Part shown: piece by piece, positions 1 through 64,000 of the stretch
How positions within the stretch are numbered: the first letter of the stretch is position 1
How the letters are laid out: each line of letters starts with the position of its first letter
Assembly: GCA_032250735.1 (NCBI GenBank)
Contig: JAVVEP010000003.1
Location: forward strand, 127,962-191,961
Length of the DNA: 64,000 bases
Reading direction: 5' to 3'
Origin: Gammaproteobacteria bacterium
GTDB taxonomy: Bacteria; Pseudomonadota; Gammaproteobacteria; SZUA-152
Translations under genes and position numbers: made by a program
The notes under the pieces: generated by a model
Told to the model about the DNA's origin: nothing
Databases searched by the model: none
Seen by the model: the letters and a program-made list of their open reading frames with translations, nothing else

Positions 1-27
1 ATGTTTTCCACACGCCTTCCCGAGCGC

Positions 28-57
28 CCCCTTCGGCCCGTAGTACCAGCGAAGGGG
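28..57 (-). other. Intercistronic hairpin after nrtA
   Basis: Inverted repeat with 8-bp arms (28-35 and 50-57, CCCCTTCG/CGAAGGGG) and a 14-nt spacer, lying just after the nrtA stop codon. There is no T run, so it is not a simple terminator. Stable hairpins between a binding-protein gene and the following permease gene often protect the upstream mRNA, and that is the likeliest role here. The permease gene would lie beyond the left edge of the window. Confidence 0.4.
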
Positions 58-79
58 AATACCAACAGGCGTTCACCCG

Positions 80-1510
80 CTATTTCACTTCATCCTTGTC
101 CTTCAGCCCGATATCAAAACTGGACAGATAGGCATTGGGTTGATGGCCGTCATAGCGAATGCCATCAATGAAGTGGGTCTGTGGCGCACGGAATCCATCC
201 TCTTTCTCAAACTCGGGAAAGTCCTTCGCCGTCAGCTTGCCTTCGGCAATCAACTCCTTGGCGGCGGCGGCATAGATGTCCGGGCGATAGACCTTGCGGG
301 CAATCTCCATGAACCAGCTGTCCGGTTTCGGCTCGGCGATCTGCCCCCAGCGGCGCATCTGGGTCAGATACCAGATCGCATCGGAATAGTAGGGATAGGT
401 CGCGTGGTAACGAAAGAACACGTTGAAATCCGGCACCGCACGCTTGTCACCCTTTTCGTATTCAAAGGTGCCCGTCATGCTGTTGGCGATCACCTCGTAA
501 TCCGCGCCCACGTACTGGGATTTGGCCAGGATCTTCACCGCCTCCGGACGATTGGCGTTGTCGTTGGCATCCAGCCACTGCGCCGCACGAATCAGCGCCT
601 TGACCACGGCCTTGTGGGTATTGGGATATTTTTCCGCCCACTCGCGGCTGACGCCGAACACCTTCTCCGGATTGTTTTTCCAGATCTCATAGTCCGTCAC
701 CACCGGCACGCCTATACCCTTGAATACCGCCTGCTGATTCCACGGCTCACCCACGCAGTAACCATAAATCGTTCCTGCCTCCATGGTTGAAGGCATCTGC
801 GGCGGCGGGGTGACTGACAGGAAGACATCGGCACCCAGGGTTCCCGAGGTGTCGCCCTTTTTGGGCGCGTAATAACCGGGATGGATGCCGCCTGCCGCAA
901 GCCAGTACCGCAATTCGTAGTTATGGGTGGAGACCGGAAACACCATTCCCATCTTGAAAGGCTTGCCTTGCGCCTTATAGCTTTCCACTACAGGCTTGAG
1001 CGCGTCGGCCTTGATCGGATGCACGGGCTTGCCGTTTTCATGCGGCACGTGCTTTTTCATCTGCGCCCAGATGTCGTTCGATACCGTGATCGCGTTGCCG
1101 TTCAGGTCCATACTGAAGGCGGTAATGATGTCTGCCTGGGTGCCGAAGCCAATGGTCGCACCCAGCGGCTGGCCCGCGAGCATGTGCGCGCCATCCAGCT
1201 CACCATCGATGACACGATCCAGCAACACCTTCCAGTTGGCCTGCGCCTCGAGGGTGACATACAGACCTTCGTCCTCAAAAAATCGTTTTTCGTAGGCGAT
1301 GGCCAGGGGGGCCATATCCGTCAGCTTGATAAAGCCAAATTTGAGCTCCTCTTTTTCCAGCCCCGCCGCCTCGACCACCGAGCGTGGCGACAACATCGCC
1401 ATGCCGTTGAGGGCGACCACCGCCGCGAGCGCTGCCAGCCCACCTCTCATATATCCCCGGCCTGCCGGTCTCGATATTCCTGCACCACGACTCACCCATA
1501 ATCTTTTCAT
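80..1510 (-). CDS. nrtA: Nitrate ABC transporter substrate-binding protein (NrtA/CmpA family)
   Basis: A 476-residue periplasmic binding protein that should capture nitrate for an ABC transporter. The start chosen is the ATG at 1510, preceded by GGAG at good spacing; an upstream in-frame ATG at 1552 lacks such a site. The N-terminus has Arg-rich residues, then a hydrophobic stretch, consistent with a signal peptide. The mature part opens with [18 protein letters not shown], the typical opening of NrtA/CmpA proteins, and length matches that family. NasS, the cytoplasmic nitrate sensor that partners NasT, belongs to the same fold, but the export signal here favours the transporter subunit. Expression is probably controlled by the hexaloop/terminator leader directly upstream. 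The rest of the transporter operon is off the left edge. Confidence 0.88.
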
Positions 1511-1603
1511 CACTTTCTCCACCTTTGTGTCTGCCTGTTGATTTAAAAACACTAACGCTCACCATCCTGTTTTTTAATGGTTGTCTTCCAGCAAAAATGC
1601 CGC

Positions 1604-1653
1604 AAAAAAAAGCGTCCACCTGTCTAGCAATTACTCGCTATACCAGTGGACGC
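1604..1653 (-). terminator. Leader terminator ahead of nrtA
   Basis: On the minus strand an 8-bp stem (GCGTCCAC, 1653-1646, pairing with GTGGACGC, 1619-1612) is followed at once by eight T residues (1611-1604). It lies between the nasT stop and the nrtA start, about 95 nt before nrtA, so it would stop transcription before nrtA unless disrupted. Its 5' arm overlaps the second hexaloop hairpin (1648-1661), so the two structures cannot form together. Confidence 0.85.
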
Positions 1654-1737
1654 CGTTGTCCGTGCAGACGCGCCCTGGCGGTCAAGCTCACCGCCTCGTT
1701 CGCGAATCGTGCGCCGAATCACCCGCCGTTGGGTGAT
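1648..1737 (-). promoter_or_regulatory. Two-hexaloop ANTAR-responsive antiterminator RNA
   Basis: Read on the minus strand, hairpin P1 (1737-1718) has a perfect 7-bp stem ATCACCC/GGGTGAT closing the six-base loop AACGGC. Hairpin P2 (1661-1648) has stem GGAC/GTCC closing the identical loop AACGGC. Both loops carry A at position 1 and G at position 4, the bases recognised by ANTAR-domain proteins. P2 uses the same bases as the 5' arm of the terminator at 1653-1612, so protein binding to P1-P2 should prevent termination. The linker is long (56 nt) and holds its own hairpin (1695-1677, GGCGGT/ACCGCC). The likely ligand is NasT, encoded immediately upstream. Confidence 0.85.
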
Positions 1738-1825
1738 CGGGAAACCTTGTTGGCCTGCCTCGTGCCGGCCGTTGTCTCTATCTGTTTATTGCTCAGCTTA
1801 TGGCCTCACCTTATGGCCTCGCCGC

Positions 1826-2410
1826 CTAGCTCGCCTCGAACAGCGCCGCAGTGGCCACCACGTTCTCCGCCACCTCGGCCATGCGCTGATTACGATCCAT
1901 CGCCAGCTTGCGCAAGCGGCTATAGGCCTCGTCCTCGGTGCAGCCCCGTCGCGCCATGATCACACCCTTGGCGCGATCAATGGCCTTGCGCCCCGCCAGC
2001 ACCTGTCGGGTGTCGGCCAGCTCCCTGCGCAGACCGCTCATCAGGGCAAAGCGCGCCAGGGCGGTATTCACAATCGGTTCGATGCGCTCGGACTGCAGCC
2101 CATCCACCACATAGGCGCTGACGCCACACTGCATGACCCGCTCCAGCAGCTCCCGCCTATCCACCTCGACAAACAGGACCACGGCCAGGGGCTGCACGCG
2201 ATTGAGTTCGGCGATCCTGCCCAGCAGGATGGCGTTCGCCGTCCTCAGGTTCAACACCAGCAGCCGCGGCGCGTGTCGTTGCACCGCCGCCAGCAGGTCC
2301 TCGCCCGGATCCTGCTCCGCCACCACCTCGTGCCCCGCCGCCTGCAGCCCCTGTCGCAGCAGCTGACTGGCGGCCGGCACTTCATTCAGCAGAATAGTCT
2401 GTATGCCCAT
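1826..2410 (-). CDS. nasT: NasT-type ANTAR-domain transcription antiterminator
   Basis: A 194-residue cytoplasmic regulator. Residues 1-125 look like a response-regulator receiver fold; the C-terminal ~60 residues form an ANTAR RNA-binding domain (RKAIDRAKG, then EDEAYSRLRKLAM and AEVAENVV). NasT proteins bind paired hexaloop hairpins in nitrate-assimilation leaders and prevent termination, and such a leader lies directly downstream, before nrtA. The position expected for the phospho-acceptor Asp is Asn54 (LLVLNLRT), so control by phosphorylation is unlikely. In characterised systems NasT is held off by the nitrate sensor NasS. No NasS without a signal peptide is visible here. A GG-N10-GC promoter lies upstream. 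Confidence 0.88.
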   Translation of the reverse strand: MGIQTILLNEVPAASQLLRQGLQAAGHEVVAEQDPGEDLLAAVQRHAPRLLVLNLRTANAILLGRIAELNRVQPLAVVLFVEVDRRELLERVMQCGVSAYVVDGLQSERIEPIVNTALARFALMSGLRRELADTRQVLAGRKAIDRAKGVIMARRGCTEDEAYSRLRKLAMDRNQRMAEVAENVVATAALFEAS

Positions 2411-2471
2411 ATGCCCGACCTTTACTGGTGGACCATCCCGCTGGGGATGGCCGAGCTTGTCTCACGAGTGC

Positions 2472-2489
2472 ATTGCAACAACCGTACCA
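2472..2489 (-). promoter_or_regulatory. Candidate sigma-54 promoter of nasT-nrtA
   Basis: On the minus strand TGGTACGGTTGTTGCA matches the -24/-12 consensus (TGGCACG N4 TTGCW) with one mismatch; GG (2488-2487) and GC (2476-2475) are exactly 10 nt apart. Transcription would begin near 2463, leaving about 50 nt of leader before nasT. Sigma-54 with NtrC commonly drives nitrate-assimilation genes. A hairpin (2434-2451, CCATCCC/GGGATGG) lies in the leader close to the ribosome binding site. Confidence 0.65.
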
Positions 2490-2813
2490 GCACCGGAGAT
2501 CTACACAGAATCAAACAGTTAGCGGATAAAGGCCTGCCCCTCGCAGGGGATGGAGCCGCCGACAGGCATCGCTTTTGCACACCATGACGGCCTCGCGCAC
2601 CAAATGTGGGCGCAGACAAAGGGGGAAGGAAATAAGGGGAAAAGGGGATGATCCATGCCGGAGCGGCCGGCGGTCGATACGCCCGTGACGTTCATGGAGT
2701 CACGCGCTGTCCGTACAGCGCCTTTTCGATACGGCGGCACGCGGGAAATGGCTGTGGAGAAAAAACCCCTATGTAATCAATGCCCTATATGGGCGCGACG
2801 ATAAGGATGTGGC
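2490..2813. other. Non-coding stretch between nasT promoter and gpsA
   Basis: This holds the region where an activator of the sigma-54 promoter would bind. I looked for paired NtrC half-sites (GCAC/GTGC) and saw none convincing. There is a purine-rich run near 2615-2645 but no credible gene or terminator. Confidence 0.5.
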
Positions 2814-3848
2814 CTAGCTCAACTCTGGTTTCTGGTCACGATTCAGCAGCGCCTGGACGGCGTCTTTTGGTGCGCGCGCCTCATACAGCACGGCATAGAC
2901 CTGTTCGGTGATAGGCATGTCCACGCCCTGGCTCAGGGCCAGATCGTGTACCTCGCGGGCGGTCTGTACCCCTTCCACCACCTGGTCGATGCCGGCCAGC
3001 GCCTCTTCCAGCGGCCGGCCCTGCCCCAGGGCCAGGCCCAGACGCCGGTTGCGTGACTGGTTATCGGTGCAGGTCAGCACCAGGTCACCCAGCCCGGCCA
3101 GGCCCATGAAGGTCTCGCGGTGGCCGGCCTGTTGGCTACCATTCTGGCCACTCAGCCGCTCACCCAGGCGCATCATCTCCGCCAGGCCACGGGTGATGAG
3201 CGCGGTGCGCGCATTGGCGCCAAAGCCCAGACCATCGGAAATCCCCGCGGCGATGGCGAGCACATTCTTTACCGCGCCGCCCACCTCAACGCCGATCACG
3301 TCGTCACTGGTGTAGGCACGAAAGGCCTTGCTGTGCAGGCGCTCGGCGATATCGTGGGCAAAACGGGCATCGCGAGAGGCCACCGTCACCGCGGTGGGCA
3401 GGCCTTCGGCCACCTCACGGGCAAAGGTGGGGCCGGAGACCACCGCGGTGGGCACGCCCTCACCCAGCACCTCGTGCGCCACCTCGTGCAACAGCTTTCC
3501 GGAGCCGGATTCCAGCCCCTTGGTGGCCCACAACAGGCGGGCATCCTCTGTCAGGAATGGGCGCAGCGCCGTCAGCACCGCGCGAAAGGCATGGCTGGGC
3601 ACCACCACCAGAATGTCACGCGCACCCCGCACGCAGGTCTCAAGGTTGGTGCTGATAACAATCCGCTCCGACAGGGGGATGTTCGGCAGATAACGCTGGT
3701 TTACCCGCTCACGGGCCAGCTTGGCCATCATCTCGGGGTCATGACCCCACAGCACCACCGGCCGGTCGCTGCGCGCCAGCTGGATCGCCAGCGCCGTGCC
3801 CCAGGAACCGGCGCCCAGGACCGTGATCGGCCGCTCTGCCTGATTCAC
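2814..3848 (-). CDS. gpsA: NAD(P)H-dependent glycerol-3-phosphate dehydrogenase
   Basis: Reduces dihydroxyacetone phosphate to sn-glycerol-3-phosphate, the backbone for phospholipids, in the cytoplasm. The Rossmann motif GAGSWGTALA is near the N-terminus. GPTFAREVAEGLPTA and EVGGAVKNVLAIAAG (catalytic Lys) are typical GpsA signatures. I chose the GTG at 3848 (344 residues, normal length). An in-frame GTG at 3890 would add 14 residues encoded inside a copy of a repetitive palindrome (3861-3923), so that extension is suspect. Last gene of a minus-strand run with secB, as in many gammaproteobacteria. Confidence 0.95.
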   Translation of the reverse strand: MNQAERPITVLGAGSWGTALAIQLARSDRPVVLWGHDPEMMAKLARERVNQRYLPNIPLSERIVISTNLETCVRGARDILVVVPSHAFRAVLTALRPFLTEDARLLWATKGLESGSGKLLHEVAHEVLGEGVPTAVVSGPTFAREVAEGLPTAVTVASRDARFAHDIAERLHSKAFRAYTSDDVIGVEVGGAVKNVLAIAAGISDGLGFGANARTALITRGLAEMMRLGERLSGQNGSQQAGHRETFMGLAGLGDLVLTCTDNQSRNRRLGLALGQGRPLEEALAGIDQVVEGVQTAREVHDLALSQGVDMPITEQVYAVLYEARAPKDAVQALLNRDQKPELS

Positions 3849-3860
3849 GGTCTGGCCACC

Positions 3861-3923
3861 CTCAGGGCCTGTGAAAACAGCGACGGCCACGGTCGGCCGG
3901 CGGTTGTCTCTCGGGATTTCAGG
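3861..3923. repeat. Degenerate copy of the CTCAG-flanked palindrome family
   Basis: Left arm 3861-3888 begins CTCAGGGCCTGTGAAAA and ends CGACGGCC; loop ACGGTC; right arm 3895-3923 starts GGCCGGCGG and ends TTTCAGG. This is the plan of the intact copies at 29652-29715 and 32148-32208, with decay in the right arm. It lies between secB and gpsA and overlaps the alternative upstream gpsA start. Confidence 0.6.
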
Positions 3924-3962
3924 GTCCGCACAGGGTGCGACGCTGTTCGTCTGGGCATGCGC

Positions 3963-4448
3963 CTAATGTACCTGCTCCTTGCTGTCGGCCGCGCCGGCCT
4001 GATGCTGGGCCAGCAGGGCATCAAAATTCACCGGCGCCAGTAACAACTGCGGAAAACCGCCCTTGCCGATGATGTCGGAGATGGCCTCACGGGCATAGGG
4101 AAACAGGATGCTCGGGCAGTAGCTGCCCTTCATGTGCCCCTGTTCGGCATCGCTGAAGCCCGCCATGGTGAACACGCCCGCCTGATGCACCTCGGCCAGG
4201 TAGGCCGTTTTGCCGCCCAGCTTGGCGGTGACCGTCACGGTCAGCACGATCTCGTGCACATTTTCCGCCAGCGGCTTGCCGCCGGTGCCCAGCTCGACAT
4301 TGATGTCCGGCTTCCACTCGGCGGTGAAGATCTCCGGTGAATTTGGCGTCTCAAACGAGGTGTCCTTGAGGTAGATCTTCTGCAGACCAAACTGTTGTTC
4401 GTTCGGCTGGCCGGCAGCAACGCCGCCTGGGTTTTCTTGCTCTGACAT
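3963..4448 (-). CDS. secB: Protein-export chaperone SecB
   Basis: A 161-residue cytoplasmic chaperone that keeps outer-membrane and periplasmic precursors unfolded and delivers them to SecA. It has the family core FGLQKIYLKDTSFETPNSP and the C-terminal half LFPYAREAISDIIGKGGFPQLLLAPVNFDAL. The start is the ATG at 4448 (MSEQENP), which gives the usual SecB length; upstream in-frame codons to 4502 are not SecB-like. It sits between trxC and gpsA; in E. coli secB likewise lies between grxC and gpsA. Confidence 0.96.
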   Translation of the reverse strand: MSEQENPGGVAAGQPNEQQFGLQKIYLKDTSFETPNSPEIFTAEWKPDINVELGTGGKPLAENVHEIVLTVTVTAKLGGKTAYLAEVHQAGVFTMAGFSDAEQGHMKGSYCPSILFPYAREAISDIIGKGGFPQLLLAPVNFDALLAQHQAGAADSKEQVH

Positions 4449-4643
4449 GATGGTGGTCCCAGTAATAATTTCGGAAATGAAAGGGGTGTTGCAGCCGCCC
4501 AACTGCTGCCGGCCGCCTGAATCAACGGGCGGATTCTAACAGGTTGTTGAAAAAGTCTCAGGTTGGTGGGTGCAGCGGCGCGATTCGGCCTAGCAAGGTC
4601 ACTGGTGAATCATCCCCGGGCCTTGCGGCCCGCCGGCCGCGGG

Positions 4644-5078
4644 TCACGCCTGCTGACGCACCCAGGCCAGCAGCTGCGGCAGTTGCAGCGCCCCGGACAG
4701 ACGCGCCACCTCCCTGCCCTGCCGAAACAGCAGCAGGGTGGGGATGCTGCGGATATTCCACTGTGCGGACAGGGCCTGCTCCTGTTCGGTGTCGATCTTA
4801 ACCAGCCGCAGCTGGGGTTCGAGTTGCCGGGCGGCCTCGGCAAAAACGGGCGCCATCATCTTACAGGGCCCGCACCAGGGGGCCCAGAAATCCACCAGCA
4901 GCGGCAGATCGCTGCGACCGAGATGGCGCTGAAAACGGGCCTGGTTGAGACTCAACGGCGTGCCGGTGAAGAGGGGCTGGTGGCAGGCGCCACACTGGCC
5001 ACCGGCGGCCAGCTTCTCCTGCGGCACACGATTAATGCCATCGCAATGCGGACAGGCAATGTGCAGATATTCACTCAT
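4644..5078 (-). CDS. trxC: Thioredoxin 2 with N-terminal zinc ribbon
   Basis: A 144-residue cytoplasmic thiol-disulfide reductase. The N-terminus carries two Cys pairs (C9/C12 and C29/C32) that in TrxC bind zinc. The thioredoxin domain follows with active site W68-C69-G-P-C72 and the cis-Pro region RSIPTLLLF. The zinc-ribbon form is associated with oxidative stress in E. coli. It lies 17 nt after a glutaredoxin gene, probably in one transcript, ahead of secB. The 195-bp gap to secB contains a small GC hairpin but no gene. Confidence 0.93.
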   Translation of the reverse strand: MSEYLHIACPHCDGINRVPQEKLAAGGQCGACHQPLFTGTPLSLNQARFQRHLGRSDLPLLVDFWAPWCGPCKMMAPVFAEAARQLEPQLRLVKIDTEQEQALSAQWNIRSIPTLLLFRQGREVARLSGALQLPQLLAWVRQQA

Positions 5079-5095
5079 GCGGGCGGAGAATGGGC

Positions 5096-5374
5096 CTACT
5101 CGGCGAGGCCCAGCAACTCATCCAGCTCGCCATCCATGTCCAGATCGACGAGGTCGTCAAAGCCACCAACGTGGCGCTCGCCGATAAAGATCTGCGGCAC
5201 GCTGTCGCGCCGGGCGCGTTGTTCCATCTCTTCGCGTTTACCGGCCTCTTTATCGATGCGGATCTCGGTAAACTCCACCCCCTTCTTGCCGAGCAGACTC
5301 TTGGCGCCCGCACAGTAGCCACAGAAGGCCGCAGTGTAAATTACGATCTCGGGGGTGTTATTGTCATCGATCAT
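5096..5374 (-). CDS. grxC: Glutaredoxin 3 (GrxC)
   Basis: A 92-residue monothiol/dithiol oxidoreductase that uses glutathione to reduce protein disulfides. The active site is C18-G-Y-C21, not the usual CPYC. The family motif DSVPQIFIGERHVGG is followed by the typical acidic C-terminus. It lies 11 nt downstream of the rhodanese-glutaredoxin fusion and resembles that protein's C-terminal domain closely (REEMEQRARRDSVPQIFIG here, REEMETRAGRTSVPQIFIG there), which points to tandem duplication. Confidence 0.92.
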   Translation of the reverse strand: MIDDNNTPEIVIYTAAFCGYCAGAKSLLGKKGVEFTEIRIDKEAGKREEMEQRARRDSVPQIFIGERHVGGFDDLVDLDMDGELDELLGLAE

Positions 5375-5385
5375 ACAAGGGGTAC

Positions 5386-6228
5386 CTATTTGTCGTTGTG
5401 CGTCTTTTCGCTGGCGGCGGTCGCGGCGCCTGCCGATTGACTGGCCCGCGCCAGCAGGGCATCCAGCTCACCGCGCGCCTCCAGCTCATACATATCGTCG
5501 CAACCGCCGACGTGCGCATCGCCGATAAATATCTGCGGCACGGAGGTGCGCCCGGCGCGGGTCTCCATCTCTTCCCGCCTTTCGGGGTAGGTATCGATGC
5601 GCACCTCGGTGTAGCCCACCCCTTTCTGATTCAGCAACTCAATGGCGCGTGTACAAAACGGGCACTTGCGCGTGGTGTAGACCAGTACATCCGGTTTCGC
5701 GGCGCCGGGCTGTGCCGCGGTGTCCGCCGACGGCGCGCCGCTCTCGGTATTTGTTATCTGCGCCACTTCCTGCTTCACCTCGGCAGCCATCGGCCGGGGG
5801 GGGACACCCGCCCTGGTGGTTACCGGCAGGTTGGCCCGCTCCCAGGCCAGCATGCCGCCACCCAGATTGTGCACCTCGGTAAAACCCTGCTTTTTCAGCT
5901 TGCTGACGGCCTGACCGGAGCGCGCGCCCGAGCGACACACCATCACAATACTGCTGTTCTTGTAGGCCTGTAATTCGTTGATGCGGTTCTCCAGCACCCC
6001 CAGAGGAATGTGCATGGCATTCATCACGTGTCCCTGCTGGTATTCCTTGTCGGTACGCACATCCACCACCAGGGCATCCTGGTGATTAATCAGCTGAATC
6101 GCCTCGGAGGGCATCAGCAGGCTGACCGCGCCCGGACCAAACCAGGTGCGCGCCAACAGAAATAGAATAACGACCAGGGCGAGAAACAGTTCCCAGTGAC
6201 CCACAATAAAATTGCCTATCTGCTGCAT
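5386..6228 (-). CDS. Membrane-anchored rhodanese-glutaredoxin fusion (YibN + GrxC)
   Basis: A 280-residue protein. Residues 12-30 form one membrane segment. A rhodanese domain follows (about 36-135) with the loop C98-RSGAR, where the Cys would carry a persulfide. After a linker rich in Ala/Pro/Thr (about 140-175) comes a glutaredoxin domain with C189-PF-C192 and TSVPQIFIGDAHVGG. In E. coli yibN and grxC are neighbouring separate genes; here they are fused, and a second free-standing grxC follows. The chemistry suggested is sulfur transfer from the rhodanese Cys to glutathione or the glutaredoxin site. Topology is inferred from one transmembrane segment only. Confidence 0.88.
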   Translation of the reverse strand: MQQIGNFIVGHWELFLALVVILFLLARTWFGPGAVSLLMPSEAIQLINHQDALVVDVRTDKEYQQGHVMNAMHIPLGVLENRINELQAYKNSSIVMVCRSGARSGQAVSKLKKQGFTEVHNLGGGMLAWERANLPVTTRAGVPPRPMAAEVKQEVAQITNTESGAPSADTAAQPGAAKPDVLVYTTRKCPFCTRAIELLNQKGVGYTEVRIDTYPERREEMETRAGRTSVPQIFIGDAHVGGCDDMYELEARGELDALLARASQSAGAATAASEKTHNDK

Positions 6229-6507
6229 ACCAAGCCTTTACTCATTCCAGAATTCAACCGACAACAGGCCACCCGACAGCGGCGGCGATGATTAACGCCC
6301 ACAATTTATAGTGAGGGTCCGCCGCCGCAATCGACAGCATCCACGATCGATAACATCGGCCACGGACTGCATGGACTACCGACAAAACGCGCGAAAGCGG
6401 CGCATAATAAAGAGGTTACAACAGAAATGCACCACCGATTGCCGCGTTCGGTGGGCCAGAAACGTAGATCAGGGAAATCACCGCAGCGGATAACGCAGCC
6501 CAGCCCG
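6229..6507. other. Gap with inverted repeat and possible promoter
   Basis: Arms GCGGCGGCG (6279-6287) and CGCCGCCGC (6320-6328) flank a TATAAAT on the minus strand, which could be the -10 of the rhodanese-glutaredoxin operon with an operator around it. No gene is supported. Confidence 0.3.
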
Positions 6508-6819
6508 CTATTCCACCGAGCAGAAGACTTCGCGCATCATGCTGATCAATTTCAGGGTGCGGGCATCGCCGACCCGATAAAAAACACGGTTCGCATCCTT
6601 GCGGGACATCAGGATGCCCTTGTCGCGGAGGATGGCCAGATGTTGGGAGATGTTGCTCTGCGAGGTGCCGACCAGGGTAACGATGTCCTGCACGCTGACC
6701 TCCTTATCACCCAATGCGCAGAGAATCTTGAGCCGCAACGGATGCGACATCGCCTTGATGGAACGCGAGGCGCGCTCGATGTCCTCGTCCCGGGTAATCA
6801 GATGATCCATTACATTCAT
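6508..6819 (-). CDS. ArsR/SmtB-family repressor with persulfide-sensor cysteine pattern
   Basis: A 103-residue winged-helix repressor. Helix-turn-helix residues run through VQDIVTLVGTSQSNISQHLAIL, followed by the wing KDANRVFYRV. There are exactly two Cys: C34 in RLKILC and C100 in MREVFC. BigR/SqrR/YgaV repressors have the same pair at the same places (after the first core helix and near the C-terminus) and sense sulfide or persulfides by linking the two Cys. Metal-binding ArsR motifs (CxC in the recognition helix) are absent. The neighbouring rhodanese-glutaredoxin gene fits sulfur control. A dyad just upstream may be its operator. Confidence 0.85.
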   Translation of the reverse strand: MNVMDHLITRDEDIERASRSIKAMSHPLRLKILCALGDKEVSVQDIVTLVGTSQSNISQHLAILRDKGILMSRKDANRVFYRVGDARTLKLISMMREVFCSVE

Positions 6820-6841
6820 GCCCCAACCACCTTCACAAAAC

Positions 6842-6857
6842 GAATATTTGATGATTC
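6842..6857. promoter_or_regulatory. Candidate operator of the ArsR-type repressor
   Basis: Dyad GAAT-N8-ATTC lies 22 bp upstream of the repressor start, the usual place for an autoregulatory ArsR-family site. AT-rich dyads of this size are typical of the family; the exact sequence specificity is not known. Confidence 0.4.
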
Positions 6858-6909
6858 TGTTTGCAGCAAAACCTGCATTAACATTTGCCTGGAACCGGCG
6901 CTATCACTA

Positions 6910-7118
6910 ACCTGAATCCGTGGCTTAAACGTGGATGTCTGGTGCTAAGCTTCCGCTTCCTGCTCACGCCCCTCACCTACATCCATGTAGGCGAGATATT
7001 GGTTTCACAGGGGTTTCAAAAAATCCTAGCTTCACCCTTAGGTTAGGCGGGCATTTTTTGATCCGCTGTGGAATCAAGAGCTTGTGCCAGGCGCCGCGGT
7101 TAAGCCACGGATTCAGGT
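6910..7118. mobile_element. MITE-like inverted-repeat element
   Basis: A 209-bp segment bounded by perfect 19-bp terminal inverted repeats (ACCTGAATCCGTGGCTTAA at 6910-6928; its complement at 7100-7118). CTA occurs directly outside both ends (6907-6909 and 7119-7121), a possible short target duplication. No transposase is encoded. It lies in the divergent region between the ArsR gene and gpmI. The rest of that gap (7119-7394) is AT-rich, probably promoter DNA, with no gene. Confidence 0.65.
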
Positions 7119-7394
7119 CTAAGCCAAGGCTTGAAAGCGGCCGGTTATCGACTATACAGTATTCAATCATTTGAGCAATTAATAATATTAATAGTAATCA
7201 TTATTCTCTTTTCGGCGAAGCCAGTGTCACTAGTCCCCCGTGACGGCCATCGGCGCCCAAAAAGCGGCCGAACGCGCATTTCATCCCATCAGGAAATCAT
7301 CTAAAATGGCCTGCTTACATCCGTTGGCGTGATCGACTCGCCTACACTATTTACATTCCATGCAGATACACAAATAAAGAGTAAATTCACACCC

Positions 7395-8969
7395 ATGCCA
7401 AGCACACCCGCTCCTGTAATGACGATTATTCTCGACGGCTGGGGCTATCGCGAAGAAACCGAGTCCAATGCCATTGCGCATGCCCACACCCCCAACTGGG
7501 ACGCGCTGTGGGAAACATACCCGCACAGCCTGATCAAGGGCTCTGGCCCGGAAGTGGGCCTGCCCAGCGGCCAGATGGGCAACTCTGAGGTCGGCCACCT
7601 TAACCTGGGGGCCGGGCGTGTGGTCTATCAGGAATTCACCCGGGTCAGCCGGGCCATCCGCACCGGTTCGTTTTTCACCAATCACACCCTCACCGATGCC
7701 GTGGACCTCACCATCGCGACCGACCGCGCCGTACACATCCTCGGCCTGCTGTCCGAGGGCGGCGTGCACAGCCACGAAGAACATATCTGCGCGATGGCCA
7801 AACTGGCGGTCGAACGTGGCGCCAAACACGTCTACCTGCACGCCTTTCTGGATGGTCGGGATACCCCGCCGAAAAGCGCCGAGACCTACATCCGCTCCAT
7901 GCAGGACACCTTCGATGCGCTGGGCGGCGGCCGCTTTGCCTCCGTCATCGGCCGCTATTACGCGATGGATCGCGACCACCGCTGGCCACGGGTACAGGCC
8001 GCCTATGACCTGATCACCCAGGGCAAGGCCGACTTCGAGGCCCCCGATGCCCAGGCCGCGCTTGAGGCCGCCTATACCCGCGGCGAATCCGATGAATTTG
8101 TGCAGGCTACGCGCATTGTGCCCCCGGGCAAGAGCCCGGTGGAGCTGCGCGATGGCGACGTGCTGATCTTCATGAACTACCGCTCCGACCGGGCGCGCCA
8201 GATCACCCGGCCCTTCATTGAGCCCGGCTTCACGGAATTCGAGCGCGCGGCCACGCCCAAACTCGGCGCCTTCATCAGCCTCACCGAATACAGCGCCAGT
8301 TTTGATATCCCGGTGGCCTTTCCCCCAGATCGCCTCAACAATGTGTTTGGCGAATACATCTCCAGCCTGGGCCTGCGCCAGCTGCGCATCGCCGAAACGG
8401 AAAAATACGCGCACGTCACCTTCTTCTTCAATGGCGGGCGCGAGGCGGTCTTCGACGGTGAAGACCGCATCCTGGTGCCCTCCCCGGATGTCGCCACCTA
8501 CGACCTGCAACCGGAGATGAGCGCCCCGGAGCTTACCGACAGGCTGATCGAGGCGATCCTCAGCAAGAAATACGACACGATTATCTGCAACTACGCCAAC
8601 CCGGACATGGTCGGTCACACCGGTAATTTTGAGGCCACGGTCAAGGCCATCGAGGCGCTGGACGTGTGCCTGGGGCGCGTGGTCACGGCGCTGAAAAGCG
8701 TGGGCGGCGAAGCGCTGATCACCGCCGATCACGGCAACGCCGAACAGATGCACAGCAATGACACCGGCCAGGCCCACACCGCGCACACCACCAACCCGGT
8801 ACCGCTGATCTACATCGGCCGCCCGGCGACCCTGGCCGAAACCGGCTCGCTGTGCGACGTCGCCCCTACCATGCTGACCCTGATGGGACTCGACATCCCC
8901 GAAGAGATGGGCGGCCACAACCTGGTCACCCTGGCGACCGATGACGTGGCAGGAGATGACGCCGCTTAA
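7395..8969 (+). CDS. gpmI: 2,3-bisphosphoglycerate-independent phosphoglycerate mutase
   Basis: Interconverts 3- and 2-phosphoglycerate using a metal-bound phosphoserine. The N-terminal [11 protein letters not shown] has the first metal Asp, and [16 protein letters not shown] contains the catalytic Ser. [12 protein letters not shown] and [11 protein letters not shown] supply further metal ligands. The ATG at 7395 (MPSTPAP) gives 524 residues, close to the usual 510-515; a GTG at 7329 would add 22 unlikely residues. Its 3' end overlaps envC, as in the gpmI-envC arrangement of E. coli. Confidence 0.95.
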
Positions 8970-10200
8970 GTTGTCCGGCGCCGTGCCGCACGTCCATAAT
9001 CGCCGCCGATGCGCAACCCTCTTCCTGCTGCTGTGCTGCGGCTGGCCGCTGCTGTCCACGGCCGAATCCACCACCGACCACAACACCGGTCTCAAGCTCG
9101 AACAGCTGCGCCAGCAGATCCAGTCCCTGCGCCATGAGCTGGACACCGACCAGCAACGCAACCGCGACCTCCGCTCCCAGCTGCGCGATACCGAACGCCA
9201 CATCGGCAAGGTCGTCGCCCTGCTCAAAGGCCTCAACCAGCAGCTGCACCTACAACAGCGCGAACTGCAGAAGCTGCACCGGGCCCGCAAGACCCAGCAG
9301 GCAAATCTGCAGGTGCAACGGGTATCGCTCGCCCGACAGATCCGGGCCGCCTACACGATCGGCCAGCAGGAGTACCTGAAAATCCTCCTCAACCAGCAGG
9401 ACCCCGCGGCCGTCACGCGCACCCTCACCTATTATGATTATTTCAACCGGGCCCGCCTGACCCGCATCCGCAGCCTCGACACCAGCCTCGCCGAGCTGCA
9501 CCGCCTCGAACAGGCGATCCAGTCCGAAACCGCAAAGCTGGAACGCAACCAGCAGGAGCAGTCCGCGGAAAAGCAGCAGCTCGAACAGACCCGCAGCCAG
9601 CGGGCCGAGGTGCTGGCCAAACTCCAGCAGCAGATCCTGGCCAAGGGCGAACGCCTGTCCCTGCTGCAGGAAGATGAACGCCGTCTGCAACAGTTGCTGG
9701 ATCGCCTCGCCACGGCCCCGCCGGCCGATACCTCACCGCCCACCGACGCCGCCCCCAGCAGCGAAGGCACCGAGCACACCCCCTTCCACACCCTGCGCGG
9801 CCGTCTGCAATGGCCCTCCGCCGGGAGGCTCACTTCGCGCTATGGCGGCGCCCGCAACGTCGGCAAGCTCAAGTGGCAGGGAGTCACCATCGACGCCCCG
9901 GAAGGCACCGAGGTCCGCGCCATCTCCCACGGCCGGATTGCCTTTTCGGACTGGCTGCGCGGCTTTGGCCTGCTCACCATCATTGACCACGGCGACGGCT
10001 ACATGAGCCTGTACGGCGGCAATCAGAGTCTGTTCAAGGAGGTGGGCGACTGGGTGGAGGCCGGCGATGTCATCGCCAGCGTTGGCAACAGTGGCGGCAA
10101 CAAGAACGCCGCACTGTATTTCGAGATCCGCCACAACGGCAAACCCACCAACCCCCTCAAGTGGTGCCGAAATGAGCCGAAACAGGTTAAACACTCTTGA
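8941..10200 (+). CDS. envC: Murein hydrolase activator EnvC
   Basis: A 419-residue periplasmic protein of cell division. A hydrophobic signal segment lies near residues 25-42. A long coiled coil of Gln/Leu/Arg-rich heptads follows (about 50-265), then a LytM/M23 domain. The metal-site residues of active M23 peptidases are lost: the HxH motif reads YFEIRH and an earlier segment reads [11 protein letters not shown], as in E. coli EnvC, which activates amidases and does not cut peptidoglycan itself. The start is uncertain: the ATG at 8941 overlaps gpmI by 29 nt, and an ATG at 8956 abuts AGGAG too closely. Confidence 0.93.
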
Positions 10201-10429
10201 TCTCGCCTCCATTGCGCCCGCCCTCACGAGACTTTTTTACCGTACAGGGACTTTTCCTGCGCGACCCTCGTGCAGGCCGGTACAATATTCAGATCAATGA
10301 AAGTGCAGGTTTATTCACAAGTTAGGCGGAGTACTGCATAATCGGCCGGAATCCTTCAGCAGACATTGCACTGGTCCACCTTTTAATCAACCCAATCACG
10401 GCCTCTTGTTTTGAGACCCGGAGTCATCC

Positions 10430-11746
10430 ATGAAATCGAACTATCGCACGCTGTTTGTGCTCCTGACCGGCATCATCCTCGGCGTCAGCCTGGCCATTGG
10501 CCAGGGTGTGTTTGCGGAGAAGAGCGCGGACAAAATCGTCGGCAAGCTCGGGCTGCCTCTGGATGAACTACGCAGTTTCACCGAGGTGTTTGCCCGCATT
10601 AAAAATGACTACGTGGAAGAGGTCAGCGACAAGACGCTGCTGGAAAATGCGATTCGCGGCATGCTCTCCGGGCTCGACCCCCATTCCAGTTATCTGGACC
10701 CCGAAAATTTCAAGGAGCTACAGGTCGGCACCTCCGGTGAGTTCGGCGGTCTCGGCATCGAGGTCGGCATGGAAGACGGCTTTGTCAAAGTCATCTCCCC
10801 CATTGACGACACCCCGGCCATGCGTGCCGGCGTGAAGGCCGGTGACCTGGTGATCCGCCTTGACGAACAACCGGTGAAGGGCATGACCCTGCATGAGGCC
10901 GTCAAGATCATGCGCGGCAAGGTCGGCACCGACATTGTGCTGACCATCATCCGCGAGGGCGAGGAAAAGCCACTGAAGATCACCATCACCCGCGACGTCA
11001 TCAAGGTAAAGAGCGTGCGCGCCCGTACCCTGGAGGACGGCTTCGGTTATCTGCGCATTTCGCAGTTCCAGTCGCACACGGGTGAAAACCTGGCCGAGGC
11101 CATCGAGCAGCTGAAAAAGGAAAACGGTGGCACGCTCAAGGGCATGGTGCTGGACCTGCGCAACAACCCCGGCGGCGTACTGAATGCCGCCGTTGAGGTC
11201 AGCGACGCCTTCCTCGACTCCGGACTGATCGTCTACACCGAAGGCCGCATTGCGGACTCCGCCATGAAATTCAGCGCCACCCCGCGCCGCCTGCTGGATG
11301 GTGCGCCGCTGGTCGTGCTGGTCAACGGCGGCTCTGCCTCTGCCTCGGAGATCGTGGCCGGCGCATTGCAGGATCACCGCCGCGCCGTGATCCTCGGCAC
11401 CCGTACCTTTGGCAAGGGCTCGGTCCAGACCATCCTGCCGCTGAATGACCAGACCGCGCTGAAGCTCACCACCGCGCGCTACTTCACGCCATCGGGTCGC
11501 TCAATCCAGGCGGAAGGCATCAAGCCGGACATCGAGCTCGAGGCCGTCAAGATCACCCGTCTGGAAGGCACGGGTGAGCGTGTCAAGGAGTCCGACCTGT
11601 CCGGTCACCTGCAAAACGGCAAGGCCGACAAAAAGCCACTGGACAAGGTGCCGGACGAAAAGGAACTCTCCTTGGCGCAAACGGATTACCAGCTGTATGA
11701 GGCGCTGAATATTCTCAAGGGTCTGGAAATTCTCGGCCGCCGCTAA
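10430..11746 (+). CDS. ctpA: Carboxyl-terminal processing protease (S41)
   Basis: A 438-residue periplasmic serine protease. An N-terminal signal/anchor (residues 8-28) is followed by a PDZ domain (about 95-185), FGGLGIEV through EGEEKPLKI, and the S41 catalytic core. The Ser-Lys dyad is Ser304 in SASASE and Lys329 in FGKGSV, with the family's 25-residue spacing. It follows envC by 229 nt and precedes yibQ by 23 nt, the usual envelope-maintenance cluster. The C-terminus is Lys/Asp-rich. Confidence 0.95.
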   Translation: MKSNYRTLFVLLTGIILGVSLAIGQGVFAEKSADKIVGKLGLPLDELRSFTEVFARIKNDYVEEVSDKTLLENAIRGMLSGLDPHSSYLDPENFKELQVGTSGEFGGLGIEVGMEDGFVKVISPIDDTPAMRAGVKAGDLVIRLDEQPVKGMTLHEAVKIMRGKVGTDIVLTIIREGEEKPLKITITRDVIKVKSVRARTLEDGFGYLRISQFQSHTGENLAEAIEQLKKENGGTLKGMVLDLRNNPGGVLNAAVEVSDAFLDSGLIVYTEGRIADSAMKFSATPRRLLDGAPLVVLVNGGSASASEIVAGALQDHRRAVILGTRTFGKGSVQTILPLNDQTALKLTTARYFTPSGRSIQAEGIKPDIELEAVKITRLEGTGERVKESDLSGHLQNGKADKKPLDKVPDEKELSLAQTDYQLYEALNILKGLEILGRR

Positions 11747-11769
11747 CACCAGGGGATGTCCGCGCAGGC

Positions 11770-12621
11770 ATGATGGATAACGCACCACAACCTTCATGCC
11801 TGCCGCGCCGCAACGGATGGCCACAACGGCTATGCCTATGGTTATCCCTTGCGGCCACCGCCGGCCTCGCACAGGCCGAGACCACACCGGACAATCAGCC
11901 GCCAACCGGCTTACCACCGATCAGCATCGGCATCATCATCGATGACCTCGGTTACCTTAACCAACGTGATGCCCGCGCCGTGCATCTACCGGGCGCCGTA
12001 ACCCTGGCCTTCCTGCCACAGACACCGCACGCCCATGAGCTGGCCACACTTGCGCATCGACTCAAAAAAGAGATCATGCTGCACCTGCCGATGGAATCCA
12101 TGCACAACCAGCGCCTGGGTCCCGGCGGCCTGACCCTGGACATGACGGCACGGCAATTCACCAAACAGCTACAGCTAGACCTGGATTCGGTGCCCCATGT
12201 CGTCGGCGTCAACAACCACATGGGCAGCCTGCTCACCCAGCACCCCGGCCACATGCAATGGCTGATGCTGGAGCTGCGCAAACGCAACAATCTCTATTTT
12301 GTCGACAGCTATACCACCAAAACCAGCATCGCCCAGCAACTGGCTAACGAGAACTGGATACCCAATCTGCGCCGCGATGTTTTTCTGGACCACGACCGCA
12401 ATCCGGAGATGATCCGCTTTCACTTTCGTCGCCTGATCAATAAGGCCCGACAGAACGGTTCGGCGCTGGCCATTGGCCACCCCTTCCCCGAAACCATGAA
12501 GGTGCTGGAGGAAGAGTTACCCAAACTGCGGGCACAGGGCATCCGTCTACTGCCGGTCTCGCAATTGGTACAGCAAACAATGGAGGATTCAAAACTATGG
12601 CAAGCGTACTTGTCCCACTAG
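11770..12621 (+). CDS. yibQ: Divergent polysaccharide deacetylase YibQ
   Basis: A 283-residue exported protein with an N-terminal signal peptide (LCLWLSLAATAGLAQA). The fold starts with IGIIIDDLGYL and contains LHLPMES, VGVNNHMGS and the C-terminal AIGHPFP, all typical of the divergent polysaccharide deacetylase family. The substrate is unknown. It is expected in the periplasm as part of the gpmI-envC-ctpA-yibQ group. Its 3' end overlaps the next gene by 25 nt, which suggests coupled translation. Confidence 0.9.
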   Translation: MMDNAPQPSCLPRRNGWPQRLCLWLSLAATAGLAQAETTPDNQPPTGLPPISIGIIIDDLGYLNQRDARAVHLPGAVTLAFLPQTPHAHELATLAHRLKKEIMLHLPMESMHNQRLGPGGLTLDMTARQFTKQLQLDLDSVPHVVGVNNHMGSLLTQHPGHMQWLMLELRKRNNLYFVDSYTTKTSIAQQLANENWIPNLRRDVFLDHDRNPEMIRFHFRRLINKARQNGSALAIGHPFPETMKVLEEELPKLRAQGIRLLPVSQLVQQTMEDSKLWQAYLSH

Positions 12622-13148
12622 CGCAGGGCTGCGAAGAACTGGAAGCCGTTACCATTATTGATCTGCTGCGTCGGGCGGGCATCAAGGTCACCACCGCCGG
12701 TCTCGATGCGCAACCGATACACGCCAGCCGCGGCGTGGTGCTGATCGCCGACACCACTCTGGATGAGGCACTGAAAAGTGACTACGACATGGTGGTGCTG
12801 CCCGGCGGCCTGCCCGGTGCCGACCACCTGGATCAGGATGCGCGCATTCAGGCCCTGCTCAAAAAGATGGCCAACAGCGAACGATTTACCGCTGCCATCT
12901 GCGCCGCACCCAAGGTGCTCGCCAGTGCCGGCCTGCTCGACGGCAAGCGCGCCACCGCCTATCCCGGCACGCTGGAAAAACTCCAGCTCAGCAACACCGA
13001 CATCACAGCCGAGACGATCATGATCGACGGCAAGGTCATCACCTCACGCGGTCCCGGCACCGCCATGGACTTCGCCCTCACCCTCATCGAAACCCTGGTG
13101 GGTGCGGAAAAACGCCAGCAGGTGGAGACGGGTTTGGTGCGGCCCTAA
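12597..13148 (+). CDS. DJ-1/PfpI family protein (YajL-like)
   Basis: A 183-residue cytoplasmic protein with the DJ-1 fold. VLVPLAQGCEELEAV holds the conserved Glu, and AAICAAPKVLA carries the nucleophile-elbow Cys. Members such as YajL act as glyoxalase/deglycase-like or chaperone enzymes; the exact activity cannot be read from sequence. It starts inside the end of yibQ, so it is the last gene of that operon. Confidence 0.88.
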   Translation: MASVLVPLAQGCEELEAVTIIDLLRRAGIKVTTAGLDAQPIHASRGVVLIADTTLDEALKSDYDMVVLPGGLPGADHLDQDARIQALLKKMANSERFTAAICAAPKVLASAGLLDGKRATAYPGTLEKLQLSNTDITAETIMIDGKVITSRGPGTAMDFALTLIETLVGAEKRQQVETGLVRP

Positions 13149-13517
13149 GCTGACCCGCGACCCGCCTGCCTGGCGAGTCGCACCGGACCAGCGCACAGCC
13201 CAGGAATAAGTGGACTCTGGGTATTTCGCTGTGGTTGATCTTAAACCAGTCGCGTCGCGGCTTTGATGTCACAGGGCATCTTAAAAAAGTGGCCTGGCAC
13301 TGACCATGACTAGTACCCTGCACATAACTATAAGCGGCTTCACAACGGCCTCCGTTAAAAATCGTTCATCATCGTGACCGACGATTAGTCACAGAATGAA
13401 TGCCTCAACGCAGAGGCAAGCACCCGCATCACACCAAACTGCGACACTGTGTCGCATTCCCCTGCCATTCCCATGGTATTAGCATGCTCGCCACTATTTC
13501 TGCCTGGAGAGCGCCGC
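13149..13517. other. Non-coding gap before the lipoprotein cluster
   Basis: 369 bp without a credible gene. An inverted repeat AATCGT/ACGATT spans about 13359-13387 and may mark a promoter or operator for the downstream cluster. No T-run terminator was seen after the DJ-1 family gene. Confidence 0.35.
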
Positions 13518-15185
13518 ATGTCGACCACAAACCCTCTGTCATTCACACACCACATAGCCACCCTGTGCCTCGCCGGCCTCGCCTGCATCGGCCTGGCCGG
13601 GTGCAGCAGCGACGATACCGCGCATGATCACGCCACGCATGCGCTGACCCTCACCGGCTCCGCCTTCGCCGCCGCCGTGAATGGCGCCCACTGTATGGTG
13701 AAGGACCCCGCCAACGGGGCCATCCTCGAAGGCCCCGTCACCACGGACGCCGCTGGCGATTACCGCATCACCGTGCACGAGGCCTACCTGCAAGGCGAGC
13801 TGCTGCTGGAATGCAGCGGCGGCAGCTATGTGGATGAGGCGACCGGCAGCAGCGTAGCCGACGCCGGCATCCTCAGCGCACACATCGCGGCCGACAGCCT
13901 CGACGAGGACGACCAGGTGCACGCCACGCCGGCCAGCACCCTGCTGGCGACTCTCATCAACCGCTTCGGCCACAGCCTCGCCGAGGCGCAGGCCCTTTTC
14001 ACCAGCGCCTTCGGCTTTTCGCCCGATCACGCCATCGCTCCCGCCGATGCCACCCACGAAGCGCCCGACGCCACCGACGCGCAGCGCCTGGCCGGCCTGC
14101 GCGCGGCGGCATTCAGCCAGCTGGGCAACGACCTCGGCCTCGACCCGGCCCGGCAGTTCGATATGCTCAGCGCCCTGGCCGAGGACCTTGCCGACGGCCA
14201 GCTGGACGGGGCCGGCAGCGCCGGCGGCATCACCCTTGCCGGCACCGCGACAGCGCTCGGCGCCGACATCCAGAATCGATTTGGCCGCGCCCTGCTGAAC
14301 TTCCGCGCCGGCGGCAGAGACCTGAGCGGGCTCACCAATGACAAGATCGGTGTGCTGCCTTTCGCCCGCACGGCGCTCACCGATCGCTATCGTCTCCGCT
14401 ATCTGCCTGACAACCTGCCGGGCAGCATGGCGGCGATGCAGGGCAAGTCCCGCTTCCAGATCGCGGTGACCGACGCCGCCACCGGTCTGGCCCCGCAGAC
14501 CGGGCTATCCCTCAGCCTGCTGCCCGTGATGCACATGGCCAGCCACAGCCACGGCACCCCGGTGGACGGCTGCACCGAGACCGCCACTGCCGGCACCTAT
14601 GCCTGCACCGTCTACTACCTGATGGCCTCACAGATGATGAACGGCACGGCCATGGGCTACTGGGATCTTCGGCTGCTGATCGACGGCACCGATGAGACCC
14701 ACTTCTATCCCCCGGTGATGATGGCCATGGGCGATTCCACCCGCGCCACCCTCAAGGGGGTGGACGACCGCATCGCCGGCATGGGCCAGCCGGAAAGCCG
14801 CAGCTATTACCTGTTCCGCTCCGGCCTGTCCGGTGAGACCGGCAATCACCGCTTCCAGCTGTTCATCGCCGCCAGGGAAAACATGATGGACTACCCCGCC
14901 CTCGCCTCGGGCAGCATCCTCAACCCTGGGGATGCCGAGCATGAACTGAGCGTGACCAGCATCAGCGTCGAGGTCTCCACCGATGCCGGCAGCTGGATCA
15001 CGGCCAGCGAAGACGGCGGCGGCTACTGGACGGCCGAGGGCCTGGGCGGACTGGACAATGGCAGCCAGGGCGAGATCCATGTGCGCCTCAGCGTCAATGG
15101 CGAGCAAAAGAGCACGGACGGCAACCCGGCAACCGACGGCACGGCCTATGCGACCTTTCTGGCCACCCCGGCACCGAACCTGTAG
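13518..15185 (+). CDS. Lipoprotein with Met/His-rich YtkA/FixH-like domain
   Basis: A 555-residue lipoprotein. The start at 13518 has GGAG 9 nt upstream; a hydrophobic stretch leads to the lipobox LAGC. The N-terminal part (GPVTTDAAGDYRITV) looks like a carboxypeptidase-regulatory Ig-like fold, and the middle is helical and Ala-rich. The segment LLPVMHMASHSHGTPVDGC, followed by YLMASQMM and GYWDLRLLIDG, resembles YtkA/FixH-type domains, and its Met and His residues could bind Cu(I). A second Ig-like part ends the protein. It heads a four-gene cluster with an outer-membrane barrel and two thioredoxin-fold proteins. A metal-related role is inference. Confidence 0.7.
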   Translation: MSTTNPLSFTHHIATLCLAGLACIGLAGCSSDDTAHDHATHALTLTGSAFAAAVNGAHCMVKDPANGAILEGPVTTDAAGDYRITVHEAYLQGELLLECSGGSYVDEATGSSVADAGILSAHIAADSLDEDDQVHATPASTLLATLINRFGHSLAEAQALFTSAFGFSPDHAIAPADATHEAPDATDAQRLAGLRAAAFSQLGNDLGLDPARQFDMLSALAEDLADGQLDGAGSAGGITLAGTATALGADIQNRFGRALLNFRAGGRDLSGLTNDKIGVLPFARTALTDRYRLRYLPDNLPGSMAAMQGKSRFQIAVTDAATGLAPQTGLSLSLLPVMHMASHSHGTPVDGCTETATAGTYACTVYYLMASQMMNGTAMGYWDLRLLIDGTDETHFYPPVMMAMGDSTRATLKGVDDRIAGMGQPESRSYYLFRSGLSGETGNHRFQLFIAARENMMDYPALASGSILNPGDAEHELSVTSISVEVSTDAGSWITASEDGGGYWTAEGLGGLDNGSQGEIHVRLSVNGEQKSTDGNPATDGTAYATFLATPAPNL

Positions 15186-15190
15186 TAGCT

Positions 15191-15246
15191 GAAAAGTGCC
15201 ACCCGAAAAATGACCTTTGAAAAATGCCACTGGAAAAGTGCCGGCA
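15191..15246 (+). repeat. 14-bp tandem repeat (x4) across a start codon
   Basis: Four imperfect 14-bp units (15191, 15205, 15219, 15233), each beginning GAAAA(A/G)TG. Each unit therefore contains ATG or GTG at the same place. Only the one at 15210 is in frame with the outer-membrane gene. Because 14 is not a multiple of three, loss or gain of a unit would change which potential start is in frame. Confidence 0.8.
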
Positions 15247-16250
15247 ACCGCTGCGCCAAGGTGTCCGCGTCGCTCCCCGGCACGGTCAGGCCCATCGCCC
15301 TTCTTGCCGTGGGGCTGATCGGCGTCGGCCTCTACGGCAACGCGTCGGCGGCCTCGTGTTGCGGCGGCGGTGCCTCCGGCTCGCTGCTGCTGCCGAAGAC
15401 TTCCCAGGCGATGATCGATGTCAGTGTCGACGGGGAATACTACAACGGTTTCTGGAAGGGCGATGGCGACTGGTCGCCCGACCCGCCGGGCGCTGCGCTG
15501 CAGCAATACCGCCTCAACCTGGGTTACGCCCAGCGTCTGGCGCCCCGCTGGCAGCTGTCGGCATCGCTCCCCTATGTGTGGAACAACAACCGCTACGCCA
15601 ACCTGGAACGCGCCACCCACGGCATCGGGGACGGCATGGTGACGATGTGGTACGAGGCCTTTGATGACATCACCTGTGTCTGGAACGTCACTGGCTGGCA
15701 GGACCTCAAACCTGCCATCTACTGGGGCGCCTCCCTGCTGATACCCACCGGCACCTCGCCCTACGACCAGGTGCAGGACAGCTTCGACATCACCGGCCGC
15801 GGGGCCTATCGCCTGGACGGCTCGGTGCTCATCGAAAAGACCATCTACCCCTGGAGCGCCAGCCTGCAGGCCAGCTACGGCCGCTACCTCGAGCGCCCGG
15901 TGAACCGCGAATACGGCCAGTACGTGGAACCCTATGACAAACAGCTGGGCGACCGTTTCAGCCGCAGCCTCGCGCTGGGCTACACCTATTTTACCGATCG
16001 GCTGGACTCCCTGACCGCGACCCTGACCTACGCCCATCTGACGGAACAGCAGACCCGCTTCGATGGCCACACCGACCCCACCTCCGGCCTGCAAAGGCGC
16101 TCCCTGACCGCCAGCCTGGCCTGGGCAACGGATGACCGTCGCTGGGTAAGCCGGCTCAGCTGGAACCATGCGCCGGCCCGCGATGGCTGGGGGGAAAACT
16201 TTCCGGCCACGGATATCATCAGCCTCGGAGTCAGCCATGTACTACGCTAG
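15210..16250 (+). CDS. Outer-membrane beta-barrel protein, function unknown
   Basis: A 346-residue protein with a long N-terminal region and a signal segment (IALLAVGLIGVGLYG, then ASA). The mature part begins with SCCGGG, two adjacent Cys. The rest alternates polar and aromatic residues in strands with Tyr/Trp girdles (RLNLGYAQRLAPRW, GAYRLDGSVLIEK, LALGYTYFTDRL) and ends in a strand with LGVSHVLR, as expected of an outer-membrane barrel. No specific family is recognised. The start lies within a 14-bp tandem repeat and has no clear ribosome binding site. It overlaps the next gene by 14 nt. Confidence 0.72.
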   Translation: MTFEKCHWKSAGNRCAKVSASLPGTVRPIALLAVGLIGVGLYGNASAASCCGGGASGSLLLPKTSQAMIDVSVDGEYYNGFWKGDGDWSPDPPGAALQQYRLNLGYAQRLAPRWQLSASLPYVWNNNRYANLERATHGIGDGMVTMWYEAFDDITCVWNVTGWQDLKPAIYWGASLLIPTGTSPYDQVQDSFDITGRGAYRLDGSVLIEKTIYPWSASLQASYGRYLERPVNREYGQYVEPYDKQLGDRFSRSLALGYTYFTDRLDSLTATLTYAHLTEQQTRFDGHTDPTSGLQRRSLTASLAWATDDRRWVSRLSWNHAPARDGWGENFPATDIISLGVSHVLR

Positions 16251-16824
16251 GAACCTGTCGGGTTTGGGATTGTTGCTCACCCTGCTGCTCGTCCTGCCGG
16301 GCTGTGACGGGCTGGGCGATGACCTGTCGCCCTCCGGCGCGGATCGACGCGCCGAGGTGGTCGCCGGCTCCATCGGCGCACAGCCGAGCCAGCAGGCGGC
16401 GGACTTCCGCCTCACCACCAGCACCGGCTCCGATTTCACCCTATCGGCCCACCTGCAGGGCGGCAGTGACCCCGCCGATGTCATCGTGCTCTACTTCACC
16501 ATGTGGTGCCCGGTCTGCCTGGCCCACTCGGATTACCTCTACAGCCAGATCATTCCCCGCTTCCGAAACCGCGGCCGCGTGGTCTATGCGCTGGTGGATT
16601 ACGTGTCCGGCAGTGTCAGCGGCAGCCGCATGCAGGAGCTGGCCAATGGCTATGCCGGCTCCGACTTCGTCACCCTGGCCGACGTGGATCAGGCCCTGCA
16701 ACACCAGCTCAACGCCACCATGGCCACGGTGGTGGTCATCGACCGCACCGGCACCATCCTGCTCAATGAAGACTTCCGTGACGGCAGCGCCCTCACCGCC
16801 AGCCTCGAACAGCAGCTGCCATGA
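16237..16824 (+). CDS. Thioredoxin-fold lipoprotein
   Basis: A 195-residue lipoprotein: the hydrophobic N-terminus ends in the lipobox LPGC. The start at 16237 has GGAG 7 nt upstream. The active site is TMWCPVC in a thioredoxin/TlpA-like fold, followed by a cis-loop region TMATVVVID. It should act at the envelope as a thiol-disulfide exchanger, perhaps keeping Cys of the CCGGG barrel or metal-binding partners reduced. It overlaps the barrel gene upstream and shares an ATGA overlap with the next thioredoxin gene. Confidence 0.82.
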   Translation: MYYARNLSGLGLLLTLLLVLPGCDGLGDDLSPSGADRRAEVVAGSIGAQPSQQAADFRLTTSTGSDFTLSAHLQGGSDPADVIVLYFTMWCPVCLAHSDYLYSQIIPRFRNRGRVVYALVDYVSGSVSGSRMQELANGYAGSDFVTLADVDQALQHQLNATMATVVVIDRTGTILLNEDFRDGSALTASLEQQLP

Positions 16825-17369
16825 AGATTTTCACGGCGGCGCTGATCGGCCTGACGCTGCTCGCTGTTGTTCAAGCGACAGTTCAAGCGGCTGTCCCGGC
16901 GACAGACTATGCCGCCCAGGCGGCGATCCGGCCCGGTGACCTCCGCCCCCTGCCCCCTATCCGCTGGCAGGATGCGGATGACCACACCCACTCGCTCGCC
17001 GACACCCAGGGCAGGGCCCGCATCCTGCACTTCTGGGCCGCATGGTGCGTCCCCTGCCGCCGGGAGCTGCCGGCCCTGTTGCGGTGGCAGACGGCGCATC
17101 CGGAGATCGAGATTGTCGTGCTTTCCGTGGATCGGCGGCTGGCCCAGGCCCGGCACTTTCTGCACAAATACCGGCTACCCCTCCCGCCCCTGCTGCTGCA
17201 TCCGGATGACCATGCGCTCCTCAGCCTGCCCGCCCTGCCCTATACCCTGTTCCTCTCCCGCGACGGGCTTGTGCTCGGCTACCAGCTTGGCCCCGCCCCG
17301 TGGGAGACCGAGGCCTTTACCCGCGCGGTGCAGACCCTGCTGGAGACCGATCCCGGCCAGCAACGCTAG
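16821..17369 (+). CDS. TlpA-like periplasmic thioredoxin
   Basis: A 182-residue protein with a cleavable signal (ALIGLTLLAVVQA). The thioredoxin-like domain has WAAWCVPCRREL, the active site, and LPALPYTLFLSRDG, the cis-Pro region. Proteins of this type reduce disulfides in cytochrome c maturation or copper insertion. ATGA overlap with the preceding thioredoxin lipoprotein shows co-translation. A pair of differing thioredoxin-fold proteins suggests a relay between periplasm and outer leaflet, which is inference. Confidence 0.85.
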   Translation: MKIFTAALIGLTLLAVVQATVQAAVPATDYAAQAAIRPGDLRPLPPIRWQDADDHTHSLADTQGRARILHFWAAWCVPCRRELPALLRWQTAHPEIEIVVLSVDRRLAQARHFLHKYRLPLPPLLLHPDDHALLSLPALPYTLFLSRDGLVLGYQLGPAPWETEAFTRAVQTLLETDPGQQR

Positions 17370-17377
17370 GAATCCGC

Positions 17378-17482
17378 CGGGTTTAGGGTGAATTGGCCGC
17401 TATCCCACTCATTCGCTTCAGTCCCCCTAAATCCGACAGCCTCCCAGGGCCGTTCACTTAAGTTTTGCCATTCGCGGCCAAT
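17378..17482. repeat. Nested inverted repeats upstream of the chemoreceptor gene
   Basis: Two overlapping imperfect palindromes: 17378-17388 with 17425-17435 (CGGGTTTAGGG/CCCTAAATCCG, one mismatch) and 17392-17400 with 17474-17482 (ATTGGCCGC/GCGGCCAAT). No T run follows. This could be an operator or a decayed mobile-element end. No gene is supported in 17370-17582. Confidence 0.4.
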
Positions 17483-17582
17483 ATCACTCTCATCAACGGG
17501 GTTTCTGCAGAGCCATGGCCGGCCTGGCGCAACCTTCAATTGTCCCGTTTTTACAACGCAACCGTCACGAAGACACCGAAAA

Positions 17583-18743
17583 ATGCTGCAACACCTTACC
17601 TTACCCGCCGTATCGGTATTGTCCCGCCTGGGCCTGGGGCAGAAGCTCGTCCTGCTGGGCCTGCTGGTCCTCTCGCCCCAGTGGCTGCTGGCCCACCACT
17701 TTCTCGCGCACATCGCGGATGCGGCGGCCCGCAACGAGGTGCTGGTGTTTATCGGCCTCAGCAGCGGGCTGACGGTCTATCTCCTGCTGGCCTATTTTAT
17801 TGCCGGACGCCATGCCCAGCGCGGCCTGCCGCAGCCGCTGTCGGGGGAATATGCCGCGCCCCAGCAGCGGCTGCGACGTGCGGCAACCGAGCATGGCCGC
17901 ACCCTCTCGCGCATCTCGGCGGCGACCAACGAGGTCAATAGCGCCGCGGACGAGCTGTCGCAGATGTCGGCCAACAGCGCCGCCGGCACCCGCGAACAGG
18001 AGACGGCGGTCAACAGTATTGCCTCCGCCGTCGAGCAGATGGTGGCCAGCATTCACGAGATCGAACAACAGGCGGAGAACACCCGCGACATCTCCGAGCG
18101 CGCCGATCAGACCGCGGGCAAGGGTGCCCGGGTGGTGCAGGACGCAGTCGCCGAGATCCAGGCTGCGGCCGATGCCGTGGCCCAGGCCTCGGAGCAGATC
18201 TCGGCACTGGGAGCACGCTCGCAGCAGGTGGGTTCCATCATCCATGTGATCGAGGAGATCTCCGACCAGACCAACCTGCTGGCACTCAATGCGGCCATCG
18301 AGGCGGCCCGCGCCGGGGAATACGGCCGCGGCTTTGCCGTGGTGGCCGACGAGGTGCGCACCCTGGCCGGCCGTACCCATGCGGCGGCGGCCGAGGTGGC
18401 GCAGCAGATCAATCAGATCCAGGCCGAGATTACTACCACCGTGGACGGTATGGGCCGGGTGCAACACTCGGTGAGCGAGGGGGTCACCCTGACCCGGCAC
18501 GCCGGTGAGGCGCTGGAGGACATCAAACGCGGCGCCCATGAGACCGCGCAGATGATTGCCACCATGGGCGCGGCCGTGAATGAGCAGGGCGCGGTAAGCG
18601 CCGATATCGCCCGCCATATCGAACATATCAACCAGCAGGCCCACAACCAGAACAGCATCATGGATGACGTGGCCACCACCTCCGCCTACCTGGTGCAGCT
18701 GTCGCAGCGCCTGAGCCGGCTGAGCACGATGCCCCGCCCATGA
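17583..18743 (+). CDS. Methyl-accepting chemotaxis signalling protein lacking a sensor domain
   Basis: A 386-residue inner-membrane protein. Two membrane segments (about 12-33 and 45-68) are joined by a loop of roughly a dozen residues, so there is no room for a periplasmic sensor. The cytoplasmic part is a typical chemoreceptor signalling hairpin with the tip [20 protein letters not shown] and [11 protein letters not shown], which binds CheA/CheW. The start at 17583 puts the first membrane segment at the N-terminus. ATGA overlap with the next gene, which encodes a two-membrane-segment protein with a periplasmic sensor, indicates a receptor split in two. Confidence 0.85.
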
Positions 18744-19726
18744 GCCTGAGCCTGCTGTTTCCCGCCTGTGCCCTGCTGTCCGCCGGCTACCTGCTGCCCG
18801 CGTATCGCAGTACCCAGACACGTGCCGCCGGGCAACGGCTGCTGGGGTTGCAGGCGGTCAAGCAGCTACGGCAGCTACTGGAGGCGCTGCCCCAGCATCG
18901 CGGCATGGCCAATGCCCTGTTACAGGGTGACGAGAGCTTTCGCCCCAAGCTCACCAGCCTGCAGGCGAGCATCGACCAGGATATGGCCCGCACCCAGGCC
19001 CTGCTGTCCGTGGAAGCACACTGGGGGGTGGGGCCGCGCAGCCAGACGCTGCTGGATGCCTGGTCCACCATCAAGCAACAGCTCAGCCGCTTTTCCGCAG
19101 CCGAGAGTTTCGGCCGTCATACCGCCCTGATGACCGAGCTGCTCTACCTCATCAATGATGTGGCCGATGCCGCCGGCCTACTGCTGGCCGCCGACCCCAA
19201 TGCGCGGCTCATGGACACGGCCATCAACACCCTGCCGCTGGTGACCGAAACCCTGGGGCAGGCGCGGGGCATGGGCACCGGCGTGGCGGCGCGGGGCCGA
19301 TGCAGTATCGAGATGCGGGTCAAACTGCGCTATCTGCTGGCCAACACCCGCCGCGTGGCGGAGCAGATGGGGCAGGACGTGCGGGGTGCGCTCGCCCAGC
19401 GGGATGCGGTACAGGAGGCCGATTTCGGCACCCGTGCCGGCCATGCCCTCGACCAGAGCCAGCGGACGATCCAGGCATTCCTGTCCCTGCTGGAGAACGA
19501 CATTATTCATGAGCGCAGCGTGGAGCTGGCGCCGAGCGATTTCTACACCGCGGGCACCGAGGCCATCCAGCACAGCTTCAGCCTGCTGGACACCCTCCTC
19601 GGTTCGCTGCAGCACCGCCTCGCCCTGGTGGAACAGGCACAGCAACGACAGCTGTGGCTCTCCCGTGGCCTGGCGCTGGCCCTGCTGCTGCCCGCCGGGT
19701 ATCTGCTCGTCGCCAGTCTGGCCTAA
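18740..19726 (+). CDS. NIT-like periplasmic sensor protein, partner of the chemoreceptor
   Basis: A 328-residue protein with one membrane segment at each end (about 3-20 and 305-327) and a helical periplasmic domain of some 280 residues. [13 protein letters not shown], followed by a helical bundle, resembles NIT-type nitrate/nitrite sensor domains found in chemoreceptors and kinases. No cytoplasmic output domain is present; the protein ends in the second membrane segment. It overlaps the upstream signalling protein by 4 nt and probably forms a complex with it. Assignment to NIT is moderate; the ligand is unknown. Confidence 0.65.
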
Positions 19727-19770
19727 TTCCGGTTAGCGCCAAGGGCTGGGAGCCTGTCGGCAATCGCCAT

Positions 19771-20952
19771 TCACCCCGCGCCGGCCCTCGCGGCCATCAC
19801 ATCCTCACGGGTCAGCATACCCACCAGCCTGCGGCGCTCGTCCACCACCGGCATATGGTGGATGGCGTGCTGGGTAAACAGGGGTACCAGCTCACTCACC
19901 GGGTCATCCACCCACGCGGTAATCACCGGCGTGGTCATCAGCTGGCCCGCCACCTCCGGCTTGTCGGACTCGAAGCCCGGGGTGCGTTGACGCAGCCAGG
20001 CAAGGTGTTCGGCCATGCCCCCATGACTGTCATCCGTCGCCTCACCGTTGGCCCGAAACTCATTGGCCATGTGCACAAAGTCGCTGACCGTGATTATGCC
20101 CTGCACCCGCCGAAAGCTGTCCACCACCGGCAGACCCCGGATGTAGTGGCGTTCGAACAGCGCCCAGGCCTCACCCAGCTCCGTGCCGTATTCGACACTG
20201 ATCACCGGCTGACTCATGATATCCCCGCAGCGAATCCCGTCCAGGGCGTACTGATGGGCACGCTGCATGGCGCGGGCATAGATCTCCTGCAGGTCATGCT
20301 CACTGATGTCCAGATAGGTGTCCATCTCGCCCATGGCGTGGAGCAGGTCCTGGTGGCTGAAGGGGGTCTCCCCCGCCAGCCACTCCTCCTCGCGACGTTG
20401 CCAGTCGTCGTGCAGACGCGGTCCCTCCTCGATGGGTGAGTGCCGGCGGATGCCGGCGAGGTGCCAGTACAGCATGGCGCAGGCCAGCATCACGGCCACA
20501 TTCAGCAACACCGGGGTCAGCGCAAACTGATACCCCAGCTGCTGTACCGACTCGCCGCCCAGCACTACCATCAGGGCCGAGGCCCCCCCAGGGGGATGCA
20601 GACAGCGCAGATAGAACATCGCCACGATCGCCAGACTCACTGCGCTGGCCGCGGCCAGCGGCAGGCTGGGTATCCACCGGGCACAGGTGATGCCGATGAG
20701 CACCGAGACCATATGCCCGCCGACAAAGGCCCAGGGGCTCGAAAAGTTGCTGGTCGGGGTGGCAAACAGCAATACCGCCGAGGCGCCGATCGAGGCCGCC
20801 AGCAGGGGGACGTCCCGCCCGCTCAGACTGAGCTGGCTGATCAGGGCGACCAGCCCCACCGCAATCAGGGCGCTGGCGGCGGATAGCAGGATGCGTCGAT
20901 GACTGAGTTCGACTTGGGTCACAAACCAGTGGTGAAACGGAAAGGGGGCCAT
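19771..20952 (-). CDS. HPP-family membrane protein with CBS domains
   Basis: A 393-residue inner-membrane protein. The N-terminal half has four to five membrane segments and the family hallmark HPPGGASAL. The C-terminal half has a pair of CBS domains (DIMSQPVISV and QLMTTPVITAW) that usually sense adenosine nucleotides. HPP proteins have been linked to nitrite transport in cyanobacteria and chloroplasts, which is interesting beside a NIT-like sensor. I chose the ATG at 20952 (MAPFPFHHW); upstream in-frame codons to 21153 do not look coding. The small gene upstream is divergent. Confidence 0.85.
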   Translation of the reverse strand: MAPFPFHHWFVTQVELSHRRILLSAASALIAVGLVALISQLSLSGRDVPLLAASIGASAVLLFATPTSNFSSPWAFVGGHMVSVLIGITCARWIPSLPLAAASAVSLAIVAMFYLRCLHPPGGASALMVVLGGESVQQLGYQFALTPVLLNVAVMLACAMLYWHLAGIRRHSPIEEGPRLHDDWQRREEEWLAGETPFSHQDLLHAMGEMDTYLDISEHDLQEIYARAMQRAHQYALDGIRCGDIMSQPVISVEYGTELGEAWALFERHYIRGLPVVDSFRRVQGIITVSDFVHMANEFRANGEATDDSHGGMAEHLAWLRQRTPGFESDKPEVAGQLMTTPVITAWVDDPVSELVPLFTQHAIHHMPVVDERRRLVGMLTREDVMAARAGAG

Positions 20953-21107
20953 GGCGGTCCTGTGTGTTTTTCCTGTGTATTGTCCAGAATCGACTATAAA
21001 GTGTATATTGAATACTGGTTTTGCCTCCGGCGCAAATGTCGTTAGCAAACCGGCACTGAATGGCATAATCTTTAACCAGACACAGAACGTGGCAGTAGGT
21101 ACTAAAA

Positions 21108-21395
21108 ATGATGACCCGTAGCAATATTCAACAGGATATCTTCCAGCCACCAACGGCGGAGCGGCTAGGCTGCCTGGGGGCCGGCTGTTACGTGCAGATC
21201 CACCGGCAGGGGCAGTGCCAGTGGGTGGAGATCAGCCGCAGCGAGGGCGACGAGCTGGTGGGGGTTTTGCATCCGGCCCTGTCCACCCCCCTGTCGGCAG
21301 GGGTCGCAACCGACACCTCGGCCGAGCCGCAGGAGTTGCGCCTGCGCAGAGAGCAGATCACCGCCCTCGGCTGTGAGCGCTACTGTTTCTGCTGA
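21108..21395 (+). CDS. Small Cys-containing hypothetical protein
   Basis: A 95-residue soluble protein I do not recognise. It has Cys in GCLGAGC and ends in CERYCFC. Nothing shows a signal peptide or membrane segment. It is divergent from the HPP-CBS gene, sharing a 155-bp promoter region, and precedes the convergent ubiB by 37 nt. The clustered Cys may bind a metal or iron-sulfur cluster. Confidence 0.55.
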   Translation: MMTRSNIQQDIFQPPTAERLGCLGAGCYVQIHRQGQCQWVEISRSEGDELVGVLHPALSTPLSAGVATDTSAEPQELRLRREQITALGCERYCFC

Positions 21396-21432
21396 GACAG
21401 GGAATAGGGACAGGCGCCAACAAGCGCTCGGG

Positions 21433-23109
21433 CTAGCGGCCCCGGCCGGGCCAGGAGAAGATCAGCACGAAGCCGCCCAGGCCGCCCATCAGCCAGGTCA
21501 GCAACGGGGCGTTACCCAGCATGCTGGTGGTGGTGGGGTCGGCATAGACGTAGATAATCGAGGCGCTCAGCACCAGGGCCGAGCCGACAATGGCGCGAAA
21601 CAGGCGACGGTTGGCGCGGCGAATCTCCCAGCGCAGGGCTCGCATCTGCTCGCTGGCGCCCGCCTCGGCCTTCGGCGATCTGGCAGCATCAGTCGCGGTC
21701 GCCTGGGTCAGCCACTGGTGCAGCAGACCGGGGATCTCCGGCAATTTTTCACTCCACTCCGGTGCGTTACGGCGCGCCGCGCGCCAGATGGCCCGTACGC
21801 CTATCTGTTCACTCATCCAGCGTTCAAGATAGGGCTTGGCGGTCTGCCACAGGTCCAGGTCGGGATACAGCTGCCGCCCCAGGCCCTCGATATTCAACAG
21901 GGTCTTTTGCAGCAGCACCAGCTGGGGCTGGATCTCCATATTGAAACGCCGCGCCGTCTGAAACAGGCGTAACAACAAATAGCCAAACGAGATGTCTTTC
22001 AGGGGCCGCTCAAAGATCGGCTCACAGACGGTGCGAATCGCCGCCTCGAACTCCTCGACACGGGTACCCTCCGGCACCCAGCCGGACTCTACATGCAGCT
22101 CCGCCACCTTGCGATAATCGCGCCGGAAAAAGGCCAGAAAATTGCCCGCCAGATAGTGCTGGTCATCGTGACTGAGGGTGCCCATGATGCCAAAGTCCAC
22201 CGCGATATAGCGGCCACCGGGTTCGACAAAGATATTGCCGGGGTGCATGTCGGCATGAAAGAAGTTGTCGCGAAACACCTGGGTGAAAAAGATATCCACG
22301 CCGTGCTCGGCCAGCTTTTTCAGGTCGACCCCCTGCGCCCGCAAGGCGTCGATATCGCTCACCGGGATGCCGTGAATACGCTCCATCACCATCACATTGC
22401 GATGCGTCATCGGCCAATGGATCTCCGGCACGTACAACAGATCCGAGCTGGCAAAGTTGCGACGCAACATCGAGGCCGAGGCGGCCTCGCGCATCAGGTC
22501 CAGCTCGTCGAGCAGGGTCTTTTCAAATTCCGCCACCACCTCCCGCGGGCGCAGACGCTTGCCGTCCGCCCAGAAGCGGGTGGCCAGATCGGCAAGGGTA
22601 TACAGCAGGCCAAGATCGCGGCGGATGGTGTTAAGGATATTCGGCCGCACCACCTTGACCACCACCTCCCTGCCGTCATGCAGGGTGGCGGTGTGCACCT
22701 GGGCGATGGAGGCCGAGGCCAGTGGTCGCTCGTCAAAGCGGGCAAATAATTCGCCCACCGGCCTGCCCAGATCCCTTTCGATAATCGCGCGCGCCTGATC
22801 ACCGGGGAAAGGGGGCACATTGTCCTGTAGCTGGGCCAGCTCGAGGGCGATGTCATCCGGCAACAGGTCGCGGCGGGTGGAGAGGATCTGTCCAAACTTG
22901 ACAAAGATCGGGCCGAGGTCTTCCAGGCTGCGGCGAATCCGCACGCCGCGGGCCAGTTTTTCGCGCCGAAACCAGCGCCAAGGCGAGAGGTATTGCAGGA
23001 AACGCACCGGCCGCAGCAGGTGGGTCGCCAGGATCACCTCGTCGAGGCCGTGGCGACCGAGGACATTGTTGATGTGGATGAGACGTAATGCCTGCCGAAA
23101 TCCGATCAC
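21433..23109 (-). CDS. ubiB: Ubiquinone biosynthesis kinase-like protein UbiB
   Basis: A 558-residue atypical kinase/ATPase of the ABC1/ADCK family needed for ubiquinone synthesis. [18 protein letters not shown] carries the KxGQ motif, ASASIAQVH is the Ala-rich loop, and [11 protein letters not shown] and VDFGIMG are the catalytic and metal motifs. Two C-terminal membrane segments end the protein (about 502-520 and 530-555). Last gene of ubiE-RDD-ubiJ-ubiB, with a 4-nt overlap with ubiJ. Confidence 0.95.
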
Positions 23110-23768
23110 TCCGCTTCTCCGCTATGCGGCGCCGTACCGCTCTCGCCCCGCGCGGCCGGCAGATGTGACTGCAAGCGCTGTACCCGTGCCTCCAGACGAT
23201 CCACGTCCGTGCGCAACCCATCAACCTGCGATAGATAGGCGTCGACCTCGTCGCGATTGGGCAGCATCTCGCTCTCTTCCTGCAGATATTCCGCCGCATC
23301 CTGCCCCAGGGTATCGGCCGTCTGCCGTCCCCAGGCAACCGCGCCACGCACCAGATTGCCCACCTTGTGTGCAACCAGGTCACCGGTGAAGTGCGACAGA
23401 TGCTCTTCCCAGTCGATATCCAGGGCATCCAGAATGTCACGAAACTCCTGGCCCAGTTCTACGTCGCCACTGATTGTGACATCGCCGGCGAACACCACAT
23501 CGCCCGCATGTTTCGCCAGCCCCATACGCATCAGGGCCAGTGGCGAACCGCGCAACACCGTGTCGGCCTCACCTTCAAAGCGGCCATAAACGGTCAACTT
23601 GCCGGCCTCGGGAATCAGATACAGGGCCACATCCAGGCCGCTGAACTCGATGGCGATCACCTTGCCCTGCAAACGGGACAGGCGTGCAACGCTATCCTCG
23701 TCTAACTGTAAGACGCGATTCAAGGCCGACTCGATAGCGGCAGTGATGGTGGTGGGCAGGTGTCTCAT
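23106..23768 (-). CDS. ubiJ: Ubiquinone biosynthesis accessory factor UbiJ
   Basis: A 220-residue protein with an SCP2-type lipid-binding domain (about 10-110; the segment [18 protein letters not shown] is typical) and a C-terminal coiled coil (about 160-205). In E. coli UbiJ organises the soluble Ubi complex with UbiK. It overlaps ubiB downstream (ATGA) and the RDD gene upstream, so it is translationally coupled. Confidence 0.92.
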
Positions 23769-24244
23769 CGCAGTTCACCCATCAGCTGTTGCAGGCTTTT
23801 GGTGGATTCATCGTCGGCCTCGAGCCCCGCGCGGTACACCACCACGGTATTGGCGAGCTTGTCGTGAAAACCCTGCTTGCGTTTGTCATACGCCACCCAG
23901 AAAAATCCCAGCATCAGGGGCAGGACGGAGGCGAGATAGGCAACATATCGCAGCACCGCCTGCCGACTGGTCATCGGCAATAAGCTGTCGGCATCGACGA
24001 TCTGGCATTCCAGCAACAGCTTTCCCGGCGTGCCCAGAAATTTCAGCCACAGCCCAACGGTAATGAGCAATACCAGAGCCATGCGCAGCAGGCCTTCGGT
24101 GGTCAGCATGCCCGCATTTATAAATGACGGATCCAGCAGCAAGCCCATCAACACCATGAGCATGACGCTGTCGATCAGGCTCGCGCCCACCCGTCGCCAG
24201 AATCCGGCATAGTGGACTGTGGCCAGGTCCAGGGCCTCACTCAC
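23765..24244 (-). CDS. RDD-family membrane protein
   Basis: A 159-residue inner-membrane protein with three to four membrane segments. It opens with [16 protein letters not shown] (the R...D of the family name), and [14 protein letters not shown] and [18 protein letters not shown] are also family hallmarks. Function is unknown; some RDD proteins move ions. It sits between ubiE and ubiJ with 4-nt overlaps on both sides, an unusual insertion into the ubi cluster. A role in quinone membrane assembly is possible but not shown. Confidence 0.85.
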
Positions 24245-25002
24245 AACTTATAACCCCGGTGCAGGGCGACAATGCCGCCCGAAAGATTGAAATATTCACA
24301 CCGCTCCAGACCGGCGCTTTCCATCATCTCCTTTAATTCCTGCTGGCCGGGATGCATGCGTATGGACTCCGCGAGATAACGATAACTGGCATCATCCCTG
24401 GCAATCAGCCTGCCCATCAACGGCAACAATTTGAAAGAATAGGCGTCATAGAGGGGGGCCAGACCCGGCGCCACCGGTTTGGAAAATTCCAGTACCAGCA
24501 GCCGGCCGCCGGGTTTCAGAACACGGCGCATGGATCGCAATGCCGCATCCTTGTCGGTGACATTACGCAGCCCGAAGGCAATGGTAATGCAATCGAAATA
24601 ATTGTCCGGGAACGGCAGGCATTCGGCATTGGCCTGCACATACTCCATGTTAGACAATACGCCGCGGTCGATCAGCCGTTCACGCCCCACCCTCAACATG
24701 GAATCATTGATATCGGCCAGTATCACCTGGCCCTGGTCACCCACCAGCGCGGAAAACTTTGCCGCCAGATCACCGGTGCCACCGGCGATATCCAGCACCC
24801 GCTGGCCGCCACGCACGCCGCTCATCTCAATGGTGTAACGTTTCCACAGACGGTGCACACCCATCGACATCAGGTCGTTCATCAGGTCATAGCTATCGGC
24901 GACCGAATGGAATACCCCGGCCACCTTGCCGGCCTTTTCTTCACGGCGCACTTTTTCGTAACCGAAGTGAGTGGTGTCCTTGTCCTGTGGCGAATGATTC
25001 AT
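24241..25002 (-). CDS. ubiE: Ubiquinone/menaquinone C-methyltransferase UbiE
   Basis: A 253-residue SAM-dependent methyltransferase that adds the ring methyl group in ubiquinone and menaquinone synthesis. [15 protein letters not shown] is the SAM-binding motif; [12 protein letters not shown] and [10 protein letters not shown] are UbiE signatures. It is 24 nt downstream of the DUF971 gene and overlaps the RDD gene by 4 nt. Confidence 0.96.
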
Positions 25003-25026
25003 CTTTTTTCTTTTCTCTTTTCTCGT

Positions 25027-25401
25027 TTAGCTTTTATCTGCCGTCTTGCGTTTGTGACCGGCCTTTTCCAGGCGGTTCAAGTATTCGGCCCACTTTTCTG
25101 TCTTGTCCCGGCCCAGCACATACAGGGTATCCCAGGAGTAGATACCGGTGCGGTGGCCGTCATCAAATTCCAGTTGGACGGCATAATTGCCGACCGGTTC
25201 AATGCCGGCAATATTGACATTCTCCTTGCCCACCTGCAGCACCTCCTGACCGGGGCCATGTCCCGCCACTTCAGCCGACGGCGAATAAACGCGCAGGTAT
25301 TCACAGGGATATTCAAACGTGTTGCCGTCGTCAAAGGTGATTTCCAGCATGCGTGAGGCCTGGTGCAGATTAATATCAGTCGGTCTTGGGGCCGAGGTCA
25401 T
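25027..25401 (-). CDS. DUF971 protein (gamma-butyrobetaine-hydroxylase N-terminal-like domain)
   Basis: A 124-residue single-domain protein. LEITFDDGNTFEYPCEYLRVYSPSAEVAGHG and YAVQLEFDDGHRTGIYSWD are family hallmarks, parts of a small beta fold that in other proteins binds zinc. Start at 25401 (7 nt after GGAG) fits better than 25407, whose ribosome site would abut the start. Commonly found between hslU and ubiE in gammaproteobacteria, as here. Function unproved. Confidence 0.88.
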   Translation of the reverse strand: MTSAPRPTDINLHQASRMLEITFDDGNTFEYPCEYLRVYSPSAEVAGHGPGQEVLQVGKENVNIAGIEPVGNYAVQLEFDDGHRTGIYSWDTLYVLGRDKTEKWAEYLNRLEKAGHKRKTADKS

Positions 25402-25448
25402 AACCATTCTCCGTCAATCATTGGTTGGTTAACACACCGTAATGGTGG

Positions 25449-26825
25449 TTAAAGAATATAGCGACTCAGATCTTCGTCTTTGGCCAGCGCACCGAGATGC
25501 TCGTCAACATAGGCGGCGTCCACCGTCACGGAGGTACCGCTTCGATCCGCTGCCGCAAAGGAGATCTCTTCCAGCAGGCGTTCCACCACCGTGTGTAATC
25601 GACGCGCACCGATATTGTCGGTGCGTTCGTTCACCATCCAGGCGACCTCGGCGATGCGCAGAATCCCCTCGGCGGAGAATGACAGGCTGACACCCTCGGT
25701 GCCCAGCAGGGCGATGTACTGTTCGGTGAGTGAGGCATCGGGTTCGGTGAGGATGCGCACAAAGTCTTCGGTACTGAGTGCATTGAGCTCCACCCGTATC
25801 GGCAGACGTCCCTGTAGTTCCGGAATCAGGTCCGACGGCTTGGACAGATGAAACGCGCCCGAGGCGATAAACAGGATGTGATCGGTTTTTACCATGCCGT
25901 ATTTGGTGGTTACCGTGGAGCCTTCCACCAGCGGCAACAGGTCACGCTGCACACCCTCGCGCGACACATCCGGGCCTGAGCTTTCGCCGCGTTTGCAGAT
26001 CTTGTCCATCTCATCGAGAAACACGATGCCGTTTTGCTCGACGTTGTCCACCGCGCGCAGCTTGATCTCTTCCTCGTTAAGCAGCTTGCCGGCCTCTTCG
26101 TCCACCAGCAGCTTCAGGGCATCCTTGATGCGCAGCTTGCGGGTATGGGTGCGACCGCTGCCGATGTTCTGAAACAGGCCCTGCAACTGGCTGGTCATCT
26201 CCTCCATGCCCGGCGGCGCCATAATCTCCACGCCCACCGGACTGGCGCTGAGTTCGATCTCGACCTCCTTGTCATCGAGATCCCCCTCGCGCAGCTTTTT
26301 GCGGAATTTCTGCCGCGTCGATGACTCGGTCGCGTCCTCCGCTTCCGCTGTCCCCGTCCCGCCGAAGCCAAGATTACTGGGCCGGGCCGGGCGTAACAGG
26401 ACATCGAGGATACGGTCCTCCGCCGCCTCTTCCGCGCGGAAGCGCACCTTTTTTATCTCCGTTTCCCGCACCAGTTTGATGGAAATGTCGACCAGGTCGC
26501 GGATAATGGATTCCACGTCACGCCCCACATAACCGACCTCGGTAAACTTGGTGGCCTCGACCTTCACAAAGGGGGCATTGGCCAGCCTGGCCAGACGTCG
26601 CGCGATCTCGGTCTTGCCCACCCCGGTCGGCCCGATCATCAATATATTCTTGGGCGTGATCTCGCCCTTCAGGGCATCCGCCACCTGCGAACGCCGCCAG
26701 CGGTTGCGTAGCGCAATGGCCACGGCACGCTTGGCATCGGCCTGGCCGATAATGTGCTTATCCAGTTCCTGCACAATCTCGCGCGGGGTCATCTGCGCCT
26801 GCAGTTCATCCTTCGGTGACGGCAT
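25449..26825 (-). CDS. hslU: ATP-dependent protease ATPase subunit HslU
   Basis: A 458-residue AAA+ unfoldase that feeds the HslV peptidase. Walker A is [15 protein letters not shown], Walker B lies in [11 protein letters not shown], and the C-terminus LSRYIL docks into HslV. An inserted I-domain runs about residues 110-245. Translation is coupled to hslV through the sequence TAATG. Often heat-shock controlled; no clear sigma-32 site was seen. Confidence 0.96.
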
Positions 26826-27391
26826 TATTGACCTGCCCCCTTGTGTGCATCACCCACGCGCAATTCCTCGAGGGTGAAGTGGTCGTTGGTAAACACGCAG
26901 ATCTCCGAGGCAATCTTCAACGCCTTTTCACAGATATCGCGCGCGCCCAGTTCGGTGTTCTGCATCAGCGCACGAGCCGCGGCCTCGGCAAAGGAGCCAC
27001 CGGAACCGATGGCGATCACATCATACTCCGGCTCGATCACATCACCGTTACCCGAGATCACCAGCGAGGCGGTCTCATCGGCCACAGATAACAGCGCCTC
27101 CAGCCGACGCAGCATGCGATCCGTGCGCCAGTCCTTGGCCAGCTCCACGGCGGCACGCGTGAGGTGGCCCTGGTGTTTTTCCAGTTTGCCCTCAAAGCGC
27201 TCGAACAGGGTAAAGGCGTCCGCCGTACCGCCTGCGAACCCGGCCACCACCTTGCCGTGATAGAGGCGCCGCACTTTGCGTGCATTGCCCTTCATGATGG
27301 TATTACCCATGGAAACCTGACCGTCGCCGCCGATCACCACCGCGTCGCCGCGCCGTACCGAGAGGATGGTCGTGCCGTGATATTGTTCCAA
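26825..27391 (-). CDS. hslV: ATP-dependent protease peptidase subunit HslV
   Basis: A 188-residue proteasome-like peptidase. The start is the TTG at 27391 with AGAGGA upstream; an ATG-like codon at 27463 would add 24 atypical residues. [11 protein letters not shown] contains the N-terminal catalytic Thr region, and [18 protein letters not shown] is conserved. It forms a double hexamer capped by HslU. Confidence 0.94.
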
Positions 27392-27720
27392 ATCCTTGAG
27401 TCCTCTTTCGTCGCCAGAAGGCGGGCTATGTGCATGCGCGCCGCGGTAGGGATCGCGTCGCAAAGCACGATTTTACATGATTTCATCGCGGGGCGAGGAA
27501 TTCCTGGCCTTGTACTTTTAAGCTTGCGCTTTTAGCCTTGCACTTAATAACCCGCTAAGCTATCCCTCAACCGAAGCCACACCGAACTTATAACCAAACT
27601 GATAACCAGAGCTCAATTGCCATAAACACAGTAGCAAACACAGCAACAAAAAGCCGCCGGTAATCCATCACCGATGATCCGTGCGTGTACCGATCACCAC
27701 ACCACTTTCGAGGAATTCAC
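27392..27720. other. Intergenic region between hslV and the hydrolase gene
   Basis: 329 bp between divergent genes. A pair of 14-bp imperfect tandem units (27515-27528, 27529-27542; CTTTTAAGCTTGCG/CTTTTAGCCTTGCA) is seen, plus AT-rich DNA near 27560-27640 with two copies of a TATAACCA-like motif. Likely holds both promoters. No gene is supported. Confidence 0.4.
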
Positions 27721-28509
<789 letters not shown>

Positions 28510-28718
28510 ACGCGGTTCGTAGTGCTGAATAGGAGGCCAGCCCCTGGCCGATGGGTCGGGTTGGTGAAATTGTTGAGGTTGAATCGCCGAGGGGGCTCGG
28601 CTCCTACAGTGCGTAGAGCGCAATTACCGAAGGGCATTGCGCCGCATGTTTTCTTACCGCTAAGTGCCACGCAACGATCTGCGGCTTTTACTCAGCACTT
28701 AGCACTTAATCCTCAGCA

Positions 28719-29630
28719 CTATCCCTTCTTCTTCCGCGCCCGCGGATGGGCGCGGTCGTACACCTCGGCGAGGTGCTGAAAGTCCAGGTGGGTGTATATC
28801 TGGGTGGTGGCGATATCCGCATGGCCCAGTAGCTCCTGCACCGCGCGCAGATCACCGCTGGATTCGAGCAGGTGGCTGGCGAAGGCGTGGCGCAGTTTAT
28901 GGGGATGCACCCGACTGTCGAGACCCTGCTGCACCCCGCGTTGCCGAAAGCGCAGCTGCACCGCGCGCGGGCTCAGCCGTCCCCCGCGCTGGCTCACAAA
29001 CAGGGCCGGTTCATTTTCATGGGCCAGGCCCGCCCGCCGGGTCTGCCATTTCACCAGCGCCTCGCAGGCATAACGCCCCACCGGTACCACGCGCGCCTTT
29101 CCGCCCTTACCCGTCACCGCGACACTGCCCTCGTGCAGGTCGATCTCGCCCACATTCAGCGACACCAGCTCGGCCAGTCGCAGACCGGCGGAATACATCA
29201 GCTCCAGCATGGCGTTATCCCGCAACATCAGCGGGTCATCGGCGGCCCCGGCGGGTGACAGCAGCCGCGTCATCTCGTCCACATCCAGGGGCTCGGGGAG
29301 TTTGCGCGGCGCCTTCGGGGCCTGCACGCCCTGCGCGACGTTGTTTTTCAGCTCGCCCTCGCGCACCAGATAGCGCAAAAAGCTGCGCAGGGTCGACAGC
29401 GCCCGCGCCAGGCTGCGCCCGCCGATACCCTGTCGGTGGCGGGCCGCCAGATAGCTCCGCAGCTGTTTTGCATCCAGCGCCGACCAGTCGGCCACGCCGG
29501 CCACAGCGCAATAGTCTGCCGTGGCCAACAGGTCGCACCGGTAATTGCTGAGGGTGTGCGGCGAGAGTCGCCGCTCGTTTTGCAGGTGGGACAGGAAACG
29601 ATCAATCCACCGCCGGGCGCTCTCCTGCAT
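28719..29630 (-). CDS. xerC: Site-specific tyrosine recombinase XerC
   Basis: A 303-residue recombinase that with XerD resolves chromosome dimers at dif. An N-terminal SAM-like domain (about 7-90) is followed by the catalytic domain with Arg in YSAGLRLAELVSL, Lys in VTGKGGKAR, H-x-x-R in HKLRHAFASH, His in LGHADIATT and the nucleophile Tyr in QIYTHLDF. dapF-DUF484-xerC is the E. coli order. A terminator-like palindrome sits just upstream of it. Confidence 0.94.
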   Translation of the reverse strand: MQESARRWIDRFLSHLQNERRLSPHTLSNYRCDLLATADYCAVAGVADWSALDAKQLRSYLAARHRQGIGGRSLARALSTLRSFLRYLVREGELKNNVAQGVQAPKAPRKLPEPLDVDEMTRLLSPAGAADDPLMLRDNAMLELMYSAGLRLAELVSLNVGEIDLHEGSVAVTGKGGKARVVPVGRYACEALVKWQTRRAGLAHENEPALFVSQRGGRLSPRAVQLRFRQRGVQQGLDSRVHPHKLRHAFASHLLESSGDLRAVQELLGHADIATTQIYTHLDFQHLAEVYDRAHPRARKKKG

Positions 29631-29651
29631 GATGGCCAGCCGCCCTTAAAA

Positions 29652-29715
29652 TCTCAGGGCCTGTGAAAAAACCGTCGGCCTACTGCGGCCGACGGTTTTT
29701 TCACAGGCTCTCAGG
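29652..29715. repeat. Palindromic repeat, bidirectional terminator-like
   Basis: Perfect 22-bp arms (29659-29680 and 29687-29708) with loop TACTGC; the stem includes CCGTCGGCC/GGCCGACGG with six A on one side and six T on the other, so it could stop transcription from either strand. TCTCAGG occurs directly outside both ends (29652-29658, 29709-29715). It separates DUF484 from xerC. Related copies at 32148-32208, 3861-3923 and 53757-53789. Confidence 0.85.
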
Positions 29716-29721
29716 CCCCGT

Positions 29722-30459
29722 TTAGTCATCGGCCCGCAGATACCCCTGCAGGGTGGCCGCGATGATCTCCGACATGCGGCCCAGAAAGGCCGTATCCACC
29801 GCGCTGTGAAAACGCCGGCGCTCGAAGCTGCCGATGGCGATCAGGCCCAGCTCGCCCTGCCCGCCTCCATTGCGCCGACTCAGGGGCATTAGCGCGGCGG
29901 AACCCACCTCGGCGGCCTGTTCGCCAAACAGCGCCTCCAGCTGTTCCGCCTTGAGCTGGCCGCAATAGGGTTTTCCTGCGCCCAGCAGGCGCTGAAAAAG
30001 GCCCCGCAAGGCATCCGCATCGCGCACAAACTCGGGGCGCGTGGCCAGCGCCCCGTCCTTCGGCGTCGACAACAGTTGCACGGTCACCCGATCCGCCGAA
30101 AAGTCCTGGCGCAGACGGATGTCGATCAGGGCCAGCAGGTCGCCCAGATTGCCGCACTCGATCAACCGCAGGGTCAGTTTCTGCAACAGGCCATTGAGCC
30201 GGTCATTTTCTCTCGCCACCTGGATCAGGCTCTGTAACTGATCCTGCAGGCCGGTATTGCTGTCACGCAGTACGGCGACCTGACGCTCCACCAGCGACAC
30301 CGCCGAACCCGCGGTATGGGGAATCCGCAGGTCGGCCAACAGGGTAGGCTTGTTTTCAAAAAAGTGGGGATGCCGACGCAGGTAATCGGCGACAGCCTGC
30401 TCATCCAGCGACTGAGCCGGCCTGGTGGATTCTGGTGCCGTGGTTTCTTGCTTGCTCAC
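29722..30459 (-). CDS. DUF484 family protein (GAF-like)
   Basis: A 245-residue cytoplasmic protein. It opens with VADYLRRHPHFFENKPTLL, a DUF484 hallmark, then a coiled coil (about 70-110) and a GAF-like fold ending in GLIAIGSFERRRFHSAVDT. It lies between dapF and xerC in the standard gammaproteobacterial order. The function is not known. Confidence 0.9.
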   Translation of the reverse strand: MSKQETTAPESTRPAQSLDEQAVADYLRRHPHFFENKPTLLADLRIPHTAGSAVSLVERQVAVLRDSNTGLQDQLQSLIQVARENDRLNGLLQKLTLRLIECGNLGDLLALIDIRLRQDFSADRVTVQLLSTPKDGALATRPEFVRDADALRGLFQRLLGAGKPYCGQLKAEQLEALFGEQAAEVGSAALMPLSRRNGGGQGELGLIAIGSFERRRFHSAVDTAFLGRMSEIIAATLQGYLRADD

Positions 30460-30615
30460 ATTATTTACCCGTGTTTTTACCTATTTTTCACCCGTACCGA
30501 CCGTCCATCTTTATAGCAACGAGGAATCTGTCGGTCTTAGGTGGTATGGCGCGCCGATGACTGCATCCTCGATACAACACGATTACAGTACACGTACAAA
30601 ACCATGACCGCAGGC

Positions 30616-31449
30616 TCACCCCAGATCGATCGTCCCCTCAAACACCGTCTGTGCCGGCCCGGTCATCAGCAGTGGCGACCGCCCACCCGCCCAGCGTATC
30701 AAAAGCTCCCCGCCCGGCAGCTGCACCGTTACGGCATCATCCACCATTCCCCATTGATGCGCCACCGCCATGGCGGCACAGGCGCCGGTGCCACAGGCCT
30801 GGGTTTCACCGGCGCCGCGCTCATAGACACGCAGCCGCAACTGCGCGCGCGACAGGACCTGCATAAACCCCACGTTGACCCGCTGCGGAAAACGGGGGTG
30901 GCCTTCGATCGCCGGCCCCCAGCTGGAGACCGGGGCCGCATCGACGTCTTCCACCTGCACAACCGCGTGTGGATTACCCATGGAAACAGCTCCAATCTCC
31001 ACCTCGCCATCAATTAAAGCCAATTTATAGCGATCGGACTCCACATTCGCCTCAAACGGCAGGCTTTGAGGGGCAAAATTCGGCACGCCCATGTCCACCG
31101 TCACCTGACCATCGGCCTCCAAGCGCGGCCGGATCACCCCGGAGGCGGTTTTCACGACGATCTCGGTCTTGTCGGTAAGGTGGTTGTCTACCACAAATCG
31201 CGCAAAACAGCGGGCTCCATTGCCACACTGACCCACTTCTCCACCATCCTGATTATAAATACGATACCTGAAATCCACTTCATCAGAATCCGGGGGCTCC
31301 ACCAGCAAAACCTGGTCACAGCCCACCCCACGGTGACGGTCGGCGATAAATCGCACCTGCTCCGGGCTCAGGTGAAATGACTGATGAATGGCATCGATCA
31401 CCACAAAATCATTCCCCAGGCCCTGCATTTTTGTGAAGGCTATTTTCAT
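30616..31449 (-). CDS. dapF: Diaminopimelate epimerase
   Basis: A 277-residue cytoplasmic enzyme that converts LL- to meso-diaminopimelate for lysine and peptidoglycan. The catalytic Cys pair is in [10 protein letters not shown] and [11 protein letters not shown]. The start at 31449 ([15 protein letters not shown]) matches the family; the upstream in-frame extension to 31542 does not. Confidence 0.95.
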
Positions 31450-31587
31450 GCGCTGATGGTTGCAGACTGTCGGCGAGTATTCAACTGCCGGCCCTCTCTG
31501 ACGCCCTCGATTCCGGCATTGGGCAGCAGGCCGCCCCACCACCCTCTATATATAGGCTGCGATATAGGCTGCGGCACCCGCCACCCC

Positions 31588-32076
31588 TCACTCACGCCGC
31601 CAATGCCCCGATTTACCCCCGCGCTTTTCCAACAGTCCGATACCGCCCATCACCATGCCGCGATCGACGGCCTTGCACATGTCATACACCGTGAGCAGGG
31701 CAATCTGCACCGCGGTGAGGGCCTCCATCTCCACCCCGGTCTGGCCGCTGGTTTGCACCGTGGCGCGGCACACCACGGCGTTTTCGTCCTCCGCCGGTTC
31801 CAGTTCCACAGTCACCCTGCTAATGGCCAGGGGATGACACAGCGGTATCAGTTCCGCGGTCTTTTTCGCCGCCATGATGCCCGCCACCCGCGCGACGCCC
31901 AAAACGTCGCCCTTGCCATGCTGGCCGCTGATGATGAGCCGCAGGGTCTCGGGTAACATCACGATGCGCCCTTCGGCGACGGCGCTGCGCTGGGTCACGG
32001 CCTTATCGCCCACATCCACCATGTGGGCCTCGCCGGCCTGGTTAAAATGGGTCAATCCGGAATCAGTTTTGCTCAT
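31588..32076 (-). CDS. moaC: Cyclic pyranopterin monophosphate synthase MoaC
   Basis: A 162-residue enzyme of molybdenum cofactor synthesis. It has [20 protein letters not shown]-like [12 protein letters not shown] and [24 protein letters not shown], which are diagnostic. The start at 32076 gives the family's length. Divergent from moaDE, with a repeat palindrome between. Molybdopterin would supply nitrate reductase, if present elsewhere. Upstream of dapF (31551-31574) lies a 12-bp tandem pair TATAGGCTGCG. Confidence 0.95.
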
Positions 32077-32147
32077 GCTGTGGCTCTCACTGTAGACGTA
32101 GGCATTCTCAATGGGGGTATGGATTTTTCGCGCCGGGCCGCGGAACA

Positions 32148-32208
32148 CTCAGAGCCTGTGAAAAAATCGACAGCCGCAGTAGGCCGACGGTTTTTTCACA
32201 GGCTCTCA
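32148..32208. repeat. Second copy of the CTCAG-flanked palindrome
   Basis: Arms 32154-32175 and 32182-32203 around loop GCAGTA, with two clustered mismatches in the left arm; CTCAG lies directly outside both ends (32148-32152, 32205-32209). It sits in the divergent moaC/moaD promoter region. Right arm GGCCGACGGTTTTTTCACAGGC is shared with the copy at 29652-29715 (first 20 bases identical). Confidence 0.8.
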
Positions 32209-32288
32209 GCGCTGAAAAACACCCAGCGACGGAACAATCGCGACCTCACTGCATCAAACGCAGAACCGATAGTATACTGAGAGGCGTC

Positions 32289-32522
32289 ATGAGCATCACT
32301 GTGAAATTTTTTGCCAGCCTGCGGGAATCCATCGGCCGCGCCGATTGCCAGTTGACGGCGGACGGCATCGCCACGGCCGCCGAGGCCTGGGCAGTCGCCA
32401 CCGGTGGGCGGGAACGCCCGGCCAACACCCTGATCGCCGTCAATATGGAATATGCCGATGGCGAGCAGGCGGTCAAGGATGGCGATGAGGTCGCCTTCTT
32501 TCCCCCGGTCAGCGGCGGCTGA
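32289..32522 (+). CDS. moaD: Molybdopterin synthase small subunit MoaD
   Basis: A 77-residue ubiquitin-like sulfur carrier. It ends in the obligatory Gly-Gly (FPPVSGG) that is thiocarboxylated. A TATACT -10-like box lies 16 nt before the start. It is followed 2 nt later by moaE. Confidence 0.95.
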   Translation: MSITVKFFASLRESIGRADCQLTADGIATAAEAWAVATGGRERPANTLIAVNMEYADGEQAVKDGDEVAFFPPVSGG

Positions 32523-32524
32523 CC

Positions 32525-32974
32525 GTGGACACGCCGTCCAACGTAAAACTGTTTGGCCAACCCTTTGATCCCTGGAATGAGATCCAGGACTTTCAGGATG
32601 CCCAACCGCAACTCGCGGGCAAGTTTGGCGCCACGACCCTGTTCATCGGCACCATGCGCGACTTTAATGACGGCGCCGACGTGCAAGGCATGGTGCTGGA
32701 ACACTACCCCGCGATGACCCGGAGACATCTGCAAAGCATTGCTGACGAGGCCCGGCAGCGCTGGGATATTCTCGACACCCTCATCGTTCACCGCTACGGC
32801 GAGATCCAGCCCAGCGACCCCATCGTGCTGCTGGCGGTATGGTCCGCGCATCGCAGTGCGGCCTTTGAGGCCTGTCGCTATCTGATTGAGGAACTCAAGT
32901 CCCGCGCCCCGTTCTGGAAGCAGGAACAGACGGAGCAGGGTCGCCGTTGGGTGGCGCACAATACGCCGGATTAG
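32525..32974 (+). CDS. moaE: Molybdopterin synthase catalytic subunit MoaE
   Basis: A 149-residue subunit that inserts sulfur from MoaD into precursor Z. FIGTMRDFNDGADVQGMVLEHYP and the C-terminal FWKQEQTEQGRRWV are family motifs. GTG start, 2 nt after moaD; coupled translation. The pair forms the heterotetrameric synthase. Confidence 0.94.
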   Translation: MDTPSNVKLFGQPFDPWNEIQDFQDAQPQLAGKFGATTLFIGTMRDFNDGADVQGMVLEHYPAMTRRHLQSIADEARQRWDILDTLIVHRYGEIQPSDPIVLLAVWSAHRSAAFEACRYLIEELKSRAPFWKQEQTEQGRRWVAHNTPD

Positions 32975-33023
32975 CGTTACTGATTAACAGCACTACACGC
33001 GGGCTACCGACCCGACGGGCGGG

Positions 33024-33344
33024 CTACTCAAACGCCCCCTCCGACTGATAATCATGGGTAATCTCTTCGCCCGGCCTGATATCCCGCAAGGCACACACCT
33101 CCAGGGTATCGTAATAGGCGGCATTGGGTTCGGGGCTGTGATTGATGAACCGAAAATCGCATTCCACCCGAAAGCCCTTATCCTCTTCCACCCATAACAC
33201 ATACGGGCCGTTGCGTTTTGTCCATCTGCCGGACACCGTACCCAGCACCTCGCCGGCCTCAATATGGCGTGCGGCAAACAGGCCCTTGCCATGGATAGGA
33301 CTCTCTTCGGCATAAAAGCTGGCGGTCGATTTTGATTTGTTCAT
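33024..33344 (-). CDS. SET-domain protein
   Basis: A 106-residue protein with a minimal SET fold: SPIHGKGLFAARHIEAGE, FINHSPEPNA and GEEITHDY are the three SET signatures that bind SAM and form the lysine channel. It lacks pre- and post-SET cysteine clusters, so it is much smaller than eukaryotic histone methyltransferases. A protein-lysine methyltransferase role is likely from family knowledge; the target is unknown. The adjacent genome region encodes Lys-rich proteins (see 38915-40090), but a link is not shown. Confidence 0.85.
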   Translation of the reverse strand: MNKSKSTASFYAEESPIHGKGLFAARHIEAGEVLGTVSGRWTKRNGPYVLWVEEDKGFRVECDFRFINHSPEPNAAYYDTLEVCALRDIRPGEEITHDYQSEGAFE

Positions 33345-33393
33345 GCAGGGGCTCCGTTTTTAGCGCTGCGCCGTTATCGACGCTACGGACACA

Positions 33394-33951
33394 TCACGTG
33401 TGCGCGGTGACATGCGGCATATTGTAGGCCATGTTGGGATCCACCGGCACCGAGATGATCTCAAACTGCATGTCGGCCAGATCACCCATGATATAGGTGG
33501 GCAGGGCGCCAACCCCGGCGACGGTGCCGGGATTCAGGAACAGGGTAGTAGAACCGGTGATGGTGGTAATGCTGTCGATCTCGGCGCGATGATCGTGGCC
33601 GCAACAGACCATGTCCCAGTCACCGGTGACACCCATGGCGCGCGCGTAGTGTGGATAGTGCACGATGAATATTTTACGCCCCGCCAGCTCCAGGCCCACA
33701 TCCTGACCGTGATAGGTAACCACGCTGTCCGGCTCATTCGACAGCATCGAGGTGGCGAACAGATCACCGGTGTTGTTGCCATGAATGACATGCACCGGCA
33801 GGCCGTATTTTTGCAACACCCGCAGGGTGGTAGGCGCCACCACGTCACCACAGTGCAGCACCGCCTCGGCGCCGCGCTGTTTGGCATCTTTTACCGCAAT
33901 GTCTAGCAAGCGACGGTTGTCATGGCTGTCGGAAACGATACAGATTTTCAT
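33394..33951 (-). CDS. Metallophosphoesterase of the YfcE/MJ0936 family
   Basis: A 185-residue phosphodiesterase. Metal motifs are in order: IVSDSHD, HCGD, HGNN and GHDH. Members hydrolyse phosphodiesters with Mn or Ni; the substrate is not known. An 8-bp tandem repeat lies just upstream. Confidence 0.88.
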   Translation of the reverse strand: MKICIVSDSHDNRRLLDIAVKDAKQRGAEAVLHCGDVVAPTTLRVLQKYGLPVHVIHGNNTGDLFATSMLSNEPDSVVTYHGQDVGLELAGRKIFIVHYPHYARAMGVTGDWDMVCCGHDHRAEIDSITTITGSTTLFLNPGTVAGVGALPTYIMGDLADMQFEIISVPVDPNMAYNMPHVTAHT

Positions 33952-33974
33952 GGGCTTATCTTGCTTACCTTTTT

Positions 33975-34006
33975 ACTTCATTACTTAATTACTTCATTAC
34001 TTCAAA
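33975..34006. repeat. 8-bp tandem repeat (x4)
   Basis: Units ACTTCATT/ACTTAATT/ACTTCATT/ACTTCAAA at 33975, 33983, 33991 and 33999, in the leader of the phosphoesterase gene. A simple repeat with no known function. Confidence 0.7.
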
Positions 34007-34125
34007 CTGACTTCAAACCTGCTGCGGACTTCACCCTGCCCGGCGGGCATTCTGTGCATGCTGTTGACCTCTCTCCGGCAGGTAAGTTCTTGGCTGAAGT
34101 TTTCAACAGGCGTAACTGACAAAAG

Positions 34126-34145
34126 CCGGTCGACTAGAAGACCGG
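34126..34145 (-). terminator. Possible terminator overlapping the ppa stop
   Basis: On the minus strand CCGGTC (34145-34140) pairs with GACCGG (34131-34126) across an 8-nt loop, followed by CTTTTG. The 5' arm is inside the last codons of ppa. Short stem, so only moderately supported. Confidence 0.45.
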
Positions 34146-34682
34146 TTTTTCCGGCGCTGCTTTGTAGCGTTCGACCGAGGCCACTATCTCTGCCTTGGCC
34201 TCGTCGATACCCACCCAGCCATCGATCTTTACCCACTTGTTGTTTTCGAGATCCTTATAGTGCTCAAAAAAATGGGCGATCTGGTCCAGCAACAGCTGCG
34301 GCATATCGTCCAGTTTTTCGACACCCCGATACTGGACGGCCAGCTTGTCCACCGGCACGGCGAGAATCTTGCCATCCACACCGGATTCGTCCGTCATCTT
34401 CAGCATGCCGACAGGGCGACAGCGGATCACCGAACCGCTGATCAGTGCCGTCGGCGTCACCACCAGCACGTCGGCCGCATCGCCGTCCTCAGACAGGGTA
34501 TGGGGGATGTAGCCGTAGTTACACGGATAAAACATGGCAGTGTTCATGAAACGGTCCACAAACATGGCGCCGGTTTCCTTGTCGACCTCATATTTTACCG
34601 GGTCGCTGTGCGACGGAATTTCAATAATGACATTAATGTCATTCGGCACGTCAGCGCCGGAGCTGACTCGATCAAGATTCAT
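34134..34682 (-). CDS. ppa: Soluble inorganic pyrophosphatase
   Basis: A 182-residue family I enzyme. Active-site residues lie in [22 protein letters not shown] and [10 protein letters not shown], the last being the metal-binding Asp cluster. It hydrolyses PPi in the cytoplasm. It is divergent from the membrane pyrophosphatase gene hppA, so the two would compete for PPi. Confidence 0.95.
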
Positions 34683-34756
34683 GTATTTACTCCCGGATAA
34701 TGGCGCCCTACGCTGGGCATCGAATTTGAATAACTAACACCACATACCATCACAAA

Positions 34757-34783
34757 CGGAAAAGGCCGCGATACGGCCTTTTT
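34757..34783. terminator. Bidirectional terminator-like hairpin in the ppa/hppA gap
   Basis: AAAAGGCCG (34760-34768), a 5-nt loop and CGGCCTTTTT (34774-34783): a stem with A run on one side and T run on the other. It lies between two divergent genes, about 225 nt before hppA and 75 nt before ppa, where a terminator is not expected unless a leader or small RNA is made. The remaining 34784-35008 contains no gene that I can support. Confidence 0.65.
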
Positions 34784-35008
34784 CAGAAAGTGCATTAAAG
34801 ACAGCCTCGCGCCTGCTGTCGATCGTGAAGCGCCCGCCAACGCGGTGTATGGCTTCTGCCGATCCTTGCGAGTAGAGTAAGTGTACCGCAGATCGCGGGG
34901 GCGAGGAACTCTGCAGACCCCGGCGCTGCTGGCATTTGCACCATTCAAGCACTAATGAAGGACGTCGTTTATCCACCAACAATAAATCAGGTTAACAAGG
35001 GGGAAGTC

Positions 35009-37018
<2,010 letters not shown>

Positions 37019-37038
37019 GCCGCGCCATCACCCCAACA

Positions 37039-37075
37039 AAAAAAGGGCTGCCCCTGTGGACAGCCCTTTTTTATT
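37039..37075. terminator. Shared terminator of hppA and pfp
   Basis: AAAAGGGCTG, 10-nt loop, CAGCCCTTTT: strong stem with flanking A and T runs that serves both convergent genes (hppA ends at 37018, pfp at 37127). Confidence 0.85.
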
Positions 37076-37126
37076 CGCCTCGGGGTATCGCCCAGATATT
37101 CATCGGCACCCGAACCAGACCGCAGG

Positions 37127-38392
37127 CTATTTCACCGTAAAACCCTTCTCCAGTTTCTTTTTCACCGCCACGTTTTTCAACGTCACGTACTGGGGCAGGC
37201 CATTCTTGAACGGCGGATAGTCCTCGCCCTGAATCAGGGGCTGTAAATAATTCCGACAGCGCTGGGTGATATGGAAGCCATCCTTGCTGATGTAATTGTC
37301 CGGCATCATCTTCTCGACATTGGCAACGCGTGCCAGCTTCGCCTCACCGATCTCCCACTTGTAGGGGCTGTTCGAGGTCCGCTTGATCGTCGGCATCACC
37401 GCATTCTTGCCCTTCAAGGCCATCTCCACGGCGGCCTTACCCACGGCGTAGGCCTGCTCCACATCGGTCCTGGATGCGATATGCCGTGCGGCGCGTTGCA
37501 GATAATCCGCCACCGCCCAGTGATATTTATAACCGTGCTTGGCCTGGATCATCTGTGCCACCACCGGCGCAACCCCACCGAGCTGGGCATGACCAAAGGC
37601 ATCGCGCGTGCCTGCCTCGGCCAGAAAGGTGCCGTCCTTGTAGCGCACACCCTCTGATACCACGATAGCGCAGTAACCATAGGCATCCACCGTCTTCTTC
37701 ACCCGGGCCATGAACTTGCGCTCATCAAACACTACCTCCGGGAACAGAATGATATGCGGCGCATCACCCTCCTGTTCTGCCGCGAGCCCACCGGCAGCCG
37801 CAATCCAGCCGGCATGGCGGCCCATCACCTCCATCACAAACACCTTGGTCGAGGTTTTTGCCATGGAGGCCACGTCAAACGCCGCCTCACGAATGGACAC
37901 CGCCACATACTTGGCCACCGAACCAAAACCGGGGCAGTTATCGGTAATCGGCAGGTCATTATCGACCGTCTTCGGCACATGGATCGCCTGAATGGGATAG
38001 CCCAGGGATTTTGAAATCTGCGATACCTTCAGACAGGTATCCGCGGAATCACCCCCCCCGTTATAAAAGAAATAACCGATGTTATGCGCCGCAAATACCT
38101 CGATCAGACGCTCATACTCGGCACGATTCGTATCCAGACCCTTAAGTTTGTATCGACAGGAGCCAAATGCACCGGAAGGGGTATGCCGCAGCGCCGCAAT
38201 GGAACGCGCTGAGTCCTTGCTGGTATCGATCAGGTCTTCGGTTAAGGCGCCGATGATGCCGTTTCGACCCGCATACACCTTGCCGATTTTATCCTTGTGC
38301 TTGCGAGCCGTTTCGATCACCCCGCAGGCACTCGCATTGATCACCGCGGTAACCCCGCCTGATTGCGCGTAAAAAGCATTTTTTTTAGTCAT
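37127..38392 (-). CDS. pfp: PPi-dependent phosphofructokinase
   Basis: A 421-residue enzyme that reversibly phosphorylates fructose 6-phosphate with PPi. NGGGDSADT occupies the nucleotide/phosphate site and PKTVDNDLP has Lys where ATP enzymes have Gly, which marks PPi use. MGRHAGWIAAAGG is also family. It is convergent with hppA. In methylotrophs the same two genes are co-transcribed, so a PPi-based link between glycolysis/Calvin cycle and ion pumping is plausible. The hairpin-rich terminator separates them here. Confidence 0.93.
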   Translation of the reverse strand: MTKKNAFYAQSGGVTAVINASACGVIETARKHKDKIGKVYAGRNGIIGALTEDLIDTSKDSARSIAALRHTPSGAFGSCRYKLKGLDTNRAEYERLIEVFAAHNIGYFFYNGGGDSADTCLKVSQISKSLGYPIQAIHVPKTVDNDLPITDNCPGFGSVAKYVAVSIREAAFDVASMAKTSTKVFVMEVMGRHAGWIAAAGGLAAEQEGDAPHIILFPEVVFDERKFMARVKKTVDAYGYCAIVVSEGVRYKDGTFLAEAGTRDAFGHAQLGGVAPVVAQMIQAKHGYKYHWAVADYLQRAARHIASRTDVEQAYAVGKAAVEMALKGKNAVMPTIKRTSNSPYKWEIGEAKLARVANVEKMMPDNYISKDGFHITQRCRNYLQPLIQGEDYPPFKNGLPQYVTLKNVAVKKKLEKGFTVK

Positions 38393-38914
38393 ACCGTCAT
38401 CTCTCCCGAATACATTTATTTAATGGTTAATTTTCACTGGATAGAATCAATCACCCTGCACCAACCCAACACCCGATAACCGCCAACACACCAGACATAC
38501 GTTTCAGCCTACAAAAACCGTACTCAAACACACCTGCTTAAACTGGACACGCTACCCCGACAAAACCGCGCGACCATTTTGTAGAGCAAAATACACCAAC
38601 AGGAAGCATCTCGAATAATAAATTTCATCGCACCAAGTATTGACTTACCTAATAACATAAGAGTACGTTTAGCGAAAATTATGTATAGATGCAATGCATT
38701 ACATACGCATTACATACAGTTACGTCAAAAAGGTATCCTGGATTCGGCGGCTTCAACACCGGGTTTTGATGTTATGGCTTGTTAGATTGGGTTAAATACG
38801 CTTGTAGAGGATCACCTGGCAGTACGTTTTACAGCTGTTTTTAACAACCTTTTTATCAACGTTTTTAAACACCGTTTTTAAACACCAGAGTTCACCAAGG
38901 GGGAGGCTGCCGAG
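38393..38914. promoter_or_regulatory. AT-rich divergent promoter region with 11-bp direct repeats
   Basis: 522 bp between pfp and adk without a gene. GCATTACATAC occurs twice in tandem (38696-38706, 38707-38717), an 11-bp period that places both copies on one face of the helix, as for an activator or repressor. TTGACTT near 38640 could be a -35. It is clearly AT-richer than the surrounding genes. Confidence 0.5.
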
Positions 38915-40090
38915 TTGAGGATCGTACTAGTCGGCGCGCCTGGGTCCGGAAAGGGCACACAAGCAATAAAATTAGCGGCGAAATACAAGATACCGCAGAT
39001 TTCCACCGGTGATCTGCTTCGAGCCGCAGTCGCTGAGCAAACCCCCCTGGGATTAGAGGCCAAGGCCGCGATGGATGCCGGCCAGCTGGTTTCGGATCAA
39101 ATCGTACTTGGCATGGTAGAGGAACGGCTCAGCAACACAGACACGCAAAAAGGTTTCATCCTCGACGGTTTCCCACGAAATTTACCCCAGGCAGCAGCCC
39201 TCGACACCCTCCTCAATCGATTAGGTCGCCCGCTGCAGCTTGCCATACTGATCAATGTGGATTTTGATCTGCTGATACAGCGCATCGCCGGCCGCCGTAC
39301 CTGCAGGTCATGCGGGCAGATGTACAATATCTACACCTCGCCGCCAAAAATGGATGGTCATTGTGATTTATGCGGAGGCACCCTGCATCATCGTGCCGAC
39401 GATAACGAAGACACCATCGTCAATCGTCTCCGTATCTTTGAAACACAGACCGAGCCGATGGTCCGGCACTATCAGATACAAGGTAAGCTATCGGTCATCG
39501 AAGGTAGCGGCGAAATTGATAGAATTTTTGCCCGTGTGTGTAAGGCAGTAGAACAAATGCCAGCGGACACAGGCAAATTTGCAGCGCCTAAACAGGCAAA
39601 AACGGCAGAGGCACCCACCCCAAAGGTGGAAACTTCTGAAAAAACAACTAAATTAGATCTAAAAGCTAAAGAAGTTCCAGAAAAAACCGAAACAAGGTCA
39701 GCAGTAGAATCAAAACAAGCAAACAATGGTGCCACTAAGGAGACGAAGATCATGGCGGTGAAAAAGAAAGCAGTGAAGAAGAAGGTCGTTAAGAAAAAAG
39801 CCGTGGCCAAAAAGCCAGCCGCGAAAACAGCAGTAAAGAAAAAAGCAGTAAAGAAAAAAGTAGCCAAGAAAAAACCGGTTGCTAAAAAGAAGGCAGTAGC
39901 CAAGAAAAAGCCGGCCGCCAAAAAGAAGGCGGTAGCCAAGAAAAAACCAGCTGCCAAAAAGAAGGCAGTAGCCAAGAAAAAGGTAGCCAAGAAGAAACCG
40001 GCCGCCAAAAAGAAAGCGGTAGCCAAGAAGAAACCGGCTGCCAAAAAGAAGGTTGCTAAAAAGAAAGCACCAGCCAAAAAGGCATCATAA
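38915..40090 (+). CDS. adk: Adenylate kinase with histone H1/AlgP-like C-terminal tail
   Basis: A 391-residue protein. Residues 1-214 are a complete adenylate kinase (ATP + AMP to 2 ADP): P-loop GAPGSGKGT, DGFPRNLPQA, and a zinc-type LID with C130, C133, C150 and C153 at the spacing of zinc adenylate kinases. An acidic/Thr-rich linker (about 215-279) follows, then a 110-residue tail of repeated KKxAxKK units as in AlgP and histone H1. Initiation is TTG at 38915 with GGGAGG upstream. An in-frame ATG at 39752 has its own ribosome binding site, so the tail may also be made alone. Confidence 0.93.
   Translation: MRIVLVGAPGSGKGTQAIKLAAKYKIPQISTGDLLRAAVAEQTPLGLEAKAAMDAGQLVSDQIVLGMVEERLSNTDTQKGFILDGFPRNLPQAAALDTLLNRLGRPLQLAILINVDFDLLIQRIAGRRTCRSCGQMYNIYTSPPKMDGHCDLCGGTLHHRADDNEDTIVNRLRIFETQTEPMVRHYQIQGKLSVIEGSGEIDRIFARVCKAVEQMPADTGKFAAPKQAKTAEAPTPKVETSEKTTKLDLKAKEVPEKTETRSAVESKQANNGATKETKIMAVKKKAVKKKVVKKKAVAKKPAAKTAVKKKAVKKKVAKKKPVAKKKAVAKKKPAAKKKAVAKKKPAAKKKAVAKKKVAKKKPAAKKKAVAKKKPAAKKKVAKKKAPAKKAS
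39752..40090 (+). CDS. Possible internally initiated H1-like protein (within adk)
   Basis: In-frame ATG at 39752 is preceded by AAGGAG (39737-39742) at a 9-nt spacing, stronger than the TTG start of adk itself. The product would be 112 residues of near-pure Lys, Ala, Val and Pro repeats (MAVKKKAVKKK...), a typical bacterial H1-like DNA-binding protein. The DNA is a tandem array of AAAAAGAAGGCAGTAGCC-like units. Whether it is made separately, or only as a tail of Adk, needs an experiment. Confidence 0.55.
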   Translation: MAVKKKAVKKKVVKKKAVAKKPAAKTAVKKKAVKKKVAKKKPVAKKKAVAKKKPAAKKKAVAKKKPAAKKKAVAKKKVAKKKPAAKKKAVAKKKPAAKKKVAKKKAPAKKAS

Positions 40091-40144
40091 ACGGCTGAAG
40101 GCTTGCCCCCCTGGCTTGTTTCCAGCAGGGGGCGCTATTACAAT

Positions 40145-40180
40145 CGGGCACACAGGATATCCTGCGTGCCCGTTTTTTTT
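40145..40180 (+). terminator. Terminator after adk
   Basis: CGGGCAC (40145-40151) pairs with GTGCCCG (40166-40172); the inner CAGGATATCCTG extends the stem. Eight T (40173-40180) follow. Confidence 0.9.
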
Positions 40181-40244
40181 GGGCTTTTTTCGCGCAATAT
40201 CGCCGTAAATCAGGGCATCCAGCCGGCGATACCGTCATTAATGA

Positions 40245-41360
<1,116 letters not shown>

Positions 41361-41430
41361 GGGCCGCGCCAGAAAGAGCACACCCATCCCCGCTGCATAC
41401 CGCGCCCTGCATCGCGCAACCAATCGCGCA

Positions 41431-41473
41431 ACTAAAAAGGCCGGAGACGACTGATCGCCTCCGGCCTTTTAGT
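41431..41473. terminator. Terminator between hemB and phoU
   Basis: ACTAAAAAGGCCGGAG (41431-41446) pairs with CTCCGGCCTTTTAGT (41459-41473) around a 12-nt loop, with T and A runs on the two strands. It serves both convergent genes hemB and phoU. Confidence 0.85.
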
Positions 41474-41519
41474 GTCGCCGCCCTGCTCGGGCGCTGTGTG
41501 GGTTTACTGAAGGCTGGCG

Positions 41520-42233
41520 CTATTCACGCGCCTCTTTCGACATCTCTTCCAGACTGATGTGGCGGACATCCTTGCCCTTCACCAGATAAATCACGTATTC
41601 GCACATATTGCGCGCATGATCGCCGATGCGCTCCAGCGCGCGTGCCGACCACATGGTGTCCAGGGTCCGTTTCACGTTGCGCGGATCTTCCATCATGAAG
41701 GTGATCATCTGGCGCATGATGGCATCATATTCCGCATCCACCCTGAGGTCTTCCTGCGCCACGTTGGCGGCGGCCTCGGCATCCATGCGCGCAAAGGCAT
41801 CCAGCGCGCCGTGCAACATCTTACTGACCTGGTCACTCAGGTGGGCCAGCTCGCTGTACTGGTTTTTGGGCCGCTCCATGTCGGCCAGATGGATCGCCAT
41901 GCGGGCCACCTTCTCCGCCTGATCGCCCATCCGTTCCAGATCGGTGATGGTCTTGATCACCGCGACGATCAGGCGCAGATCCCCGGCCGCAGGCTGGCGC
42001 CGCGCCAGCACCTGTGTCGACTCCTCGTCAATCTCCACCTCGTAGGCGTTCACCTGATAGTCGCGACTGATCACACCCTCCGCCTGCGCCACATCGCCGG
42101 AAACCAGGGCGGCGATCGCATTATTGATCTGTTCTTCCACCAGGCCGCCCATGGCCAGCACCTTGTGGCGAATCGCCTCCAGCTCTTCATTGAACTGTTG
42201 CGAAATGTGGTGGCTGATATTCCCTGTTCCCAT
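41520..42233 (-). CDS. phoU: Phosphate-specific transport regulator PhoU
   Basis: A 237-residue cytoplasmic protein with two three-helix repeats. It contains DLRLIVAVIKTITDLERMGDQAEKVA and, in the second half, ALERIGDHARNMCEYV, both PhoU metal-binding Asp/Glu patterns. It connects PstSCAB to PhoR signalling and represses the Pho response when phosphate is plentiful. Last gene of pstSCAB-phoU. Confidence 0.95.
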   Translation of the reverse strand: MGTGNISHHISQQFNEELEAIRHKVLAMGGLVEEQINNAIAALVSGDVAQAEGVISRDYQVNAYEVEIDEESTQVLARRQPAAGDLRLIVAVIKTITDLERMGDQAEKVARMAIHLADMERPKNQYSELAHLSDQVSKMLHGALDAFARMDAEAAANVAQEDLRVDAEYDAIMRQMITFMMEDPRNVKRTLDTMWSARALERIGDHARNMCEYVIYLVKGKDVRHISLEEMSKEARE

Positions 42234-42329
42234 GCCTGGCCTCTCTTGTGTCGTTCTGTGATAACTCTAGTTGTGTTTCCGCCAAATTCATCCCGTCCTG
42301 ACGCGGCAACAGGATAACCGGATCGCCGC

Positions 42330-43184
42330 CTAACCGTAACGGCCGGTAATATAGTCTTCGGTCTGTTTCTGACGCGGATTGGTGAACAGCTTGTTGGTAT
42401 CACCGTATTCGATCAGTTTCCCCATGTACATAAAGGCCGTGTAATCCGACACCCGCGCCGCCTGCTGCATATTATGGGTGACAATCACGATGGTGTACTT
42501 GTCCTTCAGCTCGTAGATCAGCTCCTCGATCTTCAGGGTGGAGATTGGATCCAGCGCCGAGGCCGGCTCATCGAGCAACAGCACCTCGGGCTCGATGGCG
42601 ATGGCGCGCGCAATCACCAGCCGCTGCTGCTGACCGCCGGAGAGGCCAAAGGCGCTGTCGTGCAGACGGTCCTTCACCTCATCCCACAGTGCGGCGCCCT
42701 TGATCGCATTCTCCACCACCTCGTCCAGGGTGCGGCGATCCTTCACGCCCTGCAGACGCAGGCCATAGGCGACATTCTCATAGACGGATTTGGGAAAGGG
42801 ATTGGGTTTCTGGAACACCATACCCACCCGCCGGCGCAGATCCGACACGTTCACCGACTTGTCGTAGATGTCCTGTTCATCCAGCAGGATCTTGCCGTCG
42901 ATGCGCACCCCGTCCACCAGATCGTTCATCCGATTGATGCAGCGCAACAGGGTCGACTTGCCACAACCGCTAGGGCCGATGTAGGCCGTGACCCGCTGCT
43001 TGGGGATCACCATGTTGATATCGTACAGGGCCTGCTTGTCTCCGTAGAACAGATTGAGGTCCTTTACCTGTAGGCAAGGGGTCTCGTTGGCCAGGTTCAG
43101 TATTTTGCGGCCACGTCCGAGGTCACCCATCTTGATGGCATGACCGGGGGCGGTCGCCTTGTTCGTCATTTCTGTTTCACTCAT
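42330..43184 (-). CDS. pstB: Phosphate ABC transporter ATPase PstB
   Basis: A 284-residue ATPase. Walker A is [12 protein letters not shown], the signature is [15 protein letters not shown], Walker B is [12 protein letters not shown]. The extra N-terminal ~25 residues are not conserved and an ATG six codons in is possible. Confidence 0.96.
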
Positions 43185-43220
43185 CCGCTCGACTCAACCT
43201 TTTTAACGCAAAATATTCCA

Positions 43221-44873
43221 TCAATTTTCCAGGGTCCGATATTTTTCACGCAGGTGATTGCGTATCGCAATGGCCGCCAGGTTCAAGGCCACGATCACCA
43301 GCACCAGCAACAGTGCCGTGGCGTACACCAGGGGTCGCGCGGCCTCGACATTGGGGCTTTGAAAGCCCACATCGTAGATATGAAAACCCATGTGCATAAA
43401 TTTACGGTCCAGATGCAGGTAGGGGGCATTGACATCCAGGGGAAGTGATGGCGCCAGCTTCACCACACCAACCAACATCAATGGTGCAACCTCCCCCGCG
43501 GCACGGGCAATGGCCAGAATCATGCCGGTCATGATCGCCGGACTGGCCATGGGCAACACCGTGCGCCACAGGGTCTCTGCCTTGGTCGCGCCCAGGGCGA
43601 GACTGCCCTCGCGCACCGACTTGGGGATCCGCGACAGACCCTCTTCGGTGGCCACGATCACCACCGGCACGGTCAACAGGGCCAGGGTCAGCGAGGCCCA
43701 CATCAGGCCCCCTGTGCCAAAGGTCGGTGCCGGCAGGGCCTCGGGGAAGAACAGCTGATCCAGATTGCCGCCCAGAAAATACACAAAAAAGCCCAGGCCA
43801 AACACGCCATAAACGATGGAAGGCACACCCGCCAGATTGTTCACGGCAATCCGGATCAGCTGGGTTAGCGGCCCCTGCCGGGCATATTCCCGCAGGTACA
43901 CCGCGGCCACCACCCCGAACGGCACCACCATGATGGACATGATGATCACCATCATCACCGTGCCAAAGATGGCCGGAAAGATACCGCCTTCGGTATTGGC
44001 CTCACGGGGTTCGTCACTGACAAATTCCCAGACCTTGGCGAAATAAAATCCGAGCTTGCTGATCAGCGACATATCGTTAGGCCGGTAGGCATCCACCACC
44101 TTGGCCAGCGGCACCATCACCGTCTGCCCATCGGCCACGGTCACCATCATCTGGTCGCGGTTGATTTGCTGGTACAGGTCCGACAGCCGTTGTTGCAGAT
44201 CCTCATATTCGACATGCAGTGCGGCGCGCTCCTGTTCGATCGCCGCCCGCTTGCCGGGATCGCTGTCACCCTTCAGTTGCAGACCCCGTTCACGCAGGCG
44301 CAGACGCTCCAGACCATAGTTGATCGCCCCGATCTCACCCTTTTCCAGGCGCCGAATCTGTGCAAACAGATCCGTCGCGCGCGCCAGCCGTTGCTGCAGA
44401 CTGTCCCAGGCCTGCTGACCGACCACCACGGTCTGCTGGTTTTCCTGCACCGCATTGAGGTAACCGTACAGGTTGCCCCACTCGCGGCGCTCCACCGTCA
44501 TCAGGGTCTCGGGATTGCGCGTGGCCTGCATGCCGGGCCTGAGCACCCAGCGAAAATCCAGCCCGGTGACATCGCGATTGCCGGTCTTGAGCAGGTAACG
44601 TGTCACGTCCCCCTCACCCTCGATGTGCATACCCGCACTGCGCAGCCGTTGGGCGGTGACCGTCTCCTCGTCCTGGATCTCACCAATCAGGCGCACCACG
44701 CTGCCATCCTGATTCTGATAGTCGTATTCCCAGAGCGTCGCCGGCCAGAAATGTCCCAGACCGCGCGCGGCGATCAACAGCAGCAGGCCAAACACCAGGA
44801 TCAGACTGACCGCCACCGCGCCCGCCGTGAGCCAGATCCAGGGACTGCCGGATTTAAACCATTGTTTCATCAT
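43221..44873 (-). CDS. pstA: Phosphate ABC permease PstA, enlarged N-terminal region
   Basis: A 550-residue permease, about 250 longer than E. coli PstA. A membrane segment near residues 12-34 is followed by a periplasmic, coiled-coil-bearing region (about 40-270; DUF3333-like), then the usual six-segment permease core with EGSLALGATKAETLW, the coupling helix. The start 44873 (MMKQWF) lies directly after pstC. Confidence 0.93.
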   Translation of the reverse strand: MMKQWFKSGSPWIWLTAGAVAVSLILVFGLLLLIAARGLGHFWPATLWEYDYQNQDGSVVRLIGEIQDEETVTAQRLRSAGMHIEGEGDVTRYLLKTGNRDVTGLDFRWVLRPGMQATRNPETLMTVERREWGNLYGYLNAVQENQQTVVVGQQAWDSLQQRLARATDLFAQIRRLEKGEIGAINYGLERLRLRERGLQLKGDSDPGKRAAIEQERAALHVEYEDLQQRLSDLYQQINRDQMMVTVADGQTVMVPLAKVVDAYRPNDMSLISKLGFYFAKVWEFVSDEPREANTEGGIFPAIFGTVMMVIIMSIMVVPFGVVAAVYLREYARQGPLTQLIRIAVNNLAGVPSIVYGVFGLGFFVYFLGGNLDQLFFPEALPAPTFGTGGLMWASLTLALLTVPVVIVATEEGLSRIPKSVREGSLALGATKAETLWRTVLPMASPAIMTGMILAIARAAGEVAPLMLVGVVKLAPSLPLDVNAPYLHLDRKFMHMGFHIYDVGFQSPNVEAARPLVYATALLLVLVIVALNLAAIAIRNHLREKYRTLEN

Positions 44874-44883
44874 GACTCGCCCA

Positions 44884-47184
44884 TCACAGTGAACTGTACT
44901 TGGTGCGCAGACGCTGGCGCACAATCTCCGCCAGGGTGTTGAACACAAAGGTAAACGCAAACAGCACCAGCGCCGCCAGGAACAGCACCCGATAGTGGGT
45001 ACTGTCCACCTCCGACTCCGGCATCTCCACCGCGATATTGGCCGACAGGGTGCGCATCCCCTGAAAAATACTGAAATCCATCAGCGGCGTATTGCCCGTC
45101 GCCATCAGCACGATCATGGTCTCACCCACGGCCCGGCCCATGCCGATCATCACCGCCGAAAAGATACCGGGACTGGCGGTGAGGATCACCACCCGCACCA
45201 GGGTCTGCCACGGTGTGGCGCCCAGCGCCAGCGACCCGTAGGACAGGTGTTTGGGCACACTGAACACGGCATCCTCGGTGATGGAAAAGATCGTCGGGAT
45301 AACCGCGAAACCCATCGCCAGTCCAACCACCATGGCATTGCGCTGATCAAAACCCACCCCCAGCTCGTTGCTCAGCCAGCCGCGCATGTCGCCTCCGAAC
45401 AGGGCGACCTCCAGGGTCTCGTTCATGCCGAAGGAGACCGCACCCAGCACCAGCACCACCGGCACCAGCAGGGCCGCATCCCAGCCCTCCGGAATCCGGT
45501 GGCGGAACTGTCCCGGCAGCTGTTGCCAGAGGAAGGCGAACACCAGCACGCCCAGCGGCACCACGATCAGCAGGCTGAAAATGCCCGGCAGGTTTTCCTC
45601 CATCAGCGGCGCCAGCCACAGGCCGGCCAGAAAACCGAGGATCACCGTCGGCAGCGCCTCCATGGTCTCGATGCTGGGCTTCACCACCTGGCGCATCTTC
45701 GGCGCCATGAAATAGGCGGTATAGATGGCGCCGAATATGGCCAGGGGCATGGCCAGCAGCATGGCGTAGAACGCCGCCTTGATGGTGCCGTAGACCAGCG
45801 GCGTGATGCTCAGCTTCGGTTCAAAGTCGTCACTGGACGAGGAGGACTGCCAGGCATACACCGGCTCGTCATAACTCTCGTACCACACCTTGCCCCACAG
45901 CGAGGACCAGGAGATTTCCGGATGTTCGTTCTCCACCCGCCAGAACGACAGCCGGCCGGCGGCGTCTTCGGCGAGCAGGGCATTGGCGCGCGGCGCCATG
46001 GCCAGGGTGTTGATCGCCACGCTGCTGGCGGGCTGCTTCAGCATCAGGCGCTGCGCGGTGGAGTGATAGATGGCGAGCTGGCCACTCTCGTCGGCTGCGG
46101 CAAATCCCTTGCGGCCATACTCCGGCGCCAGGCTGCTGATCGCCTGCGTCTGCTCGGCGAAGCTGCGAATCGGCTGCAGGGCCCGGTTGCCGCGTTCATC
46201 CTGCACACTAAACCACTGCACCACCCGGCCACTGCTATCGCCCACCAGCAGGGAGATGTCGCCGGTCAGAAACTGCACGCTGGTGACCTGCAGGCCAACG
46301 TCCACCAGCCGTAACTGCTGCGCCTGACGCGGTTCACTCTTGTCGCTGACATCGAAGTGGGTGAGGCCGCCATCGGTATTGATGACGTACAGATTGCGTT
46401 GCTCCTTGTCGAGCAACAACTGTTTGATCTCCGTCTGCGAAGAAGACTGCTCGGCAAACGACAGCACCACCTGCTCACGCTCCAGCTCGGGCACCTCGCT
46501 GAGAAACGACACCTCCTTGCTAAAGTGCGTCAGCAGCAGGCGGCCGTCGGCCGTCTGCGCCACCACCGTGGCCTGCTCTTCGCCATCCTGCACGGCGATA
46601 TGCGTCAACGCCTCGCCGTCCTCATCGATCTCCAGGGCCTCTTCCCCCAAGGGGTATTCCAGCACCGGGGTGATCAGGCGCTGATCATTGGGGTAACTGA
46701 CCTGGTAGCGGTGGCGGGCGATGATCGCCTGGCCATTGGACAGGCCCAGGGCAAACCGCGCCGGGCCCGGCTGCCCCGCCGCAAAACTGCTGATCTGCGC
46801 CCCCACCGGCAAGGCCAGCGTTTGCTCGTCCATCGACCTGCCGCTGTGGGTGTCAAAGAATATCGCGCGGCCATCGTGGCTCAGCCTAAAACCGATCTCG
46901 GCCTGCTCTTCCATCGCCAGATACAGCGAGGGGGCGGGTTTACCGGTGCTGTGGCCGCCGGGCAGGTCATACTCCGCCACTCGCTCCATATCGGCCGCGC
47001 TGAATAGCGGCAGCACCACATACAACAGATAGAAAAAGATCAGCGCGATGGCAATGATGACGCTCAGCCCGCCCATCGCCACACCGCGCATGGCCATGCG
47101 GTCTTTCAGCGTGCGCCAGCGACGTCGGCGCAGATTTTCGGCGCTATCGGTGGCCGGCAGGACAGAGGTGGGGGTGGTTGGCAT
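44884..47184 (-). CDS. pstC: Phosphate ABC permease PstC, enlarged periplasmic region
   Basis: A 766-residue permease, against about 320 in E. coli. A first membrane segment (about 32-60) is followed by roughly 360 residues of beta-rich periplasmic sequence that may form a propeller-like domain, then the six-segment core with YGSLALGATPWQTL, the coupling helix. The enlarged partner PstA has an extension too. Confidence 0.93.
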   Translation of the reverse strand: MPTTPTSVLPATDSAENLRRRRWRTLKDRMAMRGVAMGGLSVIIAIALIFFYLLYVVLPLFSAADMERVAEYDLPGGHSTGKPAPSLYLAMEEQAEIGFRLSHDGRAIFFDTHSGRSMDEQTLALPVGAQISSFAAGQPGPARFALGLSNGQAIIARHRYQVSYPNDQRLITPVLEYPLGEEALEIDEDGEALTHIAVQDGEEQATVVAQTADGRLLLTHFSKEVSFLSEVPELEREQVVLSFAEQSSSQTEIKQLLLDKEQRNLYVINTDGGLTHFDVSDKSEPRQAQQLRLVDVGLQVTSVQFLTGDISLLVGDSSGRVVQWFSVQDERGNRALQPIRSFAEQTQAISSLAPEYGRKGFAAADESGQLAIYHSTAQRLMLKQPASSVAINTLAMAPRANALLAEDAAGRLSFWRVENEHPEISWSSLWGKVWYESYDEPVYAWQSSSSSDDFEPKLSITPLVYGTIKAAFYAMLLAMPLAIFGAIYTAYFMAPKMRQVVKPSIETMEALPTVILGFLAGLWLAPLMEENLPGIFSLLIVVPLGVLVFAFLWQQLPGQFRHRIPEGWDAALLVPVVLVLGAVSFGMNETLEVALFGGDMRGWLSNELGVGFDQRNAMVVGLAMGFAVIPTIFSITEDAVFSVPKHLSYGSLALGATPWQTLVRVVILTASPGIFSAVMIGMGRAVGETMIVLMATGNTPLMDFSIFQGMRTLSANIAVEMPESEVDSTHYRVLFLAALVLFAFTFVFNTLAEIVRQRLRTKYSSL

Positions 47185-47350
47185 GGGCGTATGATAGTTT
47201 GGAATTGTGACAGTTTTGTGACATTGCGGCCGCGCCGCCCAGGGACTGCATCGGCGCGGCTATTCGGTGGGGTTCAGGCCCGGCTGTGGCGCTCTACTAT
47301 GGTGCTCTACCTTGGTTCCCTGCACAGGGGTTCTTTCGTGCATCGCCAAC

Positions 47351-47376
47351 AAAAAAGGCCCCACCGAAGCGGGGCC
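47351..47376 (-). terminator. Partial terminator after pstS
   Basis: Minus-strand stem GGCCCCGCTTCGGTGGGGCC with TTTTTT following. It sits between pstS and pstC, so pstS would be transcribed more than the permease genes, as is common for binding proteins. Confidence 0.8.
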
Positions 47377-47404
47377 CTCTCATCCGACAGTAAAGGCTCG
47401 CGAC

Positions 47405-48415
47405 TTATTGAATGCTCGCCAGGGCCTTTTCCACCACCTTGACGGGCAGCGGGATGTAACCGTCTTTCACCACCACCTGCTGACCGACCTTCGACATCAC
47501 CAGCTTGATGAACTCACGCTCCAGTGGCGCCAACGGCTTGTTGGGGTGCTTGTTCACGTACACATACAAGAAGCGTGACAGCGGGTAGGTATTGTTGACC
47601 GCATTGTCAGGCGAGGCCTCCACAAAGGGCTCGCCGGCCTTCTTGGACAGCGGCACGGCCTTCACACCGGAGGTCTTGTAACCGATGCCGGAGTAACCGA
47701 TGCCATTGAGCGAGCTCGACACCGACTGCACCACCGAGGCCGAACCCGGCTGCTCGTTGACGTTGTTTTTATAGTCACCCTTACACAGGGCCTTTTTCTT
47801 GAAATAGCCGTAGGTGCCGGACACCGAGTTGCGGCCATAGATCTGGATCTCACGATCGGCCCAGGCACCGCTCATGCCCAGGTCACCCCACTGAGAGATG
47901 TCCTTTGTACCGCCGCACTTGCGGGTCGACGAGAAGATCGCATCCACATCGGCGATGGACATCCCCTTGACCGGGTTATCCTTGTGCACATAGACCGCCA
48001 GCGCGTCGATAGCGACCGGGATGGCCGTCGGTTTGTAACCAAACTTTTTCTCAAACGCCTCGATCTCCTTGCTCTTCATCTTGCGGCTCATCGGCCCCAG
48101 ATTCGAGGTGGACTCGGTCAGCGCCGGCGGGGCAGTCGAAGAACCGGCGGCCTGGATCTGGATATTGACGTTAGGATATTCACGCTTGAATTCCTCCGCC
48201 CACAGGGTCATCAGATTGGCCAGGGTGTCGGAACCGACGCTGGACAGGTTGCCGGACACGCCACTGGCGCGCTGGTAATCCGGCAGACTGGCATCCAGCT
48301 CGGCACCCGCCATGGCGACGCCGGCAAACAGACTGCCTGCCGTGGCCAGACCGACGACGCCTTTCACTAAACCCTTCGCTACCGAACCCTTTGCAAACAC
48401 ATGCTTCGTATTCAT
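47405..48415 (-). CDS. pstS: Phosphate-binding protein PstS
   Basis: A 336-residue periplasmic phosphate receptor. The start at 48415 ([11 protein letters not shown]) has GGAG 8 nt upstream; a signal peptide with [15 protein letters not shown] follows. Phosphate-binding segments are in [20 protein letters not shown] and [15 protein letters not shown] boxes lie about 145 bp upstream. Confidence 0.95.
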
Positions 48416-48559
48416 TCTCTTTTCTCCAAAATTAAACCGCATGACCTAAACGACTCTCTAAACTGACCGTCGCAAAATGACAGCCTTAAATTGACCGCCT
48501 TTGAAACACTGGCGACAACACGTAATCCAAAACACCTGCAGAAGTATTACCGGGAAAAA

Positions 48560-48598
48560 TGACACGGGTGTGACCGAAATGTGACGGTTAGATGACAG
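48560..48598 (-). promoter_or_regulatory. Two tandem PHO boxes upstream of pstS
   Basis: On the minus strand GTCA starts at 48596, 48585, 48574 and 48563, with exact 11-bp spacing: CTGTCAT, CCGTCAC, CGGTCAC and GTGTCAT. That is four PhoB half-sites, i.e. two full PHO boxes. TAATAC (48549-48544) could be the -10. Confidence 0.85.
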
Positions 48599-48624
48599 CC
48601 GTCGGCGGGCAATGAGGGGGCCTG

Positions 48625-49959
48625 TCAATGCACGGCTGGTCGGGCCGACGCCTTCTCGGAGTTGTTCCGCTCCATCACCAGCGTGCCGTCAAAACGGCAA
48701 CGGAAGCAGCTACCCTTGCCAGGCTGGCTTTCAATCTCCAGCCGGGCGGCGTGTCGATCCAGCACATGTTTGACGATCGCCAGCCCCAGCCCGGTACCGC
48801 CGGACTCACGCGAGCGCCCCGTATCGACACGATAGAAACGCTCGGTCAGGCGATGCACGTGTTGCGGGGCAATCCCCACCCCATCGTCGCGCACCTCAAA
48901 ACAGGCCGCATCCCCGTCACGGTACCAGCACACGTCGATATGCCCTTGCTCCGGCGTATATTGCACGGCATTAAAGATCAGATTGGAAAAGGCGCTGGTC
49001 AGCTCCTTTTCACTGCCACGTAACCACAACGCGGCATCGGCCTGCAGGCTGATGTGGTGCTGCCGCTCGCCGCTCAGGGCGCGCGCGTCCTGCAGCAGGG
49101 CATCCAGTATGGCCGGCACCGCCACCGGATCACGCAGCCCGGCCTTCTCATCGTCCTCCAGTCGCGACAGCATCAACAGGTCTTCGACCAGGCGCGTCAT
49201 GCGCTGCGTCTGCCCCTGCATCTGTTGCAGGCATCGGCCCCAGTGGTTCGAGGCGACCTCGCCCTCGTCCATCATGTTTTCCAGATAACCGGACAACACC
49301 GTCAATGGGGTGCGCAACTCGTGTGACACATTGGCGACAAAATCACTGCGCATGCGTTCCAGCCGTTTGAGCCGGCTGATGTCGCGCACCACCAGCAATT
49401 TCTGCCGATTACCGTAGGGCACGATGCGAAAGGAAAAGTAGTGGTCGTGATCCAGCGGCGACGGCATCTCCAGCGGTTCCGAAAAGTCGCCGCGTTCCAG
49501 AAACTCGCTGAAGCGCGAATGCCGGATCAGGTTATCGATGCGCTGCCCCACATCCTGCCCAGGCTGCAAACCCAGGTAGTGCCTGGCCGCCTTGTTAAAC
49601 CATTCGATCCGGTCGTCCTGGGTCAGCACCACGGTGGCATCGGGCATCGCGGCGGTGCTTTCCTTGAAGCGTGACAGGATCATGGCGAGGCGTTTTTTGC
49701 GCTGGCGATTGCTGCGCTGCAACTGATAAATATGCTCGAAGGCCTCACCCCAGATGCCGGGGGCCACCGGTGGCTCGGTTTTCTTGCGCCGGTAGTACCA
49801 GCGCTCTAACTGGTAGAGGTTATAGAGGTGCCAGCCAAGATAGCCGATCAGGGCCAGGGTGAATGCCGCATGCGCCGCGCCCAGCAGCCAGCCGACGAAC
49901 AGGGCGCCGGCAAACAGCGCCGCCATTCGCCATAGTTCCTGAATCCAGGGATGCGTCAC
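48625..49959 (-). CDS. phoR: Phosphate regulon sensor kinase PhoR
   Basis: A 444-residue histidine kinase. Two N-terminal membrane segments (about 9-28 and 30-46), a PAS domain (about 100-200) with DRIEWFNKAA, a dimerisation domain with the phospho-His in SHELRTPLTVL, and an ATPase domain with DDGVGIAPQ and GGTGLGLAIVK. It pairs with PhoB 17 nt upstream. Confidence 0.96.
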   Translation of the reverse strand: MTHPWIQELWRMAALFAGALFVGWLLGAAHAAFTLALIGYLGWHLYNLYQLERWYYRRKKTEPPVAPGIWGEAFEHIYQLQRSNRQRKKRLAMILSRFKESTAAMPDATVVLTQDDRIEWFNKAARHYLGLQPGQDVGQRIDNLIRHSRFSEFLERGDFSEPLEMPSPLDHDHYFSFRIVPYGNRQKLLVVRDISRLKRLERMRSDFVANVSHELRTPLTVLSGYLENMMDEGEVASNHWGRCLQQMQGQTQRMTRLVEDLLMLSRLEDDEKAGLRDPVAVPAILDALLQDARALSGERQHHISLQADAALWLRGSEKELTSAFSNLIFNAVQYTPEQGHIDVCWYRDGDAACFEVRDDGVGIAPQHVHRLTERFYRVDTGRSRESGGTGLGLAIVKHVLDRHAARLEIESQPGKGSCFRCRFDGTLVMERNNSEKASARPAVH

Positions 49960-49976
49960 TCTCGGGTCCGCCCCAC

Positions 49977-50666
49977 CTAAACCTGAACCGAGAAACGATA
50001 ACCCGCACCACGCACGGTCTGGATCAGGTTCGCGGCCTGATGGGGTTCGAGCGCCTTGCGCAGGCGGCGGATATGCACGTCGACGGTGCGGTCATGGATA
50101 TAGACATTGCGGCCCCAGATCCGGTCCAGCAACTGGTCGCGCGCAAACACCCGTTCCGGGTGCTGCATGAAAAACTGCAACAGGCGAAACTCGGTCGGCC
50201 CGAGCTCGATCTTTTCCTCATCCGCCCAGACCCGATGACTGGACGGTTCCAGCGTCAATGGCCCAATGCTGATCTTCGCCTCATCACCGACGCCGGAGCG
50301 GCGCAACACGGTCTTGATCCGGGCGACCAGCTCGCGGGTTGAGAAGGGTTTGGTGAGATAGTCATCCACCCCCCCCTCCAGTCCGCGAATCATGTCCTCT
50401 TCGGCATCCCGCGCGGTAAGCATGATCACCGGCAGATCGCGGGTGCTGTCATCGCGGCGTAACTGACGGGCAAAATCCAGCCCGCTGACACCGGGTAACA
50501 TCCAGTCCAGCAGGATCAGGCTGGGGGCATGATCGGCCAGACAGACGCGGGCCTCCTCCACGCTGCCCACCGCCAGCCAGCGAAAGCCGGCACGATCCAG
50601 GCTCATGCCGATCATGTCGCGGATCGCCGACTCGTCTTCCACTACCAGAATTGTGCCGTCACTCAT
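49977..50666 (-). CDS. phoB: Phosphate regulon response regulator PhoB
   Basis: A 229-residue regulator with receiver (phospho-acceptor Asp in LILLDWMLPG) and winged-helix DNA-binding domain of OmpR type (ELGPTEFRLLQFFMQHPERVF; DRTVDVHIRRLRKAL). It has its own PHO box 65 bp upstream, so positive feedback is likely. Confidence 0.96.
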   Translation of the reverse strand: MSDGTILVVEDESAIRDMIGMSLDRAGFRWLAVGSVEEARVCLADHAPSLILLDWMLPGVSGLDFARQLRRDDSTRDLPVIMLTARDAEEDMIRGLEGGVDDYLTKPFSTRELVARIKTVLRRSGVGDEAKISIGPLTLEPSSHRVWADEEKIELGPTEFRLLQFFMQHPERVFARDQLLDRIWGRNVYIHDRTVDVHIRRLRKALEPHQAANLIQTVRGAGYRFSVQV

Positions 50667-50730
50667 TCAGAGGCCTTGTGCTTGTTAGCCCGTATTTTTC
50701 ATCACGATCATGGCATTAAACCGGGACAAT

Positions 50731-50748
50731 GTTACCGTTTTATGACAG
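50731..50748 (-). promoter_or_regulatory. PHO box upstream of phoB
   Basis: Minus-strand CTGTCATAAAACGGTAAC matches the 18-bp PHO box (CTGTCATAAATCTGTCAC) with four mismatches, the first half being perfect. It ends about 65 bp before phoB. The shared gap to DUF47-pit is 242 bp. Confidence 0.65.
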
Positions 50749-50908
50749 TTGTCATATTGACCCGCCAGCGGGCCTTGCCACGATTCGGCCACCGGTTCCC
50801 GCAGCCTCCCGTCCACGCTATCATAGCCGCCCAATGTATTTTGAAATTACAGGCACCCAGGCAGGCTCATCCCCCGGCAATCACCTCCCGCTCTGAAAAG
50901 GAATCACC

Positions 50909-51586
50909 ATGGCCTTCACCACCATTTCCAACATGTTTGGCAGCTCACCGGTCAGACCCCTGCAACAGCACATGGACAGCGTGCAGACCTGTATTTCGCA
51001 ACTCGCGCCCTTTTTTGACGCCGTGCTCGCCCGGGACTGGGACGAGGCCCGCAGACAACAGACCGAGATCGTCCGCCTGGAAAATGCGGCCGACGACCTG
51101 AAACACAAGCTGCGCCTCAACATGCCCAGAAGCCTGTTCATGGCCGTCTCGCGGCGTGACCTGCTGGAGGTGCTGACCATGCAGGACAAGATCGCCAACA
51201 AGGCCAAGGACATCGCCGGCCTGATCCTCGGCCGACGGATGACCTTCCCCGACGATATGGCCCCGCTACTGAAGGCCTTCGTCGCCCGCTCCATCGATGC
51301 CTCGGCACAGGCACAGACCGCCATCAACGAACTCGACGAGCTGGTGGAGACGGGCTTTCGCGGTAGCGAGGTCCAGCTGGTGGAATCCATGATCAACATG
51401 CTGGACGAGATCGAGAACGACACCGACAAGATCCAGGTGCAGATTCGCAGTGCCCTGTTCGCCATCGAGAAGCAGCTCGATCCGGTGGAGGTGATGTTCC
51501 TGTATCGCATCATCGACTGGATCGGTGACCTCGGCAATCTGGCCCAACGCGTCGGCAGCCGCCTCGAACTGATGCTGGCGAGGTAG
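50909..51586 (+). CDS. DUF47 PhoU-like accessory protein for Pit
   Basis: A 225-residue helical protein distantly like PhoU. It starts MAFTTISNMFGSSPVRPLQQHM, typical of the TIGR00153 family encoded before pit. It would regulate the low-affinity phosphate carrier. It is 8 nt upstream of pit and divergent from phoB. Confidence 0.92.
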   Translation: MAFTTISNMFGSSPVRPLQQHMDSVQTCISQLAPFFDAVLARDWDEARRQQTEIVRLENAADDLKHKLRLNMPRSLFMAVSRRDLLEVLTMQDKIANKAKDIAGLILGRRMTFPDDMAPLLKAFVARSIDASAQAQTAINELDELVETGFRGSEVQLVESMINMLDEIENDTDKIQVQIRSALFAIEKQLDPVEVMFLYRIIDWIGDLGNLAQRVGSRLELMLAR

Positions 51587-51594
51587 ACAGGACG

Positions 51595-52854
51595 ATGATC
51601 ATGGAATACGGCATGATATTCATCGCGCTAGCCTGCGTGTTCGGTTTTTTCATGGCCTGGGGGGTGGGTGCCAACGACGTCGCCAACGCCATGGCCACCT
51701 CGGTGGGGTCGAAGGCGATCACCATCAAGCAGGCGATCATCATTGCCGCCATCTTCGAATTTGCCGGCGCCTTCCTGGCCGGCGGGCAGGTCACCGCCAC
51801 CATCCGCAAAGGCATCATCGACACCAGCACCCTGACGGGTGCTCCGGAGATCATCATCTACGGCATGCTGGCCTCGCTGCTGGCCGCCGGTATCTGGCTG
51901 ATGGTCGCCTCGCGTTTCGGCTGGCCGGTATCCACTACCCATACCATCGTCGGTGCCATTGTCGGTTTTGCCATCGTCGGCATTGGTATGGATGCAGTGC
52001 AATGGGCAAAGATCGGCACCATCGTCAGCAGCTGGGTGATCTCACCCCTGCTGGCGGGCAGCATCTCCTACGCCCTGTTTTTCAGCGTGCAGAAACTGAT
52101 CCTCGGCACCACCGAGCCGCTTAGAAACGCCCAGCGCTATGTGCCCGCCTACATCTTCGCGGTGGGTTTCATCATTGCCCTGGTGACCCTGATGAAGGGA
52201 CTGAAGCATGTGGGCGTCCACCTGCAGCCCATGGAAAACCTCGCTGTGGCGGTGGTCTGCGGCATCATCGTGATGTTCATCGGCAAGTACTTCATCGCCA
52301 AACTGAAGTTCGATCCCAAGGCCGATAAAGACTTCCACTTCACCAACGTGGAAAAGATCTTCGGCGTGTTGATGATGGTCACCGCCTGTGCCATGGCCTT
52401 TGCCCACGGCTCCAACGACGTGGCCAATGCCATCGGCCCGCTGGCGGCGGTGATCAGCATCGTCAACAGCGGTGGTGAGCTGGCGCAAAAGTCGCCGCTA
52501 CCCATGTGGGTGTTATTGCTCGGCGGCGGAGGCATCGTGGTGGGTCTGGTCACCTACGGTCACAAGGTGATCGCCACGGTCGGCACCGGCATCACCGAGC
52601 TCACCCCCAGCCGCGGCTTTGCGGCGACCCTGGCCGCGGCCACCACCGTGGTGCTGGCCTCGGGCACCGGCCTGCCGATCTCCACCACCCACACCCTGGT
52701 GGGCGCGGTGCTGGGGGTGGGTCTGGCGCGGGGTATCGCCGCGCTGAACCTGAACGTGGTGCGCACCATCTTTATGTCCTGGGTCATCACCCTGCCGGCC
52801 GGGGCGATCCTGTCGATCGTCTTCTTCTTTATACTCAAAGCCGGCTTTTCCTGA
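51595..52854 (+). CDS. pit: Low-affinity inorganic phosphate transporter, PiT family
   Basis: A 419-residue secondary transporter with about ten membrane segments. The family's two inverted repeats are visible: GANDVANAMATSVGSKAI near the N-terminus and GSNDVANAIGPLAAV in the second half. It probably moves metal-phosphate with H+ or Na+. A starting ATG six nt later is possible. Neighbouring phoB and DUF47 suggest switching between high and low affinity uptake. Confidence 0.93.
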   Translation: MIMEYGMIFIALACVFGFFMAWGVGANDVANAMATSVGSKAITIKQAIIIAAIFEFAGAFLAGGQVTATIRKGIIDTSTLTGAPEIIIYGMLASLLAAGIWLMVASRFGWPVSTTHTIVGAIVGFAIVGIGMDAVQWAKIGTIVSSWVISPLLAGSISYALFFSVQKLILGTTEPLRNAQRYVPAYIFAVGFIIALVTLMKGLKHVGVHLQPMENLAVAVVCGIIVMFIGKYFIAKLKFDPKADKDFHFTNVEKIFGVLMMVTACAMAFAHGSNDVANAIGPLAAVISIVNSGGELAQKSPLPMWVLLLGGGGIVVGLVTYGHKVIATVGTGITELTPSRGFAATLAAATTVVLASGTGLPISTTHTLVGAVLGVGLARGIAALNLNVVRTIFMSWVITLPAGAILSIVFFFILKAGFS

Positions 52855-52860
52855 CCCCGC

Positions 52861-53721
52861 ATGTCTTCCCTGTTCGACTTCGACCAACCGGCCGACGCCT
52901 ACGCGGTGATGGGCAATCCCATCAGCCATTCGCGCTCGCCCCAAATCCACGCCGCCTTTGCCGCGCAGACCGGGCAGCGCATCCGCTACACGGCGATACA
53001 GGTCGATCCGGGCGGCTTTGCGCAGGCGGTGGGCAATTTTTTCGCCAACGGCGGCAAGGGGCTCAATGTCACCGTGCCCTTTAAACGCGAGGCCTGGGAG
53101 CTGGCCGGCGAACGGGGGCCCGAGGCCGAACAGGCGGGCGCGGTGAACACCCTGCTGCTGAATGCGGACGGGGTGCTGGTCGGGCGCAACACCGACGGCA
53201 TCGGACTGGTGCGCGACATCCTGCACAACCACGGCGGCGTGATCGCCGGGCAACGGGTGTTATTGATCGGGGCCGGCGGCGCGGCGCGCGGGGTACTGCA
53301 ACCGCTGCTCGCCCAGCGGCCGGCCCGGCTGGTGATCGCCAACCGCACGGCCAGTCGCGCCCACCAGCTGGCCGCCGACTTTCGCCCGCTAGGCGAGGTC
53401 AGCGGCGCCGCCTTCGGCGAGCTGGCAGGACAGGCGTTTGATCTCATCATCAACGCCACGGCGGCCAGCCTGCAGGGCGAGGTGCCGCCCCTGCCGGATG
53501 AGATCTGCACCGCCACCAGCTGGTGTTACGACATGATGTACGCCGCCGAGCCCACCCCCTTTGTGCGCTGGGCCCGGCAACACGGCGCGGCACAGGCGCT
53601 CGATGGTCTCGGGATGCTGGTGGAGCAGGCGGCGGAGTCGTTTCTGCACTGGCGCGGGGTGCGCCCCGACACGGCGCCGGTGATCCAGCAGCTCAGGCAC
53701 GAACTGCTCGCCGGCCATTGA
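52861..53721 (+). CDS. aroE: Shikimate dehydrogenase
   Basis: A 286-residue enzyme of the aromatic amino acid pathway, reducing 3-dehydroshikimate with NADPH. VMGNPISHSRSPQIH binds shikimate, Lys in NVTVPFKREAW and Asp in NTDGIGL are the catalytic pair, and GAGGAARGVLQPL binds NADP. It begins 6 nt after pit. Confidence 0.95.
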   Translation: MSSLFDFDQPADAYAVMGNPISHSRSPQIHAAFAAQTGQRIRYTAIQVDPGGFAQAVGNFFANGGKGLNVTVPFKREAWELAGERGPEAEQAGAVNTLLLNADGVLVGRNTDGIGLVRDILHNHGGVIAGQRVLLIGAGGAARGVLQPLLAQRPARLVIANRTASRAHQLAADFRPLGEVSGAAFGELAGQAFDLIINATAASLQGEVPPLPDEICTATSWCYDMMYAAEPTPFVRWARQHGAAQALDGLGMLVEQAAESFLHWRGVRPDTAPVIQQLRHELLAGH

Positions 53722-53756
53722 CGCCACAAACAACGCGCCATACACGGCCGCAGTCG

Positions 53757-53789
53757 CCAGCGGTTTTTCACCGGCGCTCAGGGCCTGTG
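53757..53789. repeat. Decayed half copy of the palindrome family
   Basis: CGGTTTTTCACCGG followed by CGCTCAGGGCCTGTG: a right arm and the start of a left arm of the family at 29652. It overlaps the 3' end of the RRM-like gene by 12 bp. Confidence 0.5.
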
Positions 53790-54218
53790 CCGCCGCTCCC
53801 CCCGCCGCCCCTCTATCCCCAGCCAGCGCCGAAAATGCCAGCCGGCACGGCGCCGATCATTGCCCCGGCTGCGCGGCTGGAAGGGCCGTATCTCCAGCTC
53901 CCGCCCCTGTAGACCAACCCCCGCCAGCTGGGTGATCAGCTGGGCGACGGAGGCACGGGAATAACCGGAGACACGGCAGTAATGCGCAAACCGGCCCTGC
54001 GCGTCCTCCACCAGGGTGAAGCTCGGTTCGGCGGAAGGGTGGCCCTGGTGGAGGCCGGCAACGCGCTGCTGGGCCCATGACTCCGACACCCATAACGCGG
54101 CCATGCCCAGGCCCCTGCGCGCAACGGATGATCGGTGGCCAGGGGCGGCCGCAAACAGCTCGCGCAGATCCTCCACACTGACCGTCGCCGGCAGATTGCC
54201 GACATAGATATCGAGCAT
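53778..54218 (-). CDS. RRM-like RNA-binding protein
   Basis: A 146-residue protein. LDIYVGNLPATVSVEDLRELF is an RNP-2 motif with the first helix of an RNA recognition motif; the RNP-1 region is degenerate. The second half ends in an Arg-rich tail (RSRGNDRRRAGWHFRRW, RRGERRH). GGAGGGGG precedes the ATG at 54218; an upstream in-frame ATG at 54242 is less likely. It may bind RNA. The 3' end runs into a decayed repeat, which may have replaced the original end. Confidence 0.7.
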   Translation of the reverse strand: MLDIYVGNLPATVSVEDLRELFAAAPGHRSSVARRGLGMAALWVSESWAQQRVAGLHQGHPSAEPSFTLVEDAQGRFAHYCRVSGYSRASVAQLITQLAGVGLQGRELEIRPFQPRSRGNDRRRAGWHFRRWLGIEGRRGERRHRP

Positions 54219-54373
54219 ACCCCCTCCCCTGACACACATCACGCCGCCCTCAACAGAGAAGCAAGGCTGTGACAGACCCCCTGTTCGTTCGGACGACTGC
54301 GTTTAATTATAGGGTCGATTATTACAGGGCCGATCACCGGCCCGGGTTTCCGGTCTCCTTACCGATTGGCGCT

Positions 54374-54424
54374 TTGCACCGACAGGCACCTTGCATCAAC
54401 AGGCACCCTGCACCGACAGGCACT
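54374..54424. repeat. 17-bp tandem repeat (x3)
   Basis: Units at 54374, 54391 and 54408: TTGCACCGACAGGCACC, TTGCATCAACAGGCACC, CTGCACCGACAGGCACT. It abuts the end of the carbonic-anhydrase-like gene. Confidence 0.8.
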
Positions 54425-54972
54425 CAGCTGCCTTTCAGGTGCTGGTCCTTCAGATCCACGTAGTGCTGGGCGGAATGCGCGATCCACTGGCGCTCCTCCT
54501 CCGTCAACGGTCGCACCTTGCGCACCGGACTGCCTAGCCACAAATAGCCACCCCCCAGCACCTTGCCGGGTGACACCAGACTGCCGGCGCCCAGCAGCAC
54601 AAAGGGTTCCAGTACCGCGCCATCCATGATGGTCGAGCCCATGCCCACCAGACAGTGATCGCCGACCGTGCAGCCGTGCAGGATCACCCGGTGTCCGACG
54701 GTCACATTGTCGCCCACCACCACCGCGTGCCCCTCGGGCAGGTCGGCGTGCGGGTGGGTGACGTGCACCACGCTGCTGTCCTGTATATTGCTGCGCCGGC
54801 CGATGCGGATCCTGTTCACATCGCCCCGCATCACGGTCATGGGCCAGATCGAACTGTCCGCCCCCAGCTGCACGTCACCGATCACCAGCGCCGTGTCATC
54901 AATGAAGGCGCCCTTACCGATGGTGGGAGTGACGCCCTGGAAGGGGCGGATCGCATGGTGTTTATCGTTCAT
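54424..54972 (-). CDS. yrdA: Gamma-carbonic-anhydrase-like hexapeptide protein (YrdA family)
   Basis: A 182-residue left-handed beta-helix protein with hexapeptide repeats (GDVQLGADSSIWPMTVMRGD and others). Metal His lie in HVTHPHADL and VTVGHRVILHGC, as in gamma carbonic anhydrases. Neighbouring aroE as in E. coli. Enzyme activity is not certain. Ends at a tandem repeat. Confidence 0.9.
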   Translation of the reverse strand: MNDKHHAIRPFQGVTPTIGKGAFIDDTALVIGDVQLGADSSIWPMTVMRGDVNRIRIGRRSNIQDSSVVHVTHPHADLPEGHAVVVGDNVTVGHRVILHGCTVGDHCLVGMGSTIMDGAVLEPFVLLGAGSLVSPGKVLGGGYLWLGSPVRKVRPLTEEERQWIAHSAQHYVDLKDQHLKGS

Positions 54973-54993
54973 GAACGGCGTCTATCTCAGTTT

Positions 54994-55030
54994 GTAGGGT
55001 GGGCACGTTTTCTGTGCCCACGCGGCTGCC
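54994..55030. repeat. GTAGGGTGGGCA palindrome
   Basis: GTGGGCAC (54999-55006) and GTGCCCAC (55014-55021) form a hairpin within the common GTAGGGTGGGCA...GCCCACC type of intergenic palindrome. Confidence 0.7.
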
Positions 55031-55056
55031 CACCAGTCTTAATGCAATGAATTATT

Positions 55057-55129
55057 AACCGCAAAGATCGCAAAGTCCCGCAAAGGTTTGTTTTTAAATT
55101 CTTCGCGTGCCGTTGCGGCCTTTGCGGTT
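55057..55129. repeat. AACCGCAAAG inverted repeat with T run
   Basis: AACCGCAAAG (55057-55066) and CTTTGCGGTT (55120-55129) are perfect 10-bp arms; TTTT follows on the plus strand. The left half also repeats GCAAAG. Could act as a weak terminator. Confidence 0.6.
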
Positions 55130-55170
55130 TTTATCTTTTTAAAATGCGGAATACCGTTAGTTTGTAGTTC

Positions 55171-55258
55171 GTAGGGTAATGGCCATTGCCCACCGTACCC
55201 GCCCGAGCTGTTTTCTGGTGGGCGGTGCCTTTATGCCCCGGTGGGTACAACACCCTAC
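55171..55258. repeat. GTAGGGT...ACCCTAC palindromic element A (3' of gor)
   Basis: Ends GTAGGGT and ACCCTAC are complementary; the right half GGTGGGCGGTGCCTTTATGC through CACCCTAC is nearly identical to that of the element at 56653-56756 on the other side of gor. Confidence 0.8.
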
Positions 55259-55268
55259 GCACTTAGCA

Positions 55269-56618
55269 CTATCGTAAGGTCACCAGCTCTTCGGCGCTGG
55301 TGGGATGGATGGCCACGGTGTTATCGAAATCGGCCTTGGTGGCGCCCATTTTCACGGCCACCGCAAAACCCTGCAACATCTCGTCGGCACCCTGGCCGAT
55401 GACGTGCACCCCCACCACCTTTTCCTGCGCGCCGACACACACCAGCTTCATCGCCGTGGTGGGCCGGTGCGCGGTAAAGGCATGGGCCATGGCGGTGAAG
55501 CGGGTCTGATACACCTTTACCGCATCGCCGTGTTCACGACGCGCCTGCTCCTCGGTCAGGCCGATGGTGCCAATGGGCGGGTGGCTGAACATCACCGTGG
55601 GAATGTTATCGTAATCCAGCCGGCGCTCGGTCTGCTGATTGAACAGCCGGTCCGCCAGCCGCCGTGCCGCGGCGATGGCCACCGGGGTGAGTTGGGCGCG
55701 ACCGGTCACATCACCCACCGCGTAGATACCGGCCACATTGGTGTTCTGAAACGCATCGGTGGGGATATAGCCGCGCGCATCCTGTTCCACGCCGGCGGCG
55801 GCCAGGTTGAGCGGCCCGGTATTGGGGCTACGGCCGATGGCCCAGATCAGTTGATCGATCTCGGTCAGCTGCTGGCCGTTTTCAAACTGCAGGGTCAGCG
55901 TGCCATCTTCTGCTTTTTCCACTTTCTTCACGGTCACGCCTGACATGATATTCACGCCGTCGTTGCTCATCTCTTCCATCAGCGTATCGCGCAACATCGA
56001 ATCAAACTCGGCCAGAAAATGCTGCCGGCGCAGCAGCAGATCGACATCGCTGCCCAGGGCATTGAGCACCCCGGCCAGCTCCACGGCGATATAGCCCGCC
56101 CCCACCACCGCCACGCGCTTGGGCTGTTCGGTGAGCGCAAAAAAACCGTCCGAGGTGATGCCCAGTTCCGCGCCCGGGGTGTCGGGCAAAGTGGGCACCC
56201 CACCGGGGGCGATCACGATGTGGTCGGCGGTGTAGTGCTCGCCGTTCACCTCCAGCGTCCGGGCATCCACAAAACGGGCGCTACCCTGGATCGCATCGAT
56301 ATTCGAATCCGCCAGATAATTGCCGTACCAGTCGGTGATGCCCTTGATGTAGGCCTCGCGCGCCGCCACCAGCTTGGCCCATTTGAAGCCGTAGACATTG
56401 ATGTCAAAACCATAACTGGAGGCATTGCGCAGCGCCTGCGCCATCTCCGCGCCGTACCACATCACCTTCTTCGGCACACAGCCCACATTGACGCAGGTAC
56501 CGCCCATCTTGGCGCTCTCGATCACCGCGCAGCGGGCGCCGTAGACCGCGCCGCGCTCCGCCGCGGACAGGCCGCCGCTGCCGCCGCCGATGGCAATGAG
56601 GTCATAGTGTTTGCTCAT
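55269..56618 (-). CDS. gor: Glutathione reductase
   Basis: A 449-residue FAD enzyme that regenerates glutathione with NADPH. FAD motif [14 protein letters not shown], redox-active disulfide [13 protein letters not shown] and NADP-binding [14 protein letters not shown]-terminal dimer motif [12 protein letters not shown]. It would keep glutaredoxins at 5-6 kb supplied. It is bracketed by related repetitive palindromes. Confidence 0.95.
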
Positions 56619-56652
56619 AGCGACTCCTTACCTTCTTAAAGGTCACGTTTGC

Positions 56653-56756
56653 GTAGGGCGTACCCACCGGGGCATAAAGGCACCGCCCACCCATCACGCA
56701 TTGTTTAAATCTTTAATGGTGGGCAATGCCTTTATGCCCCGGTGGGTACACCCTAC
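56653..56756. repeat. GTAGGG...CCCTAC palindromic element B (5' of gor)
   Basis: Nearly perfect arms of 39 bp (56653-56691, 56718-56756): GTAGGGCGTACCCACCGGGG paired with a complement ending GGTACACCCTAC. It lies 35 bp upstream of the gor start, so its insertion would alter the gor promoter. Confidence 0.85.
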
Positions 56757-56795
56757 TTGCCTGCAGCCATAACAGGCGATTGAAAAAGTTTCTGT

Positions 56796-57827
56796 TTAGC
56801 CCATCCACTGCAACGGCGCCTCGTTCATCATGATCGCCGCCTGCTCGCGCAGGGCCAGGATCTGCTCTTCCCAATAGCGCGCCTCGCCGAACCACGGAAA
56901 GTGCATGGGGAAGGTGGGGTCATCCCAGCGCCGCGCCAGCCACGCCGAATAATGGATCATGCGCAGGCTGCGCAGCGGCTCGATCAAGTGTAACTCGCGG
57001 GGATTAAAATCCATAAATTCACTGTAGCCCGCCAGCAGTTCGTCGAGCTGGCCGGTCATCTGCCGACGATCGCCCGACAGCAGCATCCACAGATCCTGTA
57101 TCGCCGGGCCCATGCGTGCGTCGTCAAAGTCCACGAAGTGCGGGCCGTCGTCGGTCCACAGGATATTGCCGGGGTGGCAGTCGCCGTGCAGGCGCAGCGA
57201 CAGCACCTTGCCCTCCAGCGCGCCCGCCCGCTCGAAACCGATTACCACCTGTTTGAGCACATCCTCCACCAGGGTCGTATAGGCCTCGCGCAGGTCGTCG
57301 GGCACAAAACCCGTGGACAGGATGTAGCGAAACGGCTCGTGGCCGAAACTGTCGATACTCAGGGAGGGGCGATGCCGAAACGGGCTGGTGGCGCCGATGG
57401 CGTGGATGCGGCCCAGAAACCGTCCCACCCACAGCAGGTGATCGGGGTTTTCCAGATCCGGGGTGCGGCCCCCGCGCCGCGGATACAGCGCAAAGCGAAA
57501 TCCGCCATGCTCGAACAGGCTGCGCCCGCTCGCATCCCGCAGCGGGGCGACGGCGGGGATCTCGGCCTGCGCCAGCTGCGCGGCAAAATCGTGTTCCTCC
57601 TGGATCGCCGCATCAGTCCAGCGCTGGGGCCGGTAAAATTTGACGATCACCGGCGCGGCCTCTTCAATGCCCACCTGATAGACGCGGTTCTCGTAACTGT
57701 TCAGCGCCAGTTGCCGGCCGTCACTGTGTCCGCCGACCAGCGGCGCAACGCTGTCCACGGCATCCAGCACCGCGTCGGGGGTCAACAGGGCGTAGGCGTG
57801 GGTGGGATCGGTATCGGTGGTCATCAT
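56796..57827 (-). CDS. srkA: Stress response kinase SrkA (YihE/RdoA)
   Basis: A 343-residue aminoglycoside-phosphotransferase-like Ser/Thr kinase. Catalytic HGDCHPGNILW and metal-binding VDFDDA are clear; VYQVGIEEAAPVIVKFYRP is the ATP Lys region. In E. coli it counters stress-induced cell death. The start is ATGATG at 57827; no coding signal lies further upstream. Confidence 0.9.
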   Translation of the reverse strand: MMTTDTDPTHAYALLTPDAVLDAVDSVAPLVGGHSDGRQLALNSYENRVYQVGIEEAAPVIVKFYRPQRWTDAAIQEEHDFAAQLAQAEIPAVAPLRDASGRSLFEHGGFRFALYPRRGGRTPDLENPDHLLWVGRFLGRIHAIGATSPFRHRPSLSIDSFGHEPFRYILSTGFVPDDLREAYTTLVEDVLKQVVIGFERAGALEGKVLSLRLHGDCHPGNILWTDDGPHFVDFDDARMGPAIQDLWMLLSGDRRQMTGQLDELLAGYSEFMDFNPRELHLIEPLRSLRMIHYSAWLARRWDDPTFPMHFPWFGEARYWEEQILALREQAAIMMNEAPLQWMG

Positions 57828-57894
57828 GTTTAGTGGCTCGCCGTTGGCGTACTGGGGACCCGTTAGGGTAACATCTATTGCGCTTTGTTCTTGA

Positions 57895-57947
57895 AACCAT
57901 CGTACCTGGAAGCATCGTACCTGGAACCATTGTACTCTCAACCATCG
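57895..57947. repeat. 15-bp tandem repeat (x3.5)
   Basis: AACCATCGTACCTGG, AAGCATCGTACCTGG, AACCATTGTACTCTC and AACCATCG at 57895, 57910, 57925 and 57940. In the srkA-prlC promoter region. Confidence 0.8.
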
Positions 57948-58002
57948 CCGCGTCTTTTTCGGACCCGGCCCCAGCCATCGGGAACACGCTACACTTAACA
58001 TC

Positions 58003-60048
58003 ATGCCAGATAACGCCTCCAACCCCCTGCTACAGCTGACCGACCTGCCCCCCTTCAGCGCCATTAAACCCGAACATGTGGAGCCGGCCATCGAGCAGAT
58101 CCTGGCCGACAACCGCGCCGCCATCGAGGCCCTGCTGGCCAATGACGTCACGCCCGGCTGGGACAACATCATGCGCCCGCTGGAGGATCTCGAGGATCGC
58201 CTCGCCCGCGCCTGGTCGCCGGTCAGCCACATGAACTCGGTGGTCAACAGCGAGGCGCTGCGCGCGGCCTATAATGCCTGCCTGCCCAAGCTCAGCCAGT
58301 ACGCCACCGAGATCGGCCAGAACCGGCGTCTGTTTGCCGCCTTCCTCGCGGTGCAGAAGGACGAGGGCGATCGGCTCAGCATCGCCCAGCAACGGGCCAT
58401 CGACAACGCCCTGCGCGACTTCCGGCTCTCCGGCGTGGACCTGCCCGAGGACAAAAAACAGCGCTACATGGCCATCAAACAGGAACTGTCCGGCCTCACT
58501 GCCAAGTTCTCGGAGAACGTGCTGGACGCCACCCAGGCCTGGAGCATCCTCATCGAGGACCCGGGTCGCCTGGCCGGTCTGTCGGACTCCGCCATCGCCA
58601 TGGCCAGACAGACCGCCGAGCAGAGACAACAGACGGGCTGGCTGTTCACCCTGGAATTCCCCAGCTATTTCGCCGTGATGAGTTATGCCGATGACCGCGC
58701 CCTGCGCGAGGAGATGTACATCGCCTTCGCCACCCGCGCCTCGGATCAGGGACCCAACGCCGGCCAGTTCGATAACACGCCGCTGATGGGACAGATTCTC
58801 GCCCTGCGCCACGAGCTCGCCCAGCTGCTCGGTTTTGAAAACTACGCGCAGCGCTCGCTGGCCACCAAGATGGCCCCCAGCGTGGAGAAGGTCACCGCCT
58901 TCCTGCGCGACCTCGCCGATCGCTCGCTGGGCATGGCGCAGGAGGAGCTGAACGAACTGAAGGCCTTCGCCCGCGACCGGCTCGGCCTCGACCCTCTGGA
59001 GCCCTGGGACATCACCTACGCCTCGGAAAAACTGCGCCAGCACCGCTACGCCATCAGCCAGGAGGACCTCAAGCCCTACTTCCCCGAGGCGCGCGTGGTC
59101 AGCGGCATGTTCGAGGTGGTCAATCACCTGTACGGTCTGGAGATCCACGAGCTGCAGGAGGTCGATACCTGGCACCCCGATGTGCGCGCCTTCGAGATCC
59201 ATGACCGCGAGGGTGAACCCCGCGGGCGTTTCTATCTCGACCTGTACGCGCGCCCCAACAAACGCGGCGGCGCCTGGATGGACGAGTGCATCGCGCGCCG
59301 CGAAACCGCGAACGGCATCCAGCTCCCGGTCGCCTACCTCACCTGCAACTTCTCCGCGCCGATCAATGATACCCCGGCGCTGTTCACCCACAACGAGGTC
59401 ATCACCCTGTTTCACGAATTCGGTCACGGCCTGCATCACATGCTGACCCAGGTGAACGTGCTGGCGGTCTCCGGCATCAGCGGCGTGCCCTGGGATGCGG
59501 TGGAACTGCCCAGTCAATTTCTGGAAAACTGGTGCTGGGAATCACAGGCCATCAATCTCATCGCCCAGCACTACCAGAGCGGCGAGCAACTGCCCGACGC
59601 GTTGTTCGACAAGATGATCGCGGCGAAGAATTTCCAGGCCGGCATGCAGATGGTGCGGCAGCTCGAATTTTCCCTGTTCGACTTCCGCATCCACGCGGAA
59701 TACAACCCGCAACAGGGCGCGCGGGTGCAGGAGATCCTCGACGAGGTGCGCGCCGAGGTGGCCGTCATCCGGCCGCCCGACTATCACCGTTTTCAGCACA
59801 GCTTCTCGCACATCTTCGCCGGCGGTTACGCGGCCGGTTATTACAGTTACAAATGGGCGGAGGTGTTATCCTCGGATGCCTTCTCAAAGTTCGAAGAGAC
59901 CGGTATCTTCAACCGGGACACCGGGCTGGCCTTTCTGGAGGCGGTGCTGGAACAGGGTGGTGCACGCGACCCCATGGATCTGTTTATCGAATTCCGTGGC
60001 CGCGAACCAGAAATAGACGCCCTGCTGCGCCATTCGGGTATCCAGTAA
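58003..60048 (+). CDS. prlC: Oligopeptidase A
   Basis: A 681-residue zinc metallopeptidase (M3) of the cytoplasm that degrades short peptides and signal peptides. Zinc motif HEFGHGLHH; the C-terminal RYHRFQHSFSHIFAGGYAAG-like region (as YHRFQHSFSHIFAGG) holds the conserved Tyr/His. Full length for the family. Confidence 0.95.
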   Translation: MPDNASNPLLQLTDLPPFSAIKPEHVEPAIEQILADNRAAIEALLANDVTPGWDNIMRPLEDLEDRLARAWSPVSHMNSVVNSEALRAAYNACLPKLSQYATEIGQNRRLFAAFLAVQKDEGDRLSIAQQRAIDNALRDFRLSGVDLPEDKKQRYMAIKQELSGLTAKFSENVLDATQAWSILIEDPGRLAGLSDSAIAMARQTAEQRQQTGWLFTLEFPSYFAVMSYADDRALREEMYIAFATRASDQGPNAGQFDNTPLMGQILALRHELAQLLGFENYAQRSLATKMAPSVEKVTAFLRDLADRSLGMAQEELNELKAFARDRLGLDPLEPWDITYASEKLRQHRYAISQEDLKPYFPEARVVSGMFEVVNHLYGLEIHELQEVDTWHPDVRAFEIHDREGEPRGRFYLDLYARPNKRGGAWMDECIARRETANGIQLPVAYLTCNFSAPINDTPALFTHNEVITLFHEFGHGLHHMLTQVNVLAVSGISGVPWDAVELPSQFLENWCWESQAINLIAQHYQSGEQLPDALFDKMIAAKNFQAGMQMVRQLEFSLFDFRIHAEYNPQQGARVQEILDEVRAEVAVIRPPDYHRFQHSFSHIFAGGYAAGYYSYKWAEVLSSDAFSKFEETGIFNRDTGLAFLEAVLEQGGARDPMDLFIEFRGREPEIDALLRHSGIQ

Positions 60049-60130
60049 CGCAACCCGGGCAGCCGTTTTTTTATCACCCGGCGCAGACCGGGGCTTGAGT
60101 AACCGCGCATCACATCATGGACTGTACGCA

Positions 60131-60991
60131 ATGAAACCACGCAGCCACTATCACACTCTTTTTCGCACACTTTGTTGTTACAACAGGCCGGCGGCCTTCA
60201 TCGGCCTCATGCTGTGTCTGCCGGCCGTGCTGCAGGCCGCCTTCGTTACCGACAAGATCGTCGCGGAGGTGCGCTCCGAGCGCTTTGGCCAGGGCACCCT
60301 GCTGAAAAGCCTGCCCAGCGGCAGCTCGGTGGAAGTGCTGGTGGCGGACGGAAAATATTCCCGCATACGCACCGCCGACAATGTCACCGGCTGGATCAAC
60401 TCCACCTTTCTCACCAACGAAAAACCCACCCAGCTGGAATATCTGGAACTGCTCGCCGCCTCCAAGCTCACCGAGGCCAGGCTTCGTGAACTCGAGGAAC
60501 AGCTGGCCAGCAGCGCCGGGAACAACAGCGCCGAAGTCAACGACGAAGAGATCGAGGCCCTCAAAAAGCAGGCCCAGGATGCCCGCTGGATGAAGATCGA
60601 GATGATGAAGGCCCGCGATCGTGCCGATCAGGCCGAGGCCAAACTCAAGTCTCTCGGCCAGCAGACCGGCGACAGCCAGAAGACACTGGAAAAACTGCGC
60701 ACCCAAAACCAGGATCTGGAACAGCGCCTCGCCGCCGCCCTGCTGGTCAACGAGCAGCAGGAGACTACCCTGCTGCAGACCGCCAGTGCCGCAACCCTTG
60801 CCGACACCAGCACCGAACCAGCCTCGCCGGCAGTTGACATGGATCCGCCCGTATCCAGTGGCCGCTGGAGCGTGGCCATCGAATGGTTTCTTGGTGGCCT
60901 GTTCAGCGCGCTGTTAATCGGTTTTGTGGCGGGACTGCTGTGGCTGGATCGCCGCCTGCGCCGACGCCATGGTGGTTTCAGAATCTATTAA
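60131..60991 (+). CDS. TIGR04211 SH3-domain signal-anchor protein (YgiM-like)
   Basis: A 286-residue envelope protein. A signal sequence (FIGLMLCLPAVLQA) is followed by a bacterial SH3 domain (about 40-105, RIRTADNVTGWINSTFL), a long coiled coil (about 110-215) and a C-terminal membrane segment (WFLGGLFSALLIGFVAGLLW) with an Arg-rich end. The start at 60131 gives the signal peptide. Function unknown; related to cell-envelope proteins. Confidence 0.85.
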   Translation: MKPRSHYHTLFRTLCCYNRPAAFIGLMLCLPAVLQAAFVTDKIVAEVRSERFGQGTLLKSLPSGSSVEVLVADGKYSRIRTADNVTGWINSTFLTNEKPTQLEYLELLAASKLTEARLRELEEQLASSAGNNSAEVNDEEIEALKKQAQDARWMKIEMMKARDRADQAEAKLKSLGQQTGDSQKTLEKLRTQNQDLEQRLAAALLVNEQQETTLLQTASAATLADTSTEPASPAVDMDPPVSSGRWSVAIEWFLGGLFSALLIGFVAGLLWLDRRLRRRHGGFRIY

Positions 60992-61061
60992 GCACATCGC
61001 GCTCGCGCGGTTGCCCCCCGCCCCATACCGGCCAAACCATAAATAGAAGCCATTAGAAGCC

Positions 61062-61844
61062 ATGTTAAAACTCGCCTCCTGGAATGTGAATTCCCTCAAG
61101 GTCCGCCTGCCCCATCTGCTGGACTGGCTCGCCGCACAGCAGCCCGACATCCTCGGCCTGCAAGAAACCAAGACCATTGATGACAACTTCCCGTTGGAGG
61201 CCATCGAGGCGGCCGGCTATCACCTGCACTTTGCGGGACAGAAGACCTACAACGGCGTTGCGCTGCTGAGCAAGACTCCCATCAGCGACATCGTCACCGA
61301 TCTGCCCGGCCTGGAGGATCCCCAGCGGCGGGTGCTCGGCGCGACCGTCCAGCACCCCGGCGGCGCGGTGCGTTTTCTCAACCTGTATGTGCCCAATGGA
61401 TCGGAAGTGGGTTCGGAAAAGTACGCCTACAAACTGGCCTGGCTGGCGGCGCTGGAAAAATACATTGCCGCGCAACTGGCCGAACACGAAAGGCTGGTGG
61501 TGGTCGGCGACTTCAACATCACCCCCGATGACCGCGACCTGTGGGACCCCGTCGGCTGGAAGGACAAGATCCTCGCCAGCCCGCTGGAGCGCGCCGCATT
61601 ACAGCGCCTGCTGGATCTGGGACTGAGCGATACCTTCCGCCTGTTTGAACAGGAGCCCGAGACCTATAGCTGGTGGGACTACCGCGCCGCCGGCTTTCGC
61701 CGCAATCATGGCATGCGCATCGACCTGTTGCTGTCCAGCCCGGCGATGAGCCGGCGCTGCACGGCCAGTTATGTCGATCGGGAACCGCGCAAACTGGAAC
61801 GGCCCTCCGACCATGCACCGGTGGTGGCCGAATTTAAGCTCTAA
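61062..61844 (+). CDS. xthA: Exodeoxyribonuclease III
   Basis: A 260-residue Mg-dependent AP endonuclease/3' exonuclease for base-excision repair. Catalytic residues are Glu in GLQETK, Asp/Asn in VVGDFNITP and His in SDHAPV. Starts MLKLASWNVNS, as usual. Confidence 0.94.
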   Translation: MLKLASWNVNSLKVRLPHLLDWLAAQQPDILGLQETKTIDDNFPLEAIEAAGYHLHFAGQKTYNGVALLSKTPISDIVTDLPGLEDPQRRVLGATVQHPGGAVRFLNLYVPNGSEVGSEKYAYKLAWLAALEKYIAAQLAEHERLVVVGDFNITPDDRDLWDPVGWKDKILASPLERAALQRLLDLGLSDTFRLFEQEPETYSWWDYRAAGFRRNHGMRIDLLLSSPAMSRRCTASYVDREPRKLERPSDHAPVVAEFKL

Positions 61845-61862
61845 CCATAGCGGCCCACTGCC

Positions 61863-62624
61863 TCAGCCGCGATCGGCACCCTTATATTTCGCCCCGGGTT
61901 TTGGCTTTGGCTTCGGTTTTGTCGTCGCAGGCTTTGCCTTGGGATTTGCCGCGGGTTTTGCCCTGGGCGTTGCCGAGGGTTTCGGCTTTGCTCCCGGCCG
62001 CGATCTGGCGTACGGTGAATTTGCCGGCCCAGGCTTTGCTGTCTCTCTCGCTTCGGCTGTCGGTTTGGCCTTCGGTTTGTCTTTCGCCTGATCTTTCGAC
62101 TTGTCTTTTGATTTATACAACGGCGACACCACCGTCTTTGGCGACACTGCCGCCTTTGCCTCCGGCTGATCGCGGTATTTCATCTGCAGCCCGCTGAGGA
62201 AATTACGCAGGATCTGATCCTTGCATTCACGATAGTGTTTGTGGTCCGGACGACGCGACAACGCACTCAGTTCATGCTTGCTGATGCTCAGGCCTGACAG
62301 ATCCATGATCGCCAACACATCCTCGGCCTGCATGTTGAGGGCGATCTTTATTTTCATGAAGACGATATTGTTGTTGATCTTCTTCTCCGGCTTGGGCGTC
62401 TCCCCCTCTCGCTTGCCCCGCTTGTCGATGATCAGGCCATTGAGAAAGGCGGCCAGGGCGGTGTCGCCACAGTTTTCATACTCCGGGTCTTCATCACGTT
62501 TTAGCCAACGCGTGACCTGTTCCCGCGGCACTTCATATTCGGCCAGTCCAAAAAGGGCAACCATCCTGGCATCGTTAAACTTAAAGGTGTAGCGCAGGCG
62601 GCGCAGAATATCGTTATTGGTCAT
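61863..62624 (-). CDS. DUF1456 protein with basic Lys/Pro-rich tail
   Basis: A 253-residue protein. Residues 1-150 are two DUF1456 (YehS) repeats: MTNNDILRRLRYTFKFND and NNNIVFMKIKIALNM, each followed by a helical segment with ALFGL or AIMDLSG. E. coli YehS has about 156 residues; here 100 extra residues consist of Lys, Pro and Ala (SKDKSKDQAKDKPKAKP; later PKPKPKPGAKYKG). The tail resembles that of the adenylate kinase at 39.7-40.1 kb in being basic and Ala/Pro-rich, and could bind nucleic acid. Confidence 0.85.
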   Translation of the reverse strand: MTNNDILRRLRYTFKFNDARMVALFGLAEYEVPREQVTRWLKRDEDPEYENCGDTALAAFLNGLIIDKRGKREGETPKPEKKINNNIVFMKIKIALNMQAEDVLAIMDLSGLSISKHELSALSRRPDHKHYRECKDQILRNFLSGLQMKYRDQPEAKAAVSPKTVVSPLYKSKDKSKDQAKDKPKAKPTAEARETAKPGPANSPYARSRPGAKPKPSATPRAKPAANPKAKPATTKPKPKPKPGAKYKGADRG

Positions 62625-62743
62625 GGATTCATCTCGTTGGTCAGTGTTTATTCTTGCTTGTTATTGTTCTTGTCGTTCGCAGCCGTATCCTTGCGCTGGT
62701 TTTATTCGTATCGTCAATGACGTAGGGCGATCGCCTTCATCGC

Positions 62744-63760
62744 TCACTCCGCCTCTTCCTCGGTGCCGTCGGCATGGCGCGCAAAGCGACCCCGCTCGTC
62801 ATGCACGGGATCGGGCCTCGGCCAGGGCCAGCCCCCGAACTGGGTTTTCCGGTAGTCATGGATGGTCTGGCGGATCTCGTCCTGGGTATTCATGACAAAG
62901 GGGCCATGCTGCGCCACGGGCTCGTTGATCGGCCGGCCCTGTAGCAACAGCAGGCGGCATTCCTCCTCGCCGGCCTCTAGCACCACATCAAGATCGGACT
63001 GCAGATCGATCCTGTGCATCGCCGCCACATTTTCGTAATCCACCTGCAAGCTAGCGCCCCGATAAAAATACAGCGCCCGACTCAGGCCGTCCACCGATGC
63101 CGGCAACACCCAGCGCGCGCCGGCGGACAGCACGAGAGTCCAGATCGCCACCTGGTTGTCTGGCGTCGCCGCCCATGAATCGGGCGGCGGCGGCAAGGCC
63201 TGGACGCCGTCAAGCGTACCGGCGATCACCTCCACCGTGGTCAGCCTGCCGTTGGCATCCTCGAACACACGCCGGGGAATGTCCTGCGCCCAGAACATGG
63301 AGAAGTGGGGCTCCACCAGCTTGTTGGCCGCCGGCAGGTTTAGCCAGATCTGAAACAGCTCCAGCGGATTGTCCTGCTCACGCTGGAGCAGCGGAAACAT
63401 CTCTGAGTGCTGCACACCCTTGCCCGCGGTCATCCACTGCACATCGCCGCCGCCATAACGTCCGGCCGCACCCATGGAGTCGGCATGATCCACCAGCCCC
63501 TTCTGCACCACGGTCACCGTTTCAAATCCACGATGCGGATGCACGGGAAAACCCGGCACCCGGTCGCCATGATACATGCGCCAGCCATCCCGGATCTCGA
63601 AATCCATGCCGATATTGCGGCCCGCCAACGAGGCCTGCGGGCCGGCCTCGGCATTGCCGGGCGGATAAAAATCGCGATGGTAGGCACAGAACAGAAACGG
63701 GTCACTGGTCTGCCATTGAAAATCGATCGGCGTGATGCCTTTGATGGAAGGGCTGCTCAT
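62744..63760 (-). CDS. Pirin family protein
   Basis: A 338-residue bicupin. VHPHRGFETVT and MTAGKGVQHSEM carry the metal-binding His and Glu. Some pirins are quercetin dioxygenases. It is longer than the 230-290 of characterised forms, with a C-terminal extension (about 300-338) that is Asp/Glu/Arg-rich. It overlaps the dioxygenase gene by 4 nt. Confidence 0.9.
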   Translation of the reverse strand: MSSPSIKGITPIDFQWQTSDPFLFCAYHRDFYPPGNAEAGPQASLAGRNIGMDFEIRDGWRMYHGDRVPGFPVHPHRGFETVTVVQKGLVDHADSMGAAGRYGGGDVQWMTAGKGVQHSEMFPLLQREQDNPLELFQIWLNLPAANKLVEPHFSMFWAQDIPRRVFEDANGRLTTVEVIAGTLDGVQALPPPPDSWAATPDNQVAIWTLVLSAGARWVLPASVDGLSRALYFYRGASLQVDYENVAAMHRIDLQSDLDVVLEAGEEECRLLLLQGRPINEPVAQHGPFVMNTQDEIRQTIHDYRKTQFGGWPWPRPDPVHDERGRFARHADGTEEEAE

Positions 63761-64000
63761 GAGGTTATCTCCACGCGAGCTTCTGCATTTGCGGCATCTG
63801 CTTGCTGCAGGACAATATTGTAGACATAGGTCTCCAGTCCAGCGGACTCGCTGTCCGGTATTCTGGTGGCGATCATCTGCGCCGCCTCGGCATCGCTCTT
63901 TTGCATCAGCAACAGATCCGCATCATTGAGCGGCTGGCCGGGAAAATACATCTGCGTGACCAGCCTGACATAACCACTTTTAGTTACCTTGAAGTGGATG
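63757..64000 (-). CDS. Intradiol ring-cleavage dioxygenase-like protein, C-terminal part
   Basis: Partial; the 5' end is beyond the right edge. At least 80 C-terminal residues are encoded. IHFKVTKSGYVRLVTQMYFPG followed by QPLNDADLLLMQ is the C-terminal metal-binding segment of protocatechuate 3,4-dioxygenase-type proteins, with the conserved HIHFKV and LVTQMYFPG patterns split here (first His outside the window). ATGA overlap with pirin suggests one operon. Substrate cannot be said. Confidence 0.75.
   Translation of the reverse strand, partial: IHFKVTKSGYVRLVTQMYFPGQPLNDADLLLMQKSDAEAAQMIATRIPDSESAGLETYVYNIVLQQADAANAEARVEITS

Follow-up and report, generated by a model that had tools for sequence, protein, structure and literature searches.

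How might an RNA-binding antiterminator control a leader whose two recognition hairpins lie 56 nt apart? The question is raised by the stretch between a nasT-like gene and nrtA, both on the minus strand of the 64,000-nt piece of gammaproteobacterial DNA analyzed here, referred to as the window. Read along the minus strand, the leader begins with a 7-bp hairpin (P0, 1718..1737), in which AUCACCC (1737-1731) pairs with GGGUGAU (1724-1718) around the hexaloop AACGGC (1730-1725), with an extra outer G-U pair. A 56-nt linker (1662..1717) follows. Its minimum free energy fold is a single interrupted helix (1712-1664, predicted probability 0.65-0.82) with an apical hairpin (1677..1695) that has the arms GGCGGU (1695-1690) and ACCGCC (1682-1677) and a 7-nt loop, GAGCUUG; it occupies the usual place of P1 and has no hexaloop with A at position 1 and G at position 4 (A1/G4). 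Next comes the antiterminator hairpin P2 (1648..1661), recognized from sequence and folding, in which GGAC (1661-1658) and GUCC (1651-1648) enclose a second AACGGC loop (1657-1652). The intrinsic terminator (1653-1612) and its eight T (1611-1604) form the last feature, 1604..1653; the terminator 5′ arm, GCGUCCAC (1653-1646), covers the 3′ arm of P2 and the last two bases of its loop, and the 3′ arm is GUGGACGC (1619-1612). A first-pass annotation had the hairpin coordinates, the AACGGC loops with their A1 and G4, the 8-bp terminator stem and the eight T correct to the base. It also described a hairpin at 1695-1677 within a 56-nt linker; the hairpin is there, as part of the longer predicted helix.

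Could such an arrangement arise by chance? A strict scan, which required a P2 with an A1/G4 hexaloop to overlap a terminator and an AAnG hexaloop hairpin to lie at most 66 nt upstream, returned one site on the two strands of the 64-kb window, the nasT-nrtA leader, and none in 40 dinucleotide-shuffled windows. Chance hairpins were rejected, since shuffling the nasT-nrtA intergenic sequence 2000 times reproduced the leader in 0 cases. Compared with its own shuffles, the segment 1590-1760 folds better by 4 s.d. In predicted nascent transcripts, P0 has a pairing probability of 1.0 throughout, and P2 forms with a probability of 0.80-0.97 at RNA ends from 1648 to 1620. When the RNA reaches 1612, replacement is complete, with the terminator at 1.0 and P2 at 0. 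The overlap of P2 with the 5′ arm of the terminator, noted from the start, is thus borne out both by the sequence and by mutually exclusive predicted folding. No Rfam family matches anywhere in the window at gathering score. Searched against 24 genomes of the order, the leader DNA found, besides itself, only short matches (E 0.01 or worse), and NasT has no match at E 1e-10 in 11 other genomes of the same genus.

A sigma54-like site, CGGCACGAGGCAGGCC (1752..1767, minus strand), has its last base 14 nt before P0, the usual distance, and would put the RNA start near 1741. It scores 12.1 of 15.7 against the sigma54 consensus. Because the shuffle p is 0.215, the site is not significant alone, and a strong sigma54 promoter at this leader is not supported. 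A sigma54-like site at shuffle p <= 0.05 lies upstream of 42 of the 59 leaders having an AAnG hairpin in the wider set described below.

What would read this RNA, and what would it control? The nasT-like gene (1826..2410, minus strand) encodes a regulator of 194 aa with a degenerate receiver domain and an ANTAR RNA-binding domain. The ANTAR domain has a Pfam E-value of 4.6e-22 (78 bits), and Response_reg falls under its cut-off. This is the single ANTAR match in the genome (3.43-Mb assembly, 99.2% complete). The best matches of known structure are Rv1626 (1s8n), EutV, NasR and AmiR. With the EutV contact residues (6WW6) taken from the available text of PMC8934654 and matched here by alignment, RNA contacts are kept as R141, K142, E159, Y163, M171 and R176 of the window NasT; K147 is conservatively replaced by R146, and two other contacts differ. 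On the other side of the leader lies nrtA (80..1552, minus strand), which encodes a nitrate-type ABC substrate-binding protein (Pfam NMT1_2, 1.2e-100) with a hydrophobic, export-type N-terminal segment. The genes nrtB and nrtD follow downstream, just outside the window, and NrtD scores above the TIGR01184 cut-off, which makes this a nitrate-type ABC transporter operon. A second NrtA-like binding protein with a TAT-type N-terminus is encoded on contig C32 (L011:13918-17313), together with permease and ATPase genes, and adjoins a sigma54-activator-like regulator gene; roles beyond the NMT1_2 match were judged by eye.

We favor, with a probability of about 0.75, the reading that the window leader is a NasT-controlled transcription-antitermination leader of nrtABD, of an extended kind with an extra hairpin. 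Its two hairpins have stems of at least 3 bp and 6-nt A1/G4 loops, as in the ANTAR-leader definition given in the available part of PMC3369931. C:G pairs close both hexaloops (C1731-G1724 and C1658-G1651), a feature seen by SELEX in the accessible text of PMC7496416. P2 overlaps an intrinsic terminator with a U-run, and the cognate ANTAR protein is encoded directly upstream. The linker, at 56 nt, is not short. Because all tested ANTAR-leader features except the short linker are present, the leader is a variant of the ANTAR-target antitermination leader; because the definition in PMC3369931, as far as its available text goes, allows a variable linker, the window leader is barred from the short-linker form only.

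The details of the switch are less sure. P0, transcribed first, would capture NasT through its AACGGC loop, and the linker would fold into a hairpin beside P2, acting as a positioner. Once P2 is made, NasT would be handed over to it and hold it, which would block the terminator that shares the 3′ arm of P2, so that nrtABD could be read. With no active NasT, P2 would yield to the terminator. Binding by NasT, its transfer across the linker hairpin and induced read-through are thus proposed from sequence features.

Several known systems resemble this one. The recruitment-to-antitermination hand-off between hairpins is common to our proposal and the EutV model (PMC8934654, available text), and the eut leaders share the A1/G4 hexaloops, the P2 over a terminator and a REC-ANTAR protein (PMC3369931, PMC8934654). 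They differ in their linkers, which in Enterococcus faecalis measure 5-12 nt against 56 nt in the window. EutV has a phospho-receiver, whereas that of the window NasT is degenerate, and the available text of the two papers describes no middle hairpin, whereas the window leader has one. A single additional hexaloop in the EutX RNA is the nearest precedent found for a third hexaloop (PMC8934654, available text). The 56-nt spacing is the main difficulty for the hand-off account, given the limits seen with EutV, where a linker extended to 14 nt, or by 20 nt, left antitermination strongly reduced or abolished (PMC3369931, PMC8934654, available parts). A curated actinobacterial ANTAR set has, in the part available, linkers of 2-25 nt. 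Also counting against the hand-off account are the middle hairpin, which has no hexaloop, and the window linker's own fold, which is not significant alone (z -1.24, p 0.12; repeat test p 0.08). The NasR/nasF leader of Klebsiella oxytoca likewise has two C:G-closed hexaloop hairpins preferring A1/G4, but NasR joins a NIT sensor domain to its ANTAR domain, whereas the window NasT has a receiver-like domain (PMC7496416, accessible text). The NasS-NasT system of Paracoccus denitrificans nasTSABGHC shares the NasT family and leader antitermination of nitrate genes (PMC3795266, PMC5424462, available parts). In contrast to that system, no NasS was found for the window NasT, the receiver motif PxRDxLE described below is absent, and the target, nrtABD, comes directly after nasT. 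In the open-licence literature, which leaves most subscription papers and supplements outside, no account was found of NasT leaders with three hairpins or of NasT proteins that do without NasS.

Is the long spacing peculiar to this locus? Loci with nasT came from three sources: 24 genomes of the order, 4 of which gave a match; 369 genomes of the class, of which 84 have nasT; and a collection of named genomes, represented by the best 80 of 566 confirmed stretches. From these, 154 loci were scanned. The scan, which imposed no upstream-hairpin requirement, gave 73 deduplicated P2-plus-terminator candidates in 67 loci; being products of a scan, they may include a few false ones, such as those of L043. 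An AAnG hexaloop hairpin lies 0-12 nt upstream of P2 in 31 of the 73 (0.17 expected), 13-24 nt upstream in 8 (0.19 expected) and 25-66 nt upstream, as P0 does, in 32 (0.53 expected); 14 have none. By a looser A..G rule, 20 leaders combine a hairpin near P2 (0-24 nt) with a far one (0.03 expected), and control loop patterns (not-A1-not-G4, C..A and AG.A) stay close to chance. The first-pass annotation, which held that lack of the paired loops in related genomes would speak against the leader, is upheld here, since many relatives have them. Its remark that the linker is longer than in described examples holds against the 5-12 nt in the available accounts of eut leaders, but the far hairpins in 32 of 73 candidates show that the window is no isolated oddity. 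The regulator does sit directly upstream of its target, as had been pointed out, but this is nothing special: in 43 of the 154 loci, a candidate leader follows nasT at a distance of at most 900 nt without an intervening NMT1-family gene. In another 19 the leader comes after an NMT1-family gene, and the strict scan found neither placement in the other 92; some of the loci are short.

How widely is the extended form distributed? Among the best 80 of the 566 named stretches, carriers of the far hairpin include Thiodiazotropha, Massilia, Herminiimonas, Ferriphaselus, Thiothrix and a Latescibacterota MAG, and the leaders of Rhizobium, Shinella, Ensifer and Halomonas have mostly short linkers. Genome-wide, a P0-P2 pattern found 19 sites in 18 of the 369 class genomes; the reversed pattern found 4 genomes. 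Sixteen of the 18 have nasT, against 84 of 369 in the class (p 1.6e-9), an enrichment that is partly by design because the pattern was drawn from such leaders. Nine of the 19 sites were known already; of the nine genomes with new sites only, seven have nasT (p 6e-4). The window leader itself falls outside the pattern (gap 61, limit 58). Two long-spaced P0-P2 matches that are partly alike (L215 and L216, in genomes G244 and G042) come from genomes with no nasT match at E 1e-15; the P0 of L216 has an unbroken stem of only 2 bp. A phylum sample was found by a two-hairpin covariance model, which favors strong short-linker leaders (53 of 398 genomes with a match; 24 readable of 29 fetched loci), and the far hairpin is present in 1 of the 24 (0.42 expected). 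Because of this count and the named short-linker leaders, the extended form is lineage-limited.

Does the linker hairpin matter? The strongest alternative takes the window leader as a plain two-hairpin ANTAR leader, with the far hairpin and P2 forming one dual motif over a long linker in which the hairpin is incidental. Two identical, consensus-perfect loops are what this would lead one to expect, and the window leader has just two A1/G4 hexaloop hairpins. The linkers of the 32 long-spaced leaders speak against it. They fold more stably than shuffles, with a mean z of -2.06 (p 1.4e-6), and 19 of the 32 reach p <= 0.05 on their own. Of the 32, 21 hold a hexaloop hairpin at most 14 nt from P2 (3.5 expected). 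G4 is present in 21 of 21 of these middle hexaloops and A1 in 18 of 21, in a search that selected shape and place only. The final loop bases are GC in 4 of 21 middle hairpins versus 23 of 32 far hairpins (p 2e-4); the loop of P0 is therefore the stricter and that of the middle hairpin the looser. The energy result stands in an enlarged set of 43 (p 4e-12), from which L212 was excluded for a terminator score of only 9. In this set, the 22 linkers scored by the script as lacking an A1/G4 hexaloop, a class that also takes A1/G4 loops on short or G-U-containing stems (L115, L131, L142 and L160), still fold better than shuffles (p 5e-6). Because of these 22 linkers and the 21 near-P2 hexaloops, the linker hairpin of long-spaced leaders seems to be maintained, and we regard the plain two-hairpin reading as possible but rather doubtful. 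The middle helix lies 3 nt from P2, versus 4.8 nt in shuffles (p 1e-4). Unpaired linker bases are not reduced (11 versus 10 in shuffles), so linker "bridging" as selection for short unpaired spacing has no statistical support (p 0.14).

Beside P2, the window keeps the position and stem of the middle hairpin only, and not its A1/G4 loop. Two genomes of one genus (G155 and G267; loci L223 and L224) keep an extended non-hexaloop linker hairpin that differs in sequence, and the window is of the same kind, with P0 intact and a 7-nt-loop hairpin in the middle position. The far hairpin had first been labeled P1; the comparison suggests instead that it is an additional P0 and that the linker hairpin, its loop degenerate, sits in the usual P1 place. 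Leaders with four hairpins also occur (L052, L065 and L115), in which a middle hairpin and P2 are preceded by two far hexaloops.

The same genome holds a second leader. Besides the window copy, the P2 sequence has one further exact copy, on contig C39 (G000 C39:11261), where AACGGC again fills both loops and is joined by a terminator and T8. The C39 leader differs from the window leader in its short linker (3-6 nt, depending on the extent counted as P2 stem), its perfect sigma54 site and its target, a 667-aa NirB-related flavoprotein (TIGR02374, 384 bits; cut-off 578) encoded ahead of a multihaem cytochrome. The cytochrome is of the c type, and the flavoprotein (L175:9181-11296) has a C-terminal hydrophobic extension, as judged by eye. 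This operon is a possible NasT target outside classical assimilation. Because the genome has a sole ANTAR gene and the C39 leader has a short linker, one NasT seems to face both the short and the long layout. With the two-hairpin covariance model (R1), the C39 leader scores 34 bits (E 3e-4) and the window leader comes next at 21 bits (E 0.24), a low score because a short-linker model must score a long linker low.

A second alternative is that the window leader is a decayed three-hairpin leader. The middle hairpin would then be a former P1, the nrtA leader would be weakly inducible or constitutively terminated, and C39 would be the live target. The middle hairpin without A1/G4, the weak sigma54 site of the window, the perfect sigma54 site and canonical short linker of the C39 leader, and the R1 scores, with their bias against long linkers, all fit this idea. 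It is nonetheless unlikely: none of P0, P2, the terminator and T8 is damaged, retaining a terminator with eight T ahead of an intact nrtABD as a mere relic would be costly, and linkers scored as lacking the A1/G4 hexaloop are found repeatedly, in 22 of 43 leaders under the script's rule. Both the plain two-hairpin and the decayed-leader readings are versions of the same switch as the best explanation. Finally, an ordinary intrinsic terminator of nasT accompanied by chance hairpins would account for a leader that does sit downstream of nasT, but is very improbable given the 0 of 2000 shuffles and the same elements near many nasT genes.

What signal would the NasT switch answer to? In Paracoccus, NasT is kept inactive by NasS as long as neither nitrate nor nitrite is present (PMC3795266, available text). 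Neither a NasS nor an NrtC-type sensor was found in the 99.2%-complete window assembly with the NMT1_2 profile and a NasS query; at that completeness, a sensor gene could lie in a gap. The NMT1_2 matches in this genome are NrtA, the C32 paralogue with its TAT-type N-terminus (by eye) and a weak match on contig C12, and the NasS query found NrtA and the C32 paralogue only, both as partial matches. Since the search for a sensor gave none, we do not place the leader in the NasS-NasT system. The first-pass description of a complete NasT-type leader therefore holds in that an ANTAR-type leader lies between nasT and nrtA, and is not supported as regards NasS-NasT, with no sensor found and PxRDxLE absent.

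The sensor proves to go together with a motif of the NasT receiver. The NasS query was run on 80 of 87 nasT genomes (84 of the class and 3 more from the order). Its full-length matches are NasS or the C-terminal domain of NrtC-type frames of 700-800 aa, and partial matches ending near residue 362 are of NrtA type. Weaker matches, at 33-42% identity, include divergent NasS and exported proteins, sorted by gene neighborhood. The receiver motif PxRDxLE was defined in the present analysis, not taken from the literature, and sensor classes were assigned by hand in 72 genomes, leaving aside the eight without a fetched nasT locus (G038, G057, G059, G129, G142, G161, G165 and G324). Of 39 sensor-bearing genomes, 38 keep the motif, against 6 of 33 sensor-less ones (Fisher p 6e-13), with the gapped rows G268 and G345 counted as lacking it; without both, the counts are 38 of 38 and 6 of 32. 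Among the named loci (the best 80 of 566), 50 of 50 that have a sensor close by retain it, and 15 of 29 lacking one have lost it (p 1e-8); here the gapped row L120 is omitted, and "no sensor" means none on the fetched stretch. Together, 88 of 88 scorable sensor-bearing genomes or loci, from two sets that may overlap, keep the motif. It is also kept without a sensor in the 6 genomes and in 14 of the 29 scorable loci with none nearby. Common descent may lie behind part of this association, because in a quick NasT tree (13 of 67 inner branches well supported; G268 and G345 omitted) the motif changes 5 times and the sensor 6 times, with only 2 supported independent pairs and no significance. We read PxRDxLE as the likely NasS docking site. 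At this position the window NasT reads TANAILLG, and we infer that it does not answer to NasS; the signal would therefore be the amount of NasT or some other input.

These observations can be joined in a broader reading, which we hold tentatively and at less than even odds. A sizeable group of NasT leaders would be relays of three, sometimes four, hairpins, with a P0 of strict AAYGGC loop loading NasT early, a middle hairpin carrying or positioning it and P2 blocking the terminator; NasT itself would come in sensor-bound and sensor-free kinds. If the middle hairpin of the window is purely structural, the short-linker rule for ANTAR leaders would not be general. On the side of the sensor, PxRDxLE would dock NasS, or the C-terminal domain of NrtC, and would tend to vanish where there is no such sensor. 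The window NasT would be sensor-free, and nrtABD would be set by the amount of NasT or another signal rather than by nitrate through NasS.

What are the implications? First, in the literature examined, as far as its text was available, the rule that ANTAR hairpins lie close together comes from the EutV system. Second, a long and a short layout under one NasT would permit a direct test of the recruitment-and-hand-off model. Third, the strong co-occurrence of motif and sensor offers a hypothesis for how NasS holds NasT, and it raises the question of how NasT is controlled where no sensor is found. At four loci (L013, L016, L018 and L029), the NasT motif is kept and the single NasS-query match carries a TAT-type signal, as judged by eye. 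TAT substrates fold in the cytoplasm, and, speculatively, such a protein might still meet NasT before export.
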